From Parapedobacter tibetensis (GTDB lineage Bacteria; Bacteroidota; Bacteroidia; Sphingobacteriales; Sphingobacteriaceae), in NCBI RefSeq assembly GCF_024704835.1, contig NZ_JAMXBE010000004.1, positions 434,001 to 498,000 on the forward strand: a stretch of DNA of 64,000 nt, written 5' to 3'. The notes under the pieces were generated by a model. The model ran no database searches. It saw only the letters and a list, made by a program, of their open reading frames with translations, and was not told where the DNA came from. Positions 1-64,000 of the stretch are shown here, piece after piece. The translations under genes and the position numbers were made by a program. Every line of letters starts with the position of its first letter. The first letter of the stretch is position 1.

Positions 1-293
1 ACCAAGCGTTTGGTTCATTCGACCAGTTTAAAGAGCAATTCGCAGCCGCCGGAGCCGGACAATTTGGATCGGGCTGGGCATGGCTAGTGAAAGAGAATGA
101 TGCACTTAAAATAGGTTCTACGCCAAACCAAGATAATCCCTTGATGGATGATGTGGAATTAAGCGGTAAACCACTACTCGGCCTCGATGTATGGGAACAT
201 GCCTATTACCTCCATTACCAAAACAAGCGGCCGGATTACATCAGCAATTGGTGGAACGTGGTCAATTGGGATTTTGTGGCTGAGCAACTTTAA
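1..293 (+). CDS. sodA: Superoxide dismutase (Fe/Mn), C-terminal part
   Basis: This is the 3' end of a gene that begins before the window; the reading frame opens at base 3 and gives 96 visible residues. They contain the family signature DVWEHAYY, whose Asp and His are two of the four metal ligands, followed by a WW-containing segment typical of the Fe/Mn SOD C-terminal domain. The enzyme converts superoxide to hydrogen peroxide and oxygen, normally in the cytoplasm. Metal preference cannot be decided from this part. The next gene is convergent and no terminator is obvious between them. Confidence 0.95.
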
Positions 294-315
294 ATATGGA
301 AGCAGAATTTTTTTG

Positions 316-714
316 TTAAGCATATATTTCGCTAAGCCTGCTTACCTGGTAATCCACCAGTTTCTGCAATGGCCCAGTTGCCAGCATCTTCATCATCATA
401 TTCAGGTCGGCCTCAATGACCAACCCCACCTCCGTTGCATGGTCTCCTTGGGGCATCATGTTCCAGCGAAGGGTCACATCGAATGGCGCTTTCTCCAACG
501 GCACAAATATCACTTCACTGTTTTCCGTACGGCTATCCACCTTGAGTGCCAGTTTCGCCATGTTTTGGATGGTGAAACGTGCTTCATCGCTTGTAGAAGA
601 CCAATTGTAAACACTATCAGGCATCAATTGCTCATGGTTGTTACAATCTGCCAGGAAAGCATATACCTGCGCGACGGGTTTATTAATAATCGTACGGTTC
701 TGAATAGTAGTCAT
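316..714 (-). CDS. SRPBCC (START/polyketide cyclase-like) family protein
   Basis: A 132-residue protein with no signal peptide that looks like a single SRPBCC ligand-binding domain: an N-terminal strand (TIINKPVAQVYAFLAD) leading into the first helix, a run of beta strands, and a long C-terminal helix from about residue 104 with the pattern expected of the domain's closing helix. Substrate is unknown; such domains bind hydrophobic ligands in a deep cavity. It lies 22 bp downstream of pyrE on the same strand and is probably cotranscribed with it. Function is not inferable beyond the fold. Confidence 0.7.
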   Translation of the reverse strand: MTTIQNRTIINKPVAQVYAFLADCNNHEQLMPDSVYNWSSTSDEARFTIQNMAKLALKVDSRTENSEVIFVPLEKAPFDVTLRWNMMPQGDHATEVGLVIEADLNMMMKMLATGPLQKLVDYQVSRLSEIYA

Positions 715-736
715 ATCATGTAAACAGGGTGCCCCG

Positions 737-1384
737 TTATGTTGCTGGCGACCAATCCGCAGGGTTCTCCCGCCATTGCTTCAGCACTTCGATATCAGCT
801 GGATGGATATAATTATGGTCAGCAGCAAAATCAACCAGCGTGTTATAGTCACATAAACTGATATGCCGGCATTTTGCCGCTGCAAAGTTCTCATCCGCTT
901 CCTTAAACCCGTAAGTAAAGATAGAAACCAACCCCACTACATTACAACCTGCGTCACGCAAAGCCTGTACCGCTTTAAGACTGCTTTTACCTGTGGAAAC
1001 AAGGTCCTCAACTACAACCACGCGTTGACCGCCTACCATCTCGCCTTCAATGAGGTTCTCCCGGCCATGGTCTTTGGCACTTGTCCGTACATAGGTGAAC
1101 GGCAAACCCAAATCCTGTGCTACCAATACCCCTTGAGGGATCCCAGCAGTGGCTACACCCGAAATCATTTCCACCGAACCAAACTCCTCTTGTACCAATT
1201 CAGAAAGCTTTTGACGGATATACGTACGGATAGGTGGATGGGACAATGCAACACGATTATCACAATAAATTGGCGACTTCCAACCTGAGGCCCATGTAAA
1301 AGGTTTTTTAGGTTGTAATTTTATTGCTTTAATTTGCAATAATGATTCGGCAACTTTTTGTCCAACCTCATTCATATTATTCAT
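737..1384 (-). CDS. pyrE: Orotate phosphoribosyltransferase
   Basis: PyrE transfers phosphoribose from PRPP to orotate to make OMP in de novo pyrimidine synthesis. The 215-residue product has the phosphoribosyltransferase PRPP loop VVVVEDLVSTGKSS at about residues 121-134, the catalytic-loop segment KDHGREN near 104-110, and the family N-terminus with TWASGWKSPIYCDNR. Length is normal. There are two candidate starts, Met1 (1384) and Met4 (1375). A -7 box TAGATTTG on this strand at 1396-1389 ends 4 nt before Met1, so Met1 would be used on a leaderless transcript; Met4 would have a very short leader. The gene is divergent from the NUDIX gene and its promoter lies inside that gene's first codons. 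Confidence 0.97.
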   Translation of the reverse strand: MNNMNEVGQKVAESLLQIKAIKLQPKKPFTWASGWKSPIYCDNRVALSHPPIRTYIRQKLSELVQEEFGSVEMISGVATAGIPQGVLVAQDLGLPFTYVRTSAKDHGRENLIEGEMVGGQRVVVVEDLVSTGKSSLKAVQALRDAGCNVVGLVSIFTYGFKEADENFAAAKCRHISLCDYNTLVDFAADHNYIHPADIEVLKQWRENPADWSPAT

Positions 1385-2033
1385 GGCGCAAATCTATAAA
1401 ATTTATATGAACCAATCGGCCCTCGTTTTGGCTGATTTTACACCCGGCAATATCTCCAACATCCAATCAATTGACCATCAGGATCTTGACTTTGAAAAAC
1501 TTTTTAAACAATCAAAAGGTAATGAATCGCCTGTTACGTATTTCATACTAATAAAAAATCCGAAAGCATATTTTAGTCTCATTAAAAAAAGAATCAAAAT
1601 AATTAAAGCATCGGGAGGATTAGTGAAAAACGGCCATGGCGACTACCTAATTATCTATAGGCTTGGCAAATGGGATTTGCCCAAAGGCAAGGTAGACGAG
1701 GGCGAGTCGATGAAACGTGCAGCCGTACGGGAAGTGGAGGAAGAATGTGGTATCAAAGTGAATTACCTCGGACAGAAAATCATAACCACCTACCATGCCT
1801 ACATAATGAAAGGTGAATTGGTGATCAAAAAAACGAATTGGTATGAAATGGGGGTAAATAAGGTACCCAAGCTGAAACCCCAACTGGAGGAGAACATCAC
1901 AGAAGCGCTATGGTTGCCGAAAGCTGAATTAAATAAGGTCCGGGAAAACACATATCCGCTTATAGCAGATATTTTGGATACAATCTCACCAATGGAACAT
2001 GAACCGGATCCAGCCACAGATGGATTATCGTGA
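1383..2033 (+). CDS. NUDIX hydrolase
   Basis: A 216-residue protein with a complete Nudix box at about residues 102-124 (GKVDEGES, seven residues later REVEEECGI), the Mg-binding catalytic helix of enzymes that hydrolyse nucleoside-diphosphate-linked compounds. The N-terminal 80 residues form a family-specific extension beginning MAQIYKIYMNQSALVL. Substrate is unknown. The start ATG at 1383-1385 overlaps the pyrE start codon by two bases on the opposite strand, so the two genes diverge with no intergenic DNA. No clear -7 box was found in front of it. It ends convergently against coaD. Confidence 0.88.
   Translation: MAQIYKIYMNQSALVLADFTPGNISNIQSIDHQDLDFEKLFKQSKGNESPVTYFILIKNPKAYFSLIKKRIKIIKASGGLVKNGHGDYLIIYRLGKWDLPKGKVDEGESMKRAAVREVEEECGIKVNYLGQKIITTYHAYIMKGELVIKKTNWYEMGVNKVPKLKPQLEENITEALWLPKAELNKVRENTYPLIADILDTISPMEHEPDPATDGLS
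1389..1396 (-). promoter_or_regulatory. -7 promoter box for pyrE
   Basis: On the minus strand this reads TAGATTTG, an exact match to the Bacteroidota -7 consensus TAnnTTTG, followed by 4 nt and then the pyrE ATG. It lies within codons 3-5 of the divergent NUDIX gene. No good -33 element at the usual distance was seen. Confidence 0.55.
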
Positions 2034-2042
2034 TTTTTTTGG

Positions 2043-2519
2043 CTATTGCCTAAGGCCTATTGCCCTTACCACCTCAGCAGGCACCAGTCGGCTCACGTCA
2101 CCGTTATTGAGTATGATTTCGCGAATGATGGTGGACGAGATATGGGACAATCCACTGCTGCTCACTAAAAAAATGGTTTCAATGTCCGGTGCGAGGTCCG
2201 AGTTATTGAGGGCGATGGCTTTCTCGAATTCAAAATCCCCAGCATTACGCATACCGCGAAGGATATAGCGTGCGCCCATTTTCCGGCAAAAATCAACCGT
2301 AAGCCCCGCAAATTGCACGACTTCTATTGAGTCTTGTTGGGTTGAAAACACATCTTTAATAATGGCTAATCGTTCTTCATGGCTAAAAAAACTTTTTTTT
2401 GTGGTATTGGTTCCAATAGCCACATAAATCTTATCGAAAAGTTTTCTTGCACGTTCCACAATATCCACATGTGCCTTGGTGATGGGGTCGAAAGAACCGG
2501 GAAAAACAGCGATGTTCAT
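2043..2519 (-). CDS. coaD: Phosphopantetheine adenylyltransferase
   Basis: CoaD joins ATP and 4'-phosphopantetheine to make dephospho-CoA, the penultimate step of coenzyme A synthesis. The 158-residue protein starts with the nucleotidyltransferase signature FPGSFDPITKAHVDIV and ends with the family ISSTIIR motif (about residues 127-133). The usual T/HxGH motif reads TKAH, so the conserved Gly is Ala, while the outer Thr and His are kept. Length is typical. It lies 72 bp downstream of rsmD and has its own promoter in that gap. Confidence 0.96.
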   Translation of the reverse strand: MNIAVFPGSFDPITKAHVDIVERARKLFDKIYVAIGTNTTKKSFFSHEERLAIIKDVFSTQQDSIEVVQFAGLTVDFCRKMGARYILRGMRNAGDFEFEKAIALNNSDLAPDIETIFLVSSSGLSHISSTIIREIILNNGDVSRLVPAEVVRAIGLRQ

Positions 2520-2533
2520 TGAATATCTTTTTT

Positions 2534-2566
2534 CAAAAGTATGAGATTACACCCACAATGACAAAA
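2534..2566 (-). promoter_or_regulatory. Promoter for coaD
   Basis: The minus strand carries TACTTTTG (2541-2534) as the -7 box, and TTTTG at 2566-2562 lies 20 bp upstream as the -33 element. The predicted start of transcription is about 10 nt before the coaD ATG, so coaD can be expressed independently of rsmD. Confidence 0.6.
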
Positions 2567-2591
2567 CTGCAGTCATTAAAAAATCGATAAC

Positions 2592-3125
2592 TTATCCTTG
2601 ATAGAATGTAAACGATGTATAACCGTACTTGCGGATTTCCATGAGCGTGGGAAGTTCAATCATTTTCCGGGTGCTGGGATGCTCGATTACCACTAGACCT
2701 CCGGAGTTCACCAAACCCTGGTCAAAAATGGTACCAGCGAGCTGGGGAAGTAAAGGCAAATCATACGGCGGATCGGCAAATATCAAATCATAGGCCCCAT
2801 TGCCTGTTGCAATAAATTTCAAGGCATCTGCTTTGACCGCCTTGATGCCTGCCAAATCCATTTTTTTTGCCGTAGTGTTGATGTATTGCATACATTTAAA
2901 GTGGATGTCTACAGCCGTCACATGGGCCGCGCCCCGGGAGGCAAGTTCAAAAGCAATATTGCCGGTTCCGGCAAATAAATCCAATGCATGTATTCCCTCG
3001 AAGTCAATCCGGTTTTGTAAAATATTGAACAGCGCTTCCTTGGCCATGTCTGTAGTAGGCCGTACGGGCAAATTTGGTGGCGGATGCAACCGTAATCCCG
3101 CGCGGCTGCCACCAATTATTCGCAT
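2592..3125 (-). CDS. rsmD: 16S rRNA (guanine(966)-N(2))-methyltransferase
   Basis: The 177-residue RsmD-type enzyme methylates G966 of 16S rRNA using S-adenosylmethionine. It begins with the family signature MRIIGGSRAGLRL, has the RPTTDMAKEALFNIL segment, the SAM-binding motif DLFAGTGNIAFE at about residues 49-60, and the catalytic DPPY motif near residue 117. Length is normal. Its start overlaps the end of the DUF3822 gene by 10 bp, so the two are translationally close. Confidence 0.95.
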   Translation of the reverse strand: MRIIGGSRAGLRLHPPPNLPVRPTTDMAKEALFNILQNRIDFEGIHALDLFAGTGNIAFELASRGAAHVTAVDIHFKCMQYINTTAKKMDLAGIKAVKADALKFIATGNGAYDLIFADPPYDLPLLPQLAGTIFDQGLVNSGGLVVIEHPSTRKMIELPTLMEIRKYGYTSFTFYQG

Positions 3126-3919
3126 AAGTTGAGTCCAAAAAGTGTGAAAAACCGATGCTGGTGTTGTTGCAGCTCAGCCGGTATTGTTATTCCGGTCAAT
3201 TCCCCGACATCAGCAAACGCTATGTTTTCACTATATTTCGTTATCCGCTGGTAATATGCATCATCCGTAGTAAGATCGCCCGACAATAGTATATCCGGCT
3301 GCTTCCCCTCCAACTCAAAATGTTCGAGTACCGAAAGCAGGTAATAATTTAAGTCATCAGCATCATATACTTCAAAATCATTACCATAACAAAACTTACC
3401 AGAATCAAAGAGGTAGAATCCTACTGATGTTGCTGCCTTATGGATGGCTAAGGTACGACCGCCTGCTTTTGCGCCATAACCGGCCACACCATTCAAGAGC
3501 ACCTGTACAGATGAATGGACGCCAGCGTGTGGAAAGCGTTCCAAAAAAGGCACCAAGCCAAGGCGATTGATTTGGCCGACAAGTTTGACACCAATGGGGG
3601 GTATATCGGAAACAAAGGGATCGGAAAGGTTGTCGTTCGGCAAATAACGACGATACGTAGGAAGATGCACTTCGTCAAACACGTCGGCCGGGATGAACGA
3701 ATAACCATTATCGAGCGCAGTGATTTTCACGTTAACAAAACCGAGATTTAGGATATCTCCTATTTGTTGTGTGACCTTTGCCGGATCATAGACACCTATG
3801 AACTTCAATTGCCGCTCGTTGTCTATAATGGCCAACGCATTTTCATCCTGATCTATCCTAACCAGTAAGGTGTAATCATCCAGCCGCTGTGCATCAAAAT
3901 CCGTTGATGTATAAGTCAT
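3116..3919 (-). CDS. DUF3822 family protein
   Basis: A 267-residue cytoplasmic protein matching the Bacteroidota family DUF3822, predicted from family knowledge to have an actin-like ATPase fold but without a known function. No signal peptide or membrane segment is visible. The arrangement DUF3822-rsmD-coaD is one I recall as common in this phylum, which hints at a ribosome or CoA-related housekeeping role, but that is inference. It is first in its operon and overlaps rsmD by 10 bp. A -7 box TAAGTTTG lies about 20 nt upstream of its start codon. Confidence 0.8.
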   Translation of the reverse strand: MTYTSTDFDAQRLDDYTLLVRIDQDENALAIIDNERQLKFIGVYDPAKVTQQIGDILNLGFVNVKITALDNGYSFIPADVFDEVHLPTYRRYLPNDNLSDPFVSDIPPIGVKLVGQINRLGLVPFLERFPHAGVHSSVQVLLNGVAGYGAKAGGRTLAIHKAATSVGFYLFDSGKFCYGNDFEVYDADDLNYYLLSVLEHFELEGKQPDILLSGDLTTDDAYYQRITKYSENIAFADVGELTGITIPAELQQHQHRFFTLFGLNLCE

Positions 3920-3938
3920 CTTCCTCCATTTATTGAGG

Positions 3939-3969
3939 CAAACTTACTTAGTTTAATCCTTAAAAGCAA
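3939..3969 (-). promoter_or_regulatory. Promoter for DUF3822-rsmD
   Basis: On the minus strand TAAGTTTG (3946-3939) is preceded by TTG (3969-3967) with exactly 20 bp between them. The same TTG-N20-TAAGTTTG architecture occurs at four other promoters in the window. No inverted repeat is present here. Predicted leader is about 15 nt. Confidence 0.65.
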
Positions 3970-4005
3970 TTTTCATTCTTAGCGGCGAATTGGCAAACTT
4001 TTGGG

Positions 4006-4013
4006 TACTTTTG
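4006..4013 (+). promoter_or_regulatory. -7 promoter box for the helicase gene
   Basis: TACTTTTG matches TAnnTTTG and is followed by only 3 nt before a GTG codon in the helicase frame. This suggests that transcription begins at or next to that GTG and argues against the upstream TTG at 3990 as the start. No TTG or TTTG is seen at the -33 distance. Confidence 0.5.
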
Positions 4014-4016
4014 ACC

Positions 4017-5435
4017 GTGCGTATCGCTGAATTGATTTCCAGCCGTTTCCCTTTGCAACCCACCGGACAGCAAAATGAAGCATTCCAAAGGCTTGCTGAT
4101 TTTTTGGCCTATATGGCAAATGATGGTTGCTTTGTTCTCAAAGGCTATGCGGGCACCGGGAAGACCACCATCATCAGTACCTTAGTAAATGTGCTCCCTA
4201 CGTTGCGCAGGCGCACGGTATTGCTTGCCCCTACCGGCAGGGCGGCAAAGGTGATGAGCAACTATTCCGGCAAAAAGGCGTTCACCATACACAAAAAAAT
4301 ATATCGTAAAAAGACAGCCTTGTCGCCCGATATGGCCTTCGGTATGGCCGAGAACCCACACACGGATACCCTCTTCATCGTGGATGAGGCATCCATGATA
4401 TCCAACGAAAGGTTTGCATTCAATGGAAAAAGCTTATTGGAAGACTTGGTAGCGTATGTGGGAACTGGTGAAAATTGCCGTTTGATGTTTGTGGGTGATA
4501 CCGCTCAACTTCCCCCTGTGGGCCTCTCGCAAAGCCCTGCACTTGATGCTAAGTGGCTTTCGACTGCTTTCGGAATGCATGTATTTACATATGAACTCAC
4601 CGAAGTGGTGAGGCAGGAAAAGCACTCAGGCATACTCTTCAATGCCACGGCTATACGTAACCAGATACAGGCGGCAAAAGCGGAAATGCCTGTCGGGTTT
4701 CCGCACTTTACCGTAAAAGGATATCCCGATATCTATCGGATGACAGGCGAACGCCTCATTGAGGGGCTGCACTATACATATGACAAATATGGCATGGAAA
4801 ACACCATCGTCATCTGCCGTTCGAACAAAAACGCCAACCTTTACAACCAAAACATACGGAACCGCATCCTTTTCAGGGACGAAGAACTTACTGGGGGCGA
4901 TTATATCATGGTTGTCCGCAACAATTACTATTGGCTTTCTGCCGATTCCGAACGAACGGGCTTCATCGCCAATGGCGACATGGCGAAAGTGCGCAGGGTA
5001 CGTAATGTACATGAACAACATGGCTTCCGGTTTGCTGATGTAAGCCTGGAATTCATGGATTCCGATGAAATTGAACCCATCGACTGCAGAGTCATGTTAG
5101 ATACCCTCCATAGCGACTCGCCGAACCTTCCCCAAGCTGACCAACAGCGTTTCTTTGAAGCTGTCATGGCCGACTACATGGACATCCCTGACAAAAGAGA
5201 GCGCATGGCTGCCCTGAAGGCCGATCCATATTATAACGCGTTGCAAATCAAATTTGCCATGGCTGTTACCTGCCACAAAGCACAAGGTGGGCAATGGCAA
5301 GCCGTATTTGTAGACCAGGGTTACCTTACGGATGAGCTAATGGACATCGAGTTCCTACGGTGGCTTTATACGGCTTGCACACGCGCCACTAAAGAATTGT
5401 TTCTTGTAAACTTTAGTGAAAAATTTTTCGATTGA
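4017..5435 (+). CDS. RecD/PIF1-like superfamily 1 DNA helicase
   Basis: A 472-residue AAA-type helicase (counting from GTG 4017). It has Walker A GYAGTGKT near residue 45, a second-motif PTGRAAKV, Walker B FIVDEASM near 122, and a C-terminal UvrD_C_2 domain with AVTCHKAQGGQW and YTACTRAT, the pattern of the RecD2/PIF1 group. It probably unwinds DNA 5' to 3' in repair or replication-fork processing; there is no RecB or RecC neighbour. The frame is open back to a TTG at 3990, but the -7 box at 4006-4013 and the usual N-terminus of such proteins favour the GTG at 4017. Confidence 0.85.
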   Translation: MRIAELISSRFPLQPTGQQNEAFQRLADFLAYMANDGCFVLKGYAGTGKTTIISTLVNVLPTLRRRTVLLAPTGRAAKVMSNYSGKKAFTIHKKIYRKKTALSPDMAFGMAENPHTDTLFIVDEASMISNERFAFNGKSLLEDLVAYVGTGENCRLMFVGDTAQLPPVGLSQSPALDAKWLSTAFGMHVFTYELTEVVRQEKHSGILFNATAIRNQIQAAKAEMPVGFPHFTVKGYPDIYRMTGERLIEGLHYTYDKYGMENTIVICRSNKNANLYNQNIRNRILFRDEELTGGDYIMVVRNNYYWLSADSERTGFIANGDMAKVRRVRNVHEQHGFRFADVSLEFMDSDEIEPIDCRVMLDTLHSDSPNLPQADQQRFFEAVMADYMDIPDKRERMAALKADPYYNALQIKFAMAVTCHKAQGGQWQAVFVDQGYLTDELMDIEFLRWLYTACTRATKELFLVNFSEKFFD

Positions 5436-5583
5436 ATATCGACCGCAGACTACTGACCATCGACCACTATTCACCTTCCTACCACAATAATATTACATTA
5501 CAAAAGCTAATCCATGGTAAACAAACACGCTATATAATTGTAGTTCTTCTGGTTACCGATCGTATCTACTAGCATACCAAGTT
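5436..5583. other. Short intergenic region with degenerate GACC-rich repeats
   Basis: 148 bp between the helicase and the permease. The first 40 bases contain imperfect repeats of a GACTACTGACCATCGACCAC type, resembling decayed intergenic repeats found elsewhere in this window. No terminator was recognised and only a poor -7-like TATAATTG lies before the permease. Confidence 0.35.
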
Positions 5584-6978
5584 ATGAAAGAAGAAAGCAA
5601 GTCCACCCACACCTTTTTGGAACTTCATCAAAATGGTCAGGCGACATCTCCTTCCCATTTCCAATCCATTGACAAGAACAGCCCTAAACCCATACTTAGC
5701 ATGCTGGACGCGATTGTCATCATCGTGGGCATCGTGGTTGGTGCAGGGATCTTCCGTACGCCACCCTTGGTGGCTGCAAATACTGGAAGCTGGGGATTAT
5801 TCTTATCCGTTTGGCTGCTGGGTGGATTGGTTTCCTTGATTGGGGCATTGTGTTATGCAGAGCTTAGCACCTCATTTCCTAACACTGGGGGCGACTATCA
5901 TTTTTTGAGGCGTGCCTTTGGTAAGCGTTTTTCGTTTCTATTTGCTTGGGCGAGGATAAGTGTAATACAAACGGGTTCAATAGCTTTGCTGGCTTATATT
6001 GTGGGCGATTATATTTCCCAATTATATCGTTTGGGTACTTACTCCTCCGCCATATATGCAGCATTGGTGGTGTTTATGCTTACCGCCATCAACATCAGCG
6101 GTGTCAAGTTCGGCACCGGCACACAAAAATTGTTATTGGCTATCCAGTTTTCTGGGTTACTCATGGTAATCATCGCCGGGTTTCTCTTCAGTCCATCATC
6201 GGCATCATTGGCGGACATACCCAGTGTGACCACCAACACCACTCCGGCAATGGGGCTCGCCATGGTATTCGTCCTCTTAACATTTGGTGGATGGAACGAA
6301 GCTGGTTACATATCTGCGGAATTACGTGCAGGTAGCCGGAAAATGGTCAATGTATTGGTGATTAGCATCCTATTCATCACGGCTATCTACCTATTGATTA
6401 ACCTTGCATTCCTATATGTGTTGGGTATTGAGCGGATGGCCGCTTCTGAGGCCGTTGGGGTCGATCTGATGCGTGCCATCATGGGCGAACCGGGAGTTTT
6501 TCTCATTGGGGTGCTGGTAGCGATGATGGCATTGACCTCTGTTAATGCGACCATTTTTACCGGAGCCCGTACCAACTATGCCCTTGGCCGCGACTTCAAG
6601 ATATTTGCTCCCTTGGGCAAGTGGAATACGAACACCTCCTCCCCTGTCAACGCTTTCCTCGTCCAGGGCCTGATCGCTTTGGCTTTGATTGGCTTAGGCG
6701 CGTTCACCCGCGGCGGCTTTGAGTCCATGGTGGAGTTCACGGCACCCGTGTTCTGGTTCTTTTTCCTCGCCATTGGCATCGCATTGTTTGTGCTGCGCAT
6801 CAAGGAGCCAAATGTCCCACGTCCGTTCAAGGTACCCTTATACCCCCTAACCCCGATTATATTTAGCGGGTCCTGTGCGTATTTATTGTATTCAAGTTTG
6901 ACTTACACAGGCATGGGGGCCATGGTGGGTGTCGGGGTATTGCTATTGGGCACATTATTTTTTACTGTTATACGGTAG
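5584..6978 (+). CDS. APC family amino-acid permease
   Basis: A 464-residue integral membrane protein with about 12 hydrophobic helices. After a polar N-terminus of about 38 residues, the first helix contains the APC-superfamily substrate motif GIVVGAGIF, followed by a second-helix segment GGLVSLIGALCYAELSTSFPNTGGDYHFL characteristic of the APC/LAT group. It should import an amino acid by proton or sodium symport or by exchange; the substrate cannot be told. It is one of three APC permeases in the 5.5-13.2 kb stretch. It stands alone transcriptionally. Confidence 0.88.
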   Translation: MKEESKSTHTFLELHQNGQATSPSHFQSIDKNSPKPILSMLDAIVIIVGIVVGAGIFRTPPLVAANTGSWGLFLSVWLLGGLVSLIGALCYAELSTSFPNTGGDYHFLRRAFGKRFSFLFAWARISVIQTGSIALLAYIVGDYISQLYRLGTYSSAIYAALVVFMLTAINISGVKFGTGTQKLLLAIQFSGLLMVIIAGFLFSPSSASLADIPSVTTNTTPAMGLAMVFVLLTFGGWNEAGYISAELRAGSRKMVNVLVISILFITAIYLLINLAFLYVLGIERMAASEAVGVDLMRAIMGEPGVFLIGVLVAMMALTSVNATIFTGARTNYALGRDFKIFAPLGKWNTNTSSPVNAFLVQGLIALALIGLGAFTRGGFESMVEFTAPVFWFFFLAIGIALFVLRIKEPNVPRPFKVPLYPLTPIIFSGSCAYLLYSSLTYTGMGAMVGVGVLLLGTLFFTVIR

Positions 6979-7086
6979 TCCAAGAGGATAAAGACAATCA
7001 CGGCTGTAAACTGTTAATCTTTAGGTTTATAGCCCCATCACAAGCATTTGATATATATATATAAATGTATAACCCAAAAAACAAAG

Positions 7087-7620
7087 ATGATGAGCAAATT
7101 TAAAAATTGGTTGATTGCCTTATTTGTTGTTGCGTGCACAGGCGCATATGCTCAACAACCGGATTTGGATGTCCCGTATGTACCTACGAACCAAAAGGTA
7201 GTAGAAGAAATGCTGAAACTGGCTGGCGTAAAAGCTGGCGATGTGGTTTATGATTTGGGATGTGGAGATGGACGTATTGTTATTACTGCTGCAAAAAAAT
7301 TTGGGGCTACAGGAATCGGCGTGGACTTGAATCCGCAACGCATCAAGGAAGCCAATGAAAATGCCAAAGCCGAAGGGGTAACCGATAAGGTGAGATTCGT
7401 ACAGGGTGACCTGTTTGACTTCGATTTTAGTCAGGCCTCCGTGGTGACATTATACTTATTGCCCTCCGTGAATCTGAAGCTACGCCCCAAGCTGCTCAAG
7501 GAGTTGAAGCCCGGAAGCCGTATTGTTTCGCACGATTTTGATATGGGTGATTGGGAGGCCGAAAGCGTGGTGAAAGTGGGCAACGATACCATCTATTTCT
7601 GGACGGTGCCTGCGAAGTAG
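7087..7620 (+). CDS. Class I SAM-dependent methyltransferase with N-terminal signal sequence
   Basis: Counting from ATG 7087 the product has 177 residues. It starts with a Lys-containing hydrophobic stretch ending ACTGAYAQQ, a convincing Sec signal peptide, then a Rossmann methyltransferase domain with motif I VVYDLGCGDGR (about residues 45-55) and an acidic motif II GIGVDLNP. The sequence resembles the FAM173/ATPSCKMT-like lysine methyltransferase group, which often carries an N-terminal membrane segment. Whether the signal is cleaved or serves as an anchor is unclear. The frame is open upstream to 7048, but the signal peptide supports 7087 or 7090. Confidence 0.75.
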   Translation: MMSKFKNWLIALFVVACTGAYAQQPDLDVPYVPTNQKVVEEMLKLAGVKAGDVVYDLGCGDGRIVITAAKKFGATGIGVDLNPQRIKEANENAKAEGVTDKVRFVQGDLFDFDFSQASVVTLYLLPSVNLKLRPKLLKELKPGSRIVSHDFDMGDWEAESVVKVGNDTIYFWTVPAK

Positions 7621-7791
7621 TTGATAGAACGCCGATAACGTGTCTCATCGGAACACTGGAGACGCAGATTAAACAGATTATCGCTGATAGATAGTTAAGG
7701 CGTTGATTCGTTTAATCTGCATCATCCACGTCCTATTCTTGTAGCTTAAAACCTATGCTATGAGGTTCAAGGCATCTCCCATAAACCAGTC
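7621..7791. repeat. Intergenic CAGATT-type repeat with inverted repeat
   Basis: The gap between two convergent genes contains an 11-bp perfect inverted repeat GCAGATTAAAC (7664-7674) / GTTTAATCTGC (7710-7720), set in decayed CAGATT/ATCTGC text. Similar text recurs at 35451-35541, 36712-36775 and 42220-42275. There is no T-tract, so it is not a standard terminator. Confidence 0.5.
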
Positions 7792-9216
7792 CTACACATT
7801 AATTGCTTTCCTATTCCAAAAATAAAACACCGGTATACCTAAAAGTACAATGATCAATCCCGGCCATGTGAAGGTGGGTTGATAGATCAACAATCCGACA
7901 CAAATTGTCAATGCGGCAACAACATACAAAGCAGGCAACACCGGATAGCCGAAGGCCTTATAGGGCCGCTCTGCATCGGGTTGTTTCTTTCGGAGGATGA
8001 ATATCCCAATGATGGTAAGGGCATAGAAAATCAATACTACAAAAATCACATAGTTGAGCAAATCGCCATACCTGCCTGTGAGGCACAACACCGAAGTCCA
8101 TATACACTGTGCCCACAATCCCCATCCAGGCACTTCAAACTTATTTAATTCACCTGCTTTTTTGAAGAATAGTCCATCCTGAGACATGGTGTAGTATACC
8201 CGTGCTCCAGCCAAAATCAATCCGTTGTTGCAGCCAAAGGTTGATACCATAATCATAATGGCAATAATAAGCGTGCCTGAGGAACCAAAAATAGCATGTG
8301 CTGCCACGATAGCTACCCGATCTGCAGGTGCAAAAGCAATCTCAGGCATGGACAGCGTGGCTAAATACATCAGGTTTGCCGATACATAAATGACGGTCAC
8401 AATCAGGGTGCCCAAAAACAAGCTCAACCCAATATTCCGCTTTGGATTCCGTACCTCCCCGGCGATGAATGTCACATTGTTCCACGCATCGCTGGAAAAC
8501 AAGGAACCGACCATGGCCGATACAATACCGGCGAAGATGGCCGCACCACCTATTGAAACAGCCGTGCCGCTATTTACATCCCAGCGCACAGTATCCCACG
8601 CTGTTGACCAGTTGGCATTCCAAACATCGGCATTGAACGCACCGAAAAGCCCCATGACAATCAACCCGCCTAGCGACAGGATTTTTACGATGGTGAACAC
8701 CGTTTGGATGATCTTTCCGTTTTTCACTCCGCGGGCATTGAACCAAGTGAGCATGACAATGGTGCCAATGGCCACCAATTGGCCCGAATTGAGTTTAAAT
8801 ACTCCTAAATCCCATAAGATGTATTCATCGCCCAGCGGAGGATAGATATAAGCCGCAAATTTGGCGAATGCCACCCCCACGGCAGCAATGGTGCCCGCTT
8901 GAATGACCATAAATAGCGACCATCCATAAAGGAAGGCTACAAGCCTATTATAGGCTTCCCTCAGGTAGACATATTGCCCCCCTGCTTTCGGGAACATGGC
9001 CGACAATTCGCCGTAGCTCATTGCCGCTATCACGGTAATTGTGCCGGTGAGTACCCAAATGAAGATGAGCCAGCCGGCACTGCCCACGTTACGTACAATA
9101 TCGGAGCTAACGATAAAGATACCTGAGCCGATCATCGATCCGGCTACCAACATGGTCGCATCGAGCAAGCCCAATTCGCGCTTCATGTCGTCATTCTGTT
9201 CGGGTGTTGTGTTCAT
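7792..9216 (-). CDS. APC family amino-acid permease
   Basis: A 474-residue membrane protein with about 12 helices. The first helix carries GSMIGSGIFIVSSDI and the second MSYGELSAMFPKAGGQYVYL, both diagnostic of the APC/LAT-like family. It differs clearly from the permease at 5.6 kb (different N-terminus and loops), so this is not a recent tandem copy. Substrate unknown. A weaker -7-like TACTTTCG lies on this strand at 9243-9236, just upstream of the start codon. It is divergent from hppA. Confidence 0.9.
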   Translation of the reverse strand: MNTTPEQNDDMKRELGLLDATMLVAGSMIGSGIFIVSSDIVRNVGSAGWLIFIWVLTGTITVIAAMSYGELSAMFPKAGGQYVYLREAYNRLVAFLYGWSLFMVIQAGTIAAVGVAFAKFAAYIYPPLGDEYILWDLGVFKLNSGQLVAIGTIVMLTWFNARGVKNGKIIQTVFTIVKILSLGGLIVMGLFGAFNADVWNANWSTAWDTVRWDVNSGTAVSIGGAAIFAGIVSAMVGSLFSSDAWNNVTFIAGEVRNPKRNIGLSLFLGTLIVTVIYVSANLMYLATLSMPEIAFAPADRVAIVAAHAIFGSSGTLIIAIMIMVSTFGCNNGLILAGARVYYTMSQDGLFFKKAGELNKFEVPGWGLWAQCIWTSVLCLTGRYGDLLNYVIFVVLIFYALTIIGIFILRKKQPDAERPYKAFGYPVLPALYVVAALTICVGLLIYQPTFTWPGLIIVLLGIPVFYFWNRKAINV

Positions 9217-9280
9217 CGGTGGTTGGTTATGACAACGAAAGTATGGAAAAAAGTGGAAAGGAAAAAAAAGCGCAAATAAA

Positions 9281-9311
9281 TTTGAATATTACAATAAGCA
9301 TCTTATTTTTG
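9281..9311 (+). promoter_or_regulatory. Promoter for hppA
   Basis: TTTG (9281-9284), a 19-bp spacer and TATTTTTG (9304-9311) match both consensus elements of the Bacteroidota housekeeping promoter, with the spacing originally described for it. The predicted leader is about 60 nt long. Confidence 0.7.
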
Positions 9312-9378
9312 GCATCGCTTGATTGGAACCTATTATGACTTGCGGCAGAAATATTTAACTTAATTTGAATCAAATACG

Positions 9379-11637
9379 ATGGAATTTTTACAAGAAAATC
9401 TGATTTATTTAATTCCTGTATTGGGCTTGGTGGGCATTATCGTGATGATTATCAAATCAGCGTGGGTGAGCAGGCAGGATGCGGGAGACGACAATATGCA
9501 ATCATTGGCAGGTCATATCGCTGAAGGAGCCATGGCTTTCCTGAGAGCCGAATGGAAGGTTCTCTCCTATTTTGTGATCATATCGGCTATACTCTTGGCT
9601 TGGTCGGGCACTTTGGTCGAGACCTCGAGCTGGGTTATTTCTATATCTTTTATCATCGGAGCGTTTACCTCCGCCTTTGCCGGATACATCGGCATGAATA
9701 TCGCAACCAAAGCCAACGTACGAACCACCCAGGCTGCACGTACCAGCCTTACGAGGGCGCTTAAGGTGTCGTTTACGGGTGGCACCGTGATGGGGCTTGG
9801 AGTGGCTGGCTTGGCTGTATTGGGAATGGGTACATTATTCATCATTCTCTATCAGCTATATGTAGTCAGCACCGGATCAAACGTAAACGGGCAAGAAATG
9901 GAGAAGGCCCTGGAAGTATTGGCTGGATTCTCATTAGGGGCTGAATCCATTGCCCTATTTGCCCGTGTGGGTGGTGGGATCTATACCAAAGCCGCCGATG
10001 TAGGTGCCGATTTGGTTGGGAAAGTGGAGGCAGGCATCCCTGAGGATGATGTACGCAACCCCGCTACCATTGCGGATAACGTGGGGGATAATGTGGGTGA
10101 CGTAGCCGGTATGGGTGCTGATTTATTCGGCTCATATGTAGCTACCATATTGGCCACCATGGTTTTAGGCCGCGAAATCATATCGATAGACAATTTCGGG
10201 GGCATCGCCCCTATCTTGTTACCCATCCTCATCGCTGGCATGGGGTTGATTTTCTCCATCTTGGGTGCAACATTGGTAAGGGTAAAGAATGACTTGGGTG
10301 ACGTACAGCAGGCATTGAACCTTGGCAACTGGTCTTCCATCCTATTCACGGCCATCGGCTGCTATTTTGTGGTAGGTTGGCTGTTGCCTGATCAACTCGA
10401 ATTACGGGGCGTTTCATTCAGTTCATTGGATGTGTTTATTGCCATTGTGGTGGGGCTCATCGTTGGTGCACTAATGAGCATCGTTACTGAATATTACACG
10501 GCCATAGGCAAGCGTCCGGTCAATTCCATTGTGAAGCAATCGTCCACTGGCCACGCCACCAATATCATTGGGGGGCTATCGGTTGGCATGGAATCTACCG
10601 CGGTACCCACGATCATATTGGCTGCCGGTATCATCACTTCCTATTCGTTTGCGGGGCTGTATGGCGTAGCCATTGCCGCAGCGGGCATGATGGCCACCAC
10701 AGCCATGCAACTAGCCATTGACGCTTTCGGTCCCATTGCAGATAATGCGGGTGGAATTGCGGAAATGAGTGGACTACCCAAAGAAGTGCGCGAACGCACG
10801 GATAAGCTGGATGCGGTAGGCAATACCACAGCCGCTACAGGAAAAGGGTTCGCTATTGCATCAGCGGCATTGACCGCATTGGCCTTGTTTGCCGCTTTTG
10901 TTGGCATAGCAGGCATCGACTCCATTGATATATACAAAGCACCAGTATTGGGTGCGTTATTTGTTGGTGCCATGATTCCATTTATTTTCTCTTCTTTGGC
11001 TATTGCAGCTGTTGGTCGGGCAGCGATGGCCATGGTGGAAGAAGTGAGGCGTCAGTTTCGCGAAATACCTGGCATCATGGAATACAAAGCAACACCCGAA
11101 TACGACAAATGTGTGGCGATATCCACCAAAGCCTCTATCCGGGAGATGATTTTACCGGGTGCCATCGCATTGGTTGTCCCGCTTTTGGTGGGCTTCGGCT
11201 TCAAGGGCGTATTCGAAAACACCTCTTCGGCCGAAATCCTTGGAGGCCTTTTGGCGGGGGTCACGGTGTCGGGAGTATTGCTGGGAATGTTTCAGAATAA
11301 TGCCGGCGGAGCTTGGGATAATGCCAAGAAATCATTCGAGGCCGGTGTAGAAATCAACGGTAAAATGGAATATAAGGGTTCGGATGCACACAAAGCATCA
11401 GTGACCGGCGATACCGTAGGTGACCCGTTCAAAGACACTTCGGGGCCCTCCATGAATATCCTTATCAAATTGATGTCGATCGTGTCTTTGATTATCGCGC
11501 CACATATCAGCGTTAATAGGGATAGCCCCTTGGTCACGGCCGAAGGGAATAAGCAGCAAGAAAAAGTCGTAACCTATCAACCTATCGAAAAACCGACTCA
11601 TCCCTCCCTACAATCGGTAGAAAAATCGGATAACTAA
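9379..11637 (+). CDS. hppA: Membrane-bound pyrophosphatase (ion-pumping)
   Basis: This 752-residue polytopic protein couples pyrophosphate hydrolysis to export of Na+ or H+ across the inner membrane. The pyrophosphate-binding signature DVGADLVGKVEAGIPEDD with the following DNVGDNVGDVAGMGADLFG is intact. The segment GNTTAATGKG has Ala at the position that is Lys in potassium-independent enzymes, so it should be K+-dependent; many bacterial members of that class pump sodium, but this is inferred. About 16 hydrophobic helices are visible. The C-terminal 40 residues are polar and not conserved in type. It sits between two permease genes. Confidence 0.95.
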   Translation: MEFLQENLIYLIPVLGLVGIIVMIIKSAWVSRQDAGDDNMQSLAGHIAEGAMAFLRAEWKVLSYFVIISAILLAWSGTLVETSSWVISISFIIGAFTSAFAGYIGMNIATKANVRTTQAARTSLTRALKVSFTGGTVMGLGVAGLAVLGMGTLFIILYQLYVVSTGSNVNGQEMEKALEVLAGFSLGAESIALFARVGGGIYTKAADVGADLVGKVEAGIPEDDVRNPATIADNVGDNVGDVAGMGADLFGSYVATILATMVLGREIISIDNFGGIAPILLPILIAGMGLIFSILGATLVRVKNDLGDVQQALNLGNWSSILFTAIGCYFVVGWLLPDQLELRGVSFSSLDVFIAIVVGLIVGALMSIVTEYYTAIGKRPVNSIVKQSSTGHATNIIGGLSVGMESTAVPTIILAAGIITSYSFAGLYGVAIAAAGMMATTAMQLAIDAFGPIADNAGGIAEMSGLPKEVRERTDKLDAVGNTTAATGKGFAIASAALTALALFAAFVGIAGIDSIDIYKAPVLGALFVGAMIPFIFSSLAIAAVGRAAMAMVEEVRRQFREIPGIMEYKATPEYDKCVAISTKASIREMILPGAIALVVPLLVGFGFKGVFENTSSAEILGGLLAGVTVSGVLLGMFQNNAGGAWDNAKKSFEAGVEINGKMEYKGSDAHKASVTGDTVGDPFKDTSGPSMNILIKLMSIVSLIIAPHISVNRDSPLVTAEGNKQQEKVVTYQPIEKPTHPSLQSVEKSDN

Positions 11638-11721
11638 AAAAATACATCTTTTAAAAATAAAAATTTGTAGGTTTGGTTCGTTACTAACGCAAACAATCTA
11701 AATTCTTAAAAGTGATTCGAT

Positions 11722-13215
11722 ATGCTATTTAAAAAATCGATTCCAACCTTGGTGGCTGAAGCCCAGGAAAGTGGAGAAGGAACTCTCAAACGGACATTAT
11801 CAAGCAGTGGGCTGGTGGCGTTGGGCGTAGGCGCTATCATTGGTGCTGGGCTCTTCTCGCTTACGGGGATAGCAGCGGCTGAAAATGCAGGGCCGGCTGT
11901 GACCATCTCATTCATTGTAGCAGCTGTGGGATGCGCGTTTGCGGGACTTTGTTATGCCGAGTTTGCAGCTATGATTCCGGTAGCGGGGAGTGCATATACC
12001 TACTCCTATGCCACCATGGGTGAATTTGTGGCTTGGGTGATCGGGTGGGATCTCGTGCTCGAATATGCGTTGGGTGCTGCCACGGTGGCGTCCAGTTGGT
12101 CGCAGTACTTCAATCAGTTTTTACTTGAATTTGGCATAGTTATCCCTCATAATTTTTTGCATGGACCTTGGGAAAATGGCATCGTGAATCTCCCGGCCAT
12201 TTTCATCGTATGTCTGTTGTCGCTGCTTTTGATGAGAGGCACACAGGAATCGTCGTTTGTGAATAATATATTGGTCGTGGTCAAGGTGGCCGTGGTCTTG
12301 ATTTTCATTGCTTTGGGATGGAGTTTCATCAATCCGCTCAACCATGATCCGTTCATTCCTGTAAATGAAGGTGAAAAACTATTGAAATCAGGCGAAATAG
12401 GCTTTTTTGAGTTCTTCAGGAGCGATTATTTCGGTGAGTTTGGCATCAGCGGCATTATGCGTGGAGCGGGTGTCGTTTTCTTTGCCTTCATCGGTTTTGA
12501 CGCCGTGAGTACCGCCGCCCAGGAGGCCAAAAACCCACAGAAAGGAATGCCTATAGGCATTATCGGTTCGTTGGTGGTTTGTACCATTCTATATGTGCTG
12601 TTCTCCTATGTGCTCACCGGTTTAGAAAATTACAAATTGTTTGCGGGCGATGCAAAACCCGTTGCTACAGCCTTTGCCAAAACAGGATACACCTTCTTAA
12701 ATACCGCATTGATTATTGCCATCCTTACCGGATATACATCCGTCATTCTGGTGATGCTGCTCGGTCAAAGTCGTGTGTTCTATACCATGAGCAAAGACGG
12801 GCTGTTGCCCAAATTCTTTTCGGATTTGTCCAAAAGGCAAACACCTTGGAAAACCAACCTGATTTTCATGCTTTTCGTCAGTCTCTTCACCGGTTTTGTA
12901 CCGGTATCAGACCTTGGCCACATGGTCAGTATAGGCACCTTATTTGCATTCACCTTGGTGTGCATAGGCATTATCGTGCTCCGCAAGACAAACCCCGATA
13001 CACATCGGCCATTCCGTACCCCCTTGGTACCCTTGTTACCCATTCTTGGCATTGTCGTATGCATCGCTATGATGGCTTCATTGCCCATTGCGAGCTGGGA
13101 GCGATTAGCTATTTGGATGGTTATCGGAATCGTGTTTTACTTTGTATACGGCAAGCGGCATAGCAAGATTCGTGCGGCGGTAAAAGCTGGAAATCAACCA
13201 AGAAGAGACGTATAA
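11722..13215 (+). CDS. APC family (cationic amino-acid transporter-like) permease
   Basis: A 497-residue membrane protein of the CAT-like branch of APC transporters: GVGAIIGAGLFSLTGIAAAENAGPA in the first helix, then YAEFAAMIPVAGSAYTYSYATMGE, and a conserved FFAFIGFDAVSTAAQEAKNPQKGMPIGI segment near the middle. The C-terminus VYGKRHSKIR is cytoplasmic and basic. A possible -7 box TAGGTTTG lies at 11668-11675. The substrate is likely a neutral or basic amino acid, but this is not certain. A strong terminator follows. Confidence 0.9.
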   Translation: MLFKKSIPTLVAEAQESGEGTLKRTLSSSGLVALGVGAIIGAGLFSLTGIAAAENAGPAVTISFIVAAVGCAFAGLCYAEFAAMIPVAGSAYTYSYATMGEFVAWVIGWDLVLEYALGAATVASSWSQYFNQFLLEFGIVIPHNFLHGPWENGIVNLPAIFIVCLLSLLLMRGTQESSFVNNILVVVKVAVVLIFIALGWSFINPLNHDPFIPVNEGEKLLKSGEIGFFEFFRSDYFGEFGISGIMRGAGVVFFAFIGFDAVSTAAQEAKNPQKGMPIGIIGSLVVCTILYVLFSYVLTGLENYKLFAGDAKPVATAFAKTGYTFLNTALIIAILTGYTSVILVMLLGQSRVFYTMSKDGLLPKFFSDLSKRQTPWKTNLIFMLFVSLFTGFVPVSDLGHMVSIGTLFAFTLVCIGIIVLRKTNPDTHRPFRTPLVPLLPILGIVVCIAMMASLPIASWERLAIWMVIGIVFYFVYGKRHSKIRAAVKAGNQPRRDV

Positions 13216-13233
13216 AGGTCCAAAGATAATCGT

Positions 13234-13276
13234 TAAAAGCGGCAGTCATCGGTACGATAGATTGCCGCTTTTTTTG
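13234..13276 (+). terminator. Rho-independent terminator after the permease
   Basis: A stem formed by AAAAGCGGCA and TGCCGCTTTT with an intervening loop, followed by a run of seven T residues, starts about 20 bp after the permease stop codon. Confidence 0.8.
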
Positions 13277-13446
13277 CCACCTATTAAGTTTTTTGGAAGA
13301 TATTTTTTATACGCTCGAGAAGACTCCCTTAGAATCATTCGCCTTAACCTCCATGCCGCGCCCGACGACGTCATCGAGGAAGAAGCCGGTGACGCGGAGT
13401 CCAACATGGAAGGCTGGCTCATGGAACGCTATTGTGACGGCGCGCA

Positions 13447-13578
13447 TCCCCCGCGTGTAGGTTTTCTGCGCTCAGCTATACCGAAACCAGCGTATTCAGC
13501 AGGCTGTTTAAGAAGTGGTATGGGCTGTCGCCACGTGCGTATCGGAAGAGCCAACAGCGTGATGATGGCGGCGGCTAA
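13447..13578 (+). pseudogene. AraC-family regulator, C-terminal remnant
   Basis: In the frame of base 13474 the text reads SYTETSVFSRLFKKWYG followed by LSPRAYRKSQQ and a stop at 13576-13578. This is the second helix-turn-helix of an AraC/XylS-type DNA-binding domain, which normally continues the C-terminus of a protein of about 300 residues. Upstream in the same frame there are several stop codons (for example around 13330 and 13380), and no start or first helix-turn-helix is found. It therefore looks like a broken gene. Its local composition suggests it may have been acquired. Confidence 0.6.
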
Positions 13579-13660
13579 AGGGAGCTTACAATTTCCTGTA
13601 CCGTCTATTTTGCCAAGTTTTTATGCAGTTGAGGTCAACTTTCAGGGTTGGCTTTGCCCC

Positions 13661-13668
13661 TACCTTTG
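13661..13668 (+). promoter_or_regulatory. -7 box before a small ORF
   Basis: TACCTTTG is an exact match to TAnnTTTG and lies 8 nt upstream of the ATG at 13677. No good -33 element was found. Confidence 0.4.
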
Positions 13669-13676
13669 TCTTCATA

Positions 13677-13829
13677 ATGGAAGCAACATACACAAACACA
13701 CGATATGGTAAGGGGAGCACCTACCAATTCCTTACCAACGCGGAGGTATTCGTAATGGCCGACCGCGCCCTTGAGTCGCTGCTGGTGAAGCACGACGATA
13801 GTTGGCAAGCAAACCAACCAAACTATTAA
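13677..13829 (+). CDS. Hypothetical small protein (50 aa)
   Basis: The ORF starts MEATYTNTRYGKG, contains an acidic/hydrophobic middle (NAEVFVMADRALESLLVKHDD) and ends WQANQPNY. No signal peptide or transmembrane segment is evident and I recognise no family. The only support for its being real is the well-placed -7 box 8 nt upstream and an amphipathic-looking centre. It may equally be the front end of a decayed larger gene, because the surrounding stretch contains other remnants. A further 31-residue ORF begins one base after its stop (13831-13926) in another frame. Confidence 0.3.
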   Translation: MEATYTNTRYGKGSTYQFLTNAEVFVMADRALESLLVKHDDSWQANQPNY

Positions 13830-13966
13830 AATGGCAAAGCATCGGTTTTGCATAGCACGGCAAGTTAAGATAGCCCATTTGTCCGGCCCGTTTCAAGAGC
13901 AGGGCACCCTGTACTTCGTTGGGTAGATACGCTTTAGTCGCCTCCGCTTCTTTCAGTTATCCCAAC

Positions 13967-15358
13967 TTAAAAGTCGACAACAACGGCCCCCTCCACGGCG
14001 CGTTGGATATCTTCTGGAAGGTTGGCGAATAAGTCGTATCCGGTTTGTTGTTCAATGGCATCAACACTTACCTGATAATTTTGCCACCGCTCATCAACAT
14101 CATTGCTATTTGGCATATCTACAGCGATAATTCGCGTATCCGCGGTAACGCGAGCCAGATCATCATCACCTTTCGTTAAGAGTAGCGCAACTTTCCAAAT
14201 CCGGGCAGGCACTGTTATTTTCCCATTGTCAATGGTCTCGGCTTCTCCATTGTCGCCCTTCCCACCTTTTCCATACAAACCCATAATGATATAGGCCTCG
14301 CGGCCATTTCTCACCTGGGCGCGGATCTCGTTTTCCAAGTCTGCCCATGGTCCGCCGTTGTTTTCCGGCGCTTGCGGGATCATGTTTGTCATCAAAAATG
14401 TCGATGAATTAGCCTCATAGGAACTCGTCCGGTCAGCCGATGGGCAATTATGCCCCCTATTAAATCCAGAACCTGTGTAGCTAGCATGGGATACGACGTA
14501 CCAGCTTTGGGGAATACCAATATAGGGTGCAAAATTGTCCTGGCGGCCTACCTCACCGGTGATATTGGCCTCGTCCAAATGCCAACTTACCCAATTCGGC
14601 GTTCCGCGGTCGCGGTTGTATGACAATACATAGTAATGATGATCAATGAGGTAGTTGGAATAATTTATGATGTTGTCATCGGCGTCTGAAGGATTCCCGA
14701 ATAGCATGTTGCTGTTATCGCCTACTGATGGTGGCGCATCTTCCCCCTTTTCAACGCCGCGCGGCTCTTCATCGGCGGGGTCATAACCACCGCCCTCCCA
14801 CGTACCCGGCTCGCCTAATACAATCCCCGACTCACCTGTCCCTTTGAAAACGATATCGTCGATGTTGAGGCGGCCACCACCGGTTTTAACGATCCGAAAC
14901 CGCACCTTCCCGGTGTCTGAAACGGCAAACGAATCCAATTTCAGGGTGTGTGAAGAGGTTGTCATCTCCTCGCCAACCTGCTGAAAGCCCTCTCCATCCG
15001 GCGCCATATACAAATGCCAAGTAGCTGGAGCATCATTGCCGAAAAGTCCGTGTTTGAAGTAGACCATCTCAAGGTTCGATACCTGAAAAGCGGTACTTAT
15101 ACTTCCCGTATTTCGGATGCGAACGGCGCGTTTGCCATTTTTTGCGTCAGCTTGGAACGCGCCACCCCAGATCAGGGCATCGTCAAACTCCCATATCCCT
15201 GTATTTAACGGCAGTTCGCCTGTTGCATAAGCGTCTTTCCGGGCACCTTCAAAGTCTTCGGTGATGCGATAGGTAGCAGCTTCCGGTTTCGGATTGTTAC
15301 GTTTATCGCCACAACCCAATGCCAAGAGGAAACAACTGCCAAGCAGGACTCTTTTCAT
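13967..15358 (-). CDS. Secreted DNA/RNA non-specific endonuclease (lipoprotein)
   Basis: Read from ATG 15358 the protein has 463 residues. It starts with a lipoprotein-type signal (MKRVLLGSCFLLALGC, lipid-acceptor Cys at 16), so it should sit in the envelope. Residues of about 30-180 form a beta-rich domain of the carbohydrate-binding or discoidin-like kind. The C-terminal half is a NUC1/Serratia-nuclease-like domain with HLDEANITG, the active-site segment FNRGHNCPSADRT and the Asn-rich MTNMIPQAPENN, where the Mg-binding Asn is expected. The classical DRGH motif reads NRGH. It probably degrades extracellular nucleic acid for nutrients. The frame is open upstream to 15520, but the signal peptide and -7 box fix the start. 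Confidence 0.88.
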   Translation of the reverse strand: MKRVLLGSCFLLALGCGDKRNNPKPEAATYRITEDFEGARKDAYATGELPLNTGIWEFDDALIWGGAFQADAKNGKRAVRIRNTGSISTAFQVSNLEMVYFKHGLFGNDAPATWHLYMAPDGEGFQQVGEEMTTSSHTLKLDSFAVSDTGKVRFRIVKTGGGRLNIDDIVFKGTGESGIVLGEPGTWEGGGYDPADEEPRGVEKGEDAPPSVGDNSNMLFGNPSDADDNIINYSNYLIDHHYYVLSYNRDRGTPNWVSWHLDEANITGEVGRQDNFAPYIGIPQSWYVVSHASYTGSGFNRGHNCPSADRTSSYEANSSTFLMTNMIPQAPENNGGPWADLENEIRAQVRNGREAYIIMGLYGKGGKGDNGEAETIDNGKITVPARIWKVALLLTKGDDDLARVTADTRIIAVDMPNSNDVDERWQNYQVSVDAIEQQTGYDLFANLPEDIQRAVEGAVVVDF

Positions 15359-15362
15359 GTCC

Positions 15363-15370
15363 CAAACATA
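15363..15370 (-). promoter_or_regulatory. -7 promoter box for the endonuclease gene
   Basis: The minus strand reads TATGTTTG, then 4 nt, then the ATG at 15358. This is the same spacing as at pyrE and engB and implies a leaderless mRNA. Confidence 0.5.
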
Positions 15371-15467
15371 ACTATCCTCGTAATGACCTGCAAGCATAAT
15401 CAACGTATCGTGGAGAAATCCACAGTGAGACCGACTTGTTGATAAAAAAGATGTTAGATAATATTGT

Positions 15468-15503
15468 GTTAATATTAACTTCACACGCAAAAGGCTACCT
15501 TTG
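15468..15503 (+). promoter_or_regulatory. Promoter of the TonB-dependent receptor with upstream palindrome
   Basis: TACCTTTG (15496-15503) is a canonical -7 box. In the -33 region lies a perfect 12-bp palindrome GTTAATATTAAC (15468-15479) in place of TTTG, a possible regulator site. The predicted leader before the receptor ATG at 15628 is about 120 nt. Confidence 0.5.
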
Positions 15504-15627
15504 TGCTGTAAAATAACCATTCATCCCATGAATGTATCGTTTTTCACGGCACTTGAATTTTCATTTTTCTCGCTTAGGAGGAAAAACGACTTCATTCACA
15601 CTCGAATTTTTATCAATTTATGTACGT

Positions 15628-18273
15628 ATGAGAAAGAAAATTACTAAATGGACAACATTAGTTACTGTTTTTTTAATGATCAGCAATTATTCCTGGGCAC
15701 AGCGTGCGCTCACGGGAAAGGTTACCGATGGCGATGAGCCAGTGGCCGGAGCAACCGTTTTGATCAGGGGCACTTCCATCGCTACGGCAACCGATAGCGA
15801 CGGGAACTTTACCCTTTCCACAGACCGCGAATCCGGTGAAATCATGATCAGAATCATCGGCTTTTCGAGCAAGACGGTGCCGTTCTCTACAACATCCAAT
15901 TTGGGTATCATCGTATTATCGCCCTCGGACTCGCAATCGTTGGAAGAAGTAGTAGTGGTGGGCCGTGGAATCATCGACATCGCCGAAGACCGTAAAACGC
16001 CTATTGCGGTGTCTACCGTTAGTAGATCGGAAATTCAAAACAAGGGTATCGGCAACGTCGAGTTCCCGGAAATCATGAAAAACACGCCATCGGTTTATGT
16101 AACGAACCAGGCCAGCGGATTTGGTGATGGACAGAATTTCCTACGTGGGTTCGATCAATCCAATACGGCTTACCTGCTGAATGGACAGCCGATCAATGGG
16201 ATGGAAGACGGAAACATGTATTGGTCCAACTGGAGTTCAATCGCTGACGTGGCAAACGCCGTGCAGGTGCAGCGTGGTTTAGGATCGTCTAAACTAGCTA
16301 TCTCTTCTGTCGGCGGTACAATAAATATTGTTACTAAAGCGACGGACTTGGAACAAGGCGGTTTCGTTCGTTTCATGACTGGCAACAACGGCTACGCTAA
16401 GGGTACGGTAAGCTATAATACCGGCCTCAAGAATAAATGGGGCTTTTCCATGATGCTGGATTATTGGCGCGCAGATGCTAAATACGCCGTAGGTACGCAA
16501 GGAAATGGACAAAGCTACTTCTTCTCCGTGGGTTACAAACCAAACGAAAGCCATAATTTCAACTTCATGCTCTTCGGTGCGCCGCAACAGCACGGACAGA
16601 ACTATGCCAAGAATATGGAAACGAGCTATTTCGACAACGGAAGCGTTGAATTTCCCGGCTACGATTTAACCGGTATCCGCGGCAATCATAATTATGGCCG
16701 TTACAACGGCGACGGACTGTCACTGGTAACCAACTTTTATCATAAACCGGTAGCCAATCTTAACTGGGACTTTGATATTACCGAAAAATCATCACTTTCT
16801 ACCGTACTCTATGCGTCCATTGGGCGGGGTGGCGGTACGGGCGCGTTGGGCAACGGTGTAAACCGCCTAGACCAGCAATTCGGCCCGGCTTACGGACCCA
16901 ACGGTGAATTACTTTGGGATAATATCGCGAGTTATAACAACTCGATTACAAGTGGTGTGAGCCAAGGATACGAAGGCACCATGCTGCGGGCTTCGATGAA
17001 CAACCACTTCTGGTATGGAATGGTATCGAATTTCACGCACGAGACGGATTATGGCTTTACATTTAATGTTGGGGCTGATCTCCGGTTTTACCAAGGCGAC
17101 CACTTCCGCCAGGTCATCAATAAATTGGGATTAAATAGCCGGATTGAAAATAGCCCGGCACACGGCGGTGATTTCGAAATCACCAAATCTTACAAAGCAG
17201 ACCCTTGGGCGGCGCTTTTCAACTACGCACCAGAAGATCAGCGGGTAGGTTATGACGATTCGGAAAGCATTAATTACCAGGGTGCTTTTGGACAAGTGGA
17301 ATACGCGAGAGATGGATTTACGGTGTTTGCGCAAGGTTCTGTTTCCAACCAGTCTTATGTGAAATACAATCGCTGGAACTATGACGAACGAGAAGCGAAA
17401 TCTGATACTGAAAACAAAATAGGTTATAACATTAAGGGCGGGGCTTCTTATACTTTTGAAGATCAGCACACGATTTTTGCCAATATCGGCCAGTATTCCC
17501 GTCAGCCGTTTTTGGATAACATTTTCCCCCAGGGCAGCGTTGAATTTACCGATCCAAAGGTGGATAACGAGGAGATTTTCGGACTGGAAGCCGGCTATCG
17601 ATTTTCGATTCCAAATTTTGTCGTTAATCTGAACGGCTATTACACCTCTTGGGAAAATCGTTTTGAGACGTTCTTCGTCAGAGGCATAGAAGTCGACGGA
17701 ACGGTGTACGATGAAACAACTTACCTCTTAACCGGTGTAACACAACTTCATAAAGGATTGGAACTGGATTTCCAGGCAAATGTTACCCCGCAATGGATGA
17801 TTCGCGGCTATGGTTCATTGGGTGACTGGCAGTATGACGGCGATTCACCTTTCAACCTAAGAAATGATGAGAATTCACAAATCATTCAAAGTGGTAATCT
17901 CGAACTTTCCGGTGCAAAGGTTGGCGACGCTGCCCAAACCTCGTTTGGACTGGGAACACGCTATGACATTCTGGAAGAGTTGTCAATCGATGTCGATTAC
18001 AATTTCTACAGCAACCTCTATGAGCAAGTAAATGCATCGAGCGTCATTGATGCAGTGCTTGACGGGGAGGTATACAGTCCCGAGAAACTTGATTCGTTCG
18101 GTGTTCTTGACGCCGGAGTCAGCTATACGTTCAACATCGGGGCGCAGCGGTTGAAATTCCGCGGCAACGTGATGAACATTTTAAACCAGGAATATTTCAG
18201 CCGTAAAACCGGCAACGGTTACTATTACGGCTTAGGCACCACGTGGAACGCTGGGCTCACGTATAGCTTTTAA
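15628..18273 (+). CDS. TonB-dependent outer-membrane receptor
   Basis: Read from ATG 15628 the protein has 881 residues: a signal peptide ending SNYSWAQ, a carboxypeptidase-regulatory-like domain (ALTGKVTDGDEPVAGATV), a plug domain with EEVVVVGRG and the VYVTNQASGFGDGQNFLRG region, and a long beta-barrel ending in the terminal aromatic Phe (GLTYSF). It resembles siderophore or metal-complex receptors rather than SusC because there is no SusD partner. The frame is open back to 15532, but those 32 residues precede the signal peptide and are not expected to be translated. No FecI/FecR pair is adjacent. A clear terminator follows. Confidence 0.92.
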   Translation: MRKKITKWTTLVTVFLMISNYSWAQRALTGKVTDGDEPVAGATVLIRGTSIATATDSDGNFTLSTDRESGEIMIRIIGFSSKTVPFSTTSNLGIIVLSPSDSQSLEEVVVVGRGIIDIAEDRKTPIAVSTVSRSEIQNKGIGNVEFPEIMKNTPSVYVTNQASGFGDGQNFLRGFDQSNTAYLLNGQPINGMEDGNMYWSNWSSIADVANAVQVQRGLGSSKLAISSVGGTINIVTKATDLEQGGFVRFMTGNNGYAKGTVSYNTGLKNKWGFSMMLDYWRADAKYAVGTQGNGQSYFFSVGYKPNESHNFNFMLFGAPQQHGQNYAKNMETSYFDNGSVEFPGYDLTGIRGNHNYGRYNGDGLSLVTNFYHKPVANLNWDFDITEKSSLSTVLYASIGRGGGTGALGNGVNRLDQQFGPAYGPNGELLWDNIASYNNSITSGVSQGYEGTMLRASMNNHFWYGMVSNFTHETDYGFTFNVGADLRFYQGDHFRQVINKLGLNSRIENSPAHGGDFEITKSYKADPWAALFNYAPEDQRVGYDDSESINYQGAFGQVEYARDGFTVFAQGSVSNQSYVKYNRWNYDEREAKSDTENKIGYNIKGGASYTFEDQHTIFANIGQYSRQPFLDNIFPQGSVEFTDPKVDNEEIFGLEAGYRFSIPNFVVNLNGYYTSWENRFETFFVRGIEVDGTVYDETTYLLTGVTQLHKGLELDFQANVTPQWMIRGYGSLGDWQYDGDSPFNLRNDENSQIIQSGNLELSGAKVGDAAQTSFGLGTRYDILEELSIDVDYNFYSNLYEQVNASSVIDAVLDGEVYSPEKLDSFGVLDAGVSYTFNIGAQRLKFRGNVMNILNQEYFSRKTGNGYYYGLGTTWNAGLTYSF

Positions 18274-18295
18274 ACGTTACCTAAGTAACACACAT

Positions 18296-18335
18296 GGGAA
18301 GGGCTGTTCTTAGTGAAGGACAGCCTTTCCTTTTT
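18296..18335 (+). terminator. Rho-independent terminator of the receptor gene
   Basis: GGGAAGGGCTGTTC and GGACAGCCTTTCC form a long stem around a short loop, followed by five T residues. It lies between the receptor gene and the convergent mgtC-like gene. Confidence 0.85.
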
Positions 18336-18336
18336 C

Positions 18337-18981
18337 TTATGAATTGTAATGGAATTCGTCTACGTAAGGCAAGCTGATCATTTCGTTATTAAATTGTTGC
18401 AGGTTCTTCCTGTCGGCACTCAGCTCAAAAACAACGGCTAGTTTTCCGGCGCGTTTGCTTACCGTTTTACGCGTGTGTCTGATGCGATATTTATCCATCA
18501 AGCGTTTCAACTCTTCTAGGTTATCGGTATCCATATTGTGAAAACCAACGAAAATGGTGCGCGTCAGGAACAACCGCTCCATGCCACCTTCAACTTTAGC
18601 AAAAAGGGATAATACAATCACGGTAATTACAGCAAGCAACAGCGCCAACCCATGGTATCCGATGCCCGCTGCCATGCCAATCCCCGCTACGACCCAGATC
18701 ACCGCAGCCGTAGTGAGCCCCATTACCGAGAACTTATCTTTGAAGATGACACCGGCGCCAATAAAACCGATACCGGTAATGATATTAGCGGCGATCCGGT
18801 CGTCACTCCCCACGCCAAAGCGTGAAACAATGGTGAATACCGTCGCCCCTAAGCAAATGAGCACAATGGTGCGAAAGCCGGCTGATTTATTTTTGTACTC
18901 ACGCTCCAGCCCCACCAGGCTGCCCGCCAGTATAGAGATTCCAATAGAAATCAAATCATGGTGTTCCGGTAAAAAGTCCAT
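18337..18981 (-). CDS. MgtC/SapB family membrane protein
   Basis: A 214-residue protein with four to five hydrophobic helices in the first 140 residues, including the family segments GSLVGLEREYKNKSAGFRT and NIITGIGFIGAGVIFKD, and a soluble C-terminal ACT-like domain. MgtC-type proteins are linked to magnesium limitation and modulation of the ATP synthase in other bacteria; the role here is unproven. It starts 2 bp after the mutS2 stop codon, so it is the last gene of the DUF4296-mutS2-mgtC operon. Confidence 0.9.
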   Translation of the reverse strand: MDFLPEHHDLISIGISILAGSLVGLEREYKNKSAGFRTIVLICLGATVFTIVSRFGVGSDDRIAANIITGIGFIGAGVIFKDKFSVMGLTTAAVIWVVAGIGMAAGIGYHGLALLLAVITVIVLSLFAKVEGGMERLFLTRTIFVGFHNMDTDNLEELKRLMDKYRIRHTRKTVSKRAGKLAVVFELSADRKNLQQFNNEMISLPYVDEFHYNS

Positions 18982-18983
18982 TT

Positions 18984-21359
18984 TTATTCAAAATAAGCAT
19001 ACGTAATTCCCTCACCTCCCCTATCTTGATGTTCGTCTTCCATTCGGCTCACTTCTCCGTATTTGCGCAAATAATCTCGGATAAATTTGCGCAAAATCCC
19101 ATCGCCTTTGCCATGGATGATTTTGAGGCTTGGAAACCCCATCATTAACGCCCTATCCAGGTATTTCTCGATTTCATAAAGTGCTGCTTCGGTACGCATA
19201 CCACGTACATCCACTTCAGGACGGAAACTAGCTACATCATTCGATATTTTGGCATGGTGCGATTGCCGCGAAACCTTTTTGGGGCTCTTATTTGTAATAC
19301 GGGCTACATTGTTTCGCTTTTGGACGGTACGGAGCTCGCCCATTGCCAATACAAGGTTATTTTTGGCAACACTGATTACTTGTGCTTCATTGCCCGTTTC
19401 CAACAGTTGAACCCAATCACCTACTTCAATATGGTCATCCGCTACGGGCTGTTGTTTATGGATTTCCGGCTTTGGTGTTTCCTGCGTATGTTTTTGCAAT
19501 TCGGCATCCAATTGTTTCCGTAGCATTTTGGTTTTATCCTTATCCGCCTGGCTTTCCTTGATGCCCGCAATGGTATTTTCCACGAGTTTATTGGCATTCT
19601 TAATAATCTCCTTCGCCTCTTCACGGGCCTTGCTGATAATGGACTTTTTGTTTTCTTCCAAATAAGTCTGTAATGTTTCGTTCTCTTCTTTCAGTAGAGC
19701 CAGTTGCCGCTCTTTTAGGGCGATAGCTGTTTTAGCATCATATACTAGTTTCTTGTCTCGTTCCAAATCAACCAACAATGTATCTACTCGCTTTTGCTGG
19801 ACACCAATCTTTTGCCTGGCGGCATATAAAATGTCTTTGCTCAAGCCTATTTTCTGGGCAATTTCAAAAGCATACGAACTACCGGGTTTACCGGTTTGGA
19901 GGATATATAAGGGCCGCATCGCCGCATTGTCAAACAACATGGACGCATTTTCAAGGCCTTCCGTATTGCTGGCGAAGACTTTTAAATTGGAATAATGGGT
20001 AGTGACCACTCCTCTGACCCGCTTACGGTTAAGTGTGTCCAACACCGCTTCGGCAATGGGTCCACCGAAAAGCGGATCGGTACCCGTGCCAAACTCATCA
20101 ATGAGCACTAAGGTCTTGGCATCTGCATGTTCGGAAAAATACTTCATTTTCGAAAGGTGGGCACTGTACGTACTGAGATCGCTTTCAATCGATTGATCAT
20201 CACCGATATCGACAAACACCCGCCGGAATATCCCTATTTTTGAAGTGGGATCCGCTGGGATAAGCAAACCCGCTTGGACCATCAATTGCAGTAATCCAAT
20301 GGTTTTCATACATACGGATTTCCCTCCTGCATTTGGTCCCGAGACCACAATGACCCGCTGCCCTTCTTCTATTTTTACGTTGAGTGGCACCACAGTTTGT
20401 TGGGTGCTTCTGAAATTGAGCAGTAACAAGGGGTGCCGTGCATTGACCAATGAAAGCGTTGCATCCTTGCTCAACTCAGGCATGTGGGCCTCGATATCGA
20501 TGGCAAACAATGCTTTTGCACGTACAAAATCCACTTTGCTTAGCAAATTGTGATAAGCCAATAACAAAGGGATATGTGGTCGCAGTTCGTCCGTCAAGGC
20601 GGTCAATATTCGGACGATTTCCCGTCGCTTCTCGAATTCAAGGTCGCGCACCTTGTTATTGAGGAGGAACACTTCTTCCGGCTCGATATATACGGTCTGT
20701 CCGGTGGCCGACTCGTCATGCATCCATCCTTTTACCTTGCGCTTGTTTTCGGCTAACACTGGGATGCATAGCCTGCCATCGCGGATCGTGAGGTTGCCAT
20801 CGGCCGTCCAGCCATTTTTCTGGGCGGCTTTGAATACTTGATCGATGCGTTTCCGAGCTTCCTGTTCAGCTTTGACGATGCCAGACAGGATGTCTGCCAG
20901 CAACGGCGAAGCATTGTTTTTTACCTTTCCTTTGGCATCTATGACCGATTCAATGGCCAAAATGATGTTCTTTTCGATGGGAAGGTGCTCAAACAATGCT
21001 TCCAAATTGGGATATTGGCCATTGCGTTCATTAAAGTATCGGATAACGGCAAATACTGTCCTCAAGGACAGCAATACATTGAAAAACTCTTCTTCGGAAA
21101 GGAAAGCACCTATTACCCTGGCCTTTTCTGCATGGGGCTTAATAGGGTATAAATGATCTACGGGAAGCGGGGCGTCATTGGTAAGCAGTTCCTTGAATTC
21201 ATGGGCTTGCCTCAAAAACTTATCGATTTGGTCAAACCTCGTCTGAGGTTGTATTTTATCCACCATCTCCTCGCCCGGTTCACTCAGGCATTTGGATTTG
21301 ACGAGTGTTTTTATGTCCGCAAACCCAAGTTTGTCTATGGCATTATCGGGATAAATCAT
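18984..21359 (-). CDS. mutS2: Endonuclease MutS2
   Basis: The 791-residue protein has the MutS core with Walker A GPNAGGKS at about residue 337 and Walker B/D-loop LIDEFGTGTDP, a long charged coiled-coil (about residues 510-640), and a C-terminal Smr nuclease domain with DVRGMRTEAALYEIEKYLD and HGKGDGILR. It lacks the mismatch-recognition domain I of MutS, as expected. MutS2 proteins suppress recombination and, in Bacillus, rescue collided ribosomes. It overlaps the upstream DUF4296 gene by 4 bp (ATGA). The Smr DLRG motif is DVRG here. Confidence 0.96.
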   Translation of the reverse strand: MIYPDNAIDKLGFADIKTLVKSKCLSEPGEEMVDKIQPQTRFDQIDKFLRQAHEFKELLTNDAPLPVDHLYPIKPHAEKARVIGAFLSEEEFFNVLLSLRTVFAVIRYFNERNGQYPNLEALFEHLPIEKNIILAIESVIDAKGKVKNNASPLLADILSGIVKAEQEARKRIDQVFKAAQKNGWTADGNLTIRDGRLCIPVLAENKRKVKGWMHDESATGQTVYIEPEEVFLLNNKVRDLEFEKRREIVRILTALTDELRPHIPLLLAYHNLLSKVDFVRAKALFAIDIEAHMPELSKDATLSLVNARHPLLLLNFRSTQQTVVPLNVKIEEGQRVIVVSGPNAGGKSVCMKTIGLLQLMVQAGLLIPADPTSKIGIFRRVFVDIGDDQSIESDLSTYSAHLSKMKYFSEHADAKTLVLIDEFGTGTDPLFGGPIAEAVLDTLNRKRVRGVVTTHYSNLKVFASNTEGLENASMLFDNAAMRPLYILQTGKPGSSYAFEIAQKIGLSKDILYAARQKIGVQQKRVDTLLVDLERDKKLVYDAKTAIALKERQLALLKEENETLQTYLEENKKSIISKAREEAKEIIKNANKLVENTIAGIKESQADKDKTKMLRKQLDAELQKHTQETPKPEIHKQQPVADDHIEVGDWVQLLETGNEAQVISVAKNNLVLAMGELRTVQKRNNVARITNKSPKKVSRQSHHAKISNDVASFRPEVDVRGMRTEAALYEIEKYLDRALMMGFPSLKIIHGKGDGILRKFIRDYLRKYGEVSRMEDEHQDRGGEGITYAYFE

Positions 21360-21937
21360 TCTTGTCTTATGCTATCCTGCAGTTTCCGGGCCCTATCAAA
21401 GCCAATATCCTCCAACATCTTGTTTCGCAATTGCTCAAAGCTCACGGAATCCGGCCCATTGTATGTGCTATCTCCTTTATGCATGAACAATAGGTAACGC
21501 TTGCGTTTGAGATCGAGCGAATCACGTTTTATACGATACAGGCTATCTAGCGTCTGGACATTTCTGATGGAGTCTGCAAGCCGTTGCGACCGATATTTCG
21601 CTTCGATTTCCTCCTGCTCAGCCTTATTCATTCCTTCTAGCTTTTTTTCAATGGATATATAGAATTCTTTCATGATATACGGCCTGCTTGAATAGAATTC
21701 AATACTTCGCCTAAACATCGTGGAATCAATACCATACCGGTTGAAGATTGCATCATAATACGTTTCTCGGTAAGCTCTTGCCGAATCGATGGCCATAGAA
21801 GACAGCTCACCATCCGCTAGGTGCACATCCAGCAATATGTCCGACATCTGATTTTGCCGAATCACATCAGTAGGAATTTTCTCCCCGCAGGAGATGTATA
21901 AAAACAAAACCATCATTCCGGTCAAAAGCAGTCGCAT
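21356..21937 (-). CDS. DUF4296 domain-containing lipoprotein
   Basis: A 193-residue protein with a lipoprotein signal (MRLLLTGMMVLFLYISCGEK, acceptor Cys at 17), then the DUF4296 region (MSDILLDVHLADGE and the helical MFRRSIEFYSSRPYIMKEFY), and a highly charged C-terminal helix rich in Arg, Lys and Asp that could form a coiled coil. The family is restricted to Bacteroidota and has no known function. It is the first gene of the operon with mutS2 and mgtC; the promoter at 22002-22038 carries the inverted-repeat element described separately. Confidence 0.8.
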   Translation of the reverse strand: MRLLLTGMMVLFLYISCGEKIPTDVIRQNQMSDILLDVHLADGELSSMAIDSARAYRETYYDAIFNRYGIDSTMFRRSIEFYSSRPYIMKEFYISIEKKLEGMNKAEQEEIEAKYRSQRLADSIRNVQTLDSLYRIKRDSLDLKRKRYLLFMHKGDSTYNGPDSVSFEQLRNKMLEDIGFDRARKLQDSIRQE

Positions 21938-22000
21938 CCTATTATATTATCCTTGCCTATCTTTCCAGTTGGTAGATAGGTGCAGGTTTTGTAGTTTTGT

Positions 22001-22058
22001 GCAAACTTAGACAAATTGTGTGTGAAAAGCAATTTGTCGATCTCTCATCTGCCATTGA
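22001..22058 (-). repeat. 58-bp dispersed repeat, copy at 22.0 kb
   Basis: On the minus strand this segment aligns without gaps to 37392-37449 of the plus strand, 50 of 58 positions identical. Six of the eight differences fall in the spacer of the inverted repeat; the other two are a compensating pair in its arms. Confidence 0.75.
22002..22038 (-). promoter_or_regulatory. Inverted-repeat promoter of DUF4296-mutS2-mgtC
   Basis: Minus strand: GACAAATTG (22038-22030), 11-bp spacer, CAATTTGTC (22018-22010), directly followed by the -7 box TAAGTTTG (22009-22002). The TTG that ends the left arm lies 20 bp before the -7 box and serves as the -33 element. Transcription should start near 21997, about 60 nt before the DUF4296 ATG. 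The same architecture with different but still perfect arms occurs at 37412-37448 and 51480-51516. Confidence 0.65.
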
Positions 22059-22112
22059 GAGAAAAGTTAAGGACAGATGAAAACTTAGACAAATTGTGTG
22101 TGAAAAGCAATT
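22003..22112. repeat. Two direct copies of a 32-bp sequence, 78 bp apart
   Basis: AAACTTAGAC...AGCAATT occurs identically at 22003-22034 and 22081-22112. The second copy keeps the near arm of the inverted repeat but its far arm (CAATTACTC) and its -7 box (TAAGTTTT on the minus strand) have decayed, so it is probably an inactive tandem duplicate of the promoter element. Confidence 0.7.
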
Positions 22113-22380
22113 ACTCACCTCCAGTCAGCTCCAAAGGTGTTCGTGAATGCTTCGCAATTATGGGGGTGTACGGCAGATTGCAGCTTTTTCACGCTGAGCG
22201 CGCAAAGTTTTCCAACGCGAAGACCGCTGAGCTTTTCTTAGCGAGCTTAATCCGCCAACTACGGAAAAGCGTCTCTGCGAACTTTCGTGACACAGTTCTA
22301 TGCGGCTTACCAGTCTCTCATCCGCCGTAGAGAAAAAGGTTATAACAAGATGAGAAACATAAAACGAAATCGTCAAAAAT
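22113..22380. other. Non-coding stretch with decayed GCAAAG-type repeats
   Basis: Together with 21938-22112 this makes a 443-bp gap between divergent transcription units. This part contains text such as CACGCTGAGCGCGCAAAG and CTCTGCGAACTTTCGTG, degenerate relatives of the GCAAAG/CTTTGCG motifs also seen at 23050-23130, 43806-43840 and 54508-54580. No credible gene or clear promoter for the yggS gene was found. Confidence 0.45.
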
Positions 22381-23046
22381 ATGCGCATTGCTAATAACAT
22401 TAAAGCCATCGAAGAAGAGTTAAGCCGACTTGCTGTCAAACTGATTGCTGTGTCAAAGACTAAACCCCAATCCGATATTATGGAAGCTTACCATGCCGGA
22501 CACCGCGCCTTTGGTGAAAACATCGTGCAGGAATTGGTTGGGAAACACGAAGCACTCCCCAAAGATATCGAATGGCATCTCGTTGGCCACCTGCAAAGCA
22601 ACAAGGTCAAATACATTGCGCCATTCATCGGCTTGATCCACTCAGTAGATAGCTTAAAACTCTTGAGCGAAATAAACAAACAAGCAGTGAAGCATGCCCG
22701 TATCATCGACTGCCTTTTGCAAATACATATCGCTTCTGAAGACACTAAATTCGGACTCGACCATGCTGAACTTATTGAATTGTTGCGTTCAGAACAGATT
22801 GGCGAGTTGAAGAATATTCGGATTAGGGGATTAATGGGAATAGCAACCAACACACCTAGTGAAAAGATAGTCAAAGAGGAATTTTATGAACTGAAATCAC
22901 TTTTCGATGGCATTAAACAGAGTTTTTTCAGGGATACCCCTTATTTTGACACCTTATCCATGGGCATGTCTGCCGATTACAAAATCGCTATCGAACAAGG
23001 TAGCACGATGGTACGTTTGGGGAGCACAATTTTTGGTGAGCGATGA
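22381..23046 (+). CDS. YggS family pyridoxal-phosphate homeostasis protein
   Basis: The 221-residue protein is a single TIM-barrel of the YggS/PROSC family, which binds PLP and buffers its supply rather than catalysing a known reaction. The PLP-binding Lys is in LIAVSKTKP near residue 27, and the phosphate-binding end reads LSMGMSADYKIAIEQGSTMVRLGSTIFGER, a very typical C-terminus. Length is normal. It is the first of a run of plus-strand genes leading to aspartokinase; 112 bp separate it from the next gene. Confidence 0.93.
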   Translation: MRIANNIKAIEEELSRLAVKLIAVSKTKPQSDIMEAYHAGHRAFGENIVQELVGKHEALPKDIEWHLVGHLQSNKVKYIAPFIGLIHSVDSLKLLSEINKQAVKHARIIDCLLQIHIASEDTKFGLDHAELIELLRSEQIGELKNIRIRGLMGIATNTPSEKIVKEEFYELKSLFDGIKQSFFRDTPYFDTLSMGMSADYKIAIEQGSTMVRLGSTIFGER

Positions 23047-23158
23047 AGGCGGGTTCCACACAAAGTTCGCAAAAGAAAGCAATAAATGCCTTCGCGTTCT
23101 TTGCGTAAAGGCTTGACAGCCTCTGTGTGAAAGAACAAAAGACAAACAGTCAACAAAA
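23047..23158. repeat. Intergenic GCAAAG/CTTTGCG-type repeat
   Basis: 112 bp holding CACACAAAGTTCGCAAAAG and, downstream, CCTTCGCGTTCTTTGCGTAA and CTCTGTGTGAAAG, so that the two halves are roughly inverted. It is like the elements near 22.2, 43.8 and 54.5 kb. Confidence 0.45.
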
Positions 23159-23614
23159 ATGAACAACATAATCATACGTAAGGCCGAAGCGACCGACTGC
23201 CAGCAGATGCTGGAACTCATCAAGGAACTTGCCGTATACGAAAAAGCACCGGATGAAGTGACCGTAACCATGGAGGAGTTTGTGGACACCGGTTTTGGCG
23301 ATGCTCCGGTGTGGGAGGCTTTTGTGGCGGATGTGGATGACCATATCGTGGGCATTTCCCTCTTTTATATCCGGTATTCGACATGGAAGGGCCGTAGGCT
23401 TTATCTGGAAGATATCATTGTAACCGAACACATGCGGGGTAAAGGCATCGGTAAGTTACTGTTCGATGCGACCTGGAAGTTATGCAAGGAACGACAGTAC
23501 AGTGGCATGGCATGGCAGGTATTGGAATGGAATGAGCCCGCCATCAATTTTTACCAAAAATATGGTGCAACTTTTGATAAGGAATGGGTGAATGTGTCGT
23601 TGGACACATTTTAA
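23159..23614 (+). CDS. GNAT family N-acetyltransferase (diamine acetyltransferase-like)
   Basis: A 151-residue single-domain acetyltransferase. The acetyl-CoA pyrophosphate loop is HMRGKGIGKLL at about residues 93-103, preceded by LYLEDIIVTE and followed by GMAWQVLEWNEPAINFYQKYGA, a pattern close to spermidine/spermine acetyltransferases (SAT-like). The substrate may be a polyamine or other amine, but that is only an inference. It precedes an RsiV-like lipoprotein by 36 bp. Confidence 0.85.
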   Translation: MNNIIIRKAEATDCQQMLELIKELAVYEKAPDEVTVTMEEFVDTGFGDAPVWEAFVADVDDHIVGISLFYIRYSTWKGRRLYLEDIIVTEHMRGKGIGKLLFDATWKLCKERQYSGMAWQVLEWNEPAINFYQKYGATFDKEWVNVSLDTF

Positions 23615-23650
23615 TTTTTATATTGACAATTTAAACCCCAAAGCGCTGAC

Positions 23651-24490
23651 ATGATGATAAACAAACGTATGAATTTCAGGAATCCCAAATTCGCCAACTG
23701 GCGGTATGGCTTGTTGGCGATTATCGGAGCCGGAGTGCTTGGTGCTTGCCAGTCCAATTCAGATAATAATGAGGCAGAAAGCCAGGTTCAACATGCAGAT
23801 ACGCTTGCATACCAATATGAAAATTATATCAAATACAGCGACTTTCCTATTAAGACCAGTGAAACCACAGACACCACTTATTTTGCGATGTCTTACCCGT
23901 CATTCCAAGATTCTGCCGTCAACCGCTTCGTGATGGGCGCGCTGCTTGGTGATGATACCGCATCAGTGGAGGGGGTTGCCCAAACATTCATTGATGAATT
24001 TGATGATTTCCGTCAATCCGACCCCTTTCCACGGGTTTGGGCGTCCGAGTCCCACGCCAAAGTGTACCGCATTACCCCCTCTTACCTCGAGTTGGTAATC
24101 GATGCTTCCACCTACACGGGTGGTGCGCACGGCAACTATGCCACGGTATTCATGCACTATGACATCCCCAATCGACAACCACTCACTCTTGATAACATCG
24201 TATCAAAACCATACCAAAATGAGTTGACTGCCGTTGCTGAACGTCATTTTAGGAAACAGGAAAACCTTGCCGTTGACCAATCCTTAGAAAACGGTTATTT
24301 TTTTGACCAAGGCCGTTTCAGCCTTCCGGACAACTTTGGGCTCGAACGAGACAGTATGCTTTTCCTTTACAACGTCTATGAAATCAAACCGTATGTAGAC
24401 GGACAAACTGAACTCCGTGTTCCCTATTCGGAAGTTGAAAAGTTGTTGACGGACCGTGCAAAACGGATTATTGTGGAATTGAACATGTAA
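23651..24490 (+). CDS. DUF3298/RsiV-like lipoprotein
   Basis: A 279-residue protein with a lipoprotein signal (GLLAIIGAGVLGACQSN, acceptor Cys at 33 of the long form), then a domain with YPSFQDSAVNRFV and the hallmark segment YTGGAHGNYATVFMHYDI of DUF3298, the family that includes the Bacillus anti-sigma factor RsiV extracellular domain. No sigma factor is adjacent, so a role as a cell-surface sensor is not supported here. The start could be Met7 (23669). It is 14 bp upstream of the aspartokinase gene. Confidence 0.8.
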   Translation: MMINKRMNFRNPKFANWRYGLLAIIGAGVLGACQSNSDNNEAESQVQHADTLAYQYENYIKYSDFPIKTSETTDTTYFAMSYPSFQDSAVNRFVMGALLGDDTASVEGVAQTFIDEFDDFRQSDPFPRVWASESHAKVYRITPSYLELVIDASTYTGGAHGNYATVFMHYDIPNRQPLTLDNIVSKPYQNELTAVAERHFRKQENLAVDQSLENGYFFDQGRFSLPDNFGLERDSMLFLYNVYEIKPYVDGQTELRVPYSEVEKLLTDRAKRIIVELNM

Positions 24491-24504
24491 AGCTATACCC
24501 CTAA

Positions 24505-25776
24505 ATGCAAGTATTCAAATTTGGAGGTGCGTCCGTAAAAGACGCCGAAGGTGTAATAAACCTGGGCCGGATCATCGAAAAACACCAAAATGACAAGTTG
24601 TTAATCGTGGTTTCCGCTATGGGAAAAACCACCAACCTATTGGAACGGTTAACCCTTAGCTATTTCACCCAGAAGGATGATACATCCGATTTGTTGGAGC
24701 AAGCCAGACAATACCACGACACCATATTACGAACACTCTTTCCTGATGAGCACCATCCGGCCTATAACGATGTCGCCAATCGGTTTGTCGAAATCGAGTG
24801 GATATTGGAAGACGAGCCAATGGATCCTTATGATTATTTATATGATCAAATTGTTTCCGTGGGTGAGCTCGTCTCTACAACCATCGTGAGCCATTACCTC
24901 AATTACATCGGAGTAAAAAATATATGGCTAGATGCACGGAATTATATTTTTACTGACAATACCCATCGGGAGGGGCGTGTGGCATGGAGAATCACCGAAG
25001 AGCGCATCTTAAGTGAAATACCCACCCTGTTGGAGCAGCAATTGGCAGTAACCCAGGGTTTCATCGGTTCTACATCCGAAAATTTCACCACCACGCTTGG
25101 CCGTGAAGGATCTGACTATTCAGCAGCCATCTTCGCGGCTTGTCTTGATGCCGAAGCCGTAACCATATGGAAGGATGTACCAGGGGTACTAAATGCCGAT
25201 CCTAAATGGTTTGACAAGACAGAATTAATTGCTGAACTTTCATATTTGGATGCCATTGAGCTTACCTATTACGGTGCCACGGTCATCCACCCAAAGACTA
25301 TCAAACCGCTGCAAAACAAAAATATTACGTTGCATGTGAAGTCATTCATCGATATTGAAAATGGAGGCACGCAGATACGCCAAACCGAGGGCACCTTACC
25401 GATACCCTCATTTATCTTCAAGGTAAATCAAGTGTTGATTTCCATATTGCCGAAAGACTTTTCGTTTATTGTAGAAGACAATCTCAGTGACATTTTCAGC
25501 CGTTTCCACCAGTACCAAATCAAGGTGAATATGATGCACAATAGCGCCGTAAGCTTTTCGGTAAGTATAGATAGCACAGGAGAAAACATAGCGGAGTTGC
25601 TCCGTGATTTAAAAGCACGATATGATGTGCAGCGTCAAAACGGATTGGAACTCATCACCATACGTCATTACAACCAGCAGACTATAGATCGTGTCCTGGT
25701 GGAAAAGGAAATCATCATGGAGCTCAAGGATAGCTATACCTGCCAGCTCTTGGTTAGGAAACTTGCCCCCAGATGA
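24505..25776 (+). CDS. lysC: Aspartate kinase
   Basis: Aspartokinase phosphorylates aspartate at the start of lysine, threonine and methionine synthesis. The 423-residue monofunctional enzyme begins MQVFKFGGASVKD, has TLGREGSDYSAAIFA at about residues 199-213 and WKDVPGVLNADP, and ends with two short ACT-like regulatory segments, so feedback control by an amino acid is expected. No homoserine dehydrogenase domain is fused. It is the last gene of a short plus-strand run. Confidence 0.93.
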   Translation: MQVFKFGGASVKDAEGVINLGRIIEKHQNDKLLIVVSAMGKTTNLLERLTLSYFTQKDDTSDLLEQARQYHDTILRTLFPDEHHPAYNDVANRFVEIEWILEDEPMDPYDYLYDQIVSVGELVSTTIVSHYLNYIGVKNIWLDARNYIFTDNTHREGRVAWRITEERILSEIPTLLEQQLAVTQGFIGSTSENFTTTLGREGSDYSAAIFAACLDAEAVTIWKDVPGVLNADPKWFDKTELIAELSYLDAIELTYYGATVIHPKTIKPLQNKNITLHVKSFIDIENGGTQIRQTEGTLPIPSFIFKVNQVLISILPKDFSFIVEDNLSDIFSRFHQYQIKVNMMHNSAVSFSVSIDSTGENIAELLRDLKARYDVQRQNGLELITIRHYNQQTIDRVLVEKEIIMELKDSYTCQLLVRKLAPR

Positions 25777-25834
25777 ATTGGATAACGGCCATGTCATTTA
25801 ATGGTTAAGCATTTATTTTCTTTGATTTTTTGCA

Positions 25835-25842
25835 TAGTTTTG
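25835..25842 (+). promoter_or_regulatory. -7 box upstream of the thioredoxin-like lipoprotein
   Basis: TAGTTTTG matches TAnnTTTG and lies about 33 nt before the ATG at 25875. A TTTG at 25821 is too close to serve as the -33 element. Confidence 0.4.
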
Positions 25843-25874
25843 ATAAAATATGATTCTAATAAAACAATAAGCAT

Positions 25875-26471
25875 ATGATTTGCCAAAAATATATGATCCG
25901 TATTTCTACTTTTATGTGCCTGGCACTTTCCCTTTCATGTAATGGAAACAGTAAACAACCTCATACGCAAAGCGAGTCTAAGGAATCGGCAATACAAAGC
26001 CATGCAAGCGCCTCCCCCGCTGTCGCCCCAACCTCAGTTGAACCAACCAAAATAATCCCTGATTTTACTTTTTATATTTTGCAAAGCGGTATACGTTTCA
26101 GCCGTGAAGATCTCGCCAAAGACGGCAAGAATATTGTGTTCATCCTATTTGACCCAAGTTGCAGCCATTGCCAACATGAAGCAAGAGATCTTGGTCAGCA
26201 TTACAGCCGCGTCAAAGATGTTCACGTTTATTTTGTCTCGATGAATGACCCAGCGCTTATGAGTACCTTTTTGGATACCTACGCCAAGCCTTTGATTGGC
26301 AAAGACAATATTACACTATTGTATGATCGTAATGCCGAGTTTATCAACAAATTCCATATCCCTTCACAATATCCGGCCACATATGTGTATGGATCCGACG
26401 GCATATTGAAACAGCATTGGAGTGGTGAAAAAGATATCGAGGAGGTAATCGCAGCCATTAATCAGGTGTAA
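25875..26471 (+). CDS. Thioredoxin-fold (TlpA/redoxin-like) lipoprotein
   Basis: A 198-residue envelope protein with a lipoprotein signal (STFMCLALSLSCNGN), a low-complexity Ser/Pro/Ala linker, and a thioredoxin-fold domain whose active site is DPSCSHCQHEARD (CxxC with Ser-His between the cysteines). A cis-Pro segment (IPSQYPATYVYGSDG) is present. It likely reduces or exchanges disulfides in the periplasm. A second possible start is Met7 (25893). Confidence 0.85.
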   Translation: MICQKYMIRISTFMCLALSLSCNGNSKQPHTQSESKESAIQSHASASPAVAPTSVEPTKIIPDFTFYILQSGIRFSREDLAKDGKNIVFILFDPSCSHCQHEARDLGQHYSRVKDVHVYFVSMNDPALMSTFLDTYAKPLIGKDNITLLYDRNAEFINKFHIPSQYPATYVYGSDGILKQHWSGEKDIEEVIAAINQV

Positions 26472-26496
26472 CAGGCATAAGGCATAAGATAATAAA

Positions 26497-26566
26497 CCAC
26501 GTGGTATAACAGTAATCATTTTAATGATTAACTTTGGACTTGGTTTAACCATCTACGTAGTATAAC
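26497..26566 (+). promoter_or_regulatory. Promoter region of gap with paired palindromes
   Basis: Two copies of a palindrome followed by TATAAC, CCACGTGGTATAAC (26497-26510) and CTACGTAGTATAAC (26553-26566), lie 56 bp apart on either side of the -7 box TAACTTTG (26529-26536). Between them TAATCAT-TTTA-ATGATTA (26513-26530) is a perfect 7-bp inverted repeat whose end overlaps the -7 box. The gap ATG is at 26574. Confidence 0.55.
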
Positions 26567-26573
26567 CTATTAA

Positions 26574-27578
26574 ATGTTGAAAATTGCAATAAATGGTTTC
26601 GGTCGTATCGGCCGAAACACGCTCCGCAACATGCTGCTTAGGCAGGTAAAGGGCATCAATGTGGTGTCCATCAATGACCTAGCTGATACCCACACATTGG
26701 CCCATCTCTTCCGGTATGATTCCGTCCATGGCCCCTATGGCGGCAATATCGAAGCAACCCCAAATACCTTGATTATAGATGGCAATTCCATCCAAGTGTT
26801 TGCCGAAAGGGATCCGATAAAGTTGCCTTGGAAATCATTGGATGTGGATGTAGTCATAGAAGCCACCGGTAAATTCACGAGTGGGCAAGCAGCCGCCAAA
26901 CATTTAGAAGCCGGGGCAAAACAGGTGATCATATCTGCCCCTTCATCAGACAGGGATGTCCCTACTGTGGTATTGGGGGTCAATGAAGCTTCCATTGATT
27001 TACGTAGCCCCATCCTATCCAATGCTTCATGTACCACCAATAACGTGGCACCATTGGTCAAGGTGCTGGATGAAAACTGGGGTATCCAAGATGGTTATAT
27101 CACCACTGTACATAGCATGACAGGTGATCAAAATCTCCATGACGCCCCTCATCGCGACCTCCGGCGAGCAAGAGCCGCCTCTGCTTCCATCATCCCTACC
27201 ACTACGGGCGCCGCCAAGGCCATCACCAATGTGTTTCCGCATCTGGAGGGTAAACTTGGTGGTGCTGGCATCCGCGTACCCGTCTTGAATGGTTCGTTGA
27301 CGGATTTTACCTGTACCTTACACAGCCAACCAACCGTATCCGAAATCAACACGACGTTTAGAAAAGCTGCGGAAGGAGTACTCCAAAACGTATTGCGCTA
27401 TACCGAGGATCCTATCGTATCCGTCGACATCATCAATAGCCCATATTCCTGCGTATTTGATGCTCAGCTGACATCGGTAGTCGGTGGATTGATTAAAGTA
27501 GTTGGCTGGTATGATAATGAATATGGATATTCCAATCGCTTAGTGGATTTGTTGATTAAAATTGCTGAAAATGATTAA
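26574..27578 (+). CDS. gap: Glyceraldehyde-3-phosphate dehydrogenase, type I
   Basis: The 334-residue glycolytic enzyme oxidises glyceraldehyde-3-phosphate with NAD+. It has the NAD-binding start NGFGRIGRNTLRNML, the catalytic SNASCTTNN with Cys at about residue 152, the catalytic-His region TVHSMTGDQNLHDAPHRD, and the C-terminal WYDNEYGYSNR. The NASCTTNN motif and length place it in the classical NAD-dependent group. Its stop codon overlaps the start of the next GNAT gene by 8 bp. Its upstream region has an unusual set of palindromes that suggests regulation. Confidence 0.97.
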   Translation: MLKIAINGFGRIGRNTLRNMLLRQVKGINVVSINDLADTHTLAHLFRYDSVHGPYGGNIEATPNTLIIDGNSIQVFAERDPIKLPWKSLDVDVVIEATGKFTSGQAAAKHLEAGAKQVIISAPSSDRDVPTVVLGVNEASIDLRSPILSNASCTTNNVAPLVKVLDENWGIQDGYITTVHSMTGDQNLHDAPHRDLRRARAASASIIPTTTGAAKAITNVFPHLEGKLGGAGIRVPVLNGSLTDFTCTLHSQPTVSEINTTFRKAAEGVLQNVLRYTEDPIVSVDIINSPYSCVFDAQLTSVVGGLIKVVGWYDNEYGYSNRLVDLLIKIAEND

Positions 27579-28020
27579 ATTCATCGCTACTGAAGACACA
27601 CTCCCCCTTAGGAGCAGCGTACTCCGCAACGGTGAGCCAACAACCGAATGCTATTTCCAAGCCGATGATTTGCCTACCACTTTCCATTTGGGATACCATT
27701 CCCCTGTGGACGAAATCGTGTCTATCCTTACCTGTCAGCTCGAATCCATGGAGCCCTATACAGGGATAGGTTACCGCTTACGCGGCATGGCCACGCATCC
27801 GGAGTGGCAAGGCAAGGGGATTGGCACCTTACTACTCAAAGAGGTCATTGACCACTTGGCCAACGAAATGAAGGCAGACTACCTGTGGTGTAATGCCCGG
27901 AGGGTTGCCCATGATTTTTATCAGAACCTTGGATTTGAATTCCTCTCGGAAGAATTTGAAATTCCGGGCATTGGCCTGCATAGGGTGATGTATCTTGACT
28001 TGTACAACAAAAACTCATAG
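27571..28020 (+). CDS. GNAT family N-acetyltransferase
   Basis: A 149-residue acetyltransferase read from ATG 27571. The acetyl-CoA loop is ATHPEWQGKGIGTLLLKE at about residues 72-89, followed by the NARRVAHDFYQNLGFE region. Substrate unknown. A TTG at 27562 would add three residues, but ATG 27571 is the better start. The start overlaps the gap stop codon by 8 bp, so it is translationally linked to gap, although no functional link is known. A bidirectional terminator follows. Confidence 0.85.
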   Translation: MIKFIATEDTLPLRSSVLRNGEPTTECYFQADDLPTTFHLGYHSPVDEIVSILTCQLESMEPYTGIGYRLRGMATHPEWQGKGIGTLLLKEVIDHLANEMKADYLWCNARRVAHDFYQNLGFEFLSEEFEIPGIGLHRVMYLDLYNKNS

Positions 28021-28035
28021 GTGGTTTTAATTCCA

Positions 28036-28067
28036 CAAAAAAGGGAAGCCAATGACTTCCCTTTTTC
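28036..28067. terminator. Bidirectional terminator between GNAT and rplT
   Basis: AAAAAGGGAAG and CTTCCCTTTTT form an 11-bp perfect stem around CCAATGA, with A-tract and T-tract flanks, so it can stop transcription from both converging genes. Confidence 0.85.
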
Positions 28068-28094
28068 CTAACAAAATCGAATGGGGTTAAAACC

Positions 28095-28439
28095 TTATTT
28101 TACTGCGTCTACGACGGCCTTGAATGCCTCCGGATTGTTCATGGCCAAATCGGCCAGCACCTTACGGTTCAACCCAATGTCTTTGGCGTTCAACTTACCT
28201 ATCAGTTGCGAATATGAAATCCCATGCTGACGGGCACCGGCGTTGATACGTTGTATCCATAAAGCCCTGAACTCCCTTTTCTTGGTTCTGCGGTCGCGGT
28301 ATGCGTACTGCAATCCCTTTTCTACTGTATTCTTTGCAACGGTGTATACCTTGCTGCGTGCCCCATAATAGCCTTTGGCCATTTTGAGGATTTTCTTCCG
28401 TCTTCTTCTTGACGCTACTGAGTTAACCGAACGTGGCAT
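28095..28439 (-). CDS. rplT: 50S ribosomal protein L20
   Basis: The 114-residue basic protein begins [29 protein letters not shown] and contains the conserved [23 protein letters not shown] segment of L20, which binds 23S rRNA and helps early 50S assembly. In other bacteria L20 also represses its own operon. It follows rpmI by 95 bp, the longest gap of the operon, and is the last gene before the terminator. Confidence 0.98.
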
Positions 28440-28534
28440 AATTTTTTGTTTTTTTGGTAGCAGGCGCCGTGTTTCGCAACGATCTTACAACCCAATACCC
28501 GGTCAATGATTTTTGTTAATTTTAAACCTAATAA

Positions 28535-28735
28535 TTATTTGCCGATAGCAAGCATACGTTTCACGTTGCCCGTATCCGCATCAGACACTAAACCTGTCTG
28601 TGTCAGATTGCGTTTACGCTTGGTGCTTTTCTTGGTCAGAATGTGACTTTTGAAAGCATGCTTCCTCGCAATTTTACCTGTTCCAGTAAGTTTGAAACGC
28701 TTCTTCGCACTGGAATTGGTTTTCATTTTTGGCAT
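28535..28735 (-). CDS. rpmI: 50S ribosomal protein L35
   Basis: A 66-residue very basic protein, [20 protein letters not shown] followed by [10 protein letters not shown], the standard L35 sequence. It lies 34 bp after infC and 95 bp before rplT in the conserved infC-rpmI-rplT order. Confidence 0.98.
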
Positions 28736-28769
28736 GATTCGCTATTTTTATATCGATTTGTTAGTTTTC

Positions 28770-29339
28770 TTATTTTTTCCCTGATGATTTGGGCGATAAG
28801 GTGAGAAACATCCGCTTGCCTTCCAATTTCGGCAATAATTCCACTTTGCCGTACTCTTCAAGGGCCTGCGCAAAACGCAGTAACAGGATTTCTCCTTGTT
28901 CCTTATAGACTATCGCCCGGCCTTTGAAATGCACGTATGCACGTACCTTTTCACCTGCCTCCAGGAATTTAATCGCATGCTTGAGCTTAAACTCAAAATC
29001 ATGGTCATTGGTATTCGGGCCAAAACGGATTTCCTTGATAACTGTTTGTTTGGCGTTTGCCTTGATCTCCTTTTGCTTTTTCTTTTGCTCGTATATAAAC
29101 TTGCTATAATCGATAACCTTGCAAACGGGTGGACTGGCATTCGGTGAAATTTCCACTAAATCCAGATCCAATTCATCAGCAAGATCCAATGCTTTGCGTG
29201 TAGGGTAAATTCCCGGCTCCACATTTTCGCCAACTAAGCGCACCTCTGGTACCCTGATGAAGTCATTGATACGATGTTCTGGCTCCTTTTTCCTAAATGG
29301 AGGTCTTGGGCCTCTGAATCCTGGTCTGTTTAATGCCAA
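28770..29339 (-). CDS. infC: Translation initiation factor IF-3
   Basis: A 189-residue IF-3 with the N-terminal domain ending in the linker ([18 protein letters not shown]) and the C-terminal domain with [23 protein letters not shown]-3 binds the 30S subunit and rejects non-canonical start codons. The start is TTG at 29339 (encoding [10 protein letters not shown]), 12 bp after the thrS stop; no in-frame ATG exists near the N-terminus. A rare start codon is a known feature of infC (AUU in E. coli), allowing self-regulation, so this fits. Confidence 0.97.
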
Positions 29340-29351
29340 CTAGTTAAAAAA

Positions 29352-31277
29352 TTAAACGGTTATCTCTTTTATTAATTGCTCGCTGAATGCGTCCGTAGTC
29401 ATGGCACCTAAATCTTGGGAGCCATGCTTCCTAACAGAAACGGTGCCACTCTCCATCTCCTTCTCCCCTACAATCAGCATGTAGGGTATTTTCTTCATCT
29501 CGGCGTCCCTGATTTTACGTCCAACTTTCTCGTCTCGCAAATCTATCAAGCCGCGAATATCGGAATTATTGAGCGATTCCAAAAGTTTTTTCGCATATTC
29601 TTCATATTTTTCCGATACCGGGAGTATAATAAATTGCTCTGGTGCAAGCCACAGCGGAAACTGTCCGGCACAGTGTTCTATCAGTACAGCCACAAAGCGT
29701 TCCAACGACCCAAAGGGTGCGCGGTGTATCATCACGGGCCGATGCTTGGTGTTGTCGCTCCCAGTATATTCGAGCTCAAAACGCTCGGGCAGGTTGTAAT
29801 CCACCTGGATGGTACCCAACTGCCACTTGCGACCCAACGCATCCTTCACCATGAAATCCAATTTGGGCCCATAGAACGCGGCCTCGCCTAGCACCGTCAC
29901 CGTATTCAATCCTTTCTCCTCTGCCGCTTCCACGATGGCTTGCTCGGCTAAGTGCCAGTGTTCGTCTGATCCAATGTACTTCACTTTATTATCCGGATCG
30001 CGAAGGGATATCTGGGCAATGTAATCGTCAAACCCTAAAGCGCGGAATGTATAGAATACCAAATCAATAACCTTTTTGAATTCTTCCTTCACTTGGTCAG
30101 GCCGACAAAAGAGATGCGCATCATCTTGTGTAAAACCACGTACACGGGTAAGGCCATGCAATTCTCCACTCTGTTCGTAGCGGTAGACCGTACCGAATTC
30201 CGCATAGCGGATAGGTAAATCTTTATACGAACGGGGTTTCGTCTTGTATATTTCGCAATGGTGCGGGCAGTTCATGGGTTTCAGGAAAAACTCCTCCCCT
30301 TCTTGTGGTGTATGAATGGGCTGGAACGAATCCGCACCATACTTATCATAGTGCCCGGAGGTCACGTACAGGTTCTTATGCCCAATGTGGGGTGTCATTA
30401 CCGGTTCGTAACCTGCCTTCAGTTGCGCACGTTGCATGAAATCGATTAATTTTTGCCGTAACCGTGCCCCTTTAGGCAGCCACAGTGGCAATCCCATCCC
30501 CACTTTTTCGGAAAACGCAAACAATTCTAGCTCCTTACCCAGCTTGCGGTGGTCGCGTTTCTTTGCTTCCTCAATCATGGTCAGGTAATCCGTCAATTCG
30601 CTTGCTTTAGGGAAAGTAACGCCGTAAATACGCGTAAGTTGCTTACGGCTTTCGTCACCCCGCCAATAAGCCCCAGCCACATTGGTCAATTTTACGGCCT
30701 TAATAAAGCCGGTATTGGGGATATGTGGCCCCCGGCATAAATCCGTGAAGTTGCCCTGCGTATAAAAGGTAATGCTTCCATCGGGCAAATCTTTAATTAG
30801 GTCAAGCTTGTACTCGTCACCTTTATCGCTGAAATACGCTTCCGCCTCCGCTTTGCTTACTGGTTTACGGACGTATGCCGACTTGGTACGGGCTAACTCA
30901 ACGATTTTGTCCTCGATTAGTTTGAAATCATCCGAGGAGAATTCACGGTCGCCAAAATCTACATCGTAATAGAATCCTGTTTCAATGGCGGGACCGATAC
31001 CAAATTTGATACCCGGATATAGGTCTTCTAAGGCTTCAGCCATCAAGTGAGCCGAAGAATGCCAAAAGGTCGATTTACCTTGGTCGTCATTCCAAGTAAG
31101 CAACCGTACGGACGCATCTTGCTCAATTGGGCGCGAAGCATCCCATACCTCTCCGTTTACCTCCGCGGCTAGCACATTGCGGGCCAAGCCTTCTGAAATG
31201 GATTGTGCGATTTCCATCGCTGTAGTCCCCTCGGCATATTGCCGTACGGAACCGTCAGGTAGTGTAATGTCAATCAT
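29352..31277 (-). CDS. thrS: Threonine--tRNA ligase
   Basis: The 641-residue class II synthetase charges tRNA-Thr. It has an N-terminal TGS domain ([17 protein letters not shown]), the editing domain with [16 protein letters not shown] and its conserved metal-binding Cys/His region, catalytic motif 2 ([20 protein letters not shown]), the [10 protein letters not shown] segment and the anticodon-binding C-terminus. Length is typical. It is the first gene of thrS-infC-rpmI-rplT. A canonical promoter and a short hairpin lie in its 72-nt leader. Confidence 0.97.
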
Positions 31278-31321
31278 CTACAACTATGATTTTTTTTTAT
31301 TTCTAGAAATTTGTTCATAAT

Positions 31322-31362
31322 AACCACCGTACAAACGTGGTTTTTTTGCAGGCACAAAGGTA
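31322..31362 (-). promoter_or_regulatory. thrS operon promoter and leader hairpin
   Basis: The minus strand carries TACCTTTG (31362-31355), a canonical -7 box. A few bases into the predicted transcript AACCAC and GTGGTT (31342-31337 and 31327-31322) form a 6-bp hairpin with a 9-nt loop, followed by an A-rich leader to the thrS ATG. The TTG upstream is 22 bp away. No terminator or T-box is recognised. Confidence 0.5.
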
Positions 31363-31405
31363 AGGAAAGAAATATGAAGTTAGCAATATGAAGCGCAATA
31401 CAAAT

Positions 31406-31975
31406 TCAAAAAACCACGCCAAACCGTATCGCCATCCGGTTTAGCGTATATTTTTCCGTATTGTATGCTTCCGGCCCCAAAATGGTGTTCGCCGTATGCA
31501 GTGATGCAACTTGCCTTTTGTATCCAATGCTAACCAAATAACGATCTTTACCTTTGGCTTTCCACCTCAACCCCATGGAAGGATTGAATACAACGCCCCC
31601 GTCATGCCATTGCGTATCCGTTCGTTTCTCAAACCAAGCAAACCCATATCCCACCTCCATCCCAACATACGGAGATACCCGCTTTTTGGGCAAGATGACC
31701 CGAGCTCCCAGGGTTATGGGAACAATGCGAAGACCGAAATATTCGTCCACGCCAACGGTAAGCCCCATGCTCATCACCCGGGCGAATTGCACACCGTTGA
31801 ACGATTGAACTGTTAAGGCGACCGGCGAAAAAAAATTCGCGCCAGACCACAATGTGCCTATTTCAGTTTCGTTGGCATAGCGGAGGGATTGCCCTCGAAC
31901 GGATACGCCCACATATAGCAAAATCACTGTGACGATTACCGGCAAGCCGGATATCCTTAGCATACTTACCCTCAT
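31406..31975 (-). CDS. Outer-membrane beta-barrel-like protein
   Basis: A 189-residue protein with an N-terminal signal peptide (PVIVTVILLYVGVSVRGQ) and a succession of amphipathic beta strands, including GLRIVPITLGARVILPKKR, SPYVGMEVGYGFAWFE and YLVSIGYKRQ, ending in an aromatic/hydrophobic RFGVVF. This is the pattern of a small outer-membrane barrel. No specific family is recognised. Its start overlaps the LVIVD gene stop by 4 bp (ATGA), so they form a two-gene envelope operon. Confidence 0.65.
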   Translation of the reverse strand: MRVSMLRISGLPVIVTVILLYVGVSVRGQSLRYANETEIGTLWSGANFFSPVALTVQSFNGVQFARVMSMGLTVGVDEYFGLRIVPITLGARVILPKKRVSPYVGMEVGYGFAWFEKRTDTQWHDGGVVFNPSMGLRWKAKGKDRYLVSIGYKRQVASLHTANTILGPEAYNTEKYTLNRMAIRFGVVF

Positions 31976-33213
31976 TTCACATTGATACAGCTGAGGAGCT
32001 TTAATTTACGGGGGTCGCTATAATCGTACTGGCATACACCATCTGCACCGGTAACAATCAGGGATTTCGGTGCGGGTATAACATCGGTGAATCGTTTGTT
32101 TTCAATGTGTTCCAGTTGGTTATTTGCAATATCCAATACGTTGGATGTGTTAAAACTCTTCAGTCCGAAATCACCTTCGCAGATATAAAGGTAATCGCCC
32201 GACAACCCCAGACCATGGGGATTGTCCATCGCATAAGATTTGATCAATTTGGGATAATAGGGATCCTTGATATCCAGCACTTGCAGCACATCTTCTCCAA
32301 ACCGGCACATGTTACCCGTCCTAAGTGTTACAAATGCATGGTCATCATTGACAACGACTGGATCACAGGCCGCTATATGCTGGTATACCGACATGCGTAT
32401 GGGGCTGTCCGGTTTGGTCGCATCGTAAATATGCATCCCGGTCATCGAACCGATAAACAGCTTCTCCTTATAAGGGAATATGGTTTCGATGCCCCACCCC
32501 AGCTGGATATCTTTCACAAACTTGGGTTTGCAGGCTTGTTGTACATCGAAAAGCCGCAGCGTATAGTCATCCACAGCATATAAATGGCCACTCATCAGGG
32601 TGAAACGCGCCATTGATCCACCCTGCCCGTAACCGGCAGCGGCGTCGGACGAAACAAACGCTTCCTGATTACGCCAAGTACCCCATCCACGCCCTTGTTC
32701 GACACTAGTTGTAGTGATGACCGTATCCTTGAATGTCACAAACATTCCGCGTTCCGCATCGACAAACATGTGTGGGAACACTTCTTCTACGCGCTCCACC
32801 AATTTGATGGCCGACAAATCGCTGATATCGAATGCCAAAAGGTCAATATAGCTGTCGGCATACAGGATATTACTGTTGACCGCTAAGTCAACGTTGCCCG
32901 GAATCTCAATGTACGTGATGTTTTGTGGGTTCGACGGATCCCGATTATCCAACACGTGTATCCCTTTCTGTGGCTCGTTAATGAACAAGTAATCTCCATA
33001 AACGTAGATTTTGCCTGCATCTGAAATGGTTTTCACGGGTCGGGGGCCCACTTCCATTTTCCGGAATGCACTTACTTCAAGATAAACGGGCACTTGAGTG
33101 GCATAGGTAACGGTGTGTTCGACTTGATCACGGCAAGAAGTAAAAGTGGAAATAATTAATACAAGGCCTACCAATAATTTCGGTAACCTGTTAGCGGGTA
33201 ATGAAGTACTCAT
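31972..33213 (-). CDS. LVIVD-repeat beta-propeller lipoprotein
   Basis: A 413-residue protein with a lipoprotein signal (LVGLVLIISTFTSCRDQ, acceptor Cys at 27) followed by repeats of the LVIVD/kelch-like propeller type: GKIYVYGDYLFINEPQKGIHVLD, LYADSYIDLLAFDISD, HLYAVDDYTLRLFDV, KLFIGSMTGMHIYD and GDYLYICEGDFGLKSF. Such proteins are probably surface scaffolds; no ligand can be proposed. The downstream barrel-like gene overlaps it by 4 bp. Confidence 0.82.
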   Translation of the reverse strand: MSTSLPANRLPKLLVGLVLIISTFTSCRDQVEHTVTYATQVPVYLEVSAFRKMEVGPRPVKTISDAGKIYVYGDYLFINEPQKGIHVLDNRDPSNPQNITYIEIPGNVDLAVNSNILYADSYIDLLAFDISDLSAIKLVERVEEVFPHMFVDAERGMFVTFKDTVITTTSVEQGRGWGTWRNQEAFVSSDAAAGYGQGGSMARFTLMSGHLYAVDDYTLRLFDVQQACKPKFVKDIQLGWGIETIFPYKEKLFIGSMTGMHIYDATKPDSPIRMSVYQHIAACDPVVVNDDHAFVTLRTGNMCRFGEDVLQVLDIKDPYYPKLIKSYAMDNPHGLGLSGDYLYICEGDFGLKSFNTSNVLDIANNQLEHIENKRFTDVIPAPKSLIVTGADGVCQYDYSDPRKLKLLSCINVK

Positions 33214-33383
33214 CGTGTTTGTGTTTTAGGTGTTAAAAAGGTTATCTATCAAAAATTGATTATTGCTAATCACGTTTTTATGGATGACGATCATGACAAC
33301 CATAACGCTACAATCGGTTAAAAAATTTTCGAGATGTGAGCTAGTAAGTAACAAGGACTGGGAAGCAAGACCTATAAATTTCC

Positions 33384-33391
33384 TATCTTTG
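33384..33391 (+). promoter_or_regulatory. -7 promoter box for queE
   Basis: TATCTTTG matches TAnnTTTG and lies 18 nt before the ATG at 33410. It falls inside the longer open frame that begins at 33263 and so argues that the true start is downstream of it. Confidence 0.55.
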
Positions 33392-33409
33392 CGTCCTCAA
33401 AATAGAAAA

Positions 33410-34033
33410 ATGGCACACCAAGTTCCGGAAGACGGCACATTACTTCCCTTGATGGAAGAATTTTACACCATTCAGGGCGAAGGATACCATACAGGTAAAG
33501 CGGCTTATTTTATCCGCTTAGGGGGATGCGATGTAGGGTGCCACTGGTGCGATGTGAAAGAAAGCTGGGATGCAGAGCTCCATCCACTCACAGCTGCCGA
33601 TACCATCATCGAACACGCTAAGCAACACCCCTCAAAAGCGGTTGTCGTTACCGGCGGCGAGCCATTGCTTTATAACCTCGATTACCTCACCCAGGGGTTG
33701 CAATCTGCAGGTATCAAAGCGTTTATCGAAACCTCCGGCGCCTATCCACTGAGCGGGCATTGGGATTGGATCTGCCTCTCCCCAAAGAAATTTAAGTGGC
33801 CCTTGCCGGATGTCATCGCTGCTGCGGGTGAACTGAAAGTCATTGTCTTCAACAAAAATGATTTTGATTGGGCGGAGAAATATGCTGCTCAGGTCCCACC
33901 ATCTTGCAGACTCTACCTGCAACCCGAATGGTCAAAGGCCCAGGAGATGACCCCGCTCATCGTGGAATATGTGATGCAAAACCCAAAATGGGAAATCTCC
34001 CTACAAACACACAAGTACCTGAACATTCCTTAA
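33410..34033 (+). CDS. queE: 7-carboxy-7-deazaguanine synthase (radical SAM)
   Basis: QueE makes 7-carboxy-7-deazaguanine, a queuosine precursor, from carboxy-tetrahydropterin. The 207-residue protein (from ATG 33410) has EEFYTIQGEGYHTGKAAYFIRLGG and the radical-SAM cluster motif CDVGCHWC, which is CxxxCxxC. The glycine-rich SAM site VVTGGEPLL follows near residue 81. The frame is open to 33263, but those 49 residues would span the -7 box and do not resemble the family. No queC or queD is adjacent. Confidence 0.93.
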   Translation: MAHQVPEDGTLLPLMEEFYTIQGEGYHTGKAAYFIRLGGCDVGCHWCDVKESWDAELHPLTAADTIIEHAKQHPSKAVVVTGGEPLLYNLDYLTQGLQSAGIKAFIETSGAYPLSGHWDWICLSPKKFKWPLPDVIAAAGELKVIVFNKNDFDWAEKYAAQVPPSCRLYLQPEWSKAQEMTPLIVEYVMQNPKWEISLQTHKYLNIP

Positions 34034-34282
34034 ACCACTACCACTGTTTGGCTATTTCCGAATAAATTCTGTACCTTCGTATAAGATGACCAATTAACGG
34101 AATATGCCATTACGTGTAGCTTCATTATGTTCAGGCATGCCATTGCTTACACAAGCACTTTTGGCAAAGCTTGTTTTCGCCCAATACTGATGTATTGACA
34201 CCAATCCACCAAGCGTTTATAGGGGTTCGATTTTGCGATTTCGTATCCTGTAGTTCTAACTTCGTATTTCAAATTTAAAGCC
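34034..34282. other. Leader region of the tyrosine-catabolism genes
   Basis: 249 bp without a known gene. TTTG (34047-34050) and TACCTTCG (34072-34079) with a 21-bp spacer make a plausible promoter with one mismatch in the -7 box. This would give a leader of about 200 nt before hmgA, with a 28-residue ORF (34104-34190, beginning MPLRVASLCSG) in it. No riboswitch is recognised. Confidence 0.4.
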
Positions 34283-35440
34283 ATGCCAATTTATCATACT
34301 TTGGGGAAAATCCCCCCTAAACGACATACCATATTCCGTAAGCCCGATGGCGGGTTGTACGCAGAGGAACTCGTATCAACACATGGATTTTCAAACACCT
34401 ATTCGTTGGTGTACCACTGCCACCCTCCTACGCTTGTGAAGCAAATCAGTGAACCTTTTGCCGTCCATCCAAAAATCGCGCGAGAAAAGCATTTGAAGCA
34501 CACCAGCCTCAAAGGATTTAACATCGCTCCGGCGGATGATTACCTCGATAGCAGAAAACCTGTTCTTGTAAATGCAGACCTACATATCTCACTAGCCGCA
34601 CCAAGGCATTCGATGACAGATTATTTTTACAAAAACAGCCAGGCCGACGAGGTTATTTTTGTGCATAAAGGAAGCGGCCTGCTCAAGACCGGATACGGAC
34701 AAATATCATTTGAATACGGCGATTACCTTTTGGTACCTCGTGGTGTCATCTACCAACTGCATTTTGACAACCCCGAGAACCGACTTTTCATCGTAGAATC
34801 GTTCAGCCCTATCCGTACACCCAAGCGGTACCGTAATGAGCATGGGCAACTGATGGAACATTCGCCATTTTGTGAACGCGACATGAAATTGCCGAGAGAT
34901 TTGGAAACTTATGATGAAAAAGGTGACTTTAAGGTATTGATCAAAAAGGAGGGATTGATGTATCCCTATACATATGGCACCCACCCCTTTGATTTCATCG
35001 GATGGGATGGCTATCATTTCCCTTGGGGTTTCTCTATACACAATTTCGAACCCATTACAGGTAGGCTGCACCAGCCCCCTCCTGTGCACCAGACATTTGA
35101 AACGGACAGTTTTGTGCTGTGCAGCTTCTGCCCACGGATGTATGACTACCATCCGCAATCCATACCCACACCTTACAACCACAGCAATGTTGACTCGGAT
35201 GAGGTACTGTATTATGTGGATGGTGATTTCATGAGTCGCAAAAGTGTGGAACGCGGGCAAATCACCTTGCATCCCGGAGGCATACCACATGGTCCACATC
35301 CCGGTACGGTTGAAAAAAGCATTGGTAAGACCAAAACGGATGAGCTGGCTGTGATGATCGATCCCTTCCGGCCGCTAATGCTTACGGAAGAAGCATTGGA
35401 AATAGAAGATAGGAATTATTATAAATCATGGCAAGAGTAA
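34283..35440 (+). CDS. hmgA: Homogentisate 1,2-dioxygenase
   Basis: HGD opens the ring of homogentisate to maleylacetoacetate in tyrosine breakdown. The 385-residue protein starts PIYHTLGKIPPKRHTIFRKPDGG, contains the cupin segment DEVIFVHKGSGLL with a following GDYLLVPRG, and the metal-ligand region HSNVDSDEVLYYVDGDF and HPGGIPHGPHPG. It is shorter than eukaryotic HGD (about 445 residues), as is usual for the Bacteroidota form. hppD follows 127 bp downstream, so two consecutive steps lie together; the hydrolase of the next step is not in the window. Confidence 0.92.
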   Translation: MPIYHTLGKIPPKRHTIFRKPDGGLYAEELVSTHGFSNTYSLVYHCHPPTLVKQISEPFAVHPKIAREKHLKHTSLKGFNIAPADDYLDSRKPVLVNADLHISLAAPRHSMTDYFYKNSQADEVIFVHKGSGLLKTGYGQISFEYGDYLLVPRGVIYQLHFDNPENRLFIVESFSPIRTPKRYRNEHGQLMEHSPFCERDMKLPRDLETYDEKGDFKVLIKKEGLMYPYTYGTHPFDFIGWDGYHFPWGFSIHNFEPITGRLHQPPPVHQTFETDSFVLCSFCPRMYDYHPQSIPTPYNHSNVDSDEVLYYVDGDFMSRKSVERGQITLHPGGIPHGPHPGTVEKSIGKTKTDELAVMIDPFRPLMLTEEALEIEDRNYYKSWQE

Positions 35441-35450
35441 AATGGTTTGG

Positions 35451-35541
35451 AACGCAGATGACACAGATGGAACGGATAAGCACGGATGGTATAAAAATAA
35501 TCCGCGTAAATCTGCCGAATCCGTATTATCTGTGTTCTATT
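35451..35541. repeat. Long imperfect inverted repeat of the CAGAT/CGGAT type
   Basis: The hmgA-hppD gap holds AACGCAGATGACACAGATGG with ACGGATAAGCACGGAT, then the roughly inverted ATCCGCGTAAATCTGCC and AATCCGTATTATCTGTGTTC. The whole could fold into a hairpin about 90 nt long in the transcript. The same vocabulary appears at 7660-7730, 36712-36775 and 42220-42275. Confidence 0.55.
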
Positions 35542-35567
35542 AAATAAATGAAATTCAAATTACAACA

Positions 35568-36704
35568 ATGACCAAAGAAACATTAACATTTGCAGAGAAA
35601 ATAGCCAGGGCGGAGGATTTCCTGCCCATCAATGGCACTGATTTCATTGAATTATATGTGGGCAACGCCAAGCAATCCGCGCATTATTATCAGACGGCAT
35701 TCGGTTTCCAACCTGAAGCTTACGCTGGACCCGAAACTGGTATACGAGACCGGGTTTCCTATGTGTTGCGGCAGCAGAAAATAAGGCTTGTACTTACCAC
35801 AGCCCTACATGCTACCCACCCGATAAGCGACCACGTGAAGAAGCACGGCGATGGCGTGAAGGTATTGGCATTGTGGGTAGATGATGCTTATAAAGCATAC
35901 GAGGAAACCACCAAACGTGGCGCCAAATCATATCAAGCGCCACGAACACTTACCGATGACTTCGGCGAGCTACGTACCTCCGGCATCTATACCTACGGAG
36001 AGACCGTACACCTTTTTGTGGAACGCAAAAACTATCAAGGCGTTTTCATGCCGGGCTATGAGAAATGGGAATCCGAATATAAACCCGAGGAGACAGGGCT
36101 ATTATATGTAGACCACTGCGTGGGCAATGTAGGGTGGAACCGTATGAACGAAACCGTGAAATGGTACCAAGACGTGATGGGGTTTGTGAATATCCTTTCG
36201 TTTGACGACAAGCAAATCAACACAGAATATTCCGCATTGATGAGCAAAGTGATGAGCAATGGGAATGGTTACGTGAAATTTCCCATCAATGAACCAGCCG
36301 AAGGAGTGAAAAAATCCCAGATTGAGGAGTACCTTGAGTTTTACGAGGGCGAAGGGGTACAACATGCTGCCCTCGCGACCAACAATATCCTGCGCACCGT
36401 CAAAACGCTACGAGAACGGGGCGTGGAGTTCTTGAGCACACCACCCAACACATATTATGAAATGTTATCTGAACGCGTAGGAGAAATCGATGAGGAAATT
36501 AAAACCATCCAAGAATTAGGCATTTTGGTGGATCGCGACGAAGAGGGATACCTGTTACAGATATTCACTAAACCTGTACAAGATCGCCCTACGCTTTTCT
36601 TTGAAATCATCCAGCGTAAAGGAGCCCAAAGTTTCGGAGCGGGCAACTTCAAGGCTCTATTTGAAGCCATCGAACGCGAACAGGAAAAACGAGGCAATTT
36701 GTAA
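35568..36704 (+). CDS. hppD: 4-hydroxyphenylpyruvate dioxygenase
   Basis: HPPD converts 4-hydroxyphenylpyruvate to homogentisate, the substrate of the preceding gene's product. The 378-residue protein has two vicinal-oxygen-chelate domains. Iron ligands are recognisable in YVDHCVGN (His, near residue 182), GVQHAALATNNI (His, near 265) and LFFEIIQRKG (Glu, near 345), and the C-terminal gating helix GNFKALFEAIEREQ is present. Length is typical. It probably shares a transcript with hmgA. Confidence 0.96.
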   Translation: MTKETLTFAEKIARAEDFLPINGTDFIELYVGNAKQSAHYYQTAFGFQPEAYAGPETGIRDRVSYVLRQQKIRLVLTTALHATHPISDHVKKHGDGVKVLALWVDDAYKAYEETTKRGAKSYQAPRTLTDDFGELRTSGIYTYGETVHLFVERKNYQGVFMPGYEKWESEYKPEETGLLYVDHCVGNVGWNRMNETVKWYQDVMGFVNILSFDDKQINTEYSALMSKVMSNGNGYVKFPINEPAEGVKKSQIEEYLEFYEGEGVQHAALATNNILRTVKTLRERGVEFLSTPPNTYYEMLSERVGEIDEEIKTIQELGILVDRDEEGYLLQIFTKPVQDRPTLFFEIIQRKGAQSFGAGNFKALFEAIEREQEKRGNL

Positions 36705-36711
36705 CGGGATT

Positions 36712-36775
36712 GAACACAGACTGTGTCCGACTACTGGCGGATAACGCGGATTGAACGCATAAACACCGATGCAAA
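36712..36775. repeat. Decayed CAGATT/CGGATT-type intergenic repeat
   Basis: Text such as GAACACAGACTGTGTCC, GGCGGATAACGCGGATTGAACGC lies just after hppD. ACACAGACTGTGT is itself a palindrome. It is like the elements at 7660, 35451 and 42220. Confidence 0.4.
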
Positions 36776-36828
36776 CCTATTGTTAATGTAGCAAATCTGT
36801 TGCAATGCAACTTGTTTTTGGAACATTT

Positions 36829-36860
36829 TTTGACCTTATCATTTCAAAACAGTAAATTTG
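36829..36860 (+). promoter_or_regulatory. Promoter for the DUF1573 gene
   Basis: TTTG (36829-36832), 20-bp spacer, TAAATTTG (36853-36860): both elements match the Bacteroidota consensus. The predicted leader is about 40 nt. Confidence 0.7.
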
Positions 36861-36905
36861 TATGGTATCAATAATCCATACTACACTAAAACAAAAAAAA
36901 TAAAG

Positions 36906-37289
36906 ATGAAAAAAATTGCTACAATATGCGCCATTTTGATTGCCTTTGTCTGTACAACTGCTCTGGGGCAACAAGCCAGCAAAGCAGAATTTAAATTCAA
37001 CGCGGAATCACATGATTTTGGAAAAATACCTCAAAACAACCCGGTTTCGCATGAATTTAGCTTCACAAACGTGGGTACAGAGCCTATCATTATCAGTCAA
37101 GTGAAACCTTCCTGCGGATGCTCGGTTGCTGAATTTACAAAAACCCCCGTGAAACCCGGTGAGTCAGGCAAAATCAAGGTGACTTATGACGCAAAAGCCA
37201 AGCAGCCATTCACCAAAAACTTCACCATACGGTCCAATACAAAGACTCCTGTCAAGACCCTTTACATCAAAGGAGAAGTAACTGGTTAA
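36906..37289 (+). CDS. DUF1573 domain-containing exported protein
   Basis: A 127-residue protein read from ATG 36906: a signal peptide (MKKIATICAILIAFVCTTALGQ) and one immunoglobulin-like ASH/DUF1573 domain with FNAESHDFGKIPQNNPVSHEF, the conserved IISQVKPSCGCSVAEFTK and PGESGKIKVTYDAK. The CGC pair may bind metal or form a disulfide. The family is very common in Bacteroidota, secreted or periplasmic, and its role is unknown. The frame is open from 36858, but the promoter covers that site. A clear terminator follows. Confidence 0.88.
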   Translation: MKKIATICAILIAFVCTTALGQQASKAEFKFNAESHDFGKIPQNNPVSHEFSFTNVGTEPIIISQVKPSCGCSVAEFTKTPVKPGESGKIKVTYDAKAKQPFTKNFTIRSNTKTPVKTLYIKGEVTG

Positions 37290-37310
37290 TAAGAGTTTTC
37301 TTGAAATATT

Positions 37311-37341
37311 AAAACCGCTATCCAATTAGCGGTTTTTTTTA
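37311..37341 (+). terminator. Rho-independent terminator after DUF1573
   Basis: AAAACCGCTA and TAGCGGTTTT form a perfect stem around TCCAAT, followed by a T-tract. Confidence 0.9.
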
Positions 37342-37391
37342 TTTCTGTTAAGTCAAATGCTATGCTTAATATTCATCTATAAAGTAAGTTT

Positions 37392-37449
37392 TCAATGGCA
37401 GATGAGAGATCGATAAATTGCATATAAGAGGCAATTTATCTAAGTTTGC
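37392..37449 (+). repeat. 58-bp dispersed repeat, copy at 37.4 kb
   Basis: Matches the minus strand of 22001-22058 at 50 of 58 positions. The flank CAATGGCAGATGAGAGATC and the arms are conserved, while the 11-bp spacer has mostly changed. Confidence 0.75.
37412..37448 (+). promoter_or_regulatory. Inverted-repeat promoter of the aminotransferase
   Basis: GATAAATTG (37412-37420), 11-bp spacer, CAATTTATC (37432-37440), immediately followed by the -7 box TAAGTTTG (37441-37448). The TTG ending the left arm is 20 bp upstream of the -7 box and acts as the -33 element. The gene's ATG is at 37468, giving a leader of about 15 nt. The inverted repeat lies upstream of the start of transcription, so it would act as DNA (operator or cruciform), not as an RNA hairpin. 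Confidence 0.7.
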
Positions 37450-37467
37450 AGCAAAATAACGCAAATC

Positions 37468-38667
37468 ATGCCTTCAGTATCCATAAAAGGTCGCGAAATG
37501 CCGGCCTCCCCTATCCGTAAGCTCACGCCATATGCAGATAAGGCCAAACGGGAGGGCAAACACGTTTACCACCTAAATATTGGGCAACCCGATATTGAAA
37601 CTCCACAGATCATGTTGGATGCCATCAGGAACATTGGTTTCAAGGTTTGGGCATACACGCCATCGGAAGGGACTGCTTCATACCGCGATAAACTGAGTGG
37701 ATATTACAATAAATTAGGATACAATATTCTTCCGGAAGACATCTTGGTGACCAATGGTGGTTCGGAGGCTATCACCATCGCCATGCAAGCATGCATCAAT
37801 CCGGATGAGGAAATCATCATACCCGAACCTTTCTATGCCAATTACAATGGTTTTGCGCGCTCGGCGGGCATTGTAGTCAAGCCCATTCTGTCTTATATAG
37901 ACGATGGTTTCGCATTGCCGGCCATCTCCTCATTTGAGGAGTTAATCACTGAAAAGACCAAGGCTATTGCTATCTGCAATCCAAACAACCCCACGGGTTA
38001 CTTGTATTCACGCAAGGAACTCGAGGCCCTACGCGACCTTTGCCTAAAGCATGACCTTTTCCTGCTGGCCGATGAAGCTTACCGGGAATTCTGCTATGAC
38101 GGCAGCGCGTTTGTGTCGCCTATGCATTTGGAAGGTCTTGAACAGCATGTGGTTGTGCTGGATACGGTTTCCAAGCGGTATAGTGCTTGCGGTGCAAGGC
38201 TGGGCTGTTTGGTGACCAAAAATAGCGAGCTTTGGGCAGCGGCCCTTAAATTTGCGCAAGCGCGGCTCAGTCCACCAGCCGTGGCACAGCTTGCGGCAGA
38301 GGCAGCGATAGATACCCCCCAAAGCTATTTCGACGCAGTGAAAGCGGAATATACTGCCCGAAGGGACATATTGGTTGCAGGACTCAATAAAATTGACGGT
38401 GTTTACTGTCCCATTCCGGGCGGGGCGTTTTATGTAGTCGCCCGTCTGCCCATTGATGATTCCGATCGATTCTGCCAGTGGATGCTGGAACATTTTTCAC
38501 ACGAAAACCAAACCGTGATGATGGCCCCTGCCACTGGTTTCTATAGTTCTACAAATGCAGGAAAAGATGAGGTAAGGCTGGCTTATGTATTAAATATAAA
38601 TGACTTGGAAAAATCATTAATATGCCTCGAGAAAGGGCTAGCGAAGTATCCGGGAAAGAAAATATAG
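37468..38667 (+). CDS. Pyridoxal-phosphate-dependent aminotransferase (class I)
   Basis: A 399-residue fold-type I aminotransferase of the aspartate-aminotransferase family. It has YHLNIGQPDIETP, the PLP-binding NPNNPTGYLYS, ADEAYREFCYDGSAF and the Schiff-base Lys in LDTVSKRYSACGARLGC (near residue 239), and a C-terminal R386-like Arg in DEVRLAYVLN. It moves amino groups between an amino acid and a 2-oxo acid; aspartate is only the family default. Its promoter carries the inverted-repeat element. It converges with cmk, whose stop codon is only 2 bp away. Confidence 0.9.
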   Translation: MPSVSIKGREMPASPIRKLTPYADKAKREGKHVYHLNIGQPDIETPQIMLDAIRNIGFKVWAYTPSEGTASYRDKLSGYYNKLGYNILPEDILVTNGGSEAITIAMQACINPDEEIIIPEPFYANYNGFARSAGIVVKPILSYIDDGFALPAISSFEELITEKTKAIAICNPNNPTGYLYSRKELEALRDLCLKHDLFLLADEAYREFCYDGSAFVSPMHLEGLEQHVVVLDTVSKRYSACGARLGCLVTKNSELWAAALKFAQARLSPPAVAQLAAEAAIDTPQSYFDAVKAEYTARRDILVAGLNKIDGVYCPIPGGAFYVVARLPIDDSDRFCQWMLEHFSHENQTVMMAPATGFYSSTNAGKDEVRLAYVLNINDLEKSLICLEKGLAKYPGKKI

Positions 38668-38669
38668 CA

Positions 38670-39332
38670 TTATAGACGATCGAGCACGAACTGCAATTGC
38701 TCTTCTTCATTGAGGTTGGTGTTATCCAATATGATGGCATCGTCCGCCCGTATTAAAGGGCTTTCCTCCCGTGTGGTATCGATATAATCGCGATGGGCCA
38801 AATTTTCGAAGACCTCCTCCAGTGTAATGTTTTCGCCCTTGTTTTTCAGTTCAAGGTAACGTCGTTCTGCACGTATCTTTGGATCGGCCGTCATGAAAAT
38901 TTTCAAGTCAGCATCGGGAAACACCGTGGTACCGATATCGCGGCCATCCATCACGATATCCAGTCTTTTGCCAAGTTTCTGTTGCTGTGCCACCATAGCC
39001 ACACGCACCGCCTTAATCGCACTCACTTCACTCACTAAGTCCGATACATACATTTGCCTGATTTCTTCTGAAACGTCTTCACCATTGAGAAAGATGCGGT
39101 TTTCGCCTGATTTGACTTCGAAATCCAGATTTATGTTCTCCAATTCCTCAGCGATGCCCTCCTCATCCTCAATTGGCCTAGCTACCCGTATCAAATGCAA
39201 AGTGACGGCTCTGTACATTGCCCCACTATCCACGTATAAATACCTGAGTTTGGTTGCCAGTGCCTTAGCTAATGTGCTTTTTCCGCAGGATGAATAACCA
39301 TCAATGGCAATAATTTTGTTCGTTCTGATCAT
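38670..39332 (-). CDS. cmk: Cytidylate kinase
   Basis: CMP kinase phosphorylates CMP and dCMP for nucleotide recycling. The 220-residue protein has Walker A DGYSSCGKSTLAK near residues 12-24, the NMP-binding MDGRDIGTTVFPDADLKIF, and the lid Arg-rich segment RAERRYLELKNKG. Length is normal. It lies 6 bp after a small hypothetical gene that itself follows topA, so the three may be one operon. Confidence 0.96.
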   Translation of the reverse strand: MIRTNKIIAIDGYSSCGKSTLAKALATKLRYLYVDSGAMYRAVTLHLIRVARPIEDEEGIAEELENINLDFEVKSGENRIFLNGEDVSEEIRQMYVSDLVSEVSAIKAVRVAMVAQQQKLGKRLDIVMDGRDIGTTVFPDADLKIFMTADPKIRAERRYLELKNKGENITLEEVFENLAHRDYIDTTREESPLIRADDAIILDNTNLNEEEQLQFVLDRL

Positions 39333-39338
39333 TTTTAA

Positions 39339-39752
39339 TCAATTATTTCCACCAATCAAAACCCCGGGTTTATTCAAAATCGGTATTTTAATCAGATTGT
39401 CATCAATGATGCTTTCGGGAAGGAAAATATATTTCTTATCGTAGATGACGCCATCAATGTAATAACTGAGCCAATATTCATTGGTCAAACCAAATATATG
39501 CTCATCTATCGCCTCAATCTTGGCATACTCGTTTGGATTGATATCGCCAATAAAATGCCGTAAGATAGAAGTTTTAACTTCCTTGTCATGTTTAAGACCA
39601 TAGCCCTTGGAGCTCACCATCACATTTTTAATGGGTATATCCTTTTGGTTGATGAGGTATACATTCCATACTTTTCCGGCGGGTGATTCACTTTCCAACA
39701 CCACGGCAATGGAAATATCCTGGACTATATTTTTTGGCAAATCTTTTTTCAT
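39339..39752 (-). CDS. Conserved hypothetical protein between topA and cmk
   Basis: A 137-residue soluble protein with no signal peptide or transmembrane helix. It appears beta-rich (IAVVLESESPAGKVWNVYLIN, VMVSSKGYG, YWLSYYIDG, YDKKYIFLPE) and ends in PILNKPGVLIGGNN. I recognise no domain. I recall similar unnamed proteins next to cmk/topA in other Sphingobacteriales, so it is probably a conserved lineage-specific gene. Spacing is 38 bp after topA and 6 bp before cmk. Confidence 0.7.
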   Translation of the reverse strand: MKKDLPKNIVQDISIAVVLESESPAGKVWNVYLINQKDIPIKNVMVSSKGYGLKHDKEVKTSILRHFIGDINPNEYAKIEAIDEHIFGLTNEYWLSYYIDGVIYDKKYIFLPESIIDDNLIKIPILNKPGVLIGGNN

Positions 39753-39790
39753 GTTATCAGTAGTCGGCTATCAGCTGGAGGCCGAAAGCC

Positions 39791-42121
39791 CTATTTCCTA
39801 CCTCTCGCCTTCTTCTTTGGCTTTTTGTCGTCAGCTTCAGCCCATTTAAGCACATCAGCATAAGTGATATCTTGTACTTCGGCACCTTTGGGTATCTTGA
39901 TATTCTGTTTGCCAAAGCGGATAAACGGCCCCCAGCGGCCGTTTTCTATACGTGCGTCAGGGTTTTCATCAAAGGTCTTAACAATTTTCTCGATATCCTT
40001 TTGTCGCTTTTCCTTGATAATCTGGATAGCAGACTCCTCAGTCACATCATGTGGATCGACATCCTTAGGCAAGGAGTAAAACGCGTTGTCATGACGGATA
40101 TAAGGGCCGAATCTACCAATGGCCACGGTCATATCTTTGCTTTCAAACTCCCCTACTTTCTTGGGCAATTTGAATAACTCCAATGCATCTTCGAAAGTAA
40201 TGGTTTCAATCATCTGTCCAGAGCGAAGGCTTGCAAAACGGGGTTTTTCCTCATCATCCGCTGCTCCTATCTGCACCATCGGGCCAAACCGCCCAATACG
40301 CACGCTGACTCGTTTGCCGGTTTCAGGGTCGATGCCCAGCTCCCTTTCATTGGTGGCCCGATCAGCGGTTTTAATCGTCATTTCCACTTCACTATGGAAT
40401 GGTTCATAGAAACTATGGAGCATAGCGGTCCATTCTTTCAGTCCCTGCGCTATTTCATCAAACTCCTTCTCCACATTGGCGGTAAAATTGAAATCAACGA
40501 TTCCTTTGAAGTGTTCAACCAAAAAATCATTCACCACTGCACCGATATCCGTTGGAAATAATTTGGTTCTTTCAGCACCTGTGATCTCGGCTTTCTTTAG
40601 GGTCGTTAGTTCACCTGCGTGGAGTTCCAATACCCGATAGTCCCGGGATTTCCCCTCACGGTCTTCCTTTACCACATAGCCACGGTTTTGGATCGTAGAG
40701 ATGGTGGGCGCATAGGTAGAAGGACGGCCTATGCCTAATTCCTCCAGTTTTTTGACCAAACTCGCTTCAGTATAACGCGCTGGTGGGCGCGAGAAGCGTT
40801 CGGTGGCTGTCATGCTTCGCAATTGTACTTGTTGGTTCTTTTGCAATGGCGGTAGTAGGGTATTATCCGCATCGCTGTCGAAGCTGGGCTCGTGTTCATC
40901 ATCCGTGGATTCGAAATAGACCTTGAGGAATCCGTCAAATTTCATGACTTCACCGTTAGCCACCAATTCTTCTTTACGTGTAGAAATGCCGATTTTTGCA
41001 ATGGTCTTCTCGAACTCAGCCTCACTCATCTGTGAAGCGATTGCTCGCTTCCAAATCAATTCATACAGCCGTTTTTCGGCGTTGTCGCCATCTGTTGTAT
41101 GCTGGTTAAAGTAAGTAGGCCTGATCGCTTCGTGTGCCTCCTGCGCACCTGCCGATTTAGTTTTGTATTGACGTAGTTTATGATATCTATCGCCGTATGC
41201 TGTCCTTATTTGCTGTTCGGCCTCTTGTAAAGCGGTATTGCTTAAATTTACTGAATCTGTACGCATGTAGGTGATTCGACCTGATTCATAGAGCCGCTGT
41301 GCCACGGACATGGTACGCGCCACCGAAAATCCGAGCTTGCGGCTGGCCTCCTGTTGCAATGTGGAAGTGGTAAATGGTGCGGCGGGGTTGCGTTTGGAAG
41401 GTTTGGTTTCCAAGCTATTGACGATAAAATCCGCATTTATACAATCGGCAAGAAAACGTTCTGCCTCGGCGACATCCACAAATCGTTGGGGCAATTCGGC
41501 TTTAAATAATTCCTTGGGCTTATCGGTATGGAAAATAGCCACGATTTTGAAAGCGGCCTCCGCCTTAAATCGATTAATTTCACGTTCACGGTCCACAATC
41601 AGGCGAACCGCAACAGATTGCACCCTTCCAGCGGAGAGAGCTGGCTTCACTTTTTTCCACAATACCGGGGAGAGCTCAAAGCCCACCAACCTGTCGAGTA
41701 CCCTTCTGGCCTGTTGAGCATTTACAAGGTTGAAATCTATTCCCCTTGGCGTATCAATAGCCTTGAGTATGGCCGGCTTGGTGATTTCATGGAAAACAAT
41801 CCGTTTCGTTTTGTCGGCACTAAGGCCAAGCGTTTCATATAGGTGCCAAGAAATCGCTTCCCCCTCGCGGTCCTCGTCGGATGCGAGCCATACCGTCTCT
41901 GCAGTCTTGGCCAATCTCTTTAATTCACTGACTATAGCCTTTTTATCAGAAGGAACCTCGTATTTTTGTTCAAAATTATTTGCCGTATCGATCGCATCAT
42001 CAGTCTTCACCAAATCGCGGATATGCCCGTAACTAGACTTTACCAAAAAGTCTTTGCCCAGGTATCCTTCTATTGTTTTTGCTTTCGCTGGGGACTCTAC
42101 AATCAGTAAATTTTTCGCCAT
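39791..42121 (-). CDS. topA: DNA topoisomerase I (type IA)
   Basis: TopA relaxes negative supercoils through a 5'-phosphotyrosine intermediate. The 776-residue protein starts MAKNLLIVESPAKAKTIEGYL (Toprim), has the acidic LASDEDREGEAISWHL and the catalytic Tyr in GRITYMRTDSVNLS near residue 290. The C-terminus has two to three repeats of the GRFGPYIR / GRWGPFIRFG type in place of Cys4 zinc fingers, ending in a basic tail KKPKKKARGRK. A TTG-initiated extension (42142) exists, but ATG 42121 gives the family N-terminus. Confidence 0.97.
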   Translation of the reverse strand: MAKNLLIVESPAKAKTIEGYLGKDFLVKSSYGHIRDLVKTDDAIDTANNFEQKYEVPSDKKAIVSELKRLAKTAETVWLASDEDREGEAISWHLYETLGLSADKTKRIVFHEITKPAILKAIDTPRGIDFNLVNAQQARRVLDRLVGFELSPVLWKKVKPALSAGRVQSVAVRLIVDREREINRFKAEAAFKIVAIFHTDKPKELFKAELPQRFVDVAEAERFLADCINADFIVNSLETKPSKRNPAAPFTTSTLQQEASRKLGFSVARTMSVAQRLYESGRITYMRTDSVNLSNTALQEAEQQIRTAYGDRYHKLRQYKTKSAGAQEAHEAIRPTYFNQHTTDGDNAEKRLYELIWKRAIASQMSEAEFEKTIAKIGISTRKEELVANGEVMKFDGFLKVYFESTDDEHEPSFDSDADNTLLPPLQKNQQVQLRSMTATERFSRPPARYTEASLVKKLEELGIGRPSTYAPTISTIQNRGYVVKEDREGKSRDYRVLELHAGELTTLKKAEITGAERTKLFPTDIGAVVNDFLVEHFKGIVDFNFTANVEKEFDEIAQGLKEWTAMLHSFYEPFHSEVEMTIKTADRATNERELGIDPETGKRVSVRIGRFGPMVQIGAADDEEKPRFASLRSGQMIETITFEDALELFKLPKKVGEFESKDMTVAIGRFGPYIRHDNAFYSLPKDVDPHDVTEESAIQIIKEKRQKDIEKIVKTFDENPDARIENGRWGPFIRFGKQNIKIPKGAEVQDITYADVLKWAEADDKKPKKKARGRK

Positions 42122-42139
42122 TGATTCTTCAGATTTCTG

Positions 42140-42172
42140 CAAATAAAGGGATTTATTTAGGGAATGGCAAAA
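42140..42172 (-). promoter_or_regulatory. Promoter for topA-hypothetical-cmk
   Basis: On the minus strand TTTTG (42172-42168), 20-bp spacer, TTTATTTG (42147-42140), which differs from TAnnTTTG only at its second base. The leader would be about 15 nt. Confidence 0.45.
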
Positions 42173-42181
42173 CGTTTTGTG

Positions 42182-42283
42182 TTTTTTGATAAAAGTTGGA
42201 AAATCTGAAAGTCCAAAAGTTGGAACACGGGTGGCACGGATTTGACTGAATCTACACAGATTTTCCTATCTCCAGCAAGGGAG
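42182..42283. repeat. Intergenic CACGGATT/CAGATT-type repeat
   Basis: Contains GGAACACGGGTGGCACGGAT and CTGAATCTACACAGATT between ubiA-like and topA. It belongs with the other CAGAT/CGGAT intergenic texts listed. Confidence 0.4.
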
Positions 42284-43132
42284 TCAGAAAATCATATCCA
42301 ACAGAAAAAAACAAGCAAACACCACGGAGGCGATACCATTGGTGGTCATGAAGGCGCGATTTACACGCCTCAAGTCTGTGGGGCTAACAATCCAATGCTG
42401 GTAAATAAGCAATAGGATATAGAAAGCCACCCCTAGCATATAAAACCAGCCCAGCTGGATAAAAAACATGGGCAATGTCACAAAAATGGCCGAAAACATG
42501 TGAAAGACTTCCGATACCCTAAGCGCCTTTTGCTTCCCGAGCCATGCCGGGATGGAGTTCAAATTGTGCTCACGGTCAAACTCCTCATCCTGTAGCGCAT
42601 AGATGATATCAAACCCTCCCACCCAAAACAATACCGCTAACGAATAGAAGATGGGTACAATATGGAATGTACCGGTGACCACGAGGTAAGCCCCTAACGG
42701 GGCCAAGCCCAGCCCCAAGCCCAAAATCAAATGACAAAGCGGTGTGAATCTTTTGGTATAACTATATCCCAGTACTACCGCCAAGGCCACCGGCGATAGG
42801 TAAAAGCATACCGGGTTGATAAACCATGTAGCTCCCACAAACAGGATGCAATTGATGATGGTAAATGCTAGTGCCTGCCGGGGGCTTATCCTACCTGCCG
42901 GAATATCACGCATGACCGTACGCGGATTTTCTGCGTCAATCTCCCGGTCCAAATAGCGGTTGAATGCCATAGCAGCGTTGCGGGCAAACACCATGCATGC
43001 TAACATCAATACCAGTTTCAACCAATCAAAGCCGTATTCAGTAGTATTGATGGCCAGAAAAAAACCAATGATGGCGAATGGAAGTGCAAAAATGCTATGC
43101 GCGAAGAGGACAAGTGAAAAATATTTGTTCAT
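42284..43132 (-). CDS. UbiA family prenyltransferase
   Basis: A 282-residue membrane protein with about eight helices and the two Asp-rich motifs of UbiA enzymes: NRYLDREIDAENPRT near residues 58-72 and DEEFDREHNLNSIP near 181-194. It attaches a polyprenyl chain to an aromatic acid. Since Bacteroidota make menaquinone, a role in the futalosine pathway (MqnP-like) is likely; I use no symbol because the pathway genes are not nearby. It is 10 bp downstream of engB. Confidence 0.88.
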   Translation of the reverse strand: MNKYFSLVLFAHSIFALPFAIIGFFLAINTTEYGFDWLKLVLMLACMVFARNAAMAFNRYLDREIDAENPRTVMRDIPAGRISPRQALAFTIINCILFVGATWFINPVCFYLSPVALAVVLGYSYTKRFTPLCHLILGLGLGLAPLGAYLVVTGTFHIVPIFYSLAVLFWVGGFDIIYALQDEEFDREHNLNSIPAWLGKQKALRVSEVFHMFSAIFVTLPMFFIQLGWFYMLGVAFYILLLIYQHWIVSPTDLRRVNRAFMTTNGIASVVFACFFLLDMIF

Positions 43133-43142
43133 AAAGGAATAA

Positions 43143-43763
43143 TCAGTAATCTACCTTCTCAACCTGTTGGAAGTTATTGTTGATTTCATCGATGGCAGTG
43201 AGCAATTGCGCACAGCCCAGCCGTGTTCCGGCAGAAGTGAGGAAATGGGGAGGCACTTCCTCAAACCATTGCAGCAATGCTTGCTGGAACTTTTCAACAT
43301 GAGCGCCGGATCTGACTTGCGATAACTTATCAGCCTTGGTAAAGACCAACATGAATGGGATGCCATTTTCGCCAAGCCAACAGCAAAAATCCAAATCGTT
43401 TTGCTGCGGCTCAAGGCGGCTATCCACCAATACAAACACGCATTGCAGGTTTTCACGCGTCATAAGGTAACGGCGAATGAATTTTTCCCATGCAGCTCGA
43501 TTGGTTTTGGAGGTCTTGGCAAAGCCATATCCCGGCAAATCCACCAAATACCAATTATCGTTAATCAAGAAATGATTGATTAACTGTGTTTTACCTGGAG
43601 TCTGGGAGGTTTTGGCCAAATGGCGTTTGCCCGTTAATGCATTGATGAGCGAAGATTTACCCACGTTGGATCGGCCAATGAAGGCATACTCCGGTAGGTT
43701 CGCTGCCGGCAGTTTATCCACCCGGGTATTGCTGCAAATGAATGTTGCCGATTTGATAACCAT
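43143..43763 (-). CDS. engB: Ribosome biogenesis GTPase YsxC/EngB
   Basis: A 206-residue GTPase with G1 GRSNVGKSS near residue 30, G2 region TSQTPGKTQ, G3 DLPGYGFAK and G4 TKADKL. It acts in 50S subunit assembly. Length and N-terminus (MVIKSATFICSNTRVDKLP) are typical. Its -7 box TACATTTG ends 4 nt before the ATG, so a leaderless transcript is predicted. Confidence 0.96.
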   Translation of the reverse strand: MVIKSATFICSNTRVDKLPAANLPEYAFIGRSNVGKSSLINALTGKRHLAKTSQTPGKTQLINHFLINDNWYLVDLPGYGFAKTSKTNRAAWEKFIRRYLMTRENLQCVFVLVDSRLEPQQNDLDFCCWLGENGIPFMLVFTKADKLSQVRSGAHVEKFQQALLQWFEEVPPHFLTSAGTRLGCAQLLTAIDEINNNFQQVEKVDY

Positions 43764-43767
43764 TGCG

Positions 43768-43799
43768 CAAATGTAAGGTTTCCTGTATTATTTTTTCAA
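43768..43799 (-). promoter_or_regulatory. Promoter for engB (leaderless)
   Basis: On the minus strand TTG (43799-43797), 21-bp spacer, TACATTTG (43775-43768), then 4 nt and the engB ATG. Both elements are at acceptable spacing, making this the best supported of the leaderless candidates. Confidence 0.6.
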
Positions 43800-43894
43800 C
43801 CTAACCTACAAAGCGCCTTTGTGATCTCTGCGTGAACAGGATAGCACACTCACAATTATTTTAGCTAAATTCGCCACTATAAAACGTATAACCC
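43800..43894. other. Intergenic gap with GCAAAG-type repeat and weak promoter
   Basis: Contains ACAAAGCGCCTTTGTGATC with TCTGCGTGAAC, of the same kind as the elements at 22.2, 23.1 and 54.5 kb. TAAATTCG at 43864-43871 is a one-mismatch -7 box upstream of the asparaginase gene. Confidence 0.35.
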
Positions 43895-44908
43895 ATGAAA
43901 CACCTCTGTATCGTGTTGATATTATTTTCCATGCATTTCGTCGTTTTTGGTCAAACACGATACGTAATGGTTATCCACGGCGGGGCGGGCACGATTTTGA
44001 AGAAAAACATGAGCCCCGAACAAGAAAAAGCTTTCCATGAAACGCTTACTCAGGCACTGCAAGCCGGGTATGCCCAATTGCAGGCGGGTAAAAGCAGTGT
44101 AGATGCGGTGGAAGCAGCCATCCTGATTATGGAAGACTCCCCCCTCTTCAATGCCGGAAAAGGCGCCGTATTTACGCATGAAGGCAAAAACGAACTTGAT
44201 GCTTCCATCATGTCGGGCGCTAACTGCATGGCCGGCGCGGTGGCCGGTGTTACCACGATACGGAACCCCATAAGGGCTGCCCGGGCCGTGATGGAGCAAT
44301 CGGAACATGTCATGCTAACTGGAAAAGGGGCCGAAACATTTGCCGAGTCCAAGGGGCTCGACATGGTAACCCCTGAATACTTCTGGACAGAAGGCCGATG
44401 GAAAGCATTGCAACGCGTATTGAAACAGGACTCTATCAATATGCAGCTCGACCATGATGGCAACCAACAATCGAACAAAACACCCCTTGATAAAGACTAT
44501 AAATATGGCACCGTGGGTGCTGTGGCTTTGGATAAGGCCGGCAATCTTGCTGCAGGCACCTCCACAGGTGGCATGACCAACAAACGCTACGGACGTGTAG
44601 GCGATGCACCCATCATTGGGGCCGGTACCTTTGCCAACGACCGGGTGGGAATCTCCTGTACGGGTTGGGGCGAATTTTTCATCAGAGGCATCGCTGCTTA
44701 TGATGTGGCGGCCCAAATGGAATACGCCCAAACACCCTTAGCCGAATCCGCCGCCAATGTCATTGAAAAAATCGGTAAAACGGGTGGTGATGGAGGGATG
44801 ATTGCCTTGGATAGGGACGGGAACATCGCCATGCCGTTCAATACGGCCGGTATGTACCGGGGAGCAATTACTGAATCTGGGGAGGTAGAAATTGGAATAT
44901 ATCAATGA
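43895..44908 (+). CDS. Isoaspartyl peptidase/L-asparaginase (Ntn hydrolase)
   Basis: A 337-residue plant-type asparaginase with a probable signal peptide (MKHLCIVLILFSMHFVVFG), so it acts outside the cytoplasm. The precursor should cleave itself before the Thr in YGTVGAVALDKAGNLAAGTSTGG (near residue 204), giving alpha and beta chains. The MVIHGGAGT start of the mature chain and NAGKGAVFTHEG are diagnostic. It hydrolyses L-asparagine or isoaspartyl dipeptides. Its stop overlaps the next gene by 4 bp. Confidence 0.93.
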   Translation: MKHLCIVLILFSMHFVVFGQTRYVMVIHGGAGTILKKNMSPEQEKAFHETLTQALQAGYAQLQAGKSSVDAVEAAILIMEDSPLFNAGKGAVFTHEGKNELDASIMSGANCMAGAVAGVTTIRNPIRAARAVMEQSEHVMLTGKGAETFAESKGLDMVTPEYFWTEGRWKALQRVLKQDSINMQLDHDGNQQSNKTPLDKDYKYGTVGAVALDKAGNLAAGTSTGGMTNKRYGRVGDAPIIGAGTFANDRVGISCTGWGEFFIRGIAAYDVAAQMEYAQTPLAESAANVIEKIGKTGGDGGMIALDRDGNIAMPFNTAGMYRGAITESGEVEIGIYQ

Positions 44909-45582
44909 AAGGCTCAGCACAGCGCCAATTGCATACCACAGCTACATGGTTTAGGTTGCCATTCGGATCAATAGCGTTTCGTATTAATCTAGCGATTTGT
45001 TTGTTGCTTTCTACCTTACTTTTTAACGGGTGTCTTACCCGTAAAAACGCACTCCCATCAGACAGGACTGTCAAATCCAACCCCTATAAAAATAGAAAAC
45101 CAGCAAGGGGCACCATCCTCACCGATGCATCCACTTCACCCAGGGATGTGCGTGCATCAGGGAAAGGCCTGCTTGAAGGATATGCAGAAGTGTTGGGTGT
45201 GAATACCAACGAATTGCAAAACCAAGCATTGTACACCTATATCGATGATTGGATGGGCACTCCTCATCGCCTTGGTGGTACCGACCGACGAGGAATCGAT
45301 TGTTCCGCGTTTGTGGGTATGGTGATGCATGATATCTATGGTAAGCCGATACCTCGCGTTTCAAGGGAAATGGCACAGCACATTAAGCGCAAATATGAAA
45401 GGCAATTGAGGGAAGGTGACTTGGTTTTCTTCTCATTCGGCCGCAAGGATATCGATCATGTGGGCATCTACTTGCATAATAATAAATTTGTGCATGTATC
45501 CACCAGCAAGGGTGTAATTATCAGCGATCTCCACGATGCCTGGTATTACAAATATTTTACCCGAGCAGGCTCACCCAAATAG
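44905..45582 (+). CDS. NlpC/P60 family cell-wall peptidase (lipoprotein)
   Basis: A 225-residue protein with a lipoprotein-type signal (LAICLLLSTLLFNGC), a linker, and a C-terminal NlpC/P60 domain whose catalytic Cys is in RGIDCSAFVGMV and His in DIDHVGIYL, with the supporting LREGDLVFFSF. It cleaves peptidoglycan stem peptides in the periplasm. The first 25 residues before the hydrophobic stretch are unusually long for a lipoprotein signal, so an internal start is possible, though no other Met lies there. It overlaps the asparaginase gene by 4 bp. Confidence 0.88.
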   Translation: MKGSAQRQLHTTATWFRLPFGSIAFRINLAICLLLSTLLFNGCLTRKNALPSDRTVKSNPYKNRKPARGTILTDASTSPRDVRASGKGLLEGYAEVLGVNTNELQNQALYTYIDDWMGTPHRLGGTDRRGIDCSAFVGMVMHDIYGKPIPRVSREMAQHIKRKYERQLREGDLVFFSFGRKDIDHVGIYLHNNKFVHVSTSKGVIISDLHDAWYYKYFTRAGSPK

Positions 45583-45599
45583 TAAATATTACGTTACTT

Positions 45600-45624
45600 A
45601 TCTACTTGTTAAGTAGATTTTTTT
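45600..45624 (+). terminator. Rho-independent terminator after the NlpC/P60 gene
   Basis: ATCTACTT and AAGTAGAT form a perfect 8-bp stem around GTT, followed by seven T residues, inside the 55-bp gap before the TlpA-like gene. Confidence 0.85.
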
Positions 45625-45637
45625 ATATTTTTACGAT

Positions 45638-46129
45638 ATGAAAGGATGTTTGGTCCTCATCATCGTAATCACCTTGGGTATGGCGAAACAGCCAGCAGTA
45701 CAGAAACATGTGCCATTGGTTACGCTAGATAAGTTGGAAAAGCGGTTGGAAAACAGTGGTGATACTACCTTCGTAGTCAACTTATGGGCCACATGGTGTG
45801 CACCTTGTGTTGCTGAAATGCCCCATTTCGAAAAATTGCAACAAAACTATCAGTCGGCCCCCTTGAAAGTACTTTTCGTTAGTTTGGATACCAAACATAA
45901 CCAAGCTACTGTAACAAAATTTGTCCACGAAAGGGGGTTGAAAAATGAAGTGTTATTGCTCGATGAAAAAAATGAGCAATATTTCATCGACAAAATTAGC
46001 ACAGAATGGTCTGGAGCCATACCGGCGACACTGTTTGTGAATACAAGCAAAGGCATACGGGTTTTTAAGGAACAGGAGTTTGATTACCAACAACTCGAAA
46101 AAGATTATTTGTCTATTGTTCACCAATAA
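45638..46129 (+). CDS. TlpA-like thiol-disulfide oxidoreductase
   Basis: A 163-residue protein with a short N-terminal hydrophobic signal (MKGCLVLIIVITLGMA), then a thioredoxin-fold domain with the active site NLWATWCAPCVAEMPHFEKL (CAPC, near residue 55). It should catalyse disulfide reduction in the periplasm. It lies 10 bp before another thioredoxin-fold gene, and the pair is probably cotranscribed. Confidence 0.88.
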   Translation: MKGCLVLIIVITLGMAKQPAVQKHVPLVTLDKLEKRLENSGDTTFVVNLWATWCAPCVAEMPHFEKLQQNYQSAPLKVLFVSLDTKHNQATVTKFVHERGLKNEVLLLDEKNEQYFIDKISTEWSGAIPATLFVNTSKGIRVFKEQEFDYQQLEKDYLSIVHQ

Positions 46130-46139
46130 AAATTGAGTC

Positions 46140-46754
46140 ATGAAAGTATTTAGTGTTTTATTAATCGGGTTGGCTACACTGTTTACAGCCAGTACCCCTA
46201 CCTCCAATGACGGGTATCAACTCGGCGATGTGGTAGCGGATTTCAAGCTGAAAAATGTGGATGGCAACAAGCTATCGCTTGCCGACTACCCTGATGCAAA
46301 AGGGTTCATTCTTATTTTTACCTGCAATACTTGTCCGGTAGCAGTGGCAAATGAAGATCGCATCATCGCTTTAGACCAAAAATACAAGGCCTTAGGGTAT
46401 CCGGTCATTGCTATTAACCCCAATGATGCCGGCGTAGCACCGAGGGAGTCATACGAGCAAATGCAGCAACGTGCCAAAGATAAAGGGTTTACCTTCCCTT
46501 ATCTTCTCGATCCTGACCATGTTGTTACCAAGCGTTTTGCAGCGACACATACACCGCATACGTTCCTCCTACAAAAAACGGATAATGGCAACGTACTGCA
46601 ATATATCGGCGCCATAGATGATGACAGTAGAGGTGGAAATCCCAGCACCAAATTTGTGGAAGAAGCCATCGCAGCACTGGAGGCGGGAAAAAGCCCCGAC
46701 CCTAACAAGACAAAAGCGGTAGGCTGCACCATCAAGTGGAAAAAAAGTGAGTGA
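46140..46754 (+). CDS. Thioredoxin-fold (AhpC/TSA/redoxin-like) exported protein
   Basis: A 204-residue protein with a signal peptide (VFSVLLIGLATLFTAS) and a redoxin-type domain: VADFKLKNVDGNKLSLADY, IFTCNTCPVAVANEDRI (CxxC-type active site near residue 62), and NPNDAGVAPRESYEQMQ, a segment of the thioredoxin family that includes ResA-like or peroxiredoxin-like proteins of Bacteroidota. It could reduce peroxides or disulfides. A third Cys near the C-terminus (AVGCTIKW) is unusual. Confidence 0.82.
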   Translation: MKVFSVLLIGLATLFTASTPTSNDGYQLGDVVADFKLKNVDGNKLSLADYPDAKGFILIFTCNTCPVAVANEDRIIALDQKYKALGYPVIAINPNDAGVAPRESYEQMQQRAKDKGFTFPYLLDPDHVVTKRFAATHTPHTFLLQKTDNGNVLQYIGAIDDDSRGGNPSTKFVEEAIAALEAGKSPDPNKTKAVGCTIKWKKSE

Positions 46755-46814
46755 TAAAGTGTATCTTCCTCACATTATCAATCCTGTGTTGCCTTTCGGT
46801 TGGATTTGATATAC

Positions 46815-46857
46815 ACATAAGCGCATCCCTCCAATCATAACTGAGGGTGCGCTTATG
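46815..46857. other. Imperfect hairpin between convergent genes
   Basis: CATAAGCGCATCCCTC and GAGGGTGCGCTTATG pair with one bulge around a short loop, just before the end of the class IV aminotransferase gene. There is no T-tract on the plus strand; it may act as a terminator or a transcript stabiliser. Confidence 0.5.
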
Positions 46858-47712
46858 TCATAAAGCTTCAATCCGCTTGATGAATGCCTGTTGGATACGC
46901 CGTGTAACCTGACCTACATCCGTACTCACAACCAATTGCTCACTGCCTATTCGCATGGAACCAATTGCTGTTACTTGCATGGTAGTGCCCGTCAAAAAAG
47001 CCTCATCCCCAAAGGGTAAATCATTAACGGAAATAGCCTTTTCCTCGACTTCGATACCCATTTCTCCACAGAGCAAAATCACCAAGTTCCGAGTTATGCC
47101 CGGAAGGATATGTGGGCCTTCGGGATGTGTGTAAACAATGCCATTTCTCACAAAAAAGACGGAAGTACATGAGCCTTCCGTAACTAATCCGTTTCGTATG
47201 AGCACATTTTCTAAGACACCTTGTTGGTGGGCAAAATTATTTGCCAAGACATTTGCTATCAACGAAATGGATTTAATATTGCAACGATGCCACCTGAAAT
47301 CTTCTGAAAGAATTACATCAACCAACTTCTGTTCGAACCCCCCTAAGGATAAGTGAAAGGCATATAGCAATACTGTTGGCTCAACATCTGCCGGGAAATA
47401 ATGGGTTCGAGGTGCCGCACCCCTTGTAATTTGGATATAAACGGCTCCTTCGTTGCATCCAGCCCGAACAACGGCCTCCGATGCCGTAGTCTTCAACGAA
47501 TCGACATCGTAGGCAATACCTACTTCTGCAAGACCAGCTTTCAACCGCTGGATATGTTCATCAGGGGTGAACAGCTTGTTCTGGTAAAAAGGGATAACTT
47601 CGTATATACCATCGCCAAGCATAAAGCCCCGATCGAATACAGAAACTGTGGCTTGGTCATGCGGCAACCATTGTCCATTTAAAAACACCTCCTTGGGATA
47701 CGACTTCCTCAT
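46858..47712 (-). CDS. Class IV aminotransferase (D-amino-acid transaminase-like)
   Basis: A 284-residue fold-type IV PLP enzyme. It has the family start EVFLNGQWLPHDQATVSVFDRGFMLGDGIYE, the Schiff-base Lys in HRCNIKSISLIANVLANNFAH near residue 147, and the cofactor segment TEGSCTSVFFVRNG and LPGITRNLV. Close homologues are annotated as D-alanine aminotransferase or branched-chain aminotransferase; the NIKS-LxANV arrangement favours the D-amino-acid type. A role in cell-wall D-amino-acid supply is plausible. Confidence 0.83.
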   Translation of the reverse strand: MRKSYPKEVFLNGQWLPHDQATVSVFDRGFMLGDGIYEVIPFYQNKLFTPDEHIQRLKAGLAEVGIAYDVDSLKTTASEAVVRAGCNEGAVYIQITRGAAPRTHYFPADVEPTVLLYAFHLSLGGFEQKLVDVILSEDFRWHRCNIKSISLIANVLANNFAHQQGVLENVLIRNGLVTEGSCTSVFFVRNGIVYTHPEGPHILPGITRNLVILLCGEMGIEVEEKAISVNDLPFGDEAFLTGTTMQVTAIGSMRIGSEQLVVSTDVGQVTRRIQQAFIKRIEAL

Positions 47713-47873
47713 TTGATTTGAAACGATTAATTAGTAAACGGGAGCCAATATACAGGTTTTATGGTATATTTAGAACGAATTTAAATTGCCATTCCCTATG
47801 GATACCTTCATCCCCAACTTCACAGTGTATGGTTTAATTGGTAACTTTAGGCATTTTAAATTCCAAAATATGT

Positions 47874-49208
47874 ATGGATGATTTTATAGCTGCTCGTTCA
47901 CAAATGGCAATGTCCCTGGGGTTCCACATCATTTTTGCATGCGTGGGGATGGTCATGCCGTTTTTCATGGCCATATCACATTTTATCTACCTCAAAACAG
48001 GCAACCCAATTTATAAGGGGCTGACGAAGGCATGGAGCAAGGGCGTGGCCATATTGTTTGCCACAGGGGCTGTATCTGGCACGATGCTTTCCTTTGAATT
48101 GGGTTTGCTCTGGCCTACCTTTATGGAGCATGCAGGCCCAATCTTCGGCATGCCTTTTTCTTTGGAGGGCACCGCTTTTTTCATAGAGGCCATTGCGCTC
48201 GGTTTTTTCCTGTATGGTTGGGACCGACTGAAACCGTGGTTCCATTGGGTCACCGGGCTGATTGTAGGACTTAGCGGATTAGCCTCAGGCATATTGGTGG
48301 TAGCCGCCAATGCTTGGATGAACAGCCCCGCAGGGTTCGATTTCGTCGATGGGGAGTACCTAAACATTGACCCGATACAGGCGATGTTTAACGATGCATG
48401 GTTTTCCCAGGCATTGCATATGACCTTGGCTGCATTTGCGGCTACCGGATTTGCCGTGGCCGGCATCCATGCCTTGATGATTCTCAAGCGAAAAAACGTG
48501 GCCTTTCATACCGCCGCTTTCCGGATTGCTGCCTTATCCGCTTGTATTGCTGCTGTGTTACAACCTATCAGTGGAGATATTTCAGCCAAGGATGTAGCCA
48601 AGCGGCAACCGGCAAAGTTGGCCGCCATGGAGGCCCATTTCGAAACCGAACCCAGGGCTCCATTCATTATTGGTGGCATTCCCGATGAGGAACAAGAAAC
48701 CGTGAAGTATGCCATCAAGATACCCGGATTACTGAGCTTCCTTGCACATGGCGATGTAGACAAACCTGTAATGGGACTGAAGGATATCCCGAAAGACGAG
48801 TGGCCTCCGGTCGCCATTACGCATTATGCATTTCAGCTGATGGTGACATTGGGCATGTTGCTGGTATTGCTGTCCCTTCTTTATTTCTTTGCCCTCACCA
48901 AACGAAAAACTTGGTTGGTAAGCAGGTGGTTTCTTCGCTTATTTGTCATTGCCACCCCAATGGGTTATATTGCGGTGGAGGCCGGGTGGGTTGTCACGGA
49001 AGTTGGCCGTCAACCTTGGATAATCCATGGCATCATGCGTACCGCGGATGCGGTGACCCCGATGCCGGGTATCGTTTATTCCTTCTATTTGTTCACCGGG
49101 GTCTTCCTTTCTCTATCGGCCATTGTGGTTTTTCTGTTGTACCGCCAGATGAAAATGGTGGGTAAGCTCTATGATGTGACCGACCCCAATTACCAGCCCA
49201 AGCAATAA
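47874..49208 (+). CDS. cydA: Cytochrome bd oxidase subunit I
   Basis: Read from ATG 47874 the protein has 444 residues, with about nine helices. The heme-ligand His are in LGFHIIFACVG and QALHMTLAAFAATG, and the GRQPW segment of the quinol-oxidase core is present (WVVTEVGRQPWIIHG). The Q-loop is of the short type. The bd oxidase reduces oxygen to water with high affinity and without proton pumping. An alternative upstream start at 47838 adds 12 non-hydrophobic residues; ATG 47874 fits better. Confidence 0.95.
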   Translation: MDDFIAARSQMAMSLGFHIIFACVGMVMPFFMAISHFIYLKTGNPIYKGLTKAWSKGVAILFATGAVSGTMLSFELGLLWPTFMEHAGPIFGMPFSLEGTAFFIEAIALGFFLYGWDRLKPWFHWVTGLIVGLSGLASGILVVAANAWMNSPAGFDFVDGEYLNIDPIQAMFNDAWFSQALHMTLAAFAATGFAVAGIHALMILKRKNVAFHTAAFRIAALSACIAAVLQPISGDISAKDVAKRQPAKLAAMEAHFETEPRAPFIIGGIPDEEQETVKYAIKIPGLLSFLAHGDVDKPVMGLKDIPKDEWPPVAITHYAFQLMVTLGMLLVLLSLLYFFALTKRKTWLVSRWFLRLFVIATPMGYIAVEAGWVVTEVGRQPWIIHGIMRTADAVTPMPGIVYSFYLFTGVFLSLSAIVVFLLYRQMKMVGKLYDVTDPNYQPKQ

Positions 49209-49213
49209 TCACT

Positions 49214-50218
49214 ATGTTATACGTCGTAATCATATTCCTCTGGGCGTCCATTTGCTTGTATCTATTACTAGGTGGCGCCGATTTTGGTGCCGGCATCGTG
49301 GAACTGGCTGTAGCCAAGAAACACAAGTTGCTAGTAAGGAACATCATGTCACGCGCCATTGGACCCGTTTGGGAAGCCAACCACATGTGGTTAATCATTG
49401 CCATTGTCATCCTCTTCGTTGGCTTCCCCAAAATATACACGACTATGTCCGTGTATATGCACATCCCCCTTGTTGCCATGCTATTAGGCATCATTGCCCG
49501 GGGCACGGCATTCGTTTTCAGGAGCTATGATGCGGTAGAAGATGATTGGCAGCAGGTATATTCTCGGATTTTTACTTGGTCAAGTATGGTGACACCCTTT
49601 TTCCTGGGTATTATCGCAGCCTCTACTGTTTCCCGTACGATAGACCTCCAGGCCACCGATTTCATTTCTGCTTACATAGGCAGTTGGTTGAACTGGTTCG
49701 GGCCAGCTATTGGCCTTTTTACGATCACGATATGTGGGTACCTTGCCGCGACTTACGCCATAGGAACCGTGCGAGATGAGCAACACAAATCATTGGTTAT
49801 CCGTGTTGCCAAGCATATGATCTTTGCTGTAGTTGGGGCCGGTGTGCTGGTCTTCCTTGCTGCCATGTATTCAGGGATACCGTTGATCGACTGGATATTT
49901 GGAGGCCTGATAGGCCAAACAGCAATCCTATTGGCCACGATTTCATTGGCTTTTACATTTATTGCGTTCAAAAAAAGGAAAGCAATAGCTGCCCGTCTGT
50001 TGGCTGGCTTTCAGGTGACGATGATTTTGCTTGCCGCCACTTACCAGCATTATCCGGAACTTATCTTATTCAAAAATGAAGGGGGTTTGTCCCTGATTGA
50101 ACATGCGGGAAATGACCAAACGATTTCATCGCTGGCGTGGGCACTCATGCTGGGCAGCATCTTCATACTTCCCTTTTTATTCTATTTGATGCGTGTGTTT
50201 AGCAAAGAATTACCTTAG
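49214..50218 (+). CDS. cydB: Cytochrome bd oxidase subunit II
   Basis: The 334-residue membrane partner of CydA, beginning LYVVIIFLWASICLYLLLGGADFGAGI, with GPVWEANHMWLII and ARGTAFVFRSYD typical of CydB. It lies 5 bp after cydA, so the two are cotranscribed. No CydX-like small ORF was found after it. Confidence 0.95.
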   Translation: MLYVVIIFLWASICLYLLLGGADFGAGIVELAVAKKHKLLVRNIMSRAIGPVWEANHMWLIIAIVILFVGFPKIYTTMSVYMHIPLVAMLLGIIARGTAFVFRSYDAVEDDWQQVYSRIFTWSSMVTPFFLGIIAASTVSRTIDLQATDFISAYIGSWLNWFGPAIGLFTITICGYLAATYAIGTVRDEQHKSLVIRVAKHMIFAVVGAGVLVFLAAMYSGIPLIDWIFGGLIGQTAILLATISLAFTFIAFKKRKAIAARLLAGFQVTMILLAATYQHYPELILFKNEGGLSLIEHAGNDQTISSLAWALMLGSIFILPFLFYLMRVFSKELP

Positions 50219-50375
50219 CCTATAAATATGACACCACACAAACGTTAAGCTTTTGTAATATCCTTTGATTATTCCGATATTTGCATGGTGACTTGGATTT
50301 GGGAAGCCGAATTTCGATTCATCGGGAGTAGGAAAGTCTCAAATCTCATGTCTAACATCTCAAATCAGACAAAAG

Positions 50376-50702
50376 ATGGTTACGATAACAGAAAAAGCAA
50401 AGCAACATATCCTTGATATCATACGTGATAAAAACTACGACAACACTTATTTTATACGTGTGGCGGTGGAGAGTGGTGGTTGCTCAGGGTTGAGTTATAA
50501 ACTCGACTTCGATAACGAGGAAAAAAAGGGTGATCAGCTATTTGAAGATAACGGTATCAAAATCTGTCTGGATATCAAATCCTATTTGTACTTGGCTGGC
50601 ACTGAGCTTGATTATTCGGATGGCCTCACTGGAAAAGGGTTCGAATTTCACAATCCGAATGCCTCCCGTACGTGTGCTTGTGGAGAGAGTTTCGCGGTAT
50701 AA
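50376..50702 (+). CDS. HesB/IscA-type iron-sulfur carrier
   Basis: A 108-residue A-type Fe-S carrier that accepts clusters and hands them to apoproteins. The three conserved Cys are present: one in ESGGCSGLSYKL near residue 36 and two in SRTCACGESFAV close to the C-terminus. The last motif is usually CGC; here it is CAC. Preceding 157 bp include ATCTCAAATC-type repetitive text. It converges with bshB1. Confidence 0.92.
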   Translation: MVTITEKAKQHILDIIRDKNYDNTYFIRVAVESGGCSGLSYKLDFDNEEKKGDQLFEDNGIKICLDIKSYLYLAGTELDYSDGLTGKGFEFHNPNASRTCACGESFAV

Positions 50703-50720
50703 GCATTTCACACCTCCCCC

Positions 50721-51455
50721 CTACTTCAACACAAACAAATCATCTACCCCTAGTAACCTGCGGCATGTAAATCCTTCCGCATGCGTTGCGCCGATATACT
50801 TACCATATTCCCGGGCACGACCCTCGATATACTCAAGAAAATCGGGTTTTGAAATGTACGTTTCGGGTTCGTTTTCCTTATAGGTGCTATTGAAGAATTG
50901 CGATTGAAAGGCTTTTATTGCATCCACTTTCTTTTCCCAATGGTCACTTATATCCACCACAATATCTGGCTTGATGTAATAGTCCTGGATCAGCTGCAAT
51001 ACCAGTCTTGCACGGTGAGGAACTTGGGTACTGTCCTCCTCGATCGTTTCTATTTTCCGCAAGCCAGCCAAAAAAACCGAATCGTTGATTAGGTCGCCCG
51101 CCCGCCCATGGTCGGGATGACGGTCATGCAACGCATTGGAAATGATGATTTCGGGGCGGTATTTACGTATAACCTGGATAACTTTCAACTGATGGGATTC
51201 GTCATTTCTAAAAAACCCATCGCGCAAACCCAAGTTTTCCCGCACTGACAGGCCGAGTATACGAGCCGCATCAAGTGCCTCCATCCCTCTTGTCTCGGGT
51301 GTACCACGGGTGCCCAGTTCTCCACGAGTCAAGTCAACGACTCCAACTTTCCGCCCCATGGACACATGCTTGAGGATGGTGCCGCCACAACCCAGTTCGG
51401 CATCATCAGGATGCACAGCTATCACTAATATATCCAGTTTGTTATTTTCCTTCAT
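50721..51455 (-). CDS. bshB1: Bacillithiol biosynthesis deacetylase BshB1
   Basis: The 244-residue LmbE/PIG-L zinc deacetylase removes acetyl from GlcNAc-malate in the synthesis of the low-molecular-weight thiol bacillithiol. It has VIAVHPDDAELGCGGT (zinc-binding HPDD), the family LTRGELGTRGTPETRGMEAL and ALHDRHPDHGRAGDLI with another zinc His. Length is typical. Its promoter carries the inverted-repeat element, so it may share a regulator with the aminotransferase and mutS2 operons. bshA and bshC are not in the window. Confidence 0.93.
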   Translation of the reverse strand: MKENNKLDILVIAVHPDDAELGCGGTILKHVSMGRKVGVVDLTRGELGTRGTPETRGMEALDAARILGLSVRENLGLRDGFFRNDESHQLKVIQVIRKYRPEIIISNALHDRHPDHGRAGDLINDSVFLAGLRKIETIEEDSTQVPHRARLVLQLIQDYYIKPDIVVDISDHWEKKVDAIKAFQSQFFNSTYKENEPETYISKPDFLEYIEGRAREYGKYIGATHAEGFTCRRLLGVDDLFVLK

Positions 51456-51479
51456 GTCCGATATTCAACAAGTTCGGCA

Positions 51480-51516
51480 CAAACTTAGATAACTTGCCGT
51501 TTATATACAAGTTATC
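51480..51516 (-). promoter_or_regulatory. Inverted-repeat promoter of bshB1
   Basis: On the minus strand GATAACTTG (51516-51508), 11-bp spacer, CAAGTTATC (51496-51488), directly followed by TAAGTTTG (51487-51480). Compared with the site at 37412, an arm position has changed from A to C and its partner from T to G, so the symmetry is kept. The flank of the 58-bp repeat is absent. The leader before ATG 51455 is about 20 nt. Confidence 0.7.
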
Positions 51517-51525
51517 GGTTCCACA

Positions 51526-52149
51526 TCAAAAATATCGGTAAGTGGGTCGTTCGAGGCTGCGGATTATGTTTTCAATCTCGAAATCCTCTTCCGGATTATA
51601 GGTGTTTTTGAGGTTGTGTCCGAATACCCTTGCAACGGATTGGTAAAAAAAGGCGGTGACACCACCTCGCAGTTCGCGCACAACTTCATAACTGGAATTT
51701 CCAGTCTGGCGGTCGATAAGCTTGATCAATATTTCTCCCTGCGATATGGTGAGGTTCTTCACTTCCCTATTGAACATGTCTTTGATTTCCTTTTCACAGT
51801 CCTTTACCAATCGCTTTTGTTTACGTTTATTAGCGGTTACGGCTAAATCACGGTATAGCTGCTGATACCTGTTTTGTGCAAATTTTGCATAAGGCAGTAC
51901 CTTGATTACATTATACCGCAATCGCATATACCGGGCTTTGTCTTCTGGGCTTTTGAAAATACGTCTCCGCGTTACCTCCACCTCAGGGATCAGCATCCAG
52001 GGCACAAATTCTCCATTTACCACAGTAGTAGGTACCCTAATACGCTGTGGCTGCTGGGCTGTAGACATCTGCGCAATGGTGTCTTGCGCCGCAACTTCGC
52101 CCACAGGTAAAAAAAAACTCAAAAAAAACAACAGCCTTAGATGGCCCAT
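51526..52149 (-). CDS. DUF4294 domain-containing exported protein
   Basis: A 207-residue protein with a signal peptide (LLFFLSFFLPVGEVAAQ), followed by the DUF4294 region (PWMLIPEVEVTRRRIFKSPEDKARYMRLRYNVIKVLPYAKFA), and two Lys/Arg-rich helical parts (TANKRKQKRLVKDCEKEIKDM). The family occurs in Bacteroidota and is of unknown role. It is divergent from relA/spoT. No promoter was confidently identified. Confidence 0.82.
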   Translation of the reverse strand: MGHLRLLFFLSFFLPVGEVAAQDTIAQMSTAQQPQRIRVPTTVVNGEFVPWMLIPEVEVTRRRIFKSPEDKARYMRLRYNVIKVLPYAKFAQNRYQQLYRDLAVTANKRKQKRLVKDCEKEIKDMFNREVKNLTISQGEILIKLIDRQTGNSSYEVVRELRGGVTAFFYQSVARVFGHNLKNTYNPEEDFEIENIIRSLERPTYRYF

Positions 52150-52301
52150 GTGTATAATAATTACCGCTCCGAGATCCTGTTACAATATTAATTATTATCC
52201 GTATATTTATAAATTAAACGAATAGGTAAACTACTCGTCCAATAATCATATAGATGGATATACAAATATAGTAATTCTTAATACAAAGTGTAAGGTGATA
52301 T

Positions 52302-54509
52302 ATGAAAGAATTAGTGGTTGATTTAGAGGCGGAGAGCAAAGAAATACGCAAAAGATACCGTGCATTGTTACGCGCCTGTAAGCCTACGTTGCAGCGTGGA
52401 GACAAGCAAATGATACGGAAGGCGTTTGATATGGCATTGGACAGCCATATGGATATGCGTCGGAAATCGGGCGAACCTTACATATATCATCCGATAGCTG
52501 TTGCCCAAATTGCCGCCGAGGAAATTGGCCTAGGTACTACGTCCATCGTATGTGCCATGCTACACGATGTGGTAGAGGACACGGATATTTCCCTAGAAGA
52601 CATCGAACGTGAATTTGGCAAGAAAGTGACCCGTATCATTGATGGGTTGACAAAAATATCGGGCATATTTGACCCCAACAGTTCCATGCAGGCCGAGAAT
52701 TTCCGTAAGATGTTGCTTACCCTCGCGGATGATGTGCGGGTTATTCTCATCAAGCTTGCTGACCGACTGCATAACATGCGTACCATGGATTTCATGCCTC
52801 GGGACAAGCAATTGAAAATAGCATCCGAAACGTCGTATCTGTATGCTCCACTGGCGCATCGTCTTGGCCTCTATGCGATCAAGTCCGAATTGGAAGACCT
52901 TTCCATGAAGTATACTGACCCCGACACCTATAAGTTCATTGCCAAGAAGCTGAACGAAAAAAAGGCAGAAAGGGAGCGCTTCGTTTACAATTTTGTGGAA
53001 CCTATCAAGGAGATATTGAATGAGCAAGGCGTCAAAGCCAATGTTTTCGGCAGGCCAAAGTCCATCCACTCCATCTGGAATAAAATGCGCAAGAAATCCA
53101 TTCCTTTTGAAGAAGTGTATGACTTGTTTGCCATCCGGATCATCATTGATTCAGAACCGGAAAACGAAAAGGCCGACTGTTGGAAAGCCTATTCCATTGT
53201 GACCGACCTCTACCGGCCCAACCCGGATAGATTAAGGGATTGGGTTTCATCGCCCAAAGCCAATGGATACGAATCGCTGCATACGACCGTGATGGGTCCG
53301 AAAGGGCAATGGGTGGAAGTTCAAATCCGTACCGTACGGATGAATGAAATTGCCGAAAAGGGATTTGCTGCACACTGGAAGTACAAGGAATCCAATTCAG
53401 ACAGCGGGCTCGATCAATGGATTCATAAAGTGCGAGAAATATTGAGCAATCCGGAACCTAACGCGCTTGATTTCCTCGATGATTTCAAAATGAATCTCTT
53501 TTCTGACGAGATTTTCATCTTTACTCCCAAGGGCGCGCTCATCCAGCTCCCGCACAACGCCACTGCATTGGATTTTGCCTTCGAAATCCATTCCGATCTT
53601 GGAGCCAGTTGTATCGGGGCCAAGGTCAACCACAAGCTGGTACCCTTGAGCCACCAATTGCAGAATGGCGACCAAGTGGAGATCATCACCTCCAGTAAAC
53701 AGACTCCTAAAGAGGATTGGCTGAACTTCGTGGTCACTGCCAAAGCCAAATCCAAAATAAAATCTGCCCTCAAGGAAGAAAAAAGGCGAGTGGCTGAAGA
53801 TGGCAAAGAAATTCTCGAGCGGAAACTGAAGTCACTTAAGATTACCTACAATACCGAAAACATCAACAAACTGACGATGTTTTTTAAATATCCTTCATCG
53901 CAGGAATTGTTTTATAATGTGGCCAAGGGAACCATCGACATTAAAAACCTGAAGGAGTTTGTCCTGAGCGAAAAGACCATAGAACAACAAAACGGACAGC
54001 AGTTCAATTCACATATAAGCGGGTTGGTCGAAAAGATCAACAAAAAGGACTATGAAACGTTGCTAATCGGTGATGATTTGCAAAAAATCGACTACACGCT
54101 CTCCCCTTGTTGTAACCCTATCCCTGGTGATGATGTGTTTGGGTTCATCACCGTCAATGAAGGCATCAAGATACATCGCACCAATTGTCCGAATGCTGCC
54201 AAACTGATGGCCAATTATGGTTACCGTATCGTGAAAGCCAAATGGACGTCGCAGAAAGAACTGGCTTTCCTTACCGGATTGCATATTGTGGGCATCGATG
54301 ATGTGGGGCTTGTAAATAAGATCACAAAGGTCATTTCGGACGATTTCAAAGTGAATATCCGGTCTATTACCATTTCAAGCAACGAGGGTATTTTCGAAGG
54401 GTCCATCATGATTTTCGTTAATGACACGGCACATCTCGAGAATCTTATCGAACATCTTAAGCAAATCAAGGGCATTACAGGGATCACACGTTTTGATTCG
54501 GATAATTGA
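52302..54509 (+). CDS. Bifunctional (p)ppGpp synthetase/hydrolase (RSH)
   Basis: A 735-residue RelA/SpoT homologue that makes and degrades the stringent-response alarmone. The N-terminal HD hydrolase has His88-Asp89 with HDVVEDT intact, so it is likely active. The synthetase domain is present (FGRPKSIHSIWNKMRKK, YDLFAIRIIID, SPKANGYESLHT), then a TGS domain (IFIFTPKGALIQLPHNATALDFAFEIH), a Cys-containing segment (LSPCCNPIPGDDVFGF) and a C-terminal ACT domain. Length is typical for Rel. Upstream 150 bp show no clear -7 box. Confidence 0.95.
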   Translation: MKELVVDLEAESKEIRKRYRALLRACKPTLQRGDKQMIRKAFDMALDSHMDMRRKSGEPYIYHPIAVAQIAAEEIGLGTTSIVCAMLHDVVEDTDISLEDIEREFGKKVTRIIDGLTKISGIFDPNSSMQAENFRKMLLTLADDVRVILIKLADRLHNMRTMDFMPRDKQLKIASETSYLYAPLAHRLGLYAIKSELEDLSMKYTDPDTYKFIAKKLNEKKAERERFVYNFVEPIKEILNEQGVKANVFGRPKSIHSIWNKMRKKSIPFEEVYDLFAIRIIIDSEPENEKADCWKAYSIVTDLYRPNPDRLRDWVSSPKANGYESLHTTVMGPKGQWVEVQIRTVRMNEIAEKGFAAHWKYKESNSDSGLDQWIHKVREILSNPEPNALDFLDDFKMNLFSDEIFIFTPKGALIQLPHNATALDFAFEIHSDLGASCIGAKVNHKLVPLSHQLQNGDQVEIITSSKQTPKEDWLNFVVTAKAKSKIKSALKEEKRRVAEDGKEILERKLKSLKITYNTENINKLTMFFKYPSSQELFYNVAKGTIDIKNLKEFVLSEKTIEQQNGQQFNSHISGLVEKINKKDYETLLIGDDLQKIDYTLSPCCNPIPGDDVFGFITVNEGIKIHRTNCPNAAKLMANYGYRIVKAKWTSQKELAFLTGLHIVGIDDVGLVNKITKVISDDFKVNIRSITISSNEGIFEGSIMIFVNDTAHLENLIEHLKQIKGITGITRFDSDN

Positions 54510-54600
54510 AGACCGCAAAGGCGCTCTGCTTTCTCGCGAAGGCCGCTAAGGAATGGGCTTGGTGCACTTTGCGTGAAACTGGCAATCTGTTGTGCACCCC
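54508..54600. repeat. Intergenic GCAAAG/CTTTGCG-type repeat
   Basis: ACCGCAAAGGCGCTCTGC, TCTCGCGAAGGCCGCTAAGG and CACTTTGCGTGAAAC lie between relA/spoT and the fur-family gene. They share the wording of the elements at 22.2, 23.1 and 43.8 kb. Confidence 0.45.
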
Positions 54601-54631
54601 TTGTATATCCGGGCAACTTTATGTAAGTTTG
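54601..54631 (+). promoter_or_regulatory. Promoter for the fur-family gene
   Basis: TTG (54601-54603), 20-bp spacer, TAAGTTTG (54624-54631), with the ATG 16 nt further on. It shares the -7 octamer and spacing with the three inverted-repeat promoters but the arms are not symmetric here. Confidence 0.65.
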
Positions 54632-54647
54632 TACATTAAACTTTCGT

Positions 54648-55157
54648 ATGATGACTCAAACGGAAAACTATCAAACAGTAAAAAAGATCTTCGAGGCTTA
54701 TTTGGAGAACAAAGGACTCCGCAAGACTCCGGAACGCTATGCGATCCTTGAAGAAATCTATTCACGGAATGACCACTTCGACGTGGAATCCCTGTATATC
54801 CACATGAAAAACAAGAAATACAGGGTGAGCCGGGCTACGGTGTACAACACCTTGGAGTTGCTTGTATCGTGTGATTTGGTGACCAAACACCAATTTGGTA
54901 AAAACATGGCACAGTTTGAGAAGTCTTACGGATACAAACAGCACGACCATATCATCTGTATCGAATGCGGCAAGGTCGTTGAATTCTGTGACCCGCGCAT
55001 CCATCAAATACAAACCATGATGGGCGAGCTCTTGAAGTTTGAGATCAAGCATCATTCCCTGAATCTGTATGGGGTATGCAGCGATTGTTCGACCAAAAAG
55101 GATACGGTAGGCAGTGTCCGTACTTCCAAAAAAAGGGAATTGGTTGAAACCAATTGA
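54648..55157 (+). CDS. Fur-family transcriptional regulator
   Basis: A 169-residue regulator with an N-terminal winged helix ([25 protein letters not shown], then [18 protein letters not shown]) and a metal-binding C-terminal domain with [18 protein letters not shown] and YGVCSDCS; the two CxxC pairs are a structural zinc site. It could sense iron, zinc or peroxide (Fur, Zur or PerR type); the sequence alone does not decide. The C-terminus has a charged tail. ATG at 54648 is followed by a second ATG (54651). Confidence 0.9.
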
Positions 55158-55357
55158 GTTATTTCATCCCAACCTATTTTTCGGTGTCGCTAATCGGGTA
55201 AGCATTGGCCACCTTTTCGATTTAAAAATCGGAGAGTATTAAAATAATGTTAGATTTGCCACGAGTTTGGTATTCCCAGTGCGCAATTGGGTTGCGCTAA
55301 TATGCTACCACCTCCACCGATATTAAATGATTTCAATTTTCAATACTAATTTAGACT
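55158..55357. promoter_or_regulatory. Upstream region of purA
   Basis: 200 bp. A -7 box TAGATTTG lies at 55251-55258. In the predicted leader, GCGCAA (55281-55286) and TTGCGC (55292-55297) form a short hairpin. A 14-bp inverted repeat CGATTT-AA-AAATCG is at 55219-55232. No known purine riboswitch was recognised. Confidence 0.4.
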
Positions 55358-56632
55358 ATGCAAGTTGATGTGCTTTTGGGCCTACAATGGGGCGACGAAG
55401 GGAAAGGTAAAATTGTGGATGTACTTTGTCCAAAATACGATTTAATTGCCCGTTTCCAGGGCGGACCGAATGCCGGGCATACGTTGGAATTTGATAACCA
55501 AAAATACGTGCTGAATACCATTCCTTCTGGTATTTTTAATAAGGACACGCTCAATCTTATCGGCAATGGAGTGGTCATAGATCCCATCACACTCAAGAGG
55601 GAACTAGATGCGTTGAAAAAAAACGGGTTTGATCCGGTGGCTGATGGAAAGTTGGTCATCGCTCGCAAGGCCCACCTTATATTACCTACCCACCAGCTAC
55701 TCGATGCAGCATCAGAAACTAAAATGGGTGCAGGGAAAATCGGTTCCACGCTCAAGGGTATAGGCCCTACTTACATGGATAAAACTGGTCGAAATGGCAT
55801 ACGTGTGGGCGACACCACACTACCCGATTTCATGGAGCGCTATCAAAAACTGGTGGATAAACATAAGTCAATCTTATCGCACTATGGAGAAATACCTGAT
55901 TTTACTGAACGTGAACAGGCATTTATGGAGGCTGTGGAATTTCTCAAAACAATCCCCCATGTAGATAGCGAGCATTTGGTAAACCAATACCTTCGTGAAG
56001 GCAAACGCGTGCTTGCCGAAGGTGCGCAAGGCACCTTGCTGGATATCGACTTCGGCTCGTATCCATTTGTCACTTCGTCTAACACCACTACAGCCGGTGC
56101 TTGCACAGGATTAGGGATAGCTCCGTCCAAGATCGGCCAAGTTATCGGTATTTTCAAGGCATACTGTACCCGTGTGGGTGGCGGCCCATTTCCAACCGAA
56201 TTGGACAATGAAACAGGAGAAAAACTCCGTCAGCTGGGCCATGAATTTGGTGCCACCACCGGACGGGCACGGCGTACTGGATGGATTGATCTGCCCGCGC
56301 TCAAATATGCCATCATGCTCAATGGGGTTACTGAATTGGTGATGACCAAAGCCGATGTTTTAAGCGGATTTGACACCATAGCGGTGTGCACCCACTACAT
56401 ACAAAATGGTGAAAAAATAGATTATATGCCTTACGATATCGTGAGCATTAAACCTGAGCCAGTTTATGAAAGCCTCCAAGGCTGGAACGAGGACCTATGT
56501 GGAATTACCGGCAAGGATCAAATTCCCCAGACGCTATATAATTATATCCATTACCTCGAACAGCACCTTGGCGTACCCATCAAATACCTTTCTGTAGGAC
56601 CAGATCGTACACAAACGCTGATATTGAGCTAA
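55358..56632 (+). CDS. purA: Adenylosuccinate synthetase
   Basis: PurA joins IMP and aspartate with GTP to make adenylosuccinate on the way to AMP. The 424-residue protein begins MQVDVLLGLQWGDEGKGKIVD (GTP-binding P-loop with catalytic Asp), has GPTYMDKTGRNGIRVGD near residue 129 and the IMP/GTP segment TTTGRARRTGWID. Length is normal. It is 7 bp upstream of the pabB-like gene. Confidence 0.97.
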   Translation: MQVDVLLGLQWGDEGKGKIVDVLCPKYDLIARFQGGPNAGHTLEFDNQKYVLNTIPSGIFNKDTLNLIGNGVVIDPITLKRELDALKKNGFDPVADGKLVIARKAHLILPTHQLLDAASETKMGAGKIGSTLKGIGPTYMDKTGRNGIRVGDTTLPDFMERYQKLVDKHKSILSHYGEIPDFTEREQAFMEAVEFLKTIPHVDSEHLVNQYLREGKRVLAEGAQGTLLDIDFGSYPFVTSSNTTTAGACTGLGIAPSKIGQVIGIFKAYCTRVGGGPFPTELDNETGEKLRQLGHEFGATTGRARRTGWIDLPALKYAIMLNGVTELVMTKADVLSGFDTIAVCTHYIQNGEKIDYMPYDIVSIKPEPVYESLQGWNEDLCGITGKDQIPQTLYNYIHYLEQHLGVPIKYLSVGPDRTQTLILS

Positions 56633-56639
56633 CTCAGCT

Positions 56640-57917
56640 ATGGTATCATTAGCATGCCACCTTGATGATAGTGACACATTCACCCAAAAGGCGTTGCAAT
56701 GGGCAGCCCAGTTTGACGCTGTTTGTTACCTTGACTCCAATGGTTACCGCGACAACTATGGCAATATTGAGGTATTTATCGCCGTAGGTGAATCCGCATC
56801 TTTCACGAGCGATGGACACGATACCTTCGCAAAATTGCAACATTTCATAGATAGCCATCCAAACACATGGATTCCCGGTTTTTTGGGATACGACCTAAAA
56901 AACGAGATCGAAGAGTTGCATTCCCAGCATCCAAACCGTACGGCGTTTCCGGATGCTTACTTCTTTGTGCCAAAATACACTCTACTCATTGGGCGATACA
57001 ATGCAGAGATCAAAGGAGAAAATCCACAAGCCATCATCAAGCAAATTGAGGCTACAGAAATAAATGAGGAACCCTTGGGATTCAAAGGCCGACTAAAATA
57101 CCGGATGACTCGGGGAACTTATTTTTCGGCCTTCGCTGAATTGCAAGACCATATCCATAAAGGTAATTGTTATGAGGTAAACCTTTGCCAAGAGTTTTTT
57201 GCAGAAAACGTCTCCCTTAACCCTCTGGAAGCATATCGGAGGCTTAACGAAGTTTCTCCCACTCCTTTTTCATGCTTTTTCAAGTTTGGAGAGAAATACA
57301 TCCTATCCGCCTCCCCAGAACGCTTCCTATCGAAAAATGGTAGCACATTGCTCTCTCAACCCATAAAGGGTACAGCTCCACGCGGGAGAAATGTTGATGA
57401 AGACGAGCAATTGAAGGCTGCATTGTCTACCAATCCGAAAGAGATCAGTGAGAATATCATGATTGTGGATTTGGTAAGGAATGACCTTACCCGGAGCGCC
57501 AAACCAGGTACCGTGAAAGCATCCGAGTTGTTACAAATACACAGTTTTCGGCAGGTGCATCAATTGATTTCTACCATCACTTGTCAACTACGTGATGGTA
57601 TGAGTGCAACAGCGGCCATCGAAAACACGTTCCCACCCGGATCCATGACCGGAGCACCGAAAATAAGCGCCATGAAATTAATAGACCAATATGAAAACAG
57701 CCGTCGCGGAATATACGCCGGAGCATTGGGTTATTTCAGTCCGCAGGGCAATTTTGATTTCAGCGTGGTCATACGCACCATGGTGTACAATGCAGAGAAT
57801 GGCTACCTCTCCTTTCATACCGGCGGAGCCATCACCGACAATGCCGATCCGGAAAAGGAGTACAATGAATGCTTGCTGAAAGGTAAAGCGCTATTTGAGG
57901 TGTTGAAGAGTCGGTAA
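56640..57917 (+). CDS. pabB: Aminodeoxychorismate synthase component I-like protein
   Basis: A 425-residue chorismate-binding enzyme of the PabB/TrpE/isochorismate-synthase superfamily. It has YFSAFAELQDHIHKGNCYEVNLCQEF, SPERFLSKNG, KGTAPRGRN, LVRNDLTRSAKPGTVK, GSMTGAPKISAMKLID and FHTGGAITDNADPEKEYNECLLKG. The CYEVNLCQ and PIKGT(A)PRG segments favour PabB over TrpE, so it probably makes 4-amino-4-deoxychorismate for folate. The glutaminase partner (PabA) is not adjacent, and no TrpE-type feedback motif is seen. It converges with the M16 gene. Confidence 0.85.
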   Translation: MVSLACHLDDSDTFTQKALQWAAQFDAVCYLDSNGYRDNYGNIEVFIAVGESASFTSDGHDTFAKLQHFIDSHPNTWIPGFLGYDLKNEIEELHSQHPNRTAFPDAYFFVPKYTLLIGRYNAEIKGENPQAIIKQIEATEINEEPLGFKGRLKYRMTRGTYFSAFAELQDHIHKGNCYEVNLCQEFFAENVSLNPLEAYRRLNEVSPTPFSCFFKFGEKYILSASPERFLSKNGSTLLSQPIKGTAPRGRNVDEDEQLKAALSTNPKEISENIMIVDLVRNDLTRSAKPGTVKASELLQIHSFRQVHQLISTITCQLRDGMSATAAIENTFPPGSMTGAPKISAMKLIDQYENSRRGIYAGALGYFSPQGNFDFSVVIRTMVYNAENGYLSFHTGGAITDNADPEKEYNECLLKGKALFEVLKSR

Positions 57918-57925
57918 GCCTATCT

Positions 57926-59209
57926 TCAAATCATCCTTCCTACCACCACCTTCACCATCCTATCATAGTCTAGATATGCATTGGCCAAACGATGAATTTC
58001 ATCGGCATCGATATTCCTGACCACACCGGTATAATACTCATAATAATCTAAATCCAGTCCTGAAAAATAAGCACTTTTGAATTTATCTGCATGTGAAAAC
58101 ACATTTTCCAAACTACCTAACATGGAACCCAGCATATAGTTTTTGACTAGTGCCAATTCTTCTTCACTCACCTTTTCGTCTCTAAGTAAGCGGATTTCCC
58201 GTTCTATTTCGGTAAGTGTAGCCGTTGTCATATCCACACCAACCTCAGAAGCAATGGTAAAAAAAGCTCTGTGTTTCAACGAAGCCAATCCCGATCCGAT
58301 ACTATAGGTATACCCCTTATCTTCCCGAATATTAGCCATCAATCGGGATCCAAAATAACCACCCAATAACGTATTGACCACCTGCATACCGGGGAAGTCT
58401 TCATGATGGCGCTGTAAACTCAGACATCCTAACCGGATAGCTGATTGCAATGAATCTTTGCGTTCAGCCACAATTACCCGCCCCTCGTGTCCACCAAAGT
58501 CTGGGGCAATATCTGCTGGAGCAGATTTGTTATCATCAGTCCAATCGTCACCAAATAATCGTTCCAAAGAAGCAACCACGTCATCCGTTACCTTGCCTGA
58601 TATGATCAACGTGCAGTTGGACGGCGTGTATTGTTGTCGGAATAATGCCAAAAGGGCTTCCCTTGTTATTTTATCATAATCCGCAATTTCAAATACATGC
58701 CCATAACGAGTTTGGCCGAAAACAGCGTTGTTGAATTGGCGACGCGCTACAAAGCTGTTTTTCTCGAGTGCAACCTGCAATTTCTGCTTACTATTACGGG
58801 TATAAGTTGCCAGTTCATTTTCAGGAAAAACGGAATCCGAAAGAACAGCTTTCGCCAAGGGCAACAGATGCGCTAAGTGCTTATTAAGCGTAAACAGAGA
58901 GAGGGCAGATCGGTCGTAGCCAAACTCCGGTACGAGAAAAGCACCATGGAAATCCACCGTTTCGGCAATCTTCGTGCTGCTATAGGAGGATGTTCCTTCC
59001 AACAACATTTCACAGGCACAGGTATTGAGTAACGCCTGCTTCTCTTCAGTGAATACGTTTCCAAATATCCATTCAATACGCACCAGATCTTGTTCGCCGG
59101 CGTTAAATACGAAAACCTCCATGCCATTGGCAAATGTAATATGCTCGGGTTTGATCAGGTTGAAGCGTTCTATCGCGTTATAAACGGGGGGAGAGGTCCT
59201 ATCCAGCAT
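57926..59209 (-). CDS. M16 family peptidase-like protein lacking the zinc motif
   Basis: Read from ATG 59209 the protein has 427 residues and the M16 two-domain fold, including YTPSNCTLIISGKV, LGCLSLQRHHEDFPGMQVVNTLLGGYFGSRLMANIREDKGYTYSIGSGL. It lacks the HxxEH active site: the corresponding helix reads LLNTCACEMLLEGTSSY. This is the usual non-catalytic partner. The frame is open to 59299, but the first 30 residues overlap the previous gene and are not family-like. It overlaps the catalytic subunit gene by 11 bp. Confidence 0.88.
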   Translation of the reverse strand: MLDRTSPPVYNAIERFNLIKPEHITFANGMEVFVFNAGEQDLVRIEWIFGNVFTEEKQALLNTCACEMLLEGTSSYSSTKIAETVDFHGAFLVPEFGYDRSALSLFTLNKHLAHLLPLAKAVLSDSVFPENELATYTRNSKQKLQVALEKNSFVARRQFNNAVFGQTRYGHVFEIADYDKITREALLALFRQQYTPSNCTLIISGKVTDDVVASLERLFGDDWTDDNKSAPADIAPDFGGHEGRVIVAERKDSLQSAIRLGCLSLQRHHEDFPGMQVVNTLLGGYFGSRLMANIREDKGYTYSIGSGLASLKHRAFFTIASEVGVDMTTATLTEIEREIRLLRDEKVSEEELALVKNYMLGSMLGSLENVFSHADKFKSAYFSGLDLDYYEYYTGVVRNIDADEIHRLANAYLDYDRMVKVVVGRMI

Positions 59210-60446
59210 GTTTGTTGGCAATATAAATAAGTGTTGAAGAGTTTTCTTTCCTAAATAATGTGTTGGCTTGTTGCTGTATGTCGGCGGCAGATACACCAAG
59301 GTACCGTTTCGCTTCGCTATTCAATTCATTTGCATCGCCCAAGAGTTCGAAATACGCAAGGTTCATGGCTTTATCTAAAATAGCCAGCTCAGAAAAGACC
59401 ATGGTAGACTCCACCCTATTTTTCACCTTATGCAACTCATATTCTTCAACCGTTTCGTTCTTGAGCGCCTCCAATTCTGTCCATATGGCCTCCTCGGCAG
59501 TTTCGATACTAACTTGAGGCGAAGGCTTCCCTTCCACCACGAATAGGTTAGGGTCAAGACCCCCTACCTGGTAGGCATTTATTTCACTAAACAATTGCAT
59601 TTCCTTTACCAACCGACGGTATAGACGAGAAGATTGCCCTTGCGACAGCATATCCGAAATCAAATCCATTGCATGATACGGATCATCGCTTCTCGCAGAA
59701 CCATGAAAAGCTATATGAAGGCTATTGAGCGGCACATCGGCATGGACCACCTCTCTACGAGCTTCCTGCTGCCGGGGCTCAGCGGGCAATTTACGTACGT
59801 ACTTACCCCTTGAAGGGATTGGTGAAAACCATTTTTCAGCTAGCTGCTTTACCCTGTTGGTAGTAACATCCCCTGCTACTACCATAATAGCGTTACCGGG
59901 CGTGTAGTGTTTTTCAAAGAAAGCCTTGACGTCTTGGATTTTGGCGTCCTCGATATGGGCAAGTTCTTTGCCAATGGTTGCCCAGCGATATGGATGTACC
60001 TTATAAGCCAACGGCCGTAAGCGTAACCACATATCACCATAAGGTCGGTCGAGATACCGTTGCTTAAACTCTTCGCATACTACATTCCGTTGAATCTCCA
60101 GGCTCTTTTCACTGAACGCCAAGCTAAGCATGCGATCACTTTCCAACCAAAAAGCCGTTTCGAGATTGGCCGAAGGCAAGGTGATGTAATAATTGGTGAT
60201 GTCGTTATTGGTAAATGCATTGTTTTCACCACCTACCCGCTGCAAGGGCAGGTCATAATTAGGCACATGGACTGAGCCTCCAAACATCAGGTGCTCAAAT
60301 AGGTGTGCAAACCCAGTCTGGTTGGGATCCTCATCCCTGGCCCCCACATCATATAATATATTCACCACCGCCATTGGGGTAGCAGGATCTTCATGTACCA
60401 GTACTCGTAAGCCGTTGGTTAACGTAAATCGATTGAATGTAACCAT
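59199..60446 (-). CDS. M16 family zinc peptidase, catalytic subunit
   Basis: A 415-residue metallopeptidase with the inverted zinc motif HLFEH (FAHLFEHLMFGGS near residue 46) and the downstream third ligand region QRNVVCEEFKQRY. The N-terminus MVTFNRFTLTNGLRVLVHED is typical. There is no signal peptide, so it probably works in the cytoplasm on peptides. It forms a heterodimer-like operon with the next gene (11-bp overlap). It lies 29 bp after hemF. Confidence 0.93.
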   Translation of the reverse strand: MVTFNRFTLTNGLRVLVHEDPATPMAVVNILYDVGARDEDPNQTGFAHLFEHLMFGGSVHVPNYDLPLQRVGGENNAFTNNDITNYYITLPSANLETAFWLESDRMLSLAFSEKSLEIQRNVVCEEFKQRYLDRPYGDMWLRLRPLAYKVHPYRWATIGKELAHIEDAKIQDVKAFFEKHYTPGNAIMVVAGDVTTNRVKQLAEKWFSPIPSRGKYVRKLPAEPRQQEARREVVHADVPLNSLHIAFHGSARSDDPYHAMDLISDMLSQGQSSRLYRRLVKEMQLFSEINAYQVGGLDPNLFVVEGKPSPQVSIETAEEAIWTELEALKNETVEEYELHKVKNRVESTMVFSELAILDKAMNLAYFELLGDANELNSEAKRYLGVSAADIQQQANTLFRKENSSTLIYIANKHAG

Positions 60447-60475
60447 TCTTTATGTTATGTAATCGTATGTTTTAA

Positions 60476-61384
60476 TCATGAGGCTAACCAATCCACTCCC
60501 TGTTTAAGTAATGACAAGGTATGTTCTTCTGCACTTCCCGGTTTGGCTTTGAAATCATAAGCCCATTGGGCTTGTGGGGGCAAGCTCATCAAGATGGATT
60601 CGACACGACCATTGGTTTCCAAGCCAAATTTCGTTCCCGCATCATATACCAGGTTAAATTCCACGTACCGTCCGCGCCGGAGGTGTTGCCACTGTTTGTT
60701 GGCTTCGGTATACGCCTTATGGCGGTTCCTGTTGACCAGCTCCCTATAAATCGGCACAAATGCGCGACCCAAAGCACATGAAAAGTCGAAAATCCCATCC
60801 CATGATATCGTTGTTCGATCAGGTGTGAGCCTATCGTAGAAAACGCCGCCTATGCCCCTAGTCTCCTGTCGATGCTTGATGTAAAAATACCGATCGGCAA
60901 GAGCTTTGAATTCCGGATAAAAAGCAGGGTCATACTCGTCACAAATATGCTTGAGTTGTTGATGGAAGTAGGTGGCATCTTCAAGTTGCACATAATGCGG
61001 TGTGAGATCTATCCCCCCACCGAACCATCGTATCCGATCATTCAACTCAAAATACCGGATATTCATATGGATGATAGGCACAAACGGATTATTTGGATGG
61101 ATAACGATGGAAACACCTGTCGCAAAAAAATCCGATTCATCCACATTAAAGGCCTTTTTCACCGCCTCAGGTAGCTGCCCATGCACAGCTGAAAAATTCA
61201 CACCTCCTTTTTCGATGACATCGCCATTTTGGATGATTCGGGTGCGCCCACCGCCACCGCCATCACGCTGCCATACCTCCTCTTCAAAAACCGAAACCCC
61301 GTCTAACGCTTCCAACCCCGCGCATATTTCATCCTGAATATGCTTATACCGTTCGGCTATCGCTTGCTTGCTAATCACATTCAT
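60476..61384 (-). CDS. hemF: Oxygen-dependent coproporphyrinogen III oxidase
   Basis: The 302-residue enzyme decarboxylates coproporphyrinogen III to protoporphyrinogen IX in heme synthesis, using oxygen. It has the signature WQRDGGGGGRTRII, FAVHGQL-like GVNFSAVHGQLP, FVPIIHMNIRYFEL, WFGGGIDLTPHYV and ETRGIGGVFYDRL. Length is normal. No anaerobic HemN is in the window. The M16 pair follows. Confidence 0.97.
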   Translation of the reverse strand: MNVISKQAIAERYKHIQDEICAGLEALDGVSVFEEEVWQRDGGGGGRTRIIQNGDVIEKGGVNFSAVHGQLPEAVKKAFNVDESDFFATGVSIVIHPNNPFVPIIHMNIRYFELNDRIRWFGGGIDLTPHYVQLEDATYFHQQLKHICDEYDPAFYPEFKALADRYFYIKHRQETRGIGGVFYDRLTPDRTTISWDGIFDFSCALGRAFVPIYRELVNRNRHKAYTEANKQWQHLRRGRYVEFNLVYDAGTKFGLETNGRVESILMSLPPQAQWAYDFKAKPGSAEEHTLSLLKQGVDWLAS

Positions 61385-61473
61385 CTTTTTATAAACCTCA
61401 TAGTTTGTCTATGCGACAATCCCGCACATATGTATGCCGCCAAGGCAGTAAACCTATACGGCTTTTTTATATA

Positions 61474-63177
61474 TCAATAGCCCAAGGCCACATCATCTCC
61501 ACGAGGATCAGCCCCTCCCTGTAAACTTCCATCTGGCAATACCAATATGGCATCTACCCTACCTATGCTATTTCGATCAACCAATTTATAGCCGGTTGTG
61601 GTCAATGAATGGCGAATCCTATCTTCCACCGCGTCCTTTTCGACCAACACTTCGTCGGGCAACCATTGGTGATGAAATCTCGGCGCATTCACAGCCTGTT
61701 GCATATTCATATCAAAATCCACTACATTGAGGATGGTCTGAAATACGGATGTCATGATGGTAGCTCCACCGGGTGTGCCTACCACCATGAATAACTTACC
61801 GTCCTTTTCCATGATCGTGGGTGTCATTGAGCTGAGCATACGTTTACCGGGCTCAATGGCATTGGCTTTACCGCCGATCAGCCCATACATATTAGGTGTT
61901 CCCGGTTTTACGGAAAAGTCATCCATCTCATTATTCAACAAGAACCCAGCCCCATCTACTACCACGTGCGATCCATAGGAACCGTTGATGGTAGTGGTAA
62001 TGGATACAGCATTATTCTCTTCGTCAATGATGGAAAAATGCGTTGTTTCCTCACTTTCGATACGGAGTAGGTTTCCTGCATAAATATCGCTGCTGAATGA
62101 AGCGTGCTTGAAATTAATGTTGCGCATCCGTTCTGCATTATAGCCCGAATCGATCAACATCGCTTGTGGCACCTCATAATAATCTGGGTCTCCAAGGTGA
62201 GTGGCCCTATCGGCATACACCCTGCGTTCAGCCTCTATCATTACCCTCATCGTTGAATCGCTCTGGAAGCCCCATTTTGACAGCGGATAGGCTTCCACAG
62301 ATTTGAGCATAGAAATCAACGCAATTCCGCCACTTGATGATGGCGGCATAGATATAATCCGATGGCCGCGGTAAGTCGATACGACCGGTTCCCGCCACTT
62401 GGCTTCATAATTTTTCAGGTCGGCGTGACTGATGATGCCATTGCCTCTTGCCATTTCATCAACAATCCGGTTGGCAACCTCTCCCTCATAAAAGCCTGCC
62501 CTACCGTGTTGGCCAATTAAGGATAGCGTATGTGCCAGTTCAGGTTGCACAAGGGTATCCCCTTCTGCCCACTCCCCTGCCTTCACCAAGGCCGTTCCCG
62601 CTGGGTTGTGCTTTTCGAAGCTTTCTTTCCTGCCATTGAGCTCTTGGGCCTGCCTGGTCGTGATTGGGAATCCTTGCTGTGCCAGAAGGATGGCAGGTTG
62701 CAACAACTGAGTCCACTCCAACTTCCCATACCTTTCATGTGCTTTGACCATGCCATCCACCACACCCGGCACGCCTGAGGCCAATTGTCCTCGCAGGCTG
62801 AGGTCGGTAATGGGATTGCCTTCATCATCAAGGTACATATCCATCTTGGCGGCTACTGGCGCTACTTCCCTGAAATCTAACGAAGCAAAGCTGCCATCGG
62901 CATTGCGGCACACCATGAACCCTCCTCCTCCAATATTGCCTGCATTAGGGTATACCACAGCAAGTGCAAACTGCACAGCTACCGCCGCATCCACTGCATT
63001 GCCACCGTCCTTGAGGATTTTTAGCCCCACAGCAGAAGCTTCGGGATGAGCGGTTACCACCACGCCGTTGTGATAGGAAGGAGGCAGTTCGTTCCGCTTG
63101 AATATATCGCATGAAACAACGGAGACCGCTAGGAAAAAGAGAATAAGAAAATAACAAGGTAAGGTTTTTCCGTTCAT
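61474..63177 (-). CDS. ggt: Gamma-glutamyltransferase
   Basis: A 567-residue envelope enzyme that cleaves gamma-glutamyl bonds of glutathione and related peptides. A lipoprotein-type signal (LFFLAVSVVSCDIF, Cys23) precedes GLKILKDGGNAVDAAVAVQFALAVVYP. Autocleavage should occur before the catalytic Thr in ETTHFSIID (near residue 378), and the oxyanion segment MLSSMTPTIM is present. It lies 6 bp after gpsA. Its natural substrate may be gamma-glutamyl peptides, as Bacteroidota often use bacillithiol rather than glutathione. Confidence 0.95.
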   Translation of the reverse strand: MNGKTLPCYFLILFFLAVSVVSCDIFKRNELPPSYHNGVVVTAHPEASAVGLKILKDGGNAVDAAVAVQFALAVVYPNAGNIGGGGFMVCRNADGSFASLDFREVAPVAAKMDMYLDDEGNPITDLSLRGQLASGVPGVVDGMVKAHERYGKLEWTQLLQPAILLAQQGFPITTRQAQELNGRKESFEKHNPAGTALVKAGEWAEGDTLVQPELAHTLSLIGQHGRAGFYEGEVANRIVDEMARGNGIISHADLKNYEAKWREPVVSTYRGHRIISMPPSSSGGIALISMLKSVEAYPLSKWGFQSDSTMRVMIEAERRVYADRATHLGDPDYYEVPQAMLIDSGYNAERMRNINFKHASFSSDIYAGNLLRIESEETTHFSIIDEENNAVSITTTINGSYGSHVVVDGAGFLLNNEMDDFSVKPGTPNMYGLIGGKANAIEPGKRMLSSMTPTIMEKDGKLFMVVGTPGGATIMTSVFQTILNVVDFDMNMQQAVNAPRFHHQWLPDEVLVEKDAVEDRIRHSLTTTGYKLVDRNSIGRVDAILVLPDGSLQGGADPRGDDVALGY

Positions 63178-63183
63178 ATGTTG

Positions 63184-64000
63184 TTATGTTAATTTTTCAG
63201 CCAATGCTTTCATTTCCAGAACTGGAGATTGGTTTTGATATAATACGTTATACACGGCATTGCAGATGGGCAATTCAATACCGTATTCCGTACAAATTTG
63301 CTGGATGCAATTCGAGGCATAGTACCCTTCGGCTACCATGTTCATTTCCAACTGTGCAGATTTAACCGAGTAACCCTTGCCAACCATGTTCCCGAAGTTG
63401 CGGTTACGGCTAAATTGAGAATAGGCCGTCACCAATAGATCGCCTAAATAAGCAGATTCCTTGATGTCCCGTTTAATGGGGTGTACGGTGTTTACAAAGT
63501 CCGCCATCTCCCTGATTGCGTTGGACACCAATACAGCCTGGAAATTATCACCGAATCCGATGCCATGGCAAATACCCCCTGCTACCGCATAAATATTTTT
63601 CAACACGGCAGCATATTCGGTCCCATATATATCATCGGAGACATTGGTTTTTATATAACGGGTACCTATCAGTGAGGCTACAGCTACTGCGACATCCATA
63701 TTTTGCGAGGCCACGGTAAGGTATGATAGCTTTTCAAGTGATACTTCCTCCGCATGACATGGCCCACCAATGACCGCGATATTGGATATGGGAATATTGT
63801 ACCGTTCCTGAAGATAATCCCCTACAATTTGGTTTTCATCTGGAACAATCCCTTTGATGGCGGAAACAATGACCTTGCCCTGCAACATTTCCGATGTAAT
63901 GCCTTTCAACGCATCCTTCAAAAATGCCGCGGGTGTATTGAGGATTACAATATCGGAATGCGCAATGACTGTACGTACATCGGCATGGATGTTTCTCTTG
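63184..64000 (-). CDS. gpsA: Glycerol-3-phosphate dehydrogenase [NAD(P)+], 5' end cut by window
   Basis: The visible 272 or so residues include a segment running into the window edge (HADVRTVIAHSDIVILNTPAAF). They contain SAIKGIVPDEN, IAVIGGPCHAEEV (substrate site), YGTEYAAVLKNIYAVAGGICHGIGFGDN with the catalytic Lys, and the C-terminal LPICNAVYNVLYQ. The enzyme makes sn-glycerol-3-phosphate for phospholipids. The N-terminal NAD-binding start lies outside the window. It is 6 bp upstream of ggt. Confidence 0.95.
   Translation of the reverse strand, partial: KRNIHADVRTVIAHSDIVILNTPAAFLKDALKGITSEMLQGKVIVSAIKGIVPDENQIVGDYLQERYNIPISNIAVIGGPCHAEEVSLEKLSYLTVASQNMDVAVAVASLIGTRYIKTNVSDDIYGTEYAAVLKNIYAVAGGICHGIGFGDNFQAVLVSNAIREMADFVNTVHPIKRDIKESAYLGDLLVTAYSQFSRNRNFGNMVGKGYSVKSAQLEMNMVAEGYYASNCIQQICTEYGIELPICNAVYNVLYQNQSPVLEMKALAEKLT

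Follow-up and report, generated by a model that had tools for sequence, protein, structure and literature searches.

Three promoter regions in the 64-kb window (the whole stretch of Parapedobacter tibetensis DNA analysed here) carry a perfect inverted repeat fused to one and the same putative -7 box, and the question is whether these repeats belong to the host as an operator or have come from elsewhere. The original prediction favoured an operator for a dimeric regulator or a cruciform. Inspection of the sites at 37412-37448 (+), 51480-51516 (-) and 22002-22038 (-) confirms their positions, the perfect 9-bp arms, the 11-nt spacers and the gapless junction to TAAGTTTG; at 37412 the arms even reach 10 bp. 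The compensated substitutions at two arm positions are genuine, so that the covariation of the arms is borne out. The spacers are indeed equal in length, but their description as unrelated in sequence does not hold, since CATATAAGAGG at 37412 resembles TATATAAACGG at 51480. Allowing up to two mismatches, the window contains the tail CAANTTNTCTAAGTTTG four times, where shuffled sequence gave a mean of 0.15 and none of 100 shuffles reached four. A genome-wide scan (5.98 Mb in 85 contigs) likewise found the pattern above chance, with nine exact tails versus none for the reversed pattern, together with 64 versus 11 occurrences of TCTAAGTTTG and 43 versus 0 of TTTATCTAAGTTTG, the contrast being weaker (140 versus 57) at 18 letters with three mismatches.

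The palindrome is part of something larger. Six of the nine exact tails belong to longer units, whose right ends they form and which have a second hairpin and the linker AGAGAYC; in the window this 5′ hairpin, which had been overlooked, is found at 37374-37404 and inside 22003-22079, and a near copy at 22080-22116 (-) had been missed as well. The general plan, in units of 58-160 bp, consists of hairpin 1 at the left end (C..CT / AG..G), the linker, hairpin 2 and the end TAAGTTT. We have built a covariance model, R1, from an alignment of 14 such units, and it matches all three window sites. The best match is a complete 74-bp unit at 37374..37447 (+, 64.4 bits, E 1.4e-12), located upstream of a gene for a PLP-dependent aminotransferase (37468..38667, +; NF005744, PF00155). 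Its hairpin 1 (CATCT .. AGATG, 37374..37404, +) is present in the minimum-energy DNA fold and the family alignment but not in the centroid fold, and its hairpin 2 (37412..37440, +), visible in both sequence and DNA fold, is the palindrome described originally. A putative -33 TTG lies at 37418..37420 (+), 20 nt before a -7 box that appears to be rebuilt from the unit's TAAGTTT and a host G (37441..37448, +).

The second match (22003..22079, -; 53.5 bits, E 4.5e-10), with the left flank CTAAGTTTT, lies upstream of the DUF4296 protein gene (21356..21937, -), which is followed by mutS2 and mgtC (PF14129, TIGR01069 and PF02308, respectively). Its -7 box TAAGTTTG occupies 22002..22009 (-), and the unit sits directly behind the right end of an older one, of which the right part remains at 22080..22116 (-) with the end AATTTGTCTAAGTTTT and a weak R1 match (22081-22139, E 1.1). 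The third site, at 51480..51516 (-) upstream of bshB1 (50721..51455, -; TIGR04001), appears to be an eroded or truncated unit made of hairpin 2 and TAAGTTTG; no convincing hairpin 1 is seen there, and the left part of its R1 match (51481-51556, -; E 5e-4) overlaps the reading frame upstream. At the corresponding place, plain -7 boxes such as TATCTTTG occur in some congeners. By their R1 matches, all three window sites represent a single dispersed element.

Close fits between filled and empty sites indicate that this element is mobile. At the aminotransferase promoter, the host -7 box is parted from its G by the insertion, its left half TAATATT lying at 37367..37373 (+), so that P. tibetensis has TAATATT[74 bp]G where eight of eight congeners have TAATATT|G with nothing inserted (read TAATATTG, without a unit). 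No target duplication is recognisable, since the change from TAATATT|G to TAATATT..TTT|G would permit a duplication of TT at most. A second locus, L248 of congener G004, reads CTATATTT[104 bp]GTATATCC, while the empty form TATATTTGTATA is found in P. tibetensis, G001 and G005 and TATCTTTGTAT in G002 and G003; the counterparts in G006, G007 and G008 are other TAAGTTTG-type promoters that have no hairpin 1. A third, L190 of G006, reads GTAAGTTT[127 bp]GCACAAAAC versus the empty GTAAGTTTGCACAAAAC in G004 and G007. One further pair, L232 of G003 (filled) and L285 of G007 (empty), differs in the two bases to the right of the junction. Genome comparison places the unit inside the predicted host -7 box TAnnTTT^G, where it parts the TTT from the G.

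G006 and G007 are sisters with a support of 100 in a tree from three proteins, so that a unit was gained or lost at the DUF4296 promoter between sister species. Units or remnants are also present there in P. tibetensis, G005, G001 and perhaps G008, G003 being ambiguous, and the history of the site, as read from these genomes, is one of repeated gain or precise loss. In G008, 11 abutting 74-bp units stand before one gene, and seemingly the same gene is preceded by two abutting units in G004 and by one partial and one full unit in G006. These arrays in three species, at seemingly one orthologous gene (L257:1923-2736; L276:1429-1576, -; L281:1455-1527, -, and upstream), look like a variable-number promoter repeat. 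Abutting and nested copies fit insertion of the element into its own -7 box, and slippage could lengthen the arrays too. Taken together, the sites are probably the right ends of a non-autonomous mobile element that enters host -7 boxes and appears to replace the promoter.

Of the eight loci found for BshB1 relatives, the five at 79-84% identity belong to Parapedobacter species, and the remaining three are distant. R1 matches occur in all nine genus genomes, P. tibetensis included, with 2-35 per genome: 35 in P. tibetensis, 23 in G008, 19 in G006, 18 in G004, 12 each in G007 and G003, eight in G005, four in G001 and two in G002. A few reverse-strand echoes of the palindrome are counted here, as are, for G008, the 11 units of the single array. 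At E <= 1e-4 with stricter filters, matches are found in 18 of 101 family genomes, belonging to five of 25 genera including Parapedobacter itself. As far as R1 can tell, the element family is one of Parapedobacter and some relatives. No plasmid or phage sequence matched the unit, and viral contigs gave no match to two exact words from hairpin 1; in Rfam 15, nothing scored above the gathering score for the window and four loci.

The flanks of the units can be examined without circularity, because R1 covers no flank and the TAnnTTT signal at the junction is hence not built in. The fetched loci contained 137 R1 matches (122 + 15). Removal of nine echoes on the reverse strand, a duplicate locus and an overlapping match left 126 units; 122 of these are distinct, 12 of them directly behind another unit's end, leaving 110 non-tandem left flanks. 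The composition of these flanks is T 68%, A 68%, n, n, T 80%, T 88% and T 86%, and TAnnTTT is exact in 54 of the 110, the other 56 differing from it. In 45 of the 96 non-seed, non-tandem genus units, TAnnTTT stands at the junction itself, and no other offset between -15 and +15 has it in more than two of the 96; for other genera the figure at the junction is 10 of 14 fetched non-tandem units. The background is 581 of 339358 positions. On the other side, 113 of the 122 distinct units end in TAAGTTT, with G as the next base in 94 of these, and G is the right-flank base in 82% of all 122.

This arrangement gives the units a promoter-like layout, as originally predicted from the TTG 20 nt ahead of TAAGTTTG and the position upstream of genes. 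Promoters for sigma-ABfr, according to the parts of PMC6847099 drawn on here, have the consensus -33 TTTG and -7 TANNTTTG, and the units agree with this layout, having a -33 TTG and a -7 TAnnTTTG about 20 nt apart. With the G008 array collapsed to one unit (116 units, 107 ending in TAAGTTT), TTG is found 20 nt before TAAGTTT in 80 of the 107 and 19 nt before it in 12; by eye, it lies in the right arm of long-stem units and in the left arm of short-stem ones, with equal spacing. Since the unit ends in TAAGTTT, the host G would complete a new -7 box. An ORF of at least 60 aa starts within 150 nt downstream of 108 of the 122 units (median distance 24 nt; 14 without), and the reverse-strand upstream control also gives a high figure, 72 of 122, so that proximity to genes by itself is weak proof and is taken as supportive only. 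The promoter word is not confined to units. In P. tibetensis, 43 of the 64 TCTAAGTTTG sites have no recognisable unit; 32 of these 43 keep TTG at 19 or 20 nt, and just one has a perfect arm of at least 7 bp. From their sequences, they are either relic units or ordinary promoters. A seeming tRNA gene has the promoter GGACAATTTTAGCTAAGTTTG without the palindrome in two species (G003:C20 near 72088, L198, and the G005 synteny region), therefore TAAGTTTG promoters exist without a unit too. In the -7 boxes of F. johnsoniae, as presented in that same portion of PMC6847099, G at -9 is nearly absent, and the G of TAAG may therefore serve the element rather than the polymerase.

In the seed alignment of 14 units, 89% of the cells in the two hairpins pair, a figure that is partly a selection effect, R1 also favouring pairing and a fixed layout. 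For 13 of the 14 seed units, the selecting script demanded exact hairpin-1 arms and a TTTC or ATTC start, with hairpin 2 no criterion; hairpin 1 is therefore excluded as independent evidence. Changes on both sides are seen in 16 of 32 pairs of the seed alignment versus a shuffled mean of 8.2, with none of 500 shuffles reaching this, and in 10 of the 23 pairs of the hairpin-2 helix. Minimum-energy DNA folds of six units contain hairpin 2 in all six and hairpin 1 in four, with z-scores from -1.85 to -8.61. Perfect hairpin-2 arms of at least 6 bp ending exactly at TAAGTTT are present in 59 of 107 units versus 37 of 2320 random placements; this excess is inflated because R1 favours pairing, which does not explain the variety of the perfect arms. 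Arms of at least 9 bp come in 19 different 9-nt sequences and span 9 to 23 bp, and loop lengths vary widely too. Hairpin-2 pairing was no more frequent in units with an intact TAnnTTT flank (22 of 51) than in the others (22 of 50), so no decay of pairing with age was seen in this comparison.

Since the units described so far (subfamily A) stand upstream of the start site that each would provide, an effect of the pairing within the mRNA from this promoter is excluded, which supports the earlier suggestion of a role in DNA; among such roles, the folding of a single strand during transposition seems the likeliest. Inspection of the alignment shows no terminal inverted repeat, the left C..CT and the right TAAGTTT not being inverted copies and hairpins 1 and 2 being separate. 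Gauged from their length (58-160 bp) alone, the units are of non-autonomous size, and no autonomous parent was noticed. Some carry extra modules, either CTGCGAAGCATTCATGAGTACC-like between the hairpins (L002, L027, L051, L190) or CCTCCGCCAATTGGCGGAGG-like palindromes further in (L001, L025, L045), and these modules look like nested insertions.

In addition to subfamily A, we have searched for units with the variant end ACATCTCGGTTT in place of TTTATCTAAGTTT. With up to one mismatch, 67 places were found in nine genomes versus 28 for the reversed pattern, and most of the variant places are therefore chance. A structural filter over loci including all 67 left nine units that have the two-hairpin plan and this end (L220:7152-7240, -; L334, L336, L338, L340, L342, L343, L358 and L398), which we call subfamily B; the longer variant L349 did not pass. 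In gene orientation, six of the nine units have ATG as the preceding flank, and the unit's own terminal ATG opens an ORF of 222-572 aa in five. One filled/empty pair is available, G007 versus G006. As a lead, subfamily B seems to enter start codons (ATG^AAA) and to end in a new ATG. At the topA start of G007, two tandem units of yet another form (L221:10188-10350, -, on G007:C35; AAACCT..CAT..TTATTTTGAATG) are absent from G006, and they are possibly a third, start-codon subfamily C.

How such a unit may move can be outlined from these observations. The element would enter TAnnTTT^G of a host -7 box and bring TTG-N20-TAAGTTT with it; the host G would complete a promoter of the sigma-ABfr type, and the gene would stay expressed, its split promoter having been replaced by the element's. 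We tentatively suppose, at somewhat below even chances, that the element moves as a folded strand of single-stranded DNA, recognised by pairing rather than by sequence, following a logic like that of IS200/IS605; the arms would then covary because the folded strand is recognised through pairing. The linker may be a guide, as in the folds of L024, L035 and L048 its AGA could pair with the target TTT and AGAY with the right-end GTTT. IS200/IS605-derived elements and the REP/RAYT systems have hairpins near both ends and a left-flank target resembling the right end, features that are likewise seen here; in contrast to them, the arms vary freely in sequence and an intact Y1 transposase was not detected in the nine genus genomes. 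Y1_Tnp (PF01797, E <= 0.001) is matched in one of the nine, with three internal stops, and in none of the other eight. This broken remnant (L226, G000:C34:46216-46512), the sole PF01797 match of the genus, lies between two CCG(T/C)AGCAGAGCTGCGAGG words and, by eye, adjoins an XerD-like reading frame; no unit was seen by eye in the 1.6 kb inspected at this locus. A Y1/RAYT enzyme as the present mobiliser is rejected, the single genus match being broken.

The absence of a detectable Y1 transposase from eight of nine genomes suits an alternative in which a circular unit (TAAGTTT-CMKCT) recombines as double-stranded DNA with TAnnTTTG, catalysed by a CTnDOT-like tyrosine recombinase or one of the IS110 type. 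The CTnDOT core word GTANNTTTGC resembles a -7 box, the word TAnnTTT is common to element end and target, and the tandem arrays are cassette-like, all of which would fit such a recombination. By itself, it leaves unexplained the upkeep of two hairpins with covarying arms, and we regard it as less likely than not.

A more improbable explanation is that the element inserts at any TTT and that only insertions rebuilding a promoter survive, the specificity thus being one of survivorship. Insertion elsewhere within a promoter could be lethal, 14 of the 122 units are not followed by an ORF start within 150 nt, and subfamily B, which sits at start codons, has just TTT^ in common with subfamily A. The left flank, however, is superfluous after insertion, and yet T and A at -7 and -6 are each kept at 68% and TAnnTTT peaks at one offset.

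It is very hard to maintain that the palindrome, overlapping the site of RNA polymerase, forms a regulatory cruciform or is bound by a dimeric regulator as its operator. This view can draw on the perfect or near-perfect promoter palindromes at one orthologous place in several species (DUF4296 in P. tibetensis, G001 and, with one mismatch, G005). Against it, the units are mobile, as seen from the precise presence and absence between close species, the tandem and nested copies and the patchy distribution, so that the proposed regulon is not upheld; no functional link among the downstream genes was noticed; the wide variation of stem and loop lengths, with perfect arms from 9 bp up to 23 bp, leaves no fixed geometry; and the unit-less TCTAAGTTTG sites described above mostly keep their TTG while almost all lack the arms. 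The palindrome is better read, from these comparisons, as the element's hairpin than as a host operator. Equally remote is a spread with no transposition, by local duplication and gene conversion of a strong promoter type with palindromes perfected by template switching, a process in which compensating changes arise without selection: slippage would fit the identical tandem units and the near-identical neighbouring copies in the window, but not the dispersed copies at unrelated genes, the sharp ends and the intact empty sites in congeners.

The mobile element put forward here has partial parallels among known systems. The Correia repeat enclosed elements of Neisseria are likewise short palindromic mobile elements found upstream of genes, and the sections of PMC2649163 drawn on here describe them as bringing promoters, with a mobiliser that is undetermined and a target that is mostly TA; a -35 and an incomplete -10 lie in one end, some insertions complete the -10, and in strain FA1090 the two kinds of potential promoter number 18 and 15. 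Unlike the Parapedobacter units, whose target is the whole box TAnnTTT^G and which consist of two hairpins in series with no terminal inverted repeat seen, most Correia copies make no promoter. Identity with Correia elements is rejected on the target, TAnnTTT^G versus TA. BrickBuilt, a MITE of Porphyromonas gingivalis, is also from the Bacteroidota, has tandem repeats and was active as a promoter when tested with an E. coli reporter, but it contains a 23-nt minisatellite, IS5-like terminal repeats and variable target duplications, and it lies 49-591 nt from coding sequences; the portion of PMC4596501 consulted does not describe it as sitting in -7 boxes. Relative to the sigma-ABfr promoters of Bacteroidota, with which the units share the -33 TTTG and -7 TANNTTTG pattern (PMC6847099, in the part cited above), the differences are that the promoter would arrive with a mobile unit and that a G at -9, as here, is unusual in F. 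johnsoniae. Targeting of a whole -7 or -10 box is described in none of the Correia, BrickBuilt and MITE-review texts, as far as the parts used extend; the main text of the prokaryotic MITE review (PMC10969869) does not contain 'Bacteroid', 'start codon' or 'IS200', and that of the genus paper (PMC7500135) has no occurrence of 'transpos' or 'insertion sequence'. A search of titles and abstracts did not find such an element described.

The repeat is thus real and surprising, and it appears to be a mobile element invading promoters rather than an operator. Promoter replacement by mobile DNA has been known so far as an accident of insertion; the Parapedobacter element appears to aim at the core box of the promoter and to repair it, and many genes per genome may use grafted promoters. 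Promoter turnover in Bacteroidota could then be studied as a natural experiment, and the units would offer the phylum ready-made promoters and a path to a site-specific mobiliser with a short target. The start-codon sister subfamily suggests a general strategy of harmless insertion. It is quite possible, though less likely than not, that these subfamilies form a superfamily of folded-single-strand mobile elements which target and restore host expression signals (-7 boxes for A, start codons for B, and perhaps also for C) by means of a non-Y1 enzyme. If so, insertion near a gene would rarely be harmful, and the gene's promoter or start would become the element's.
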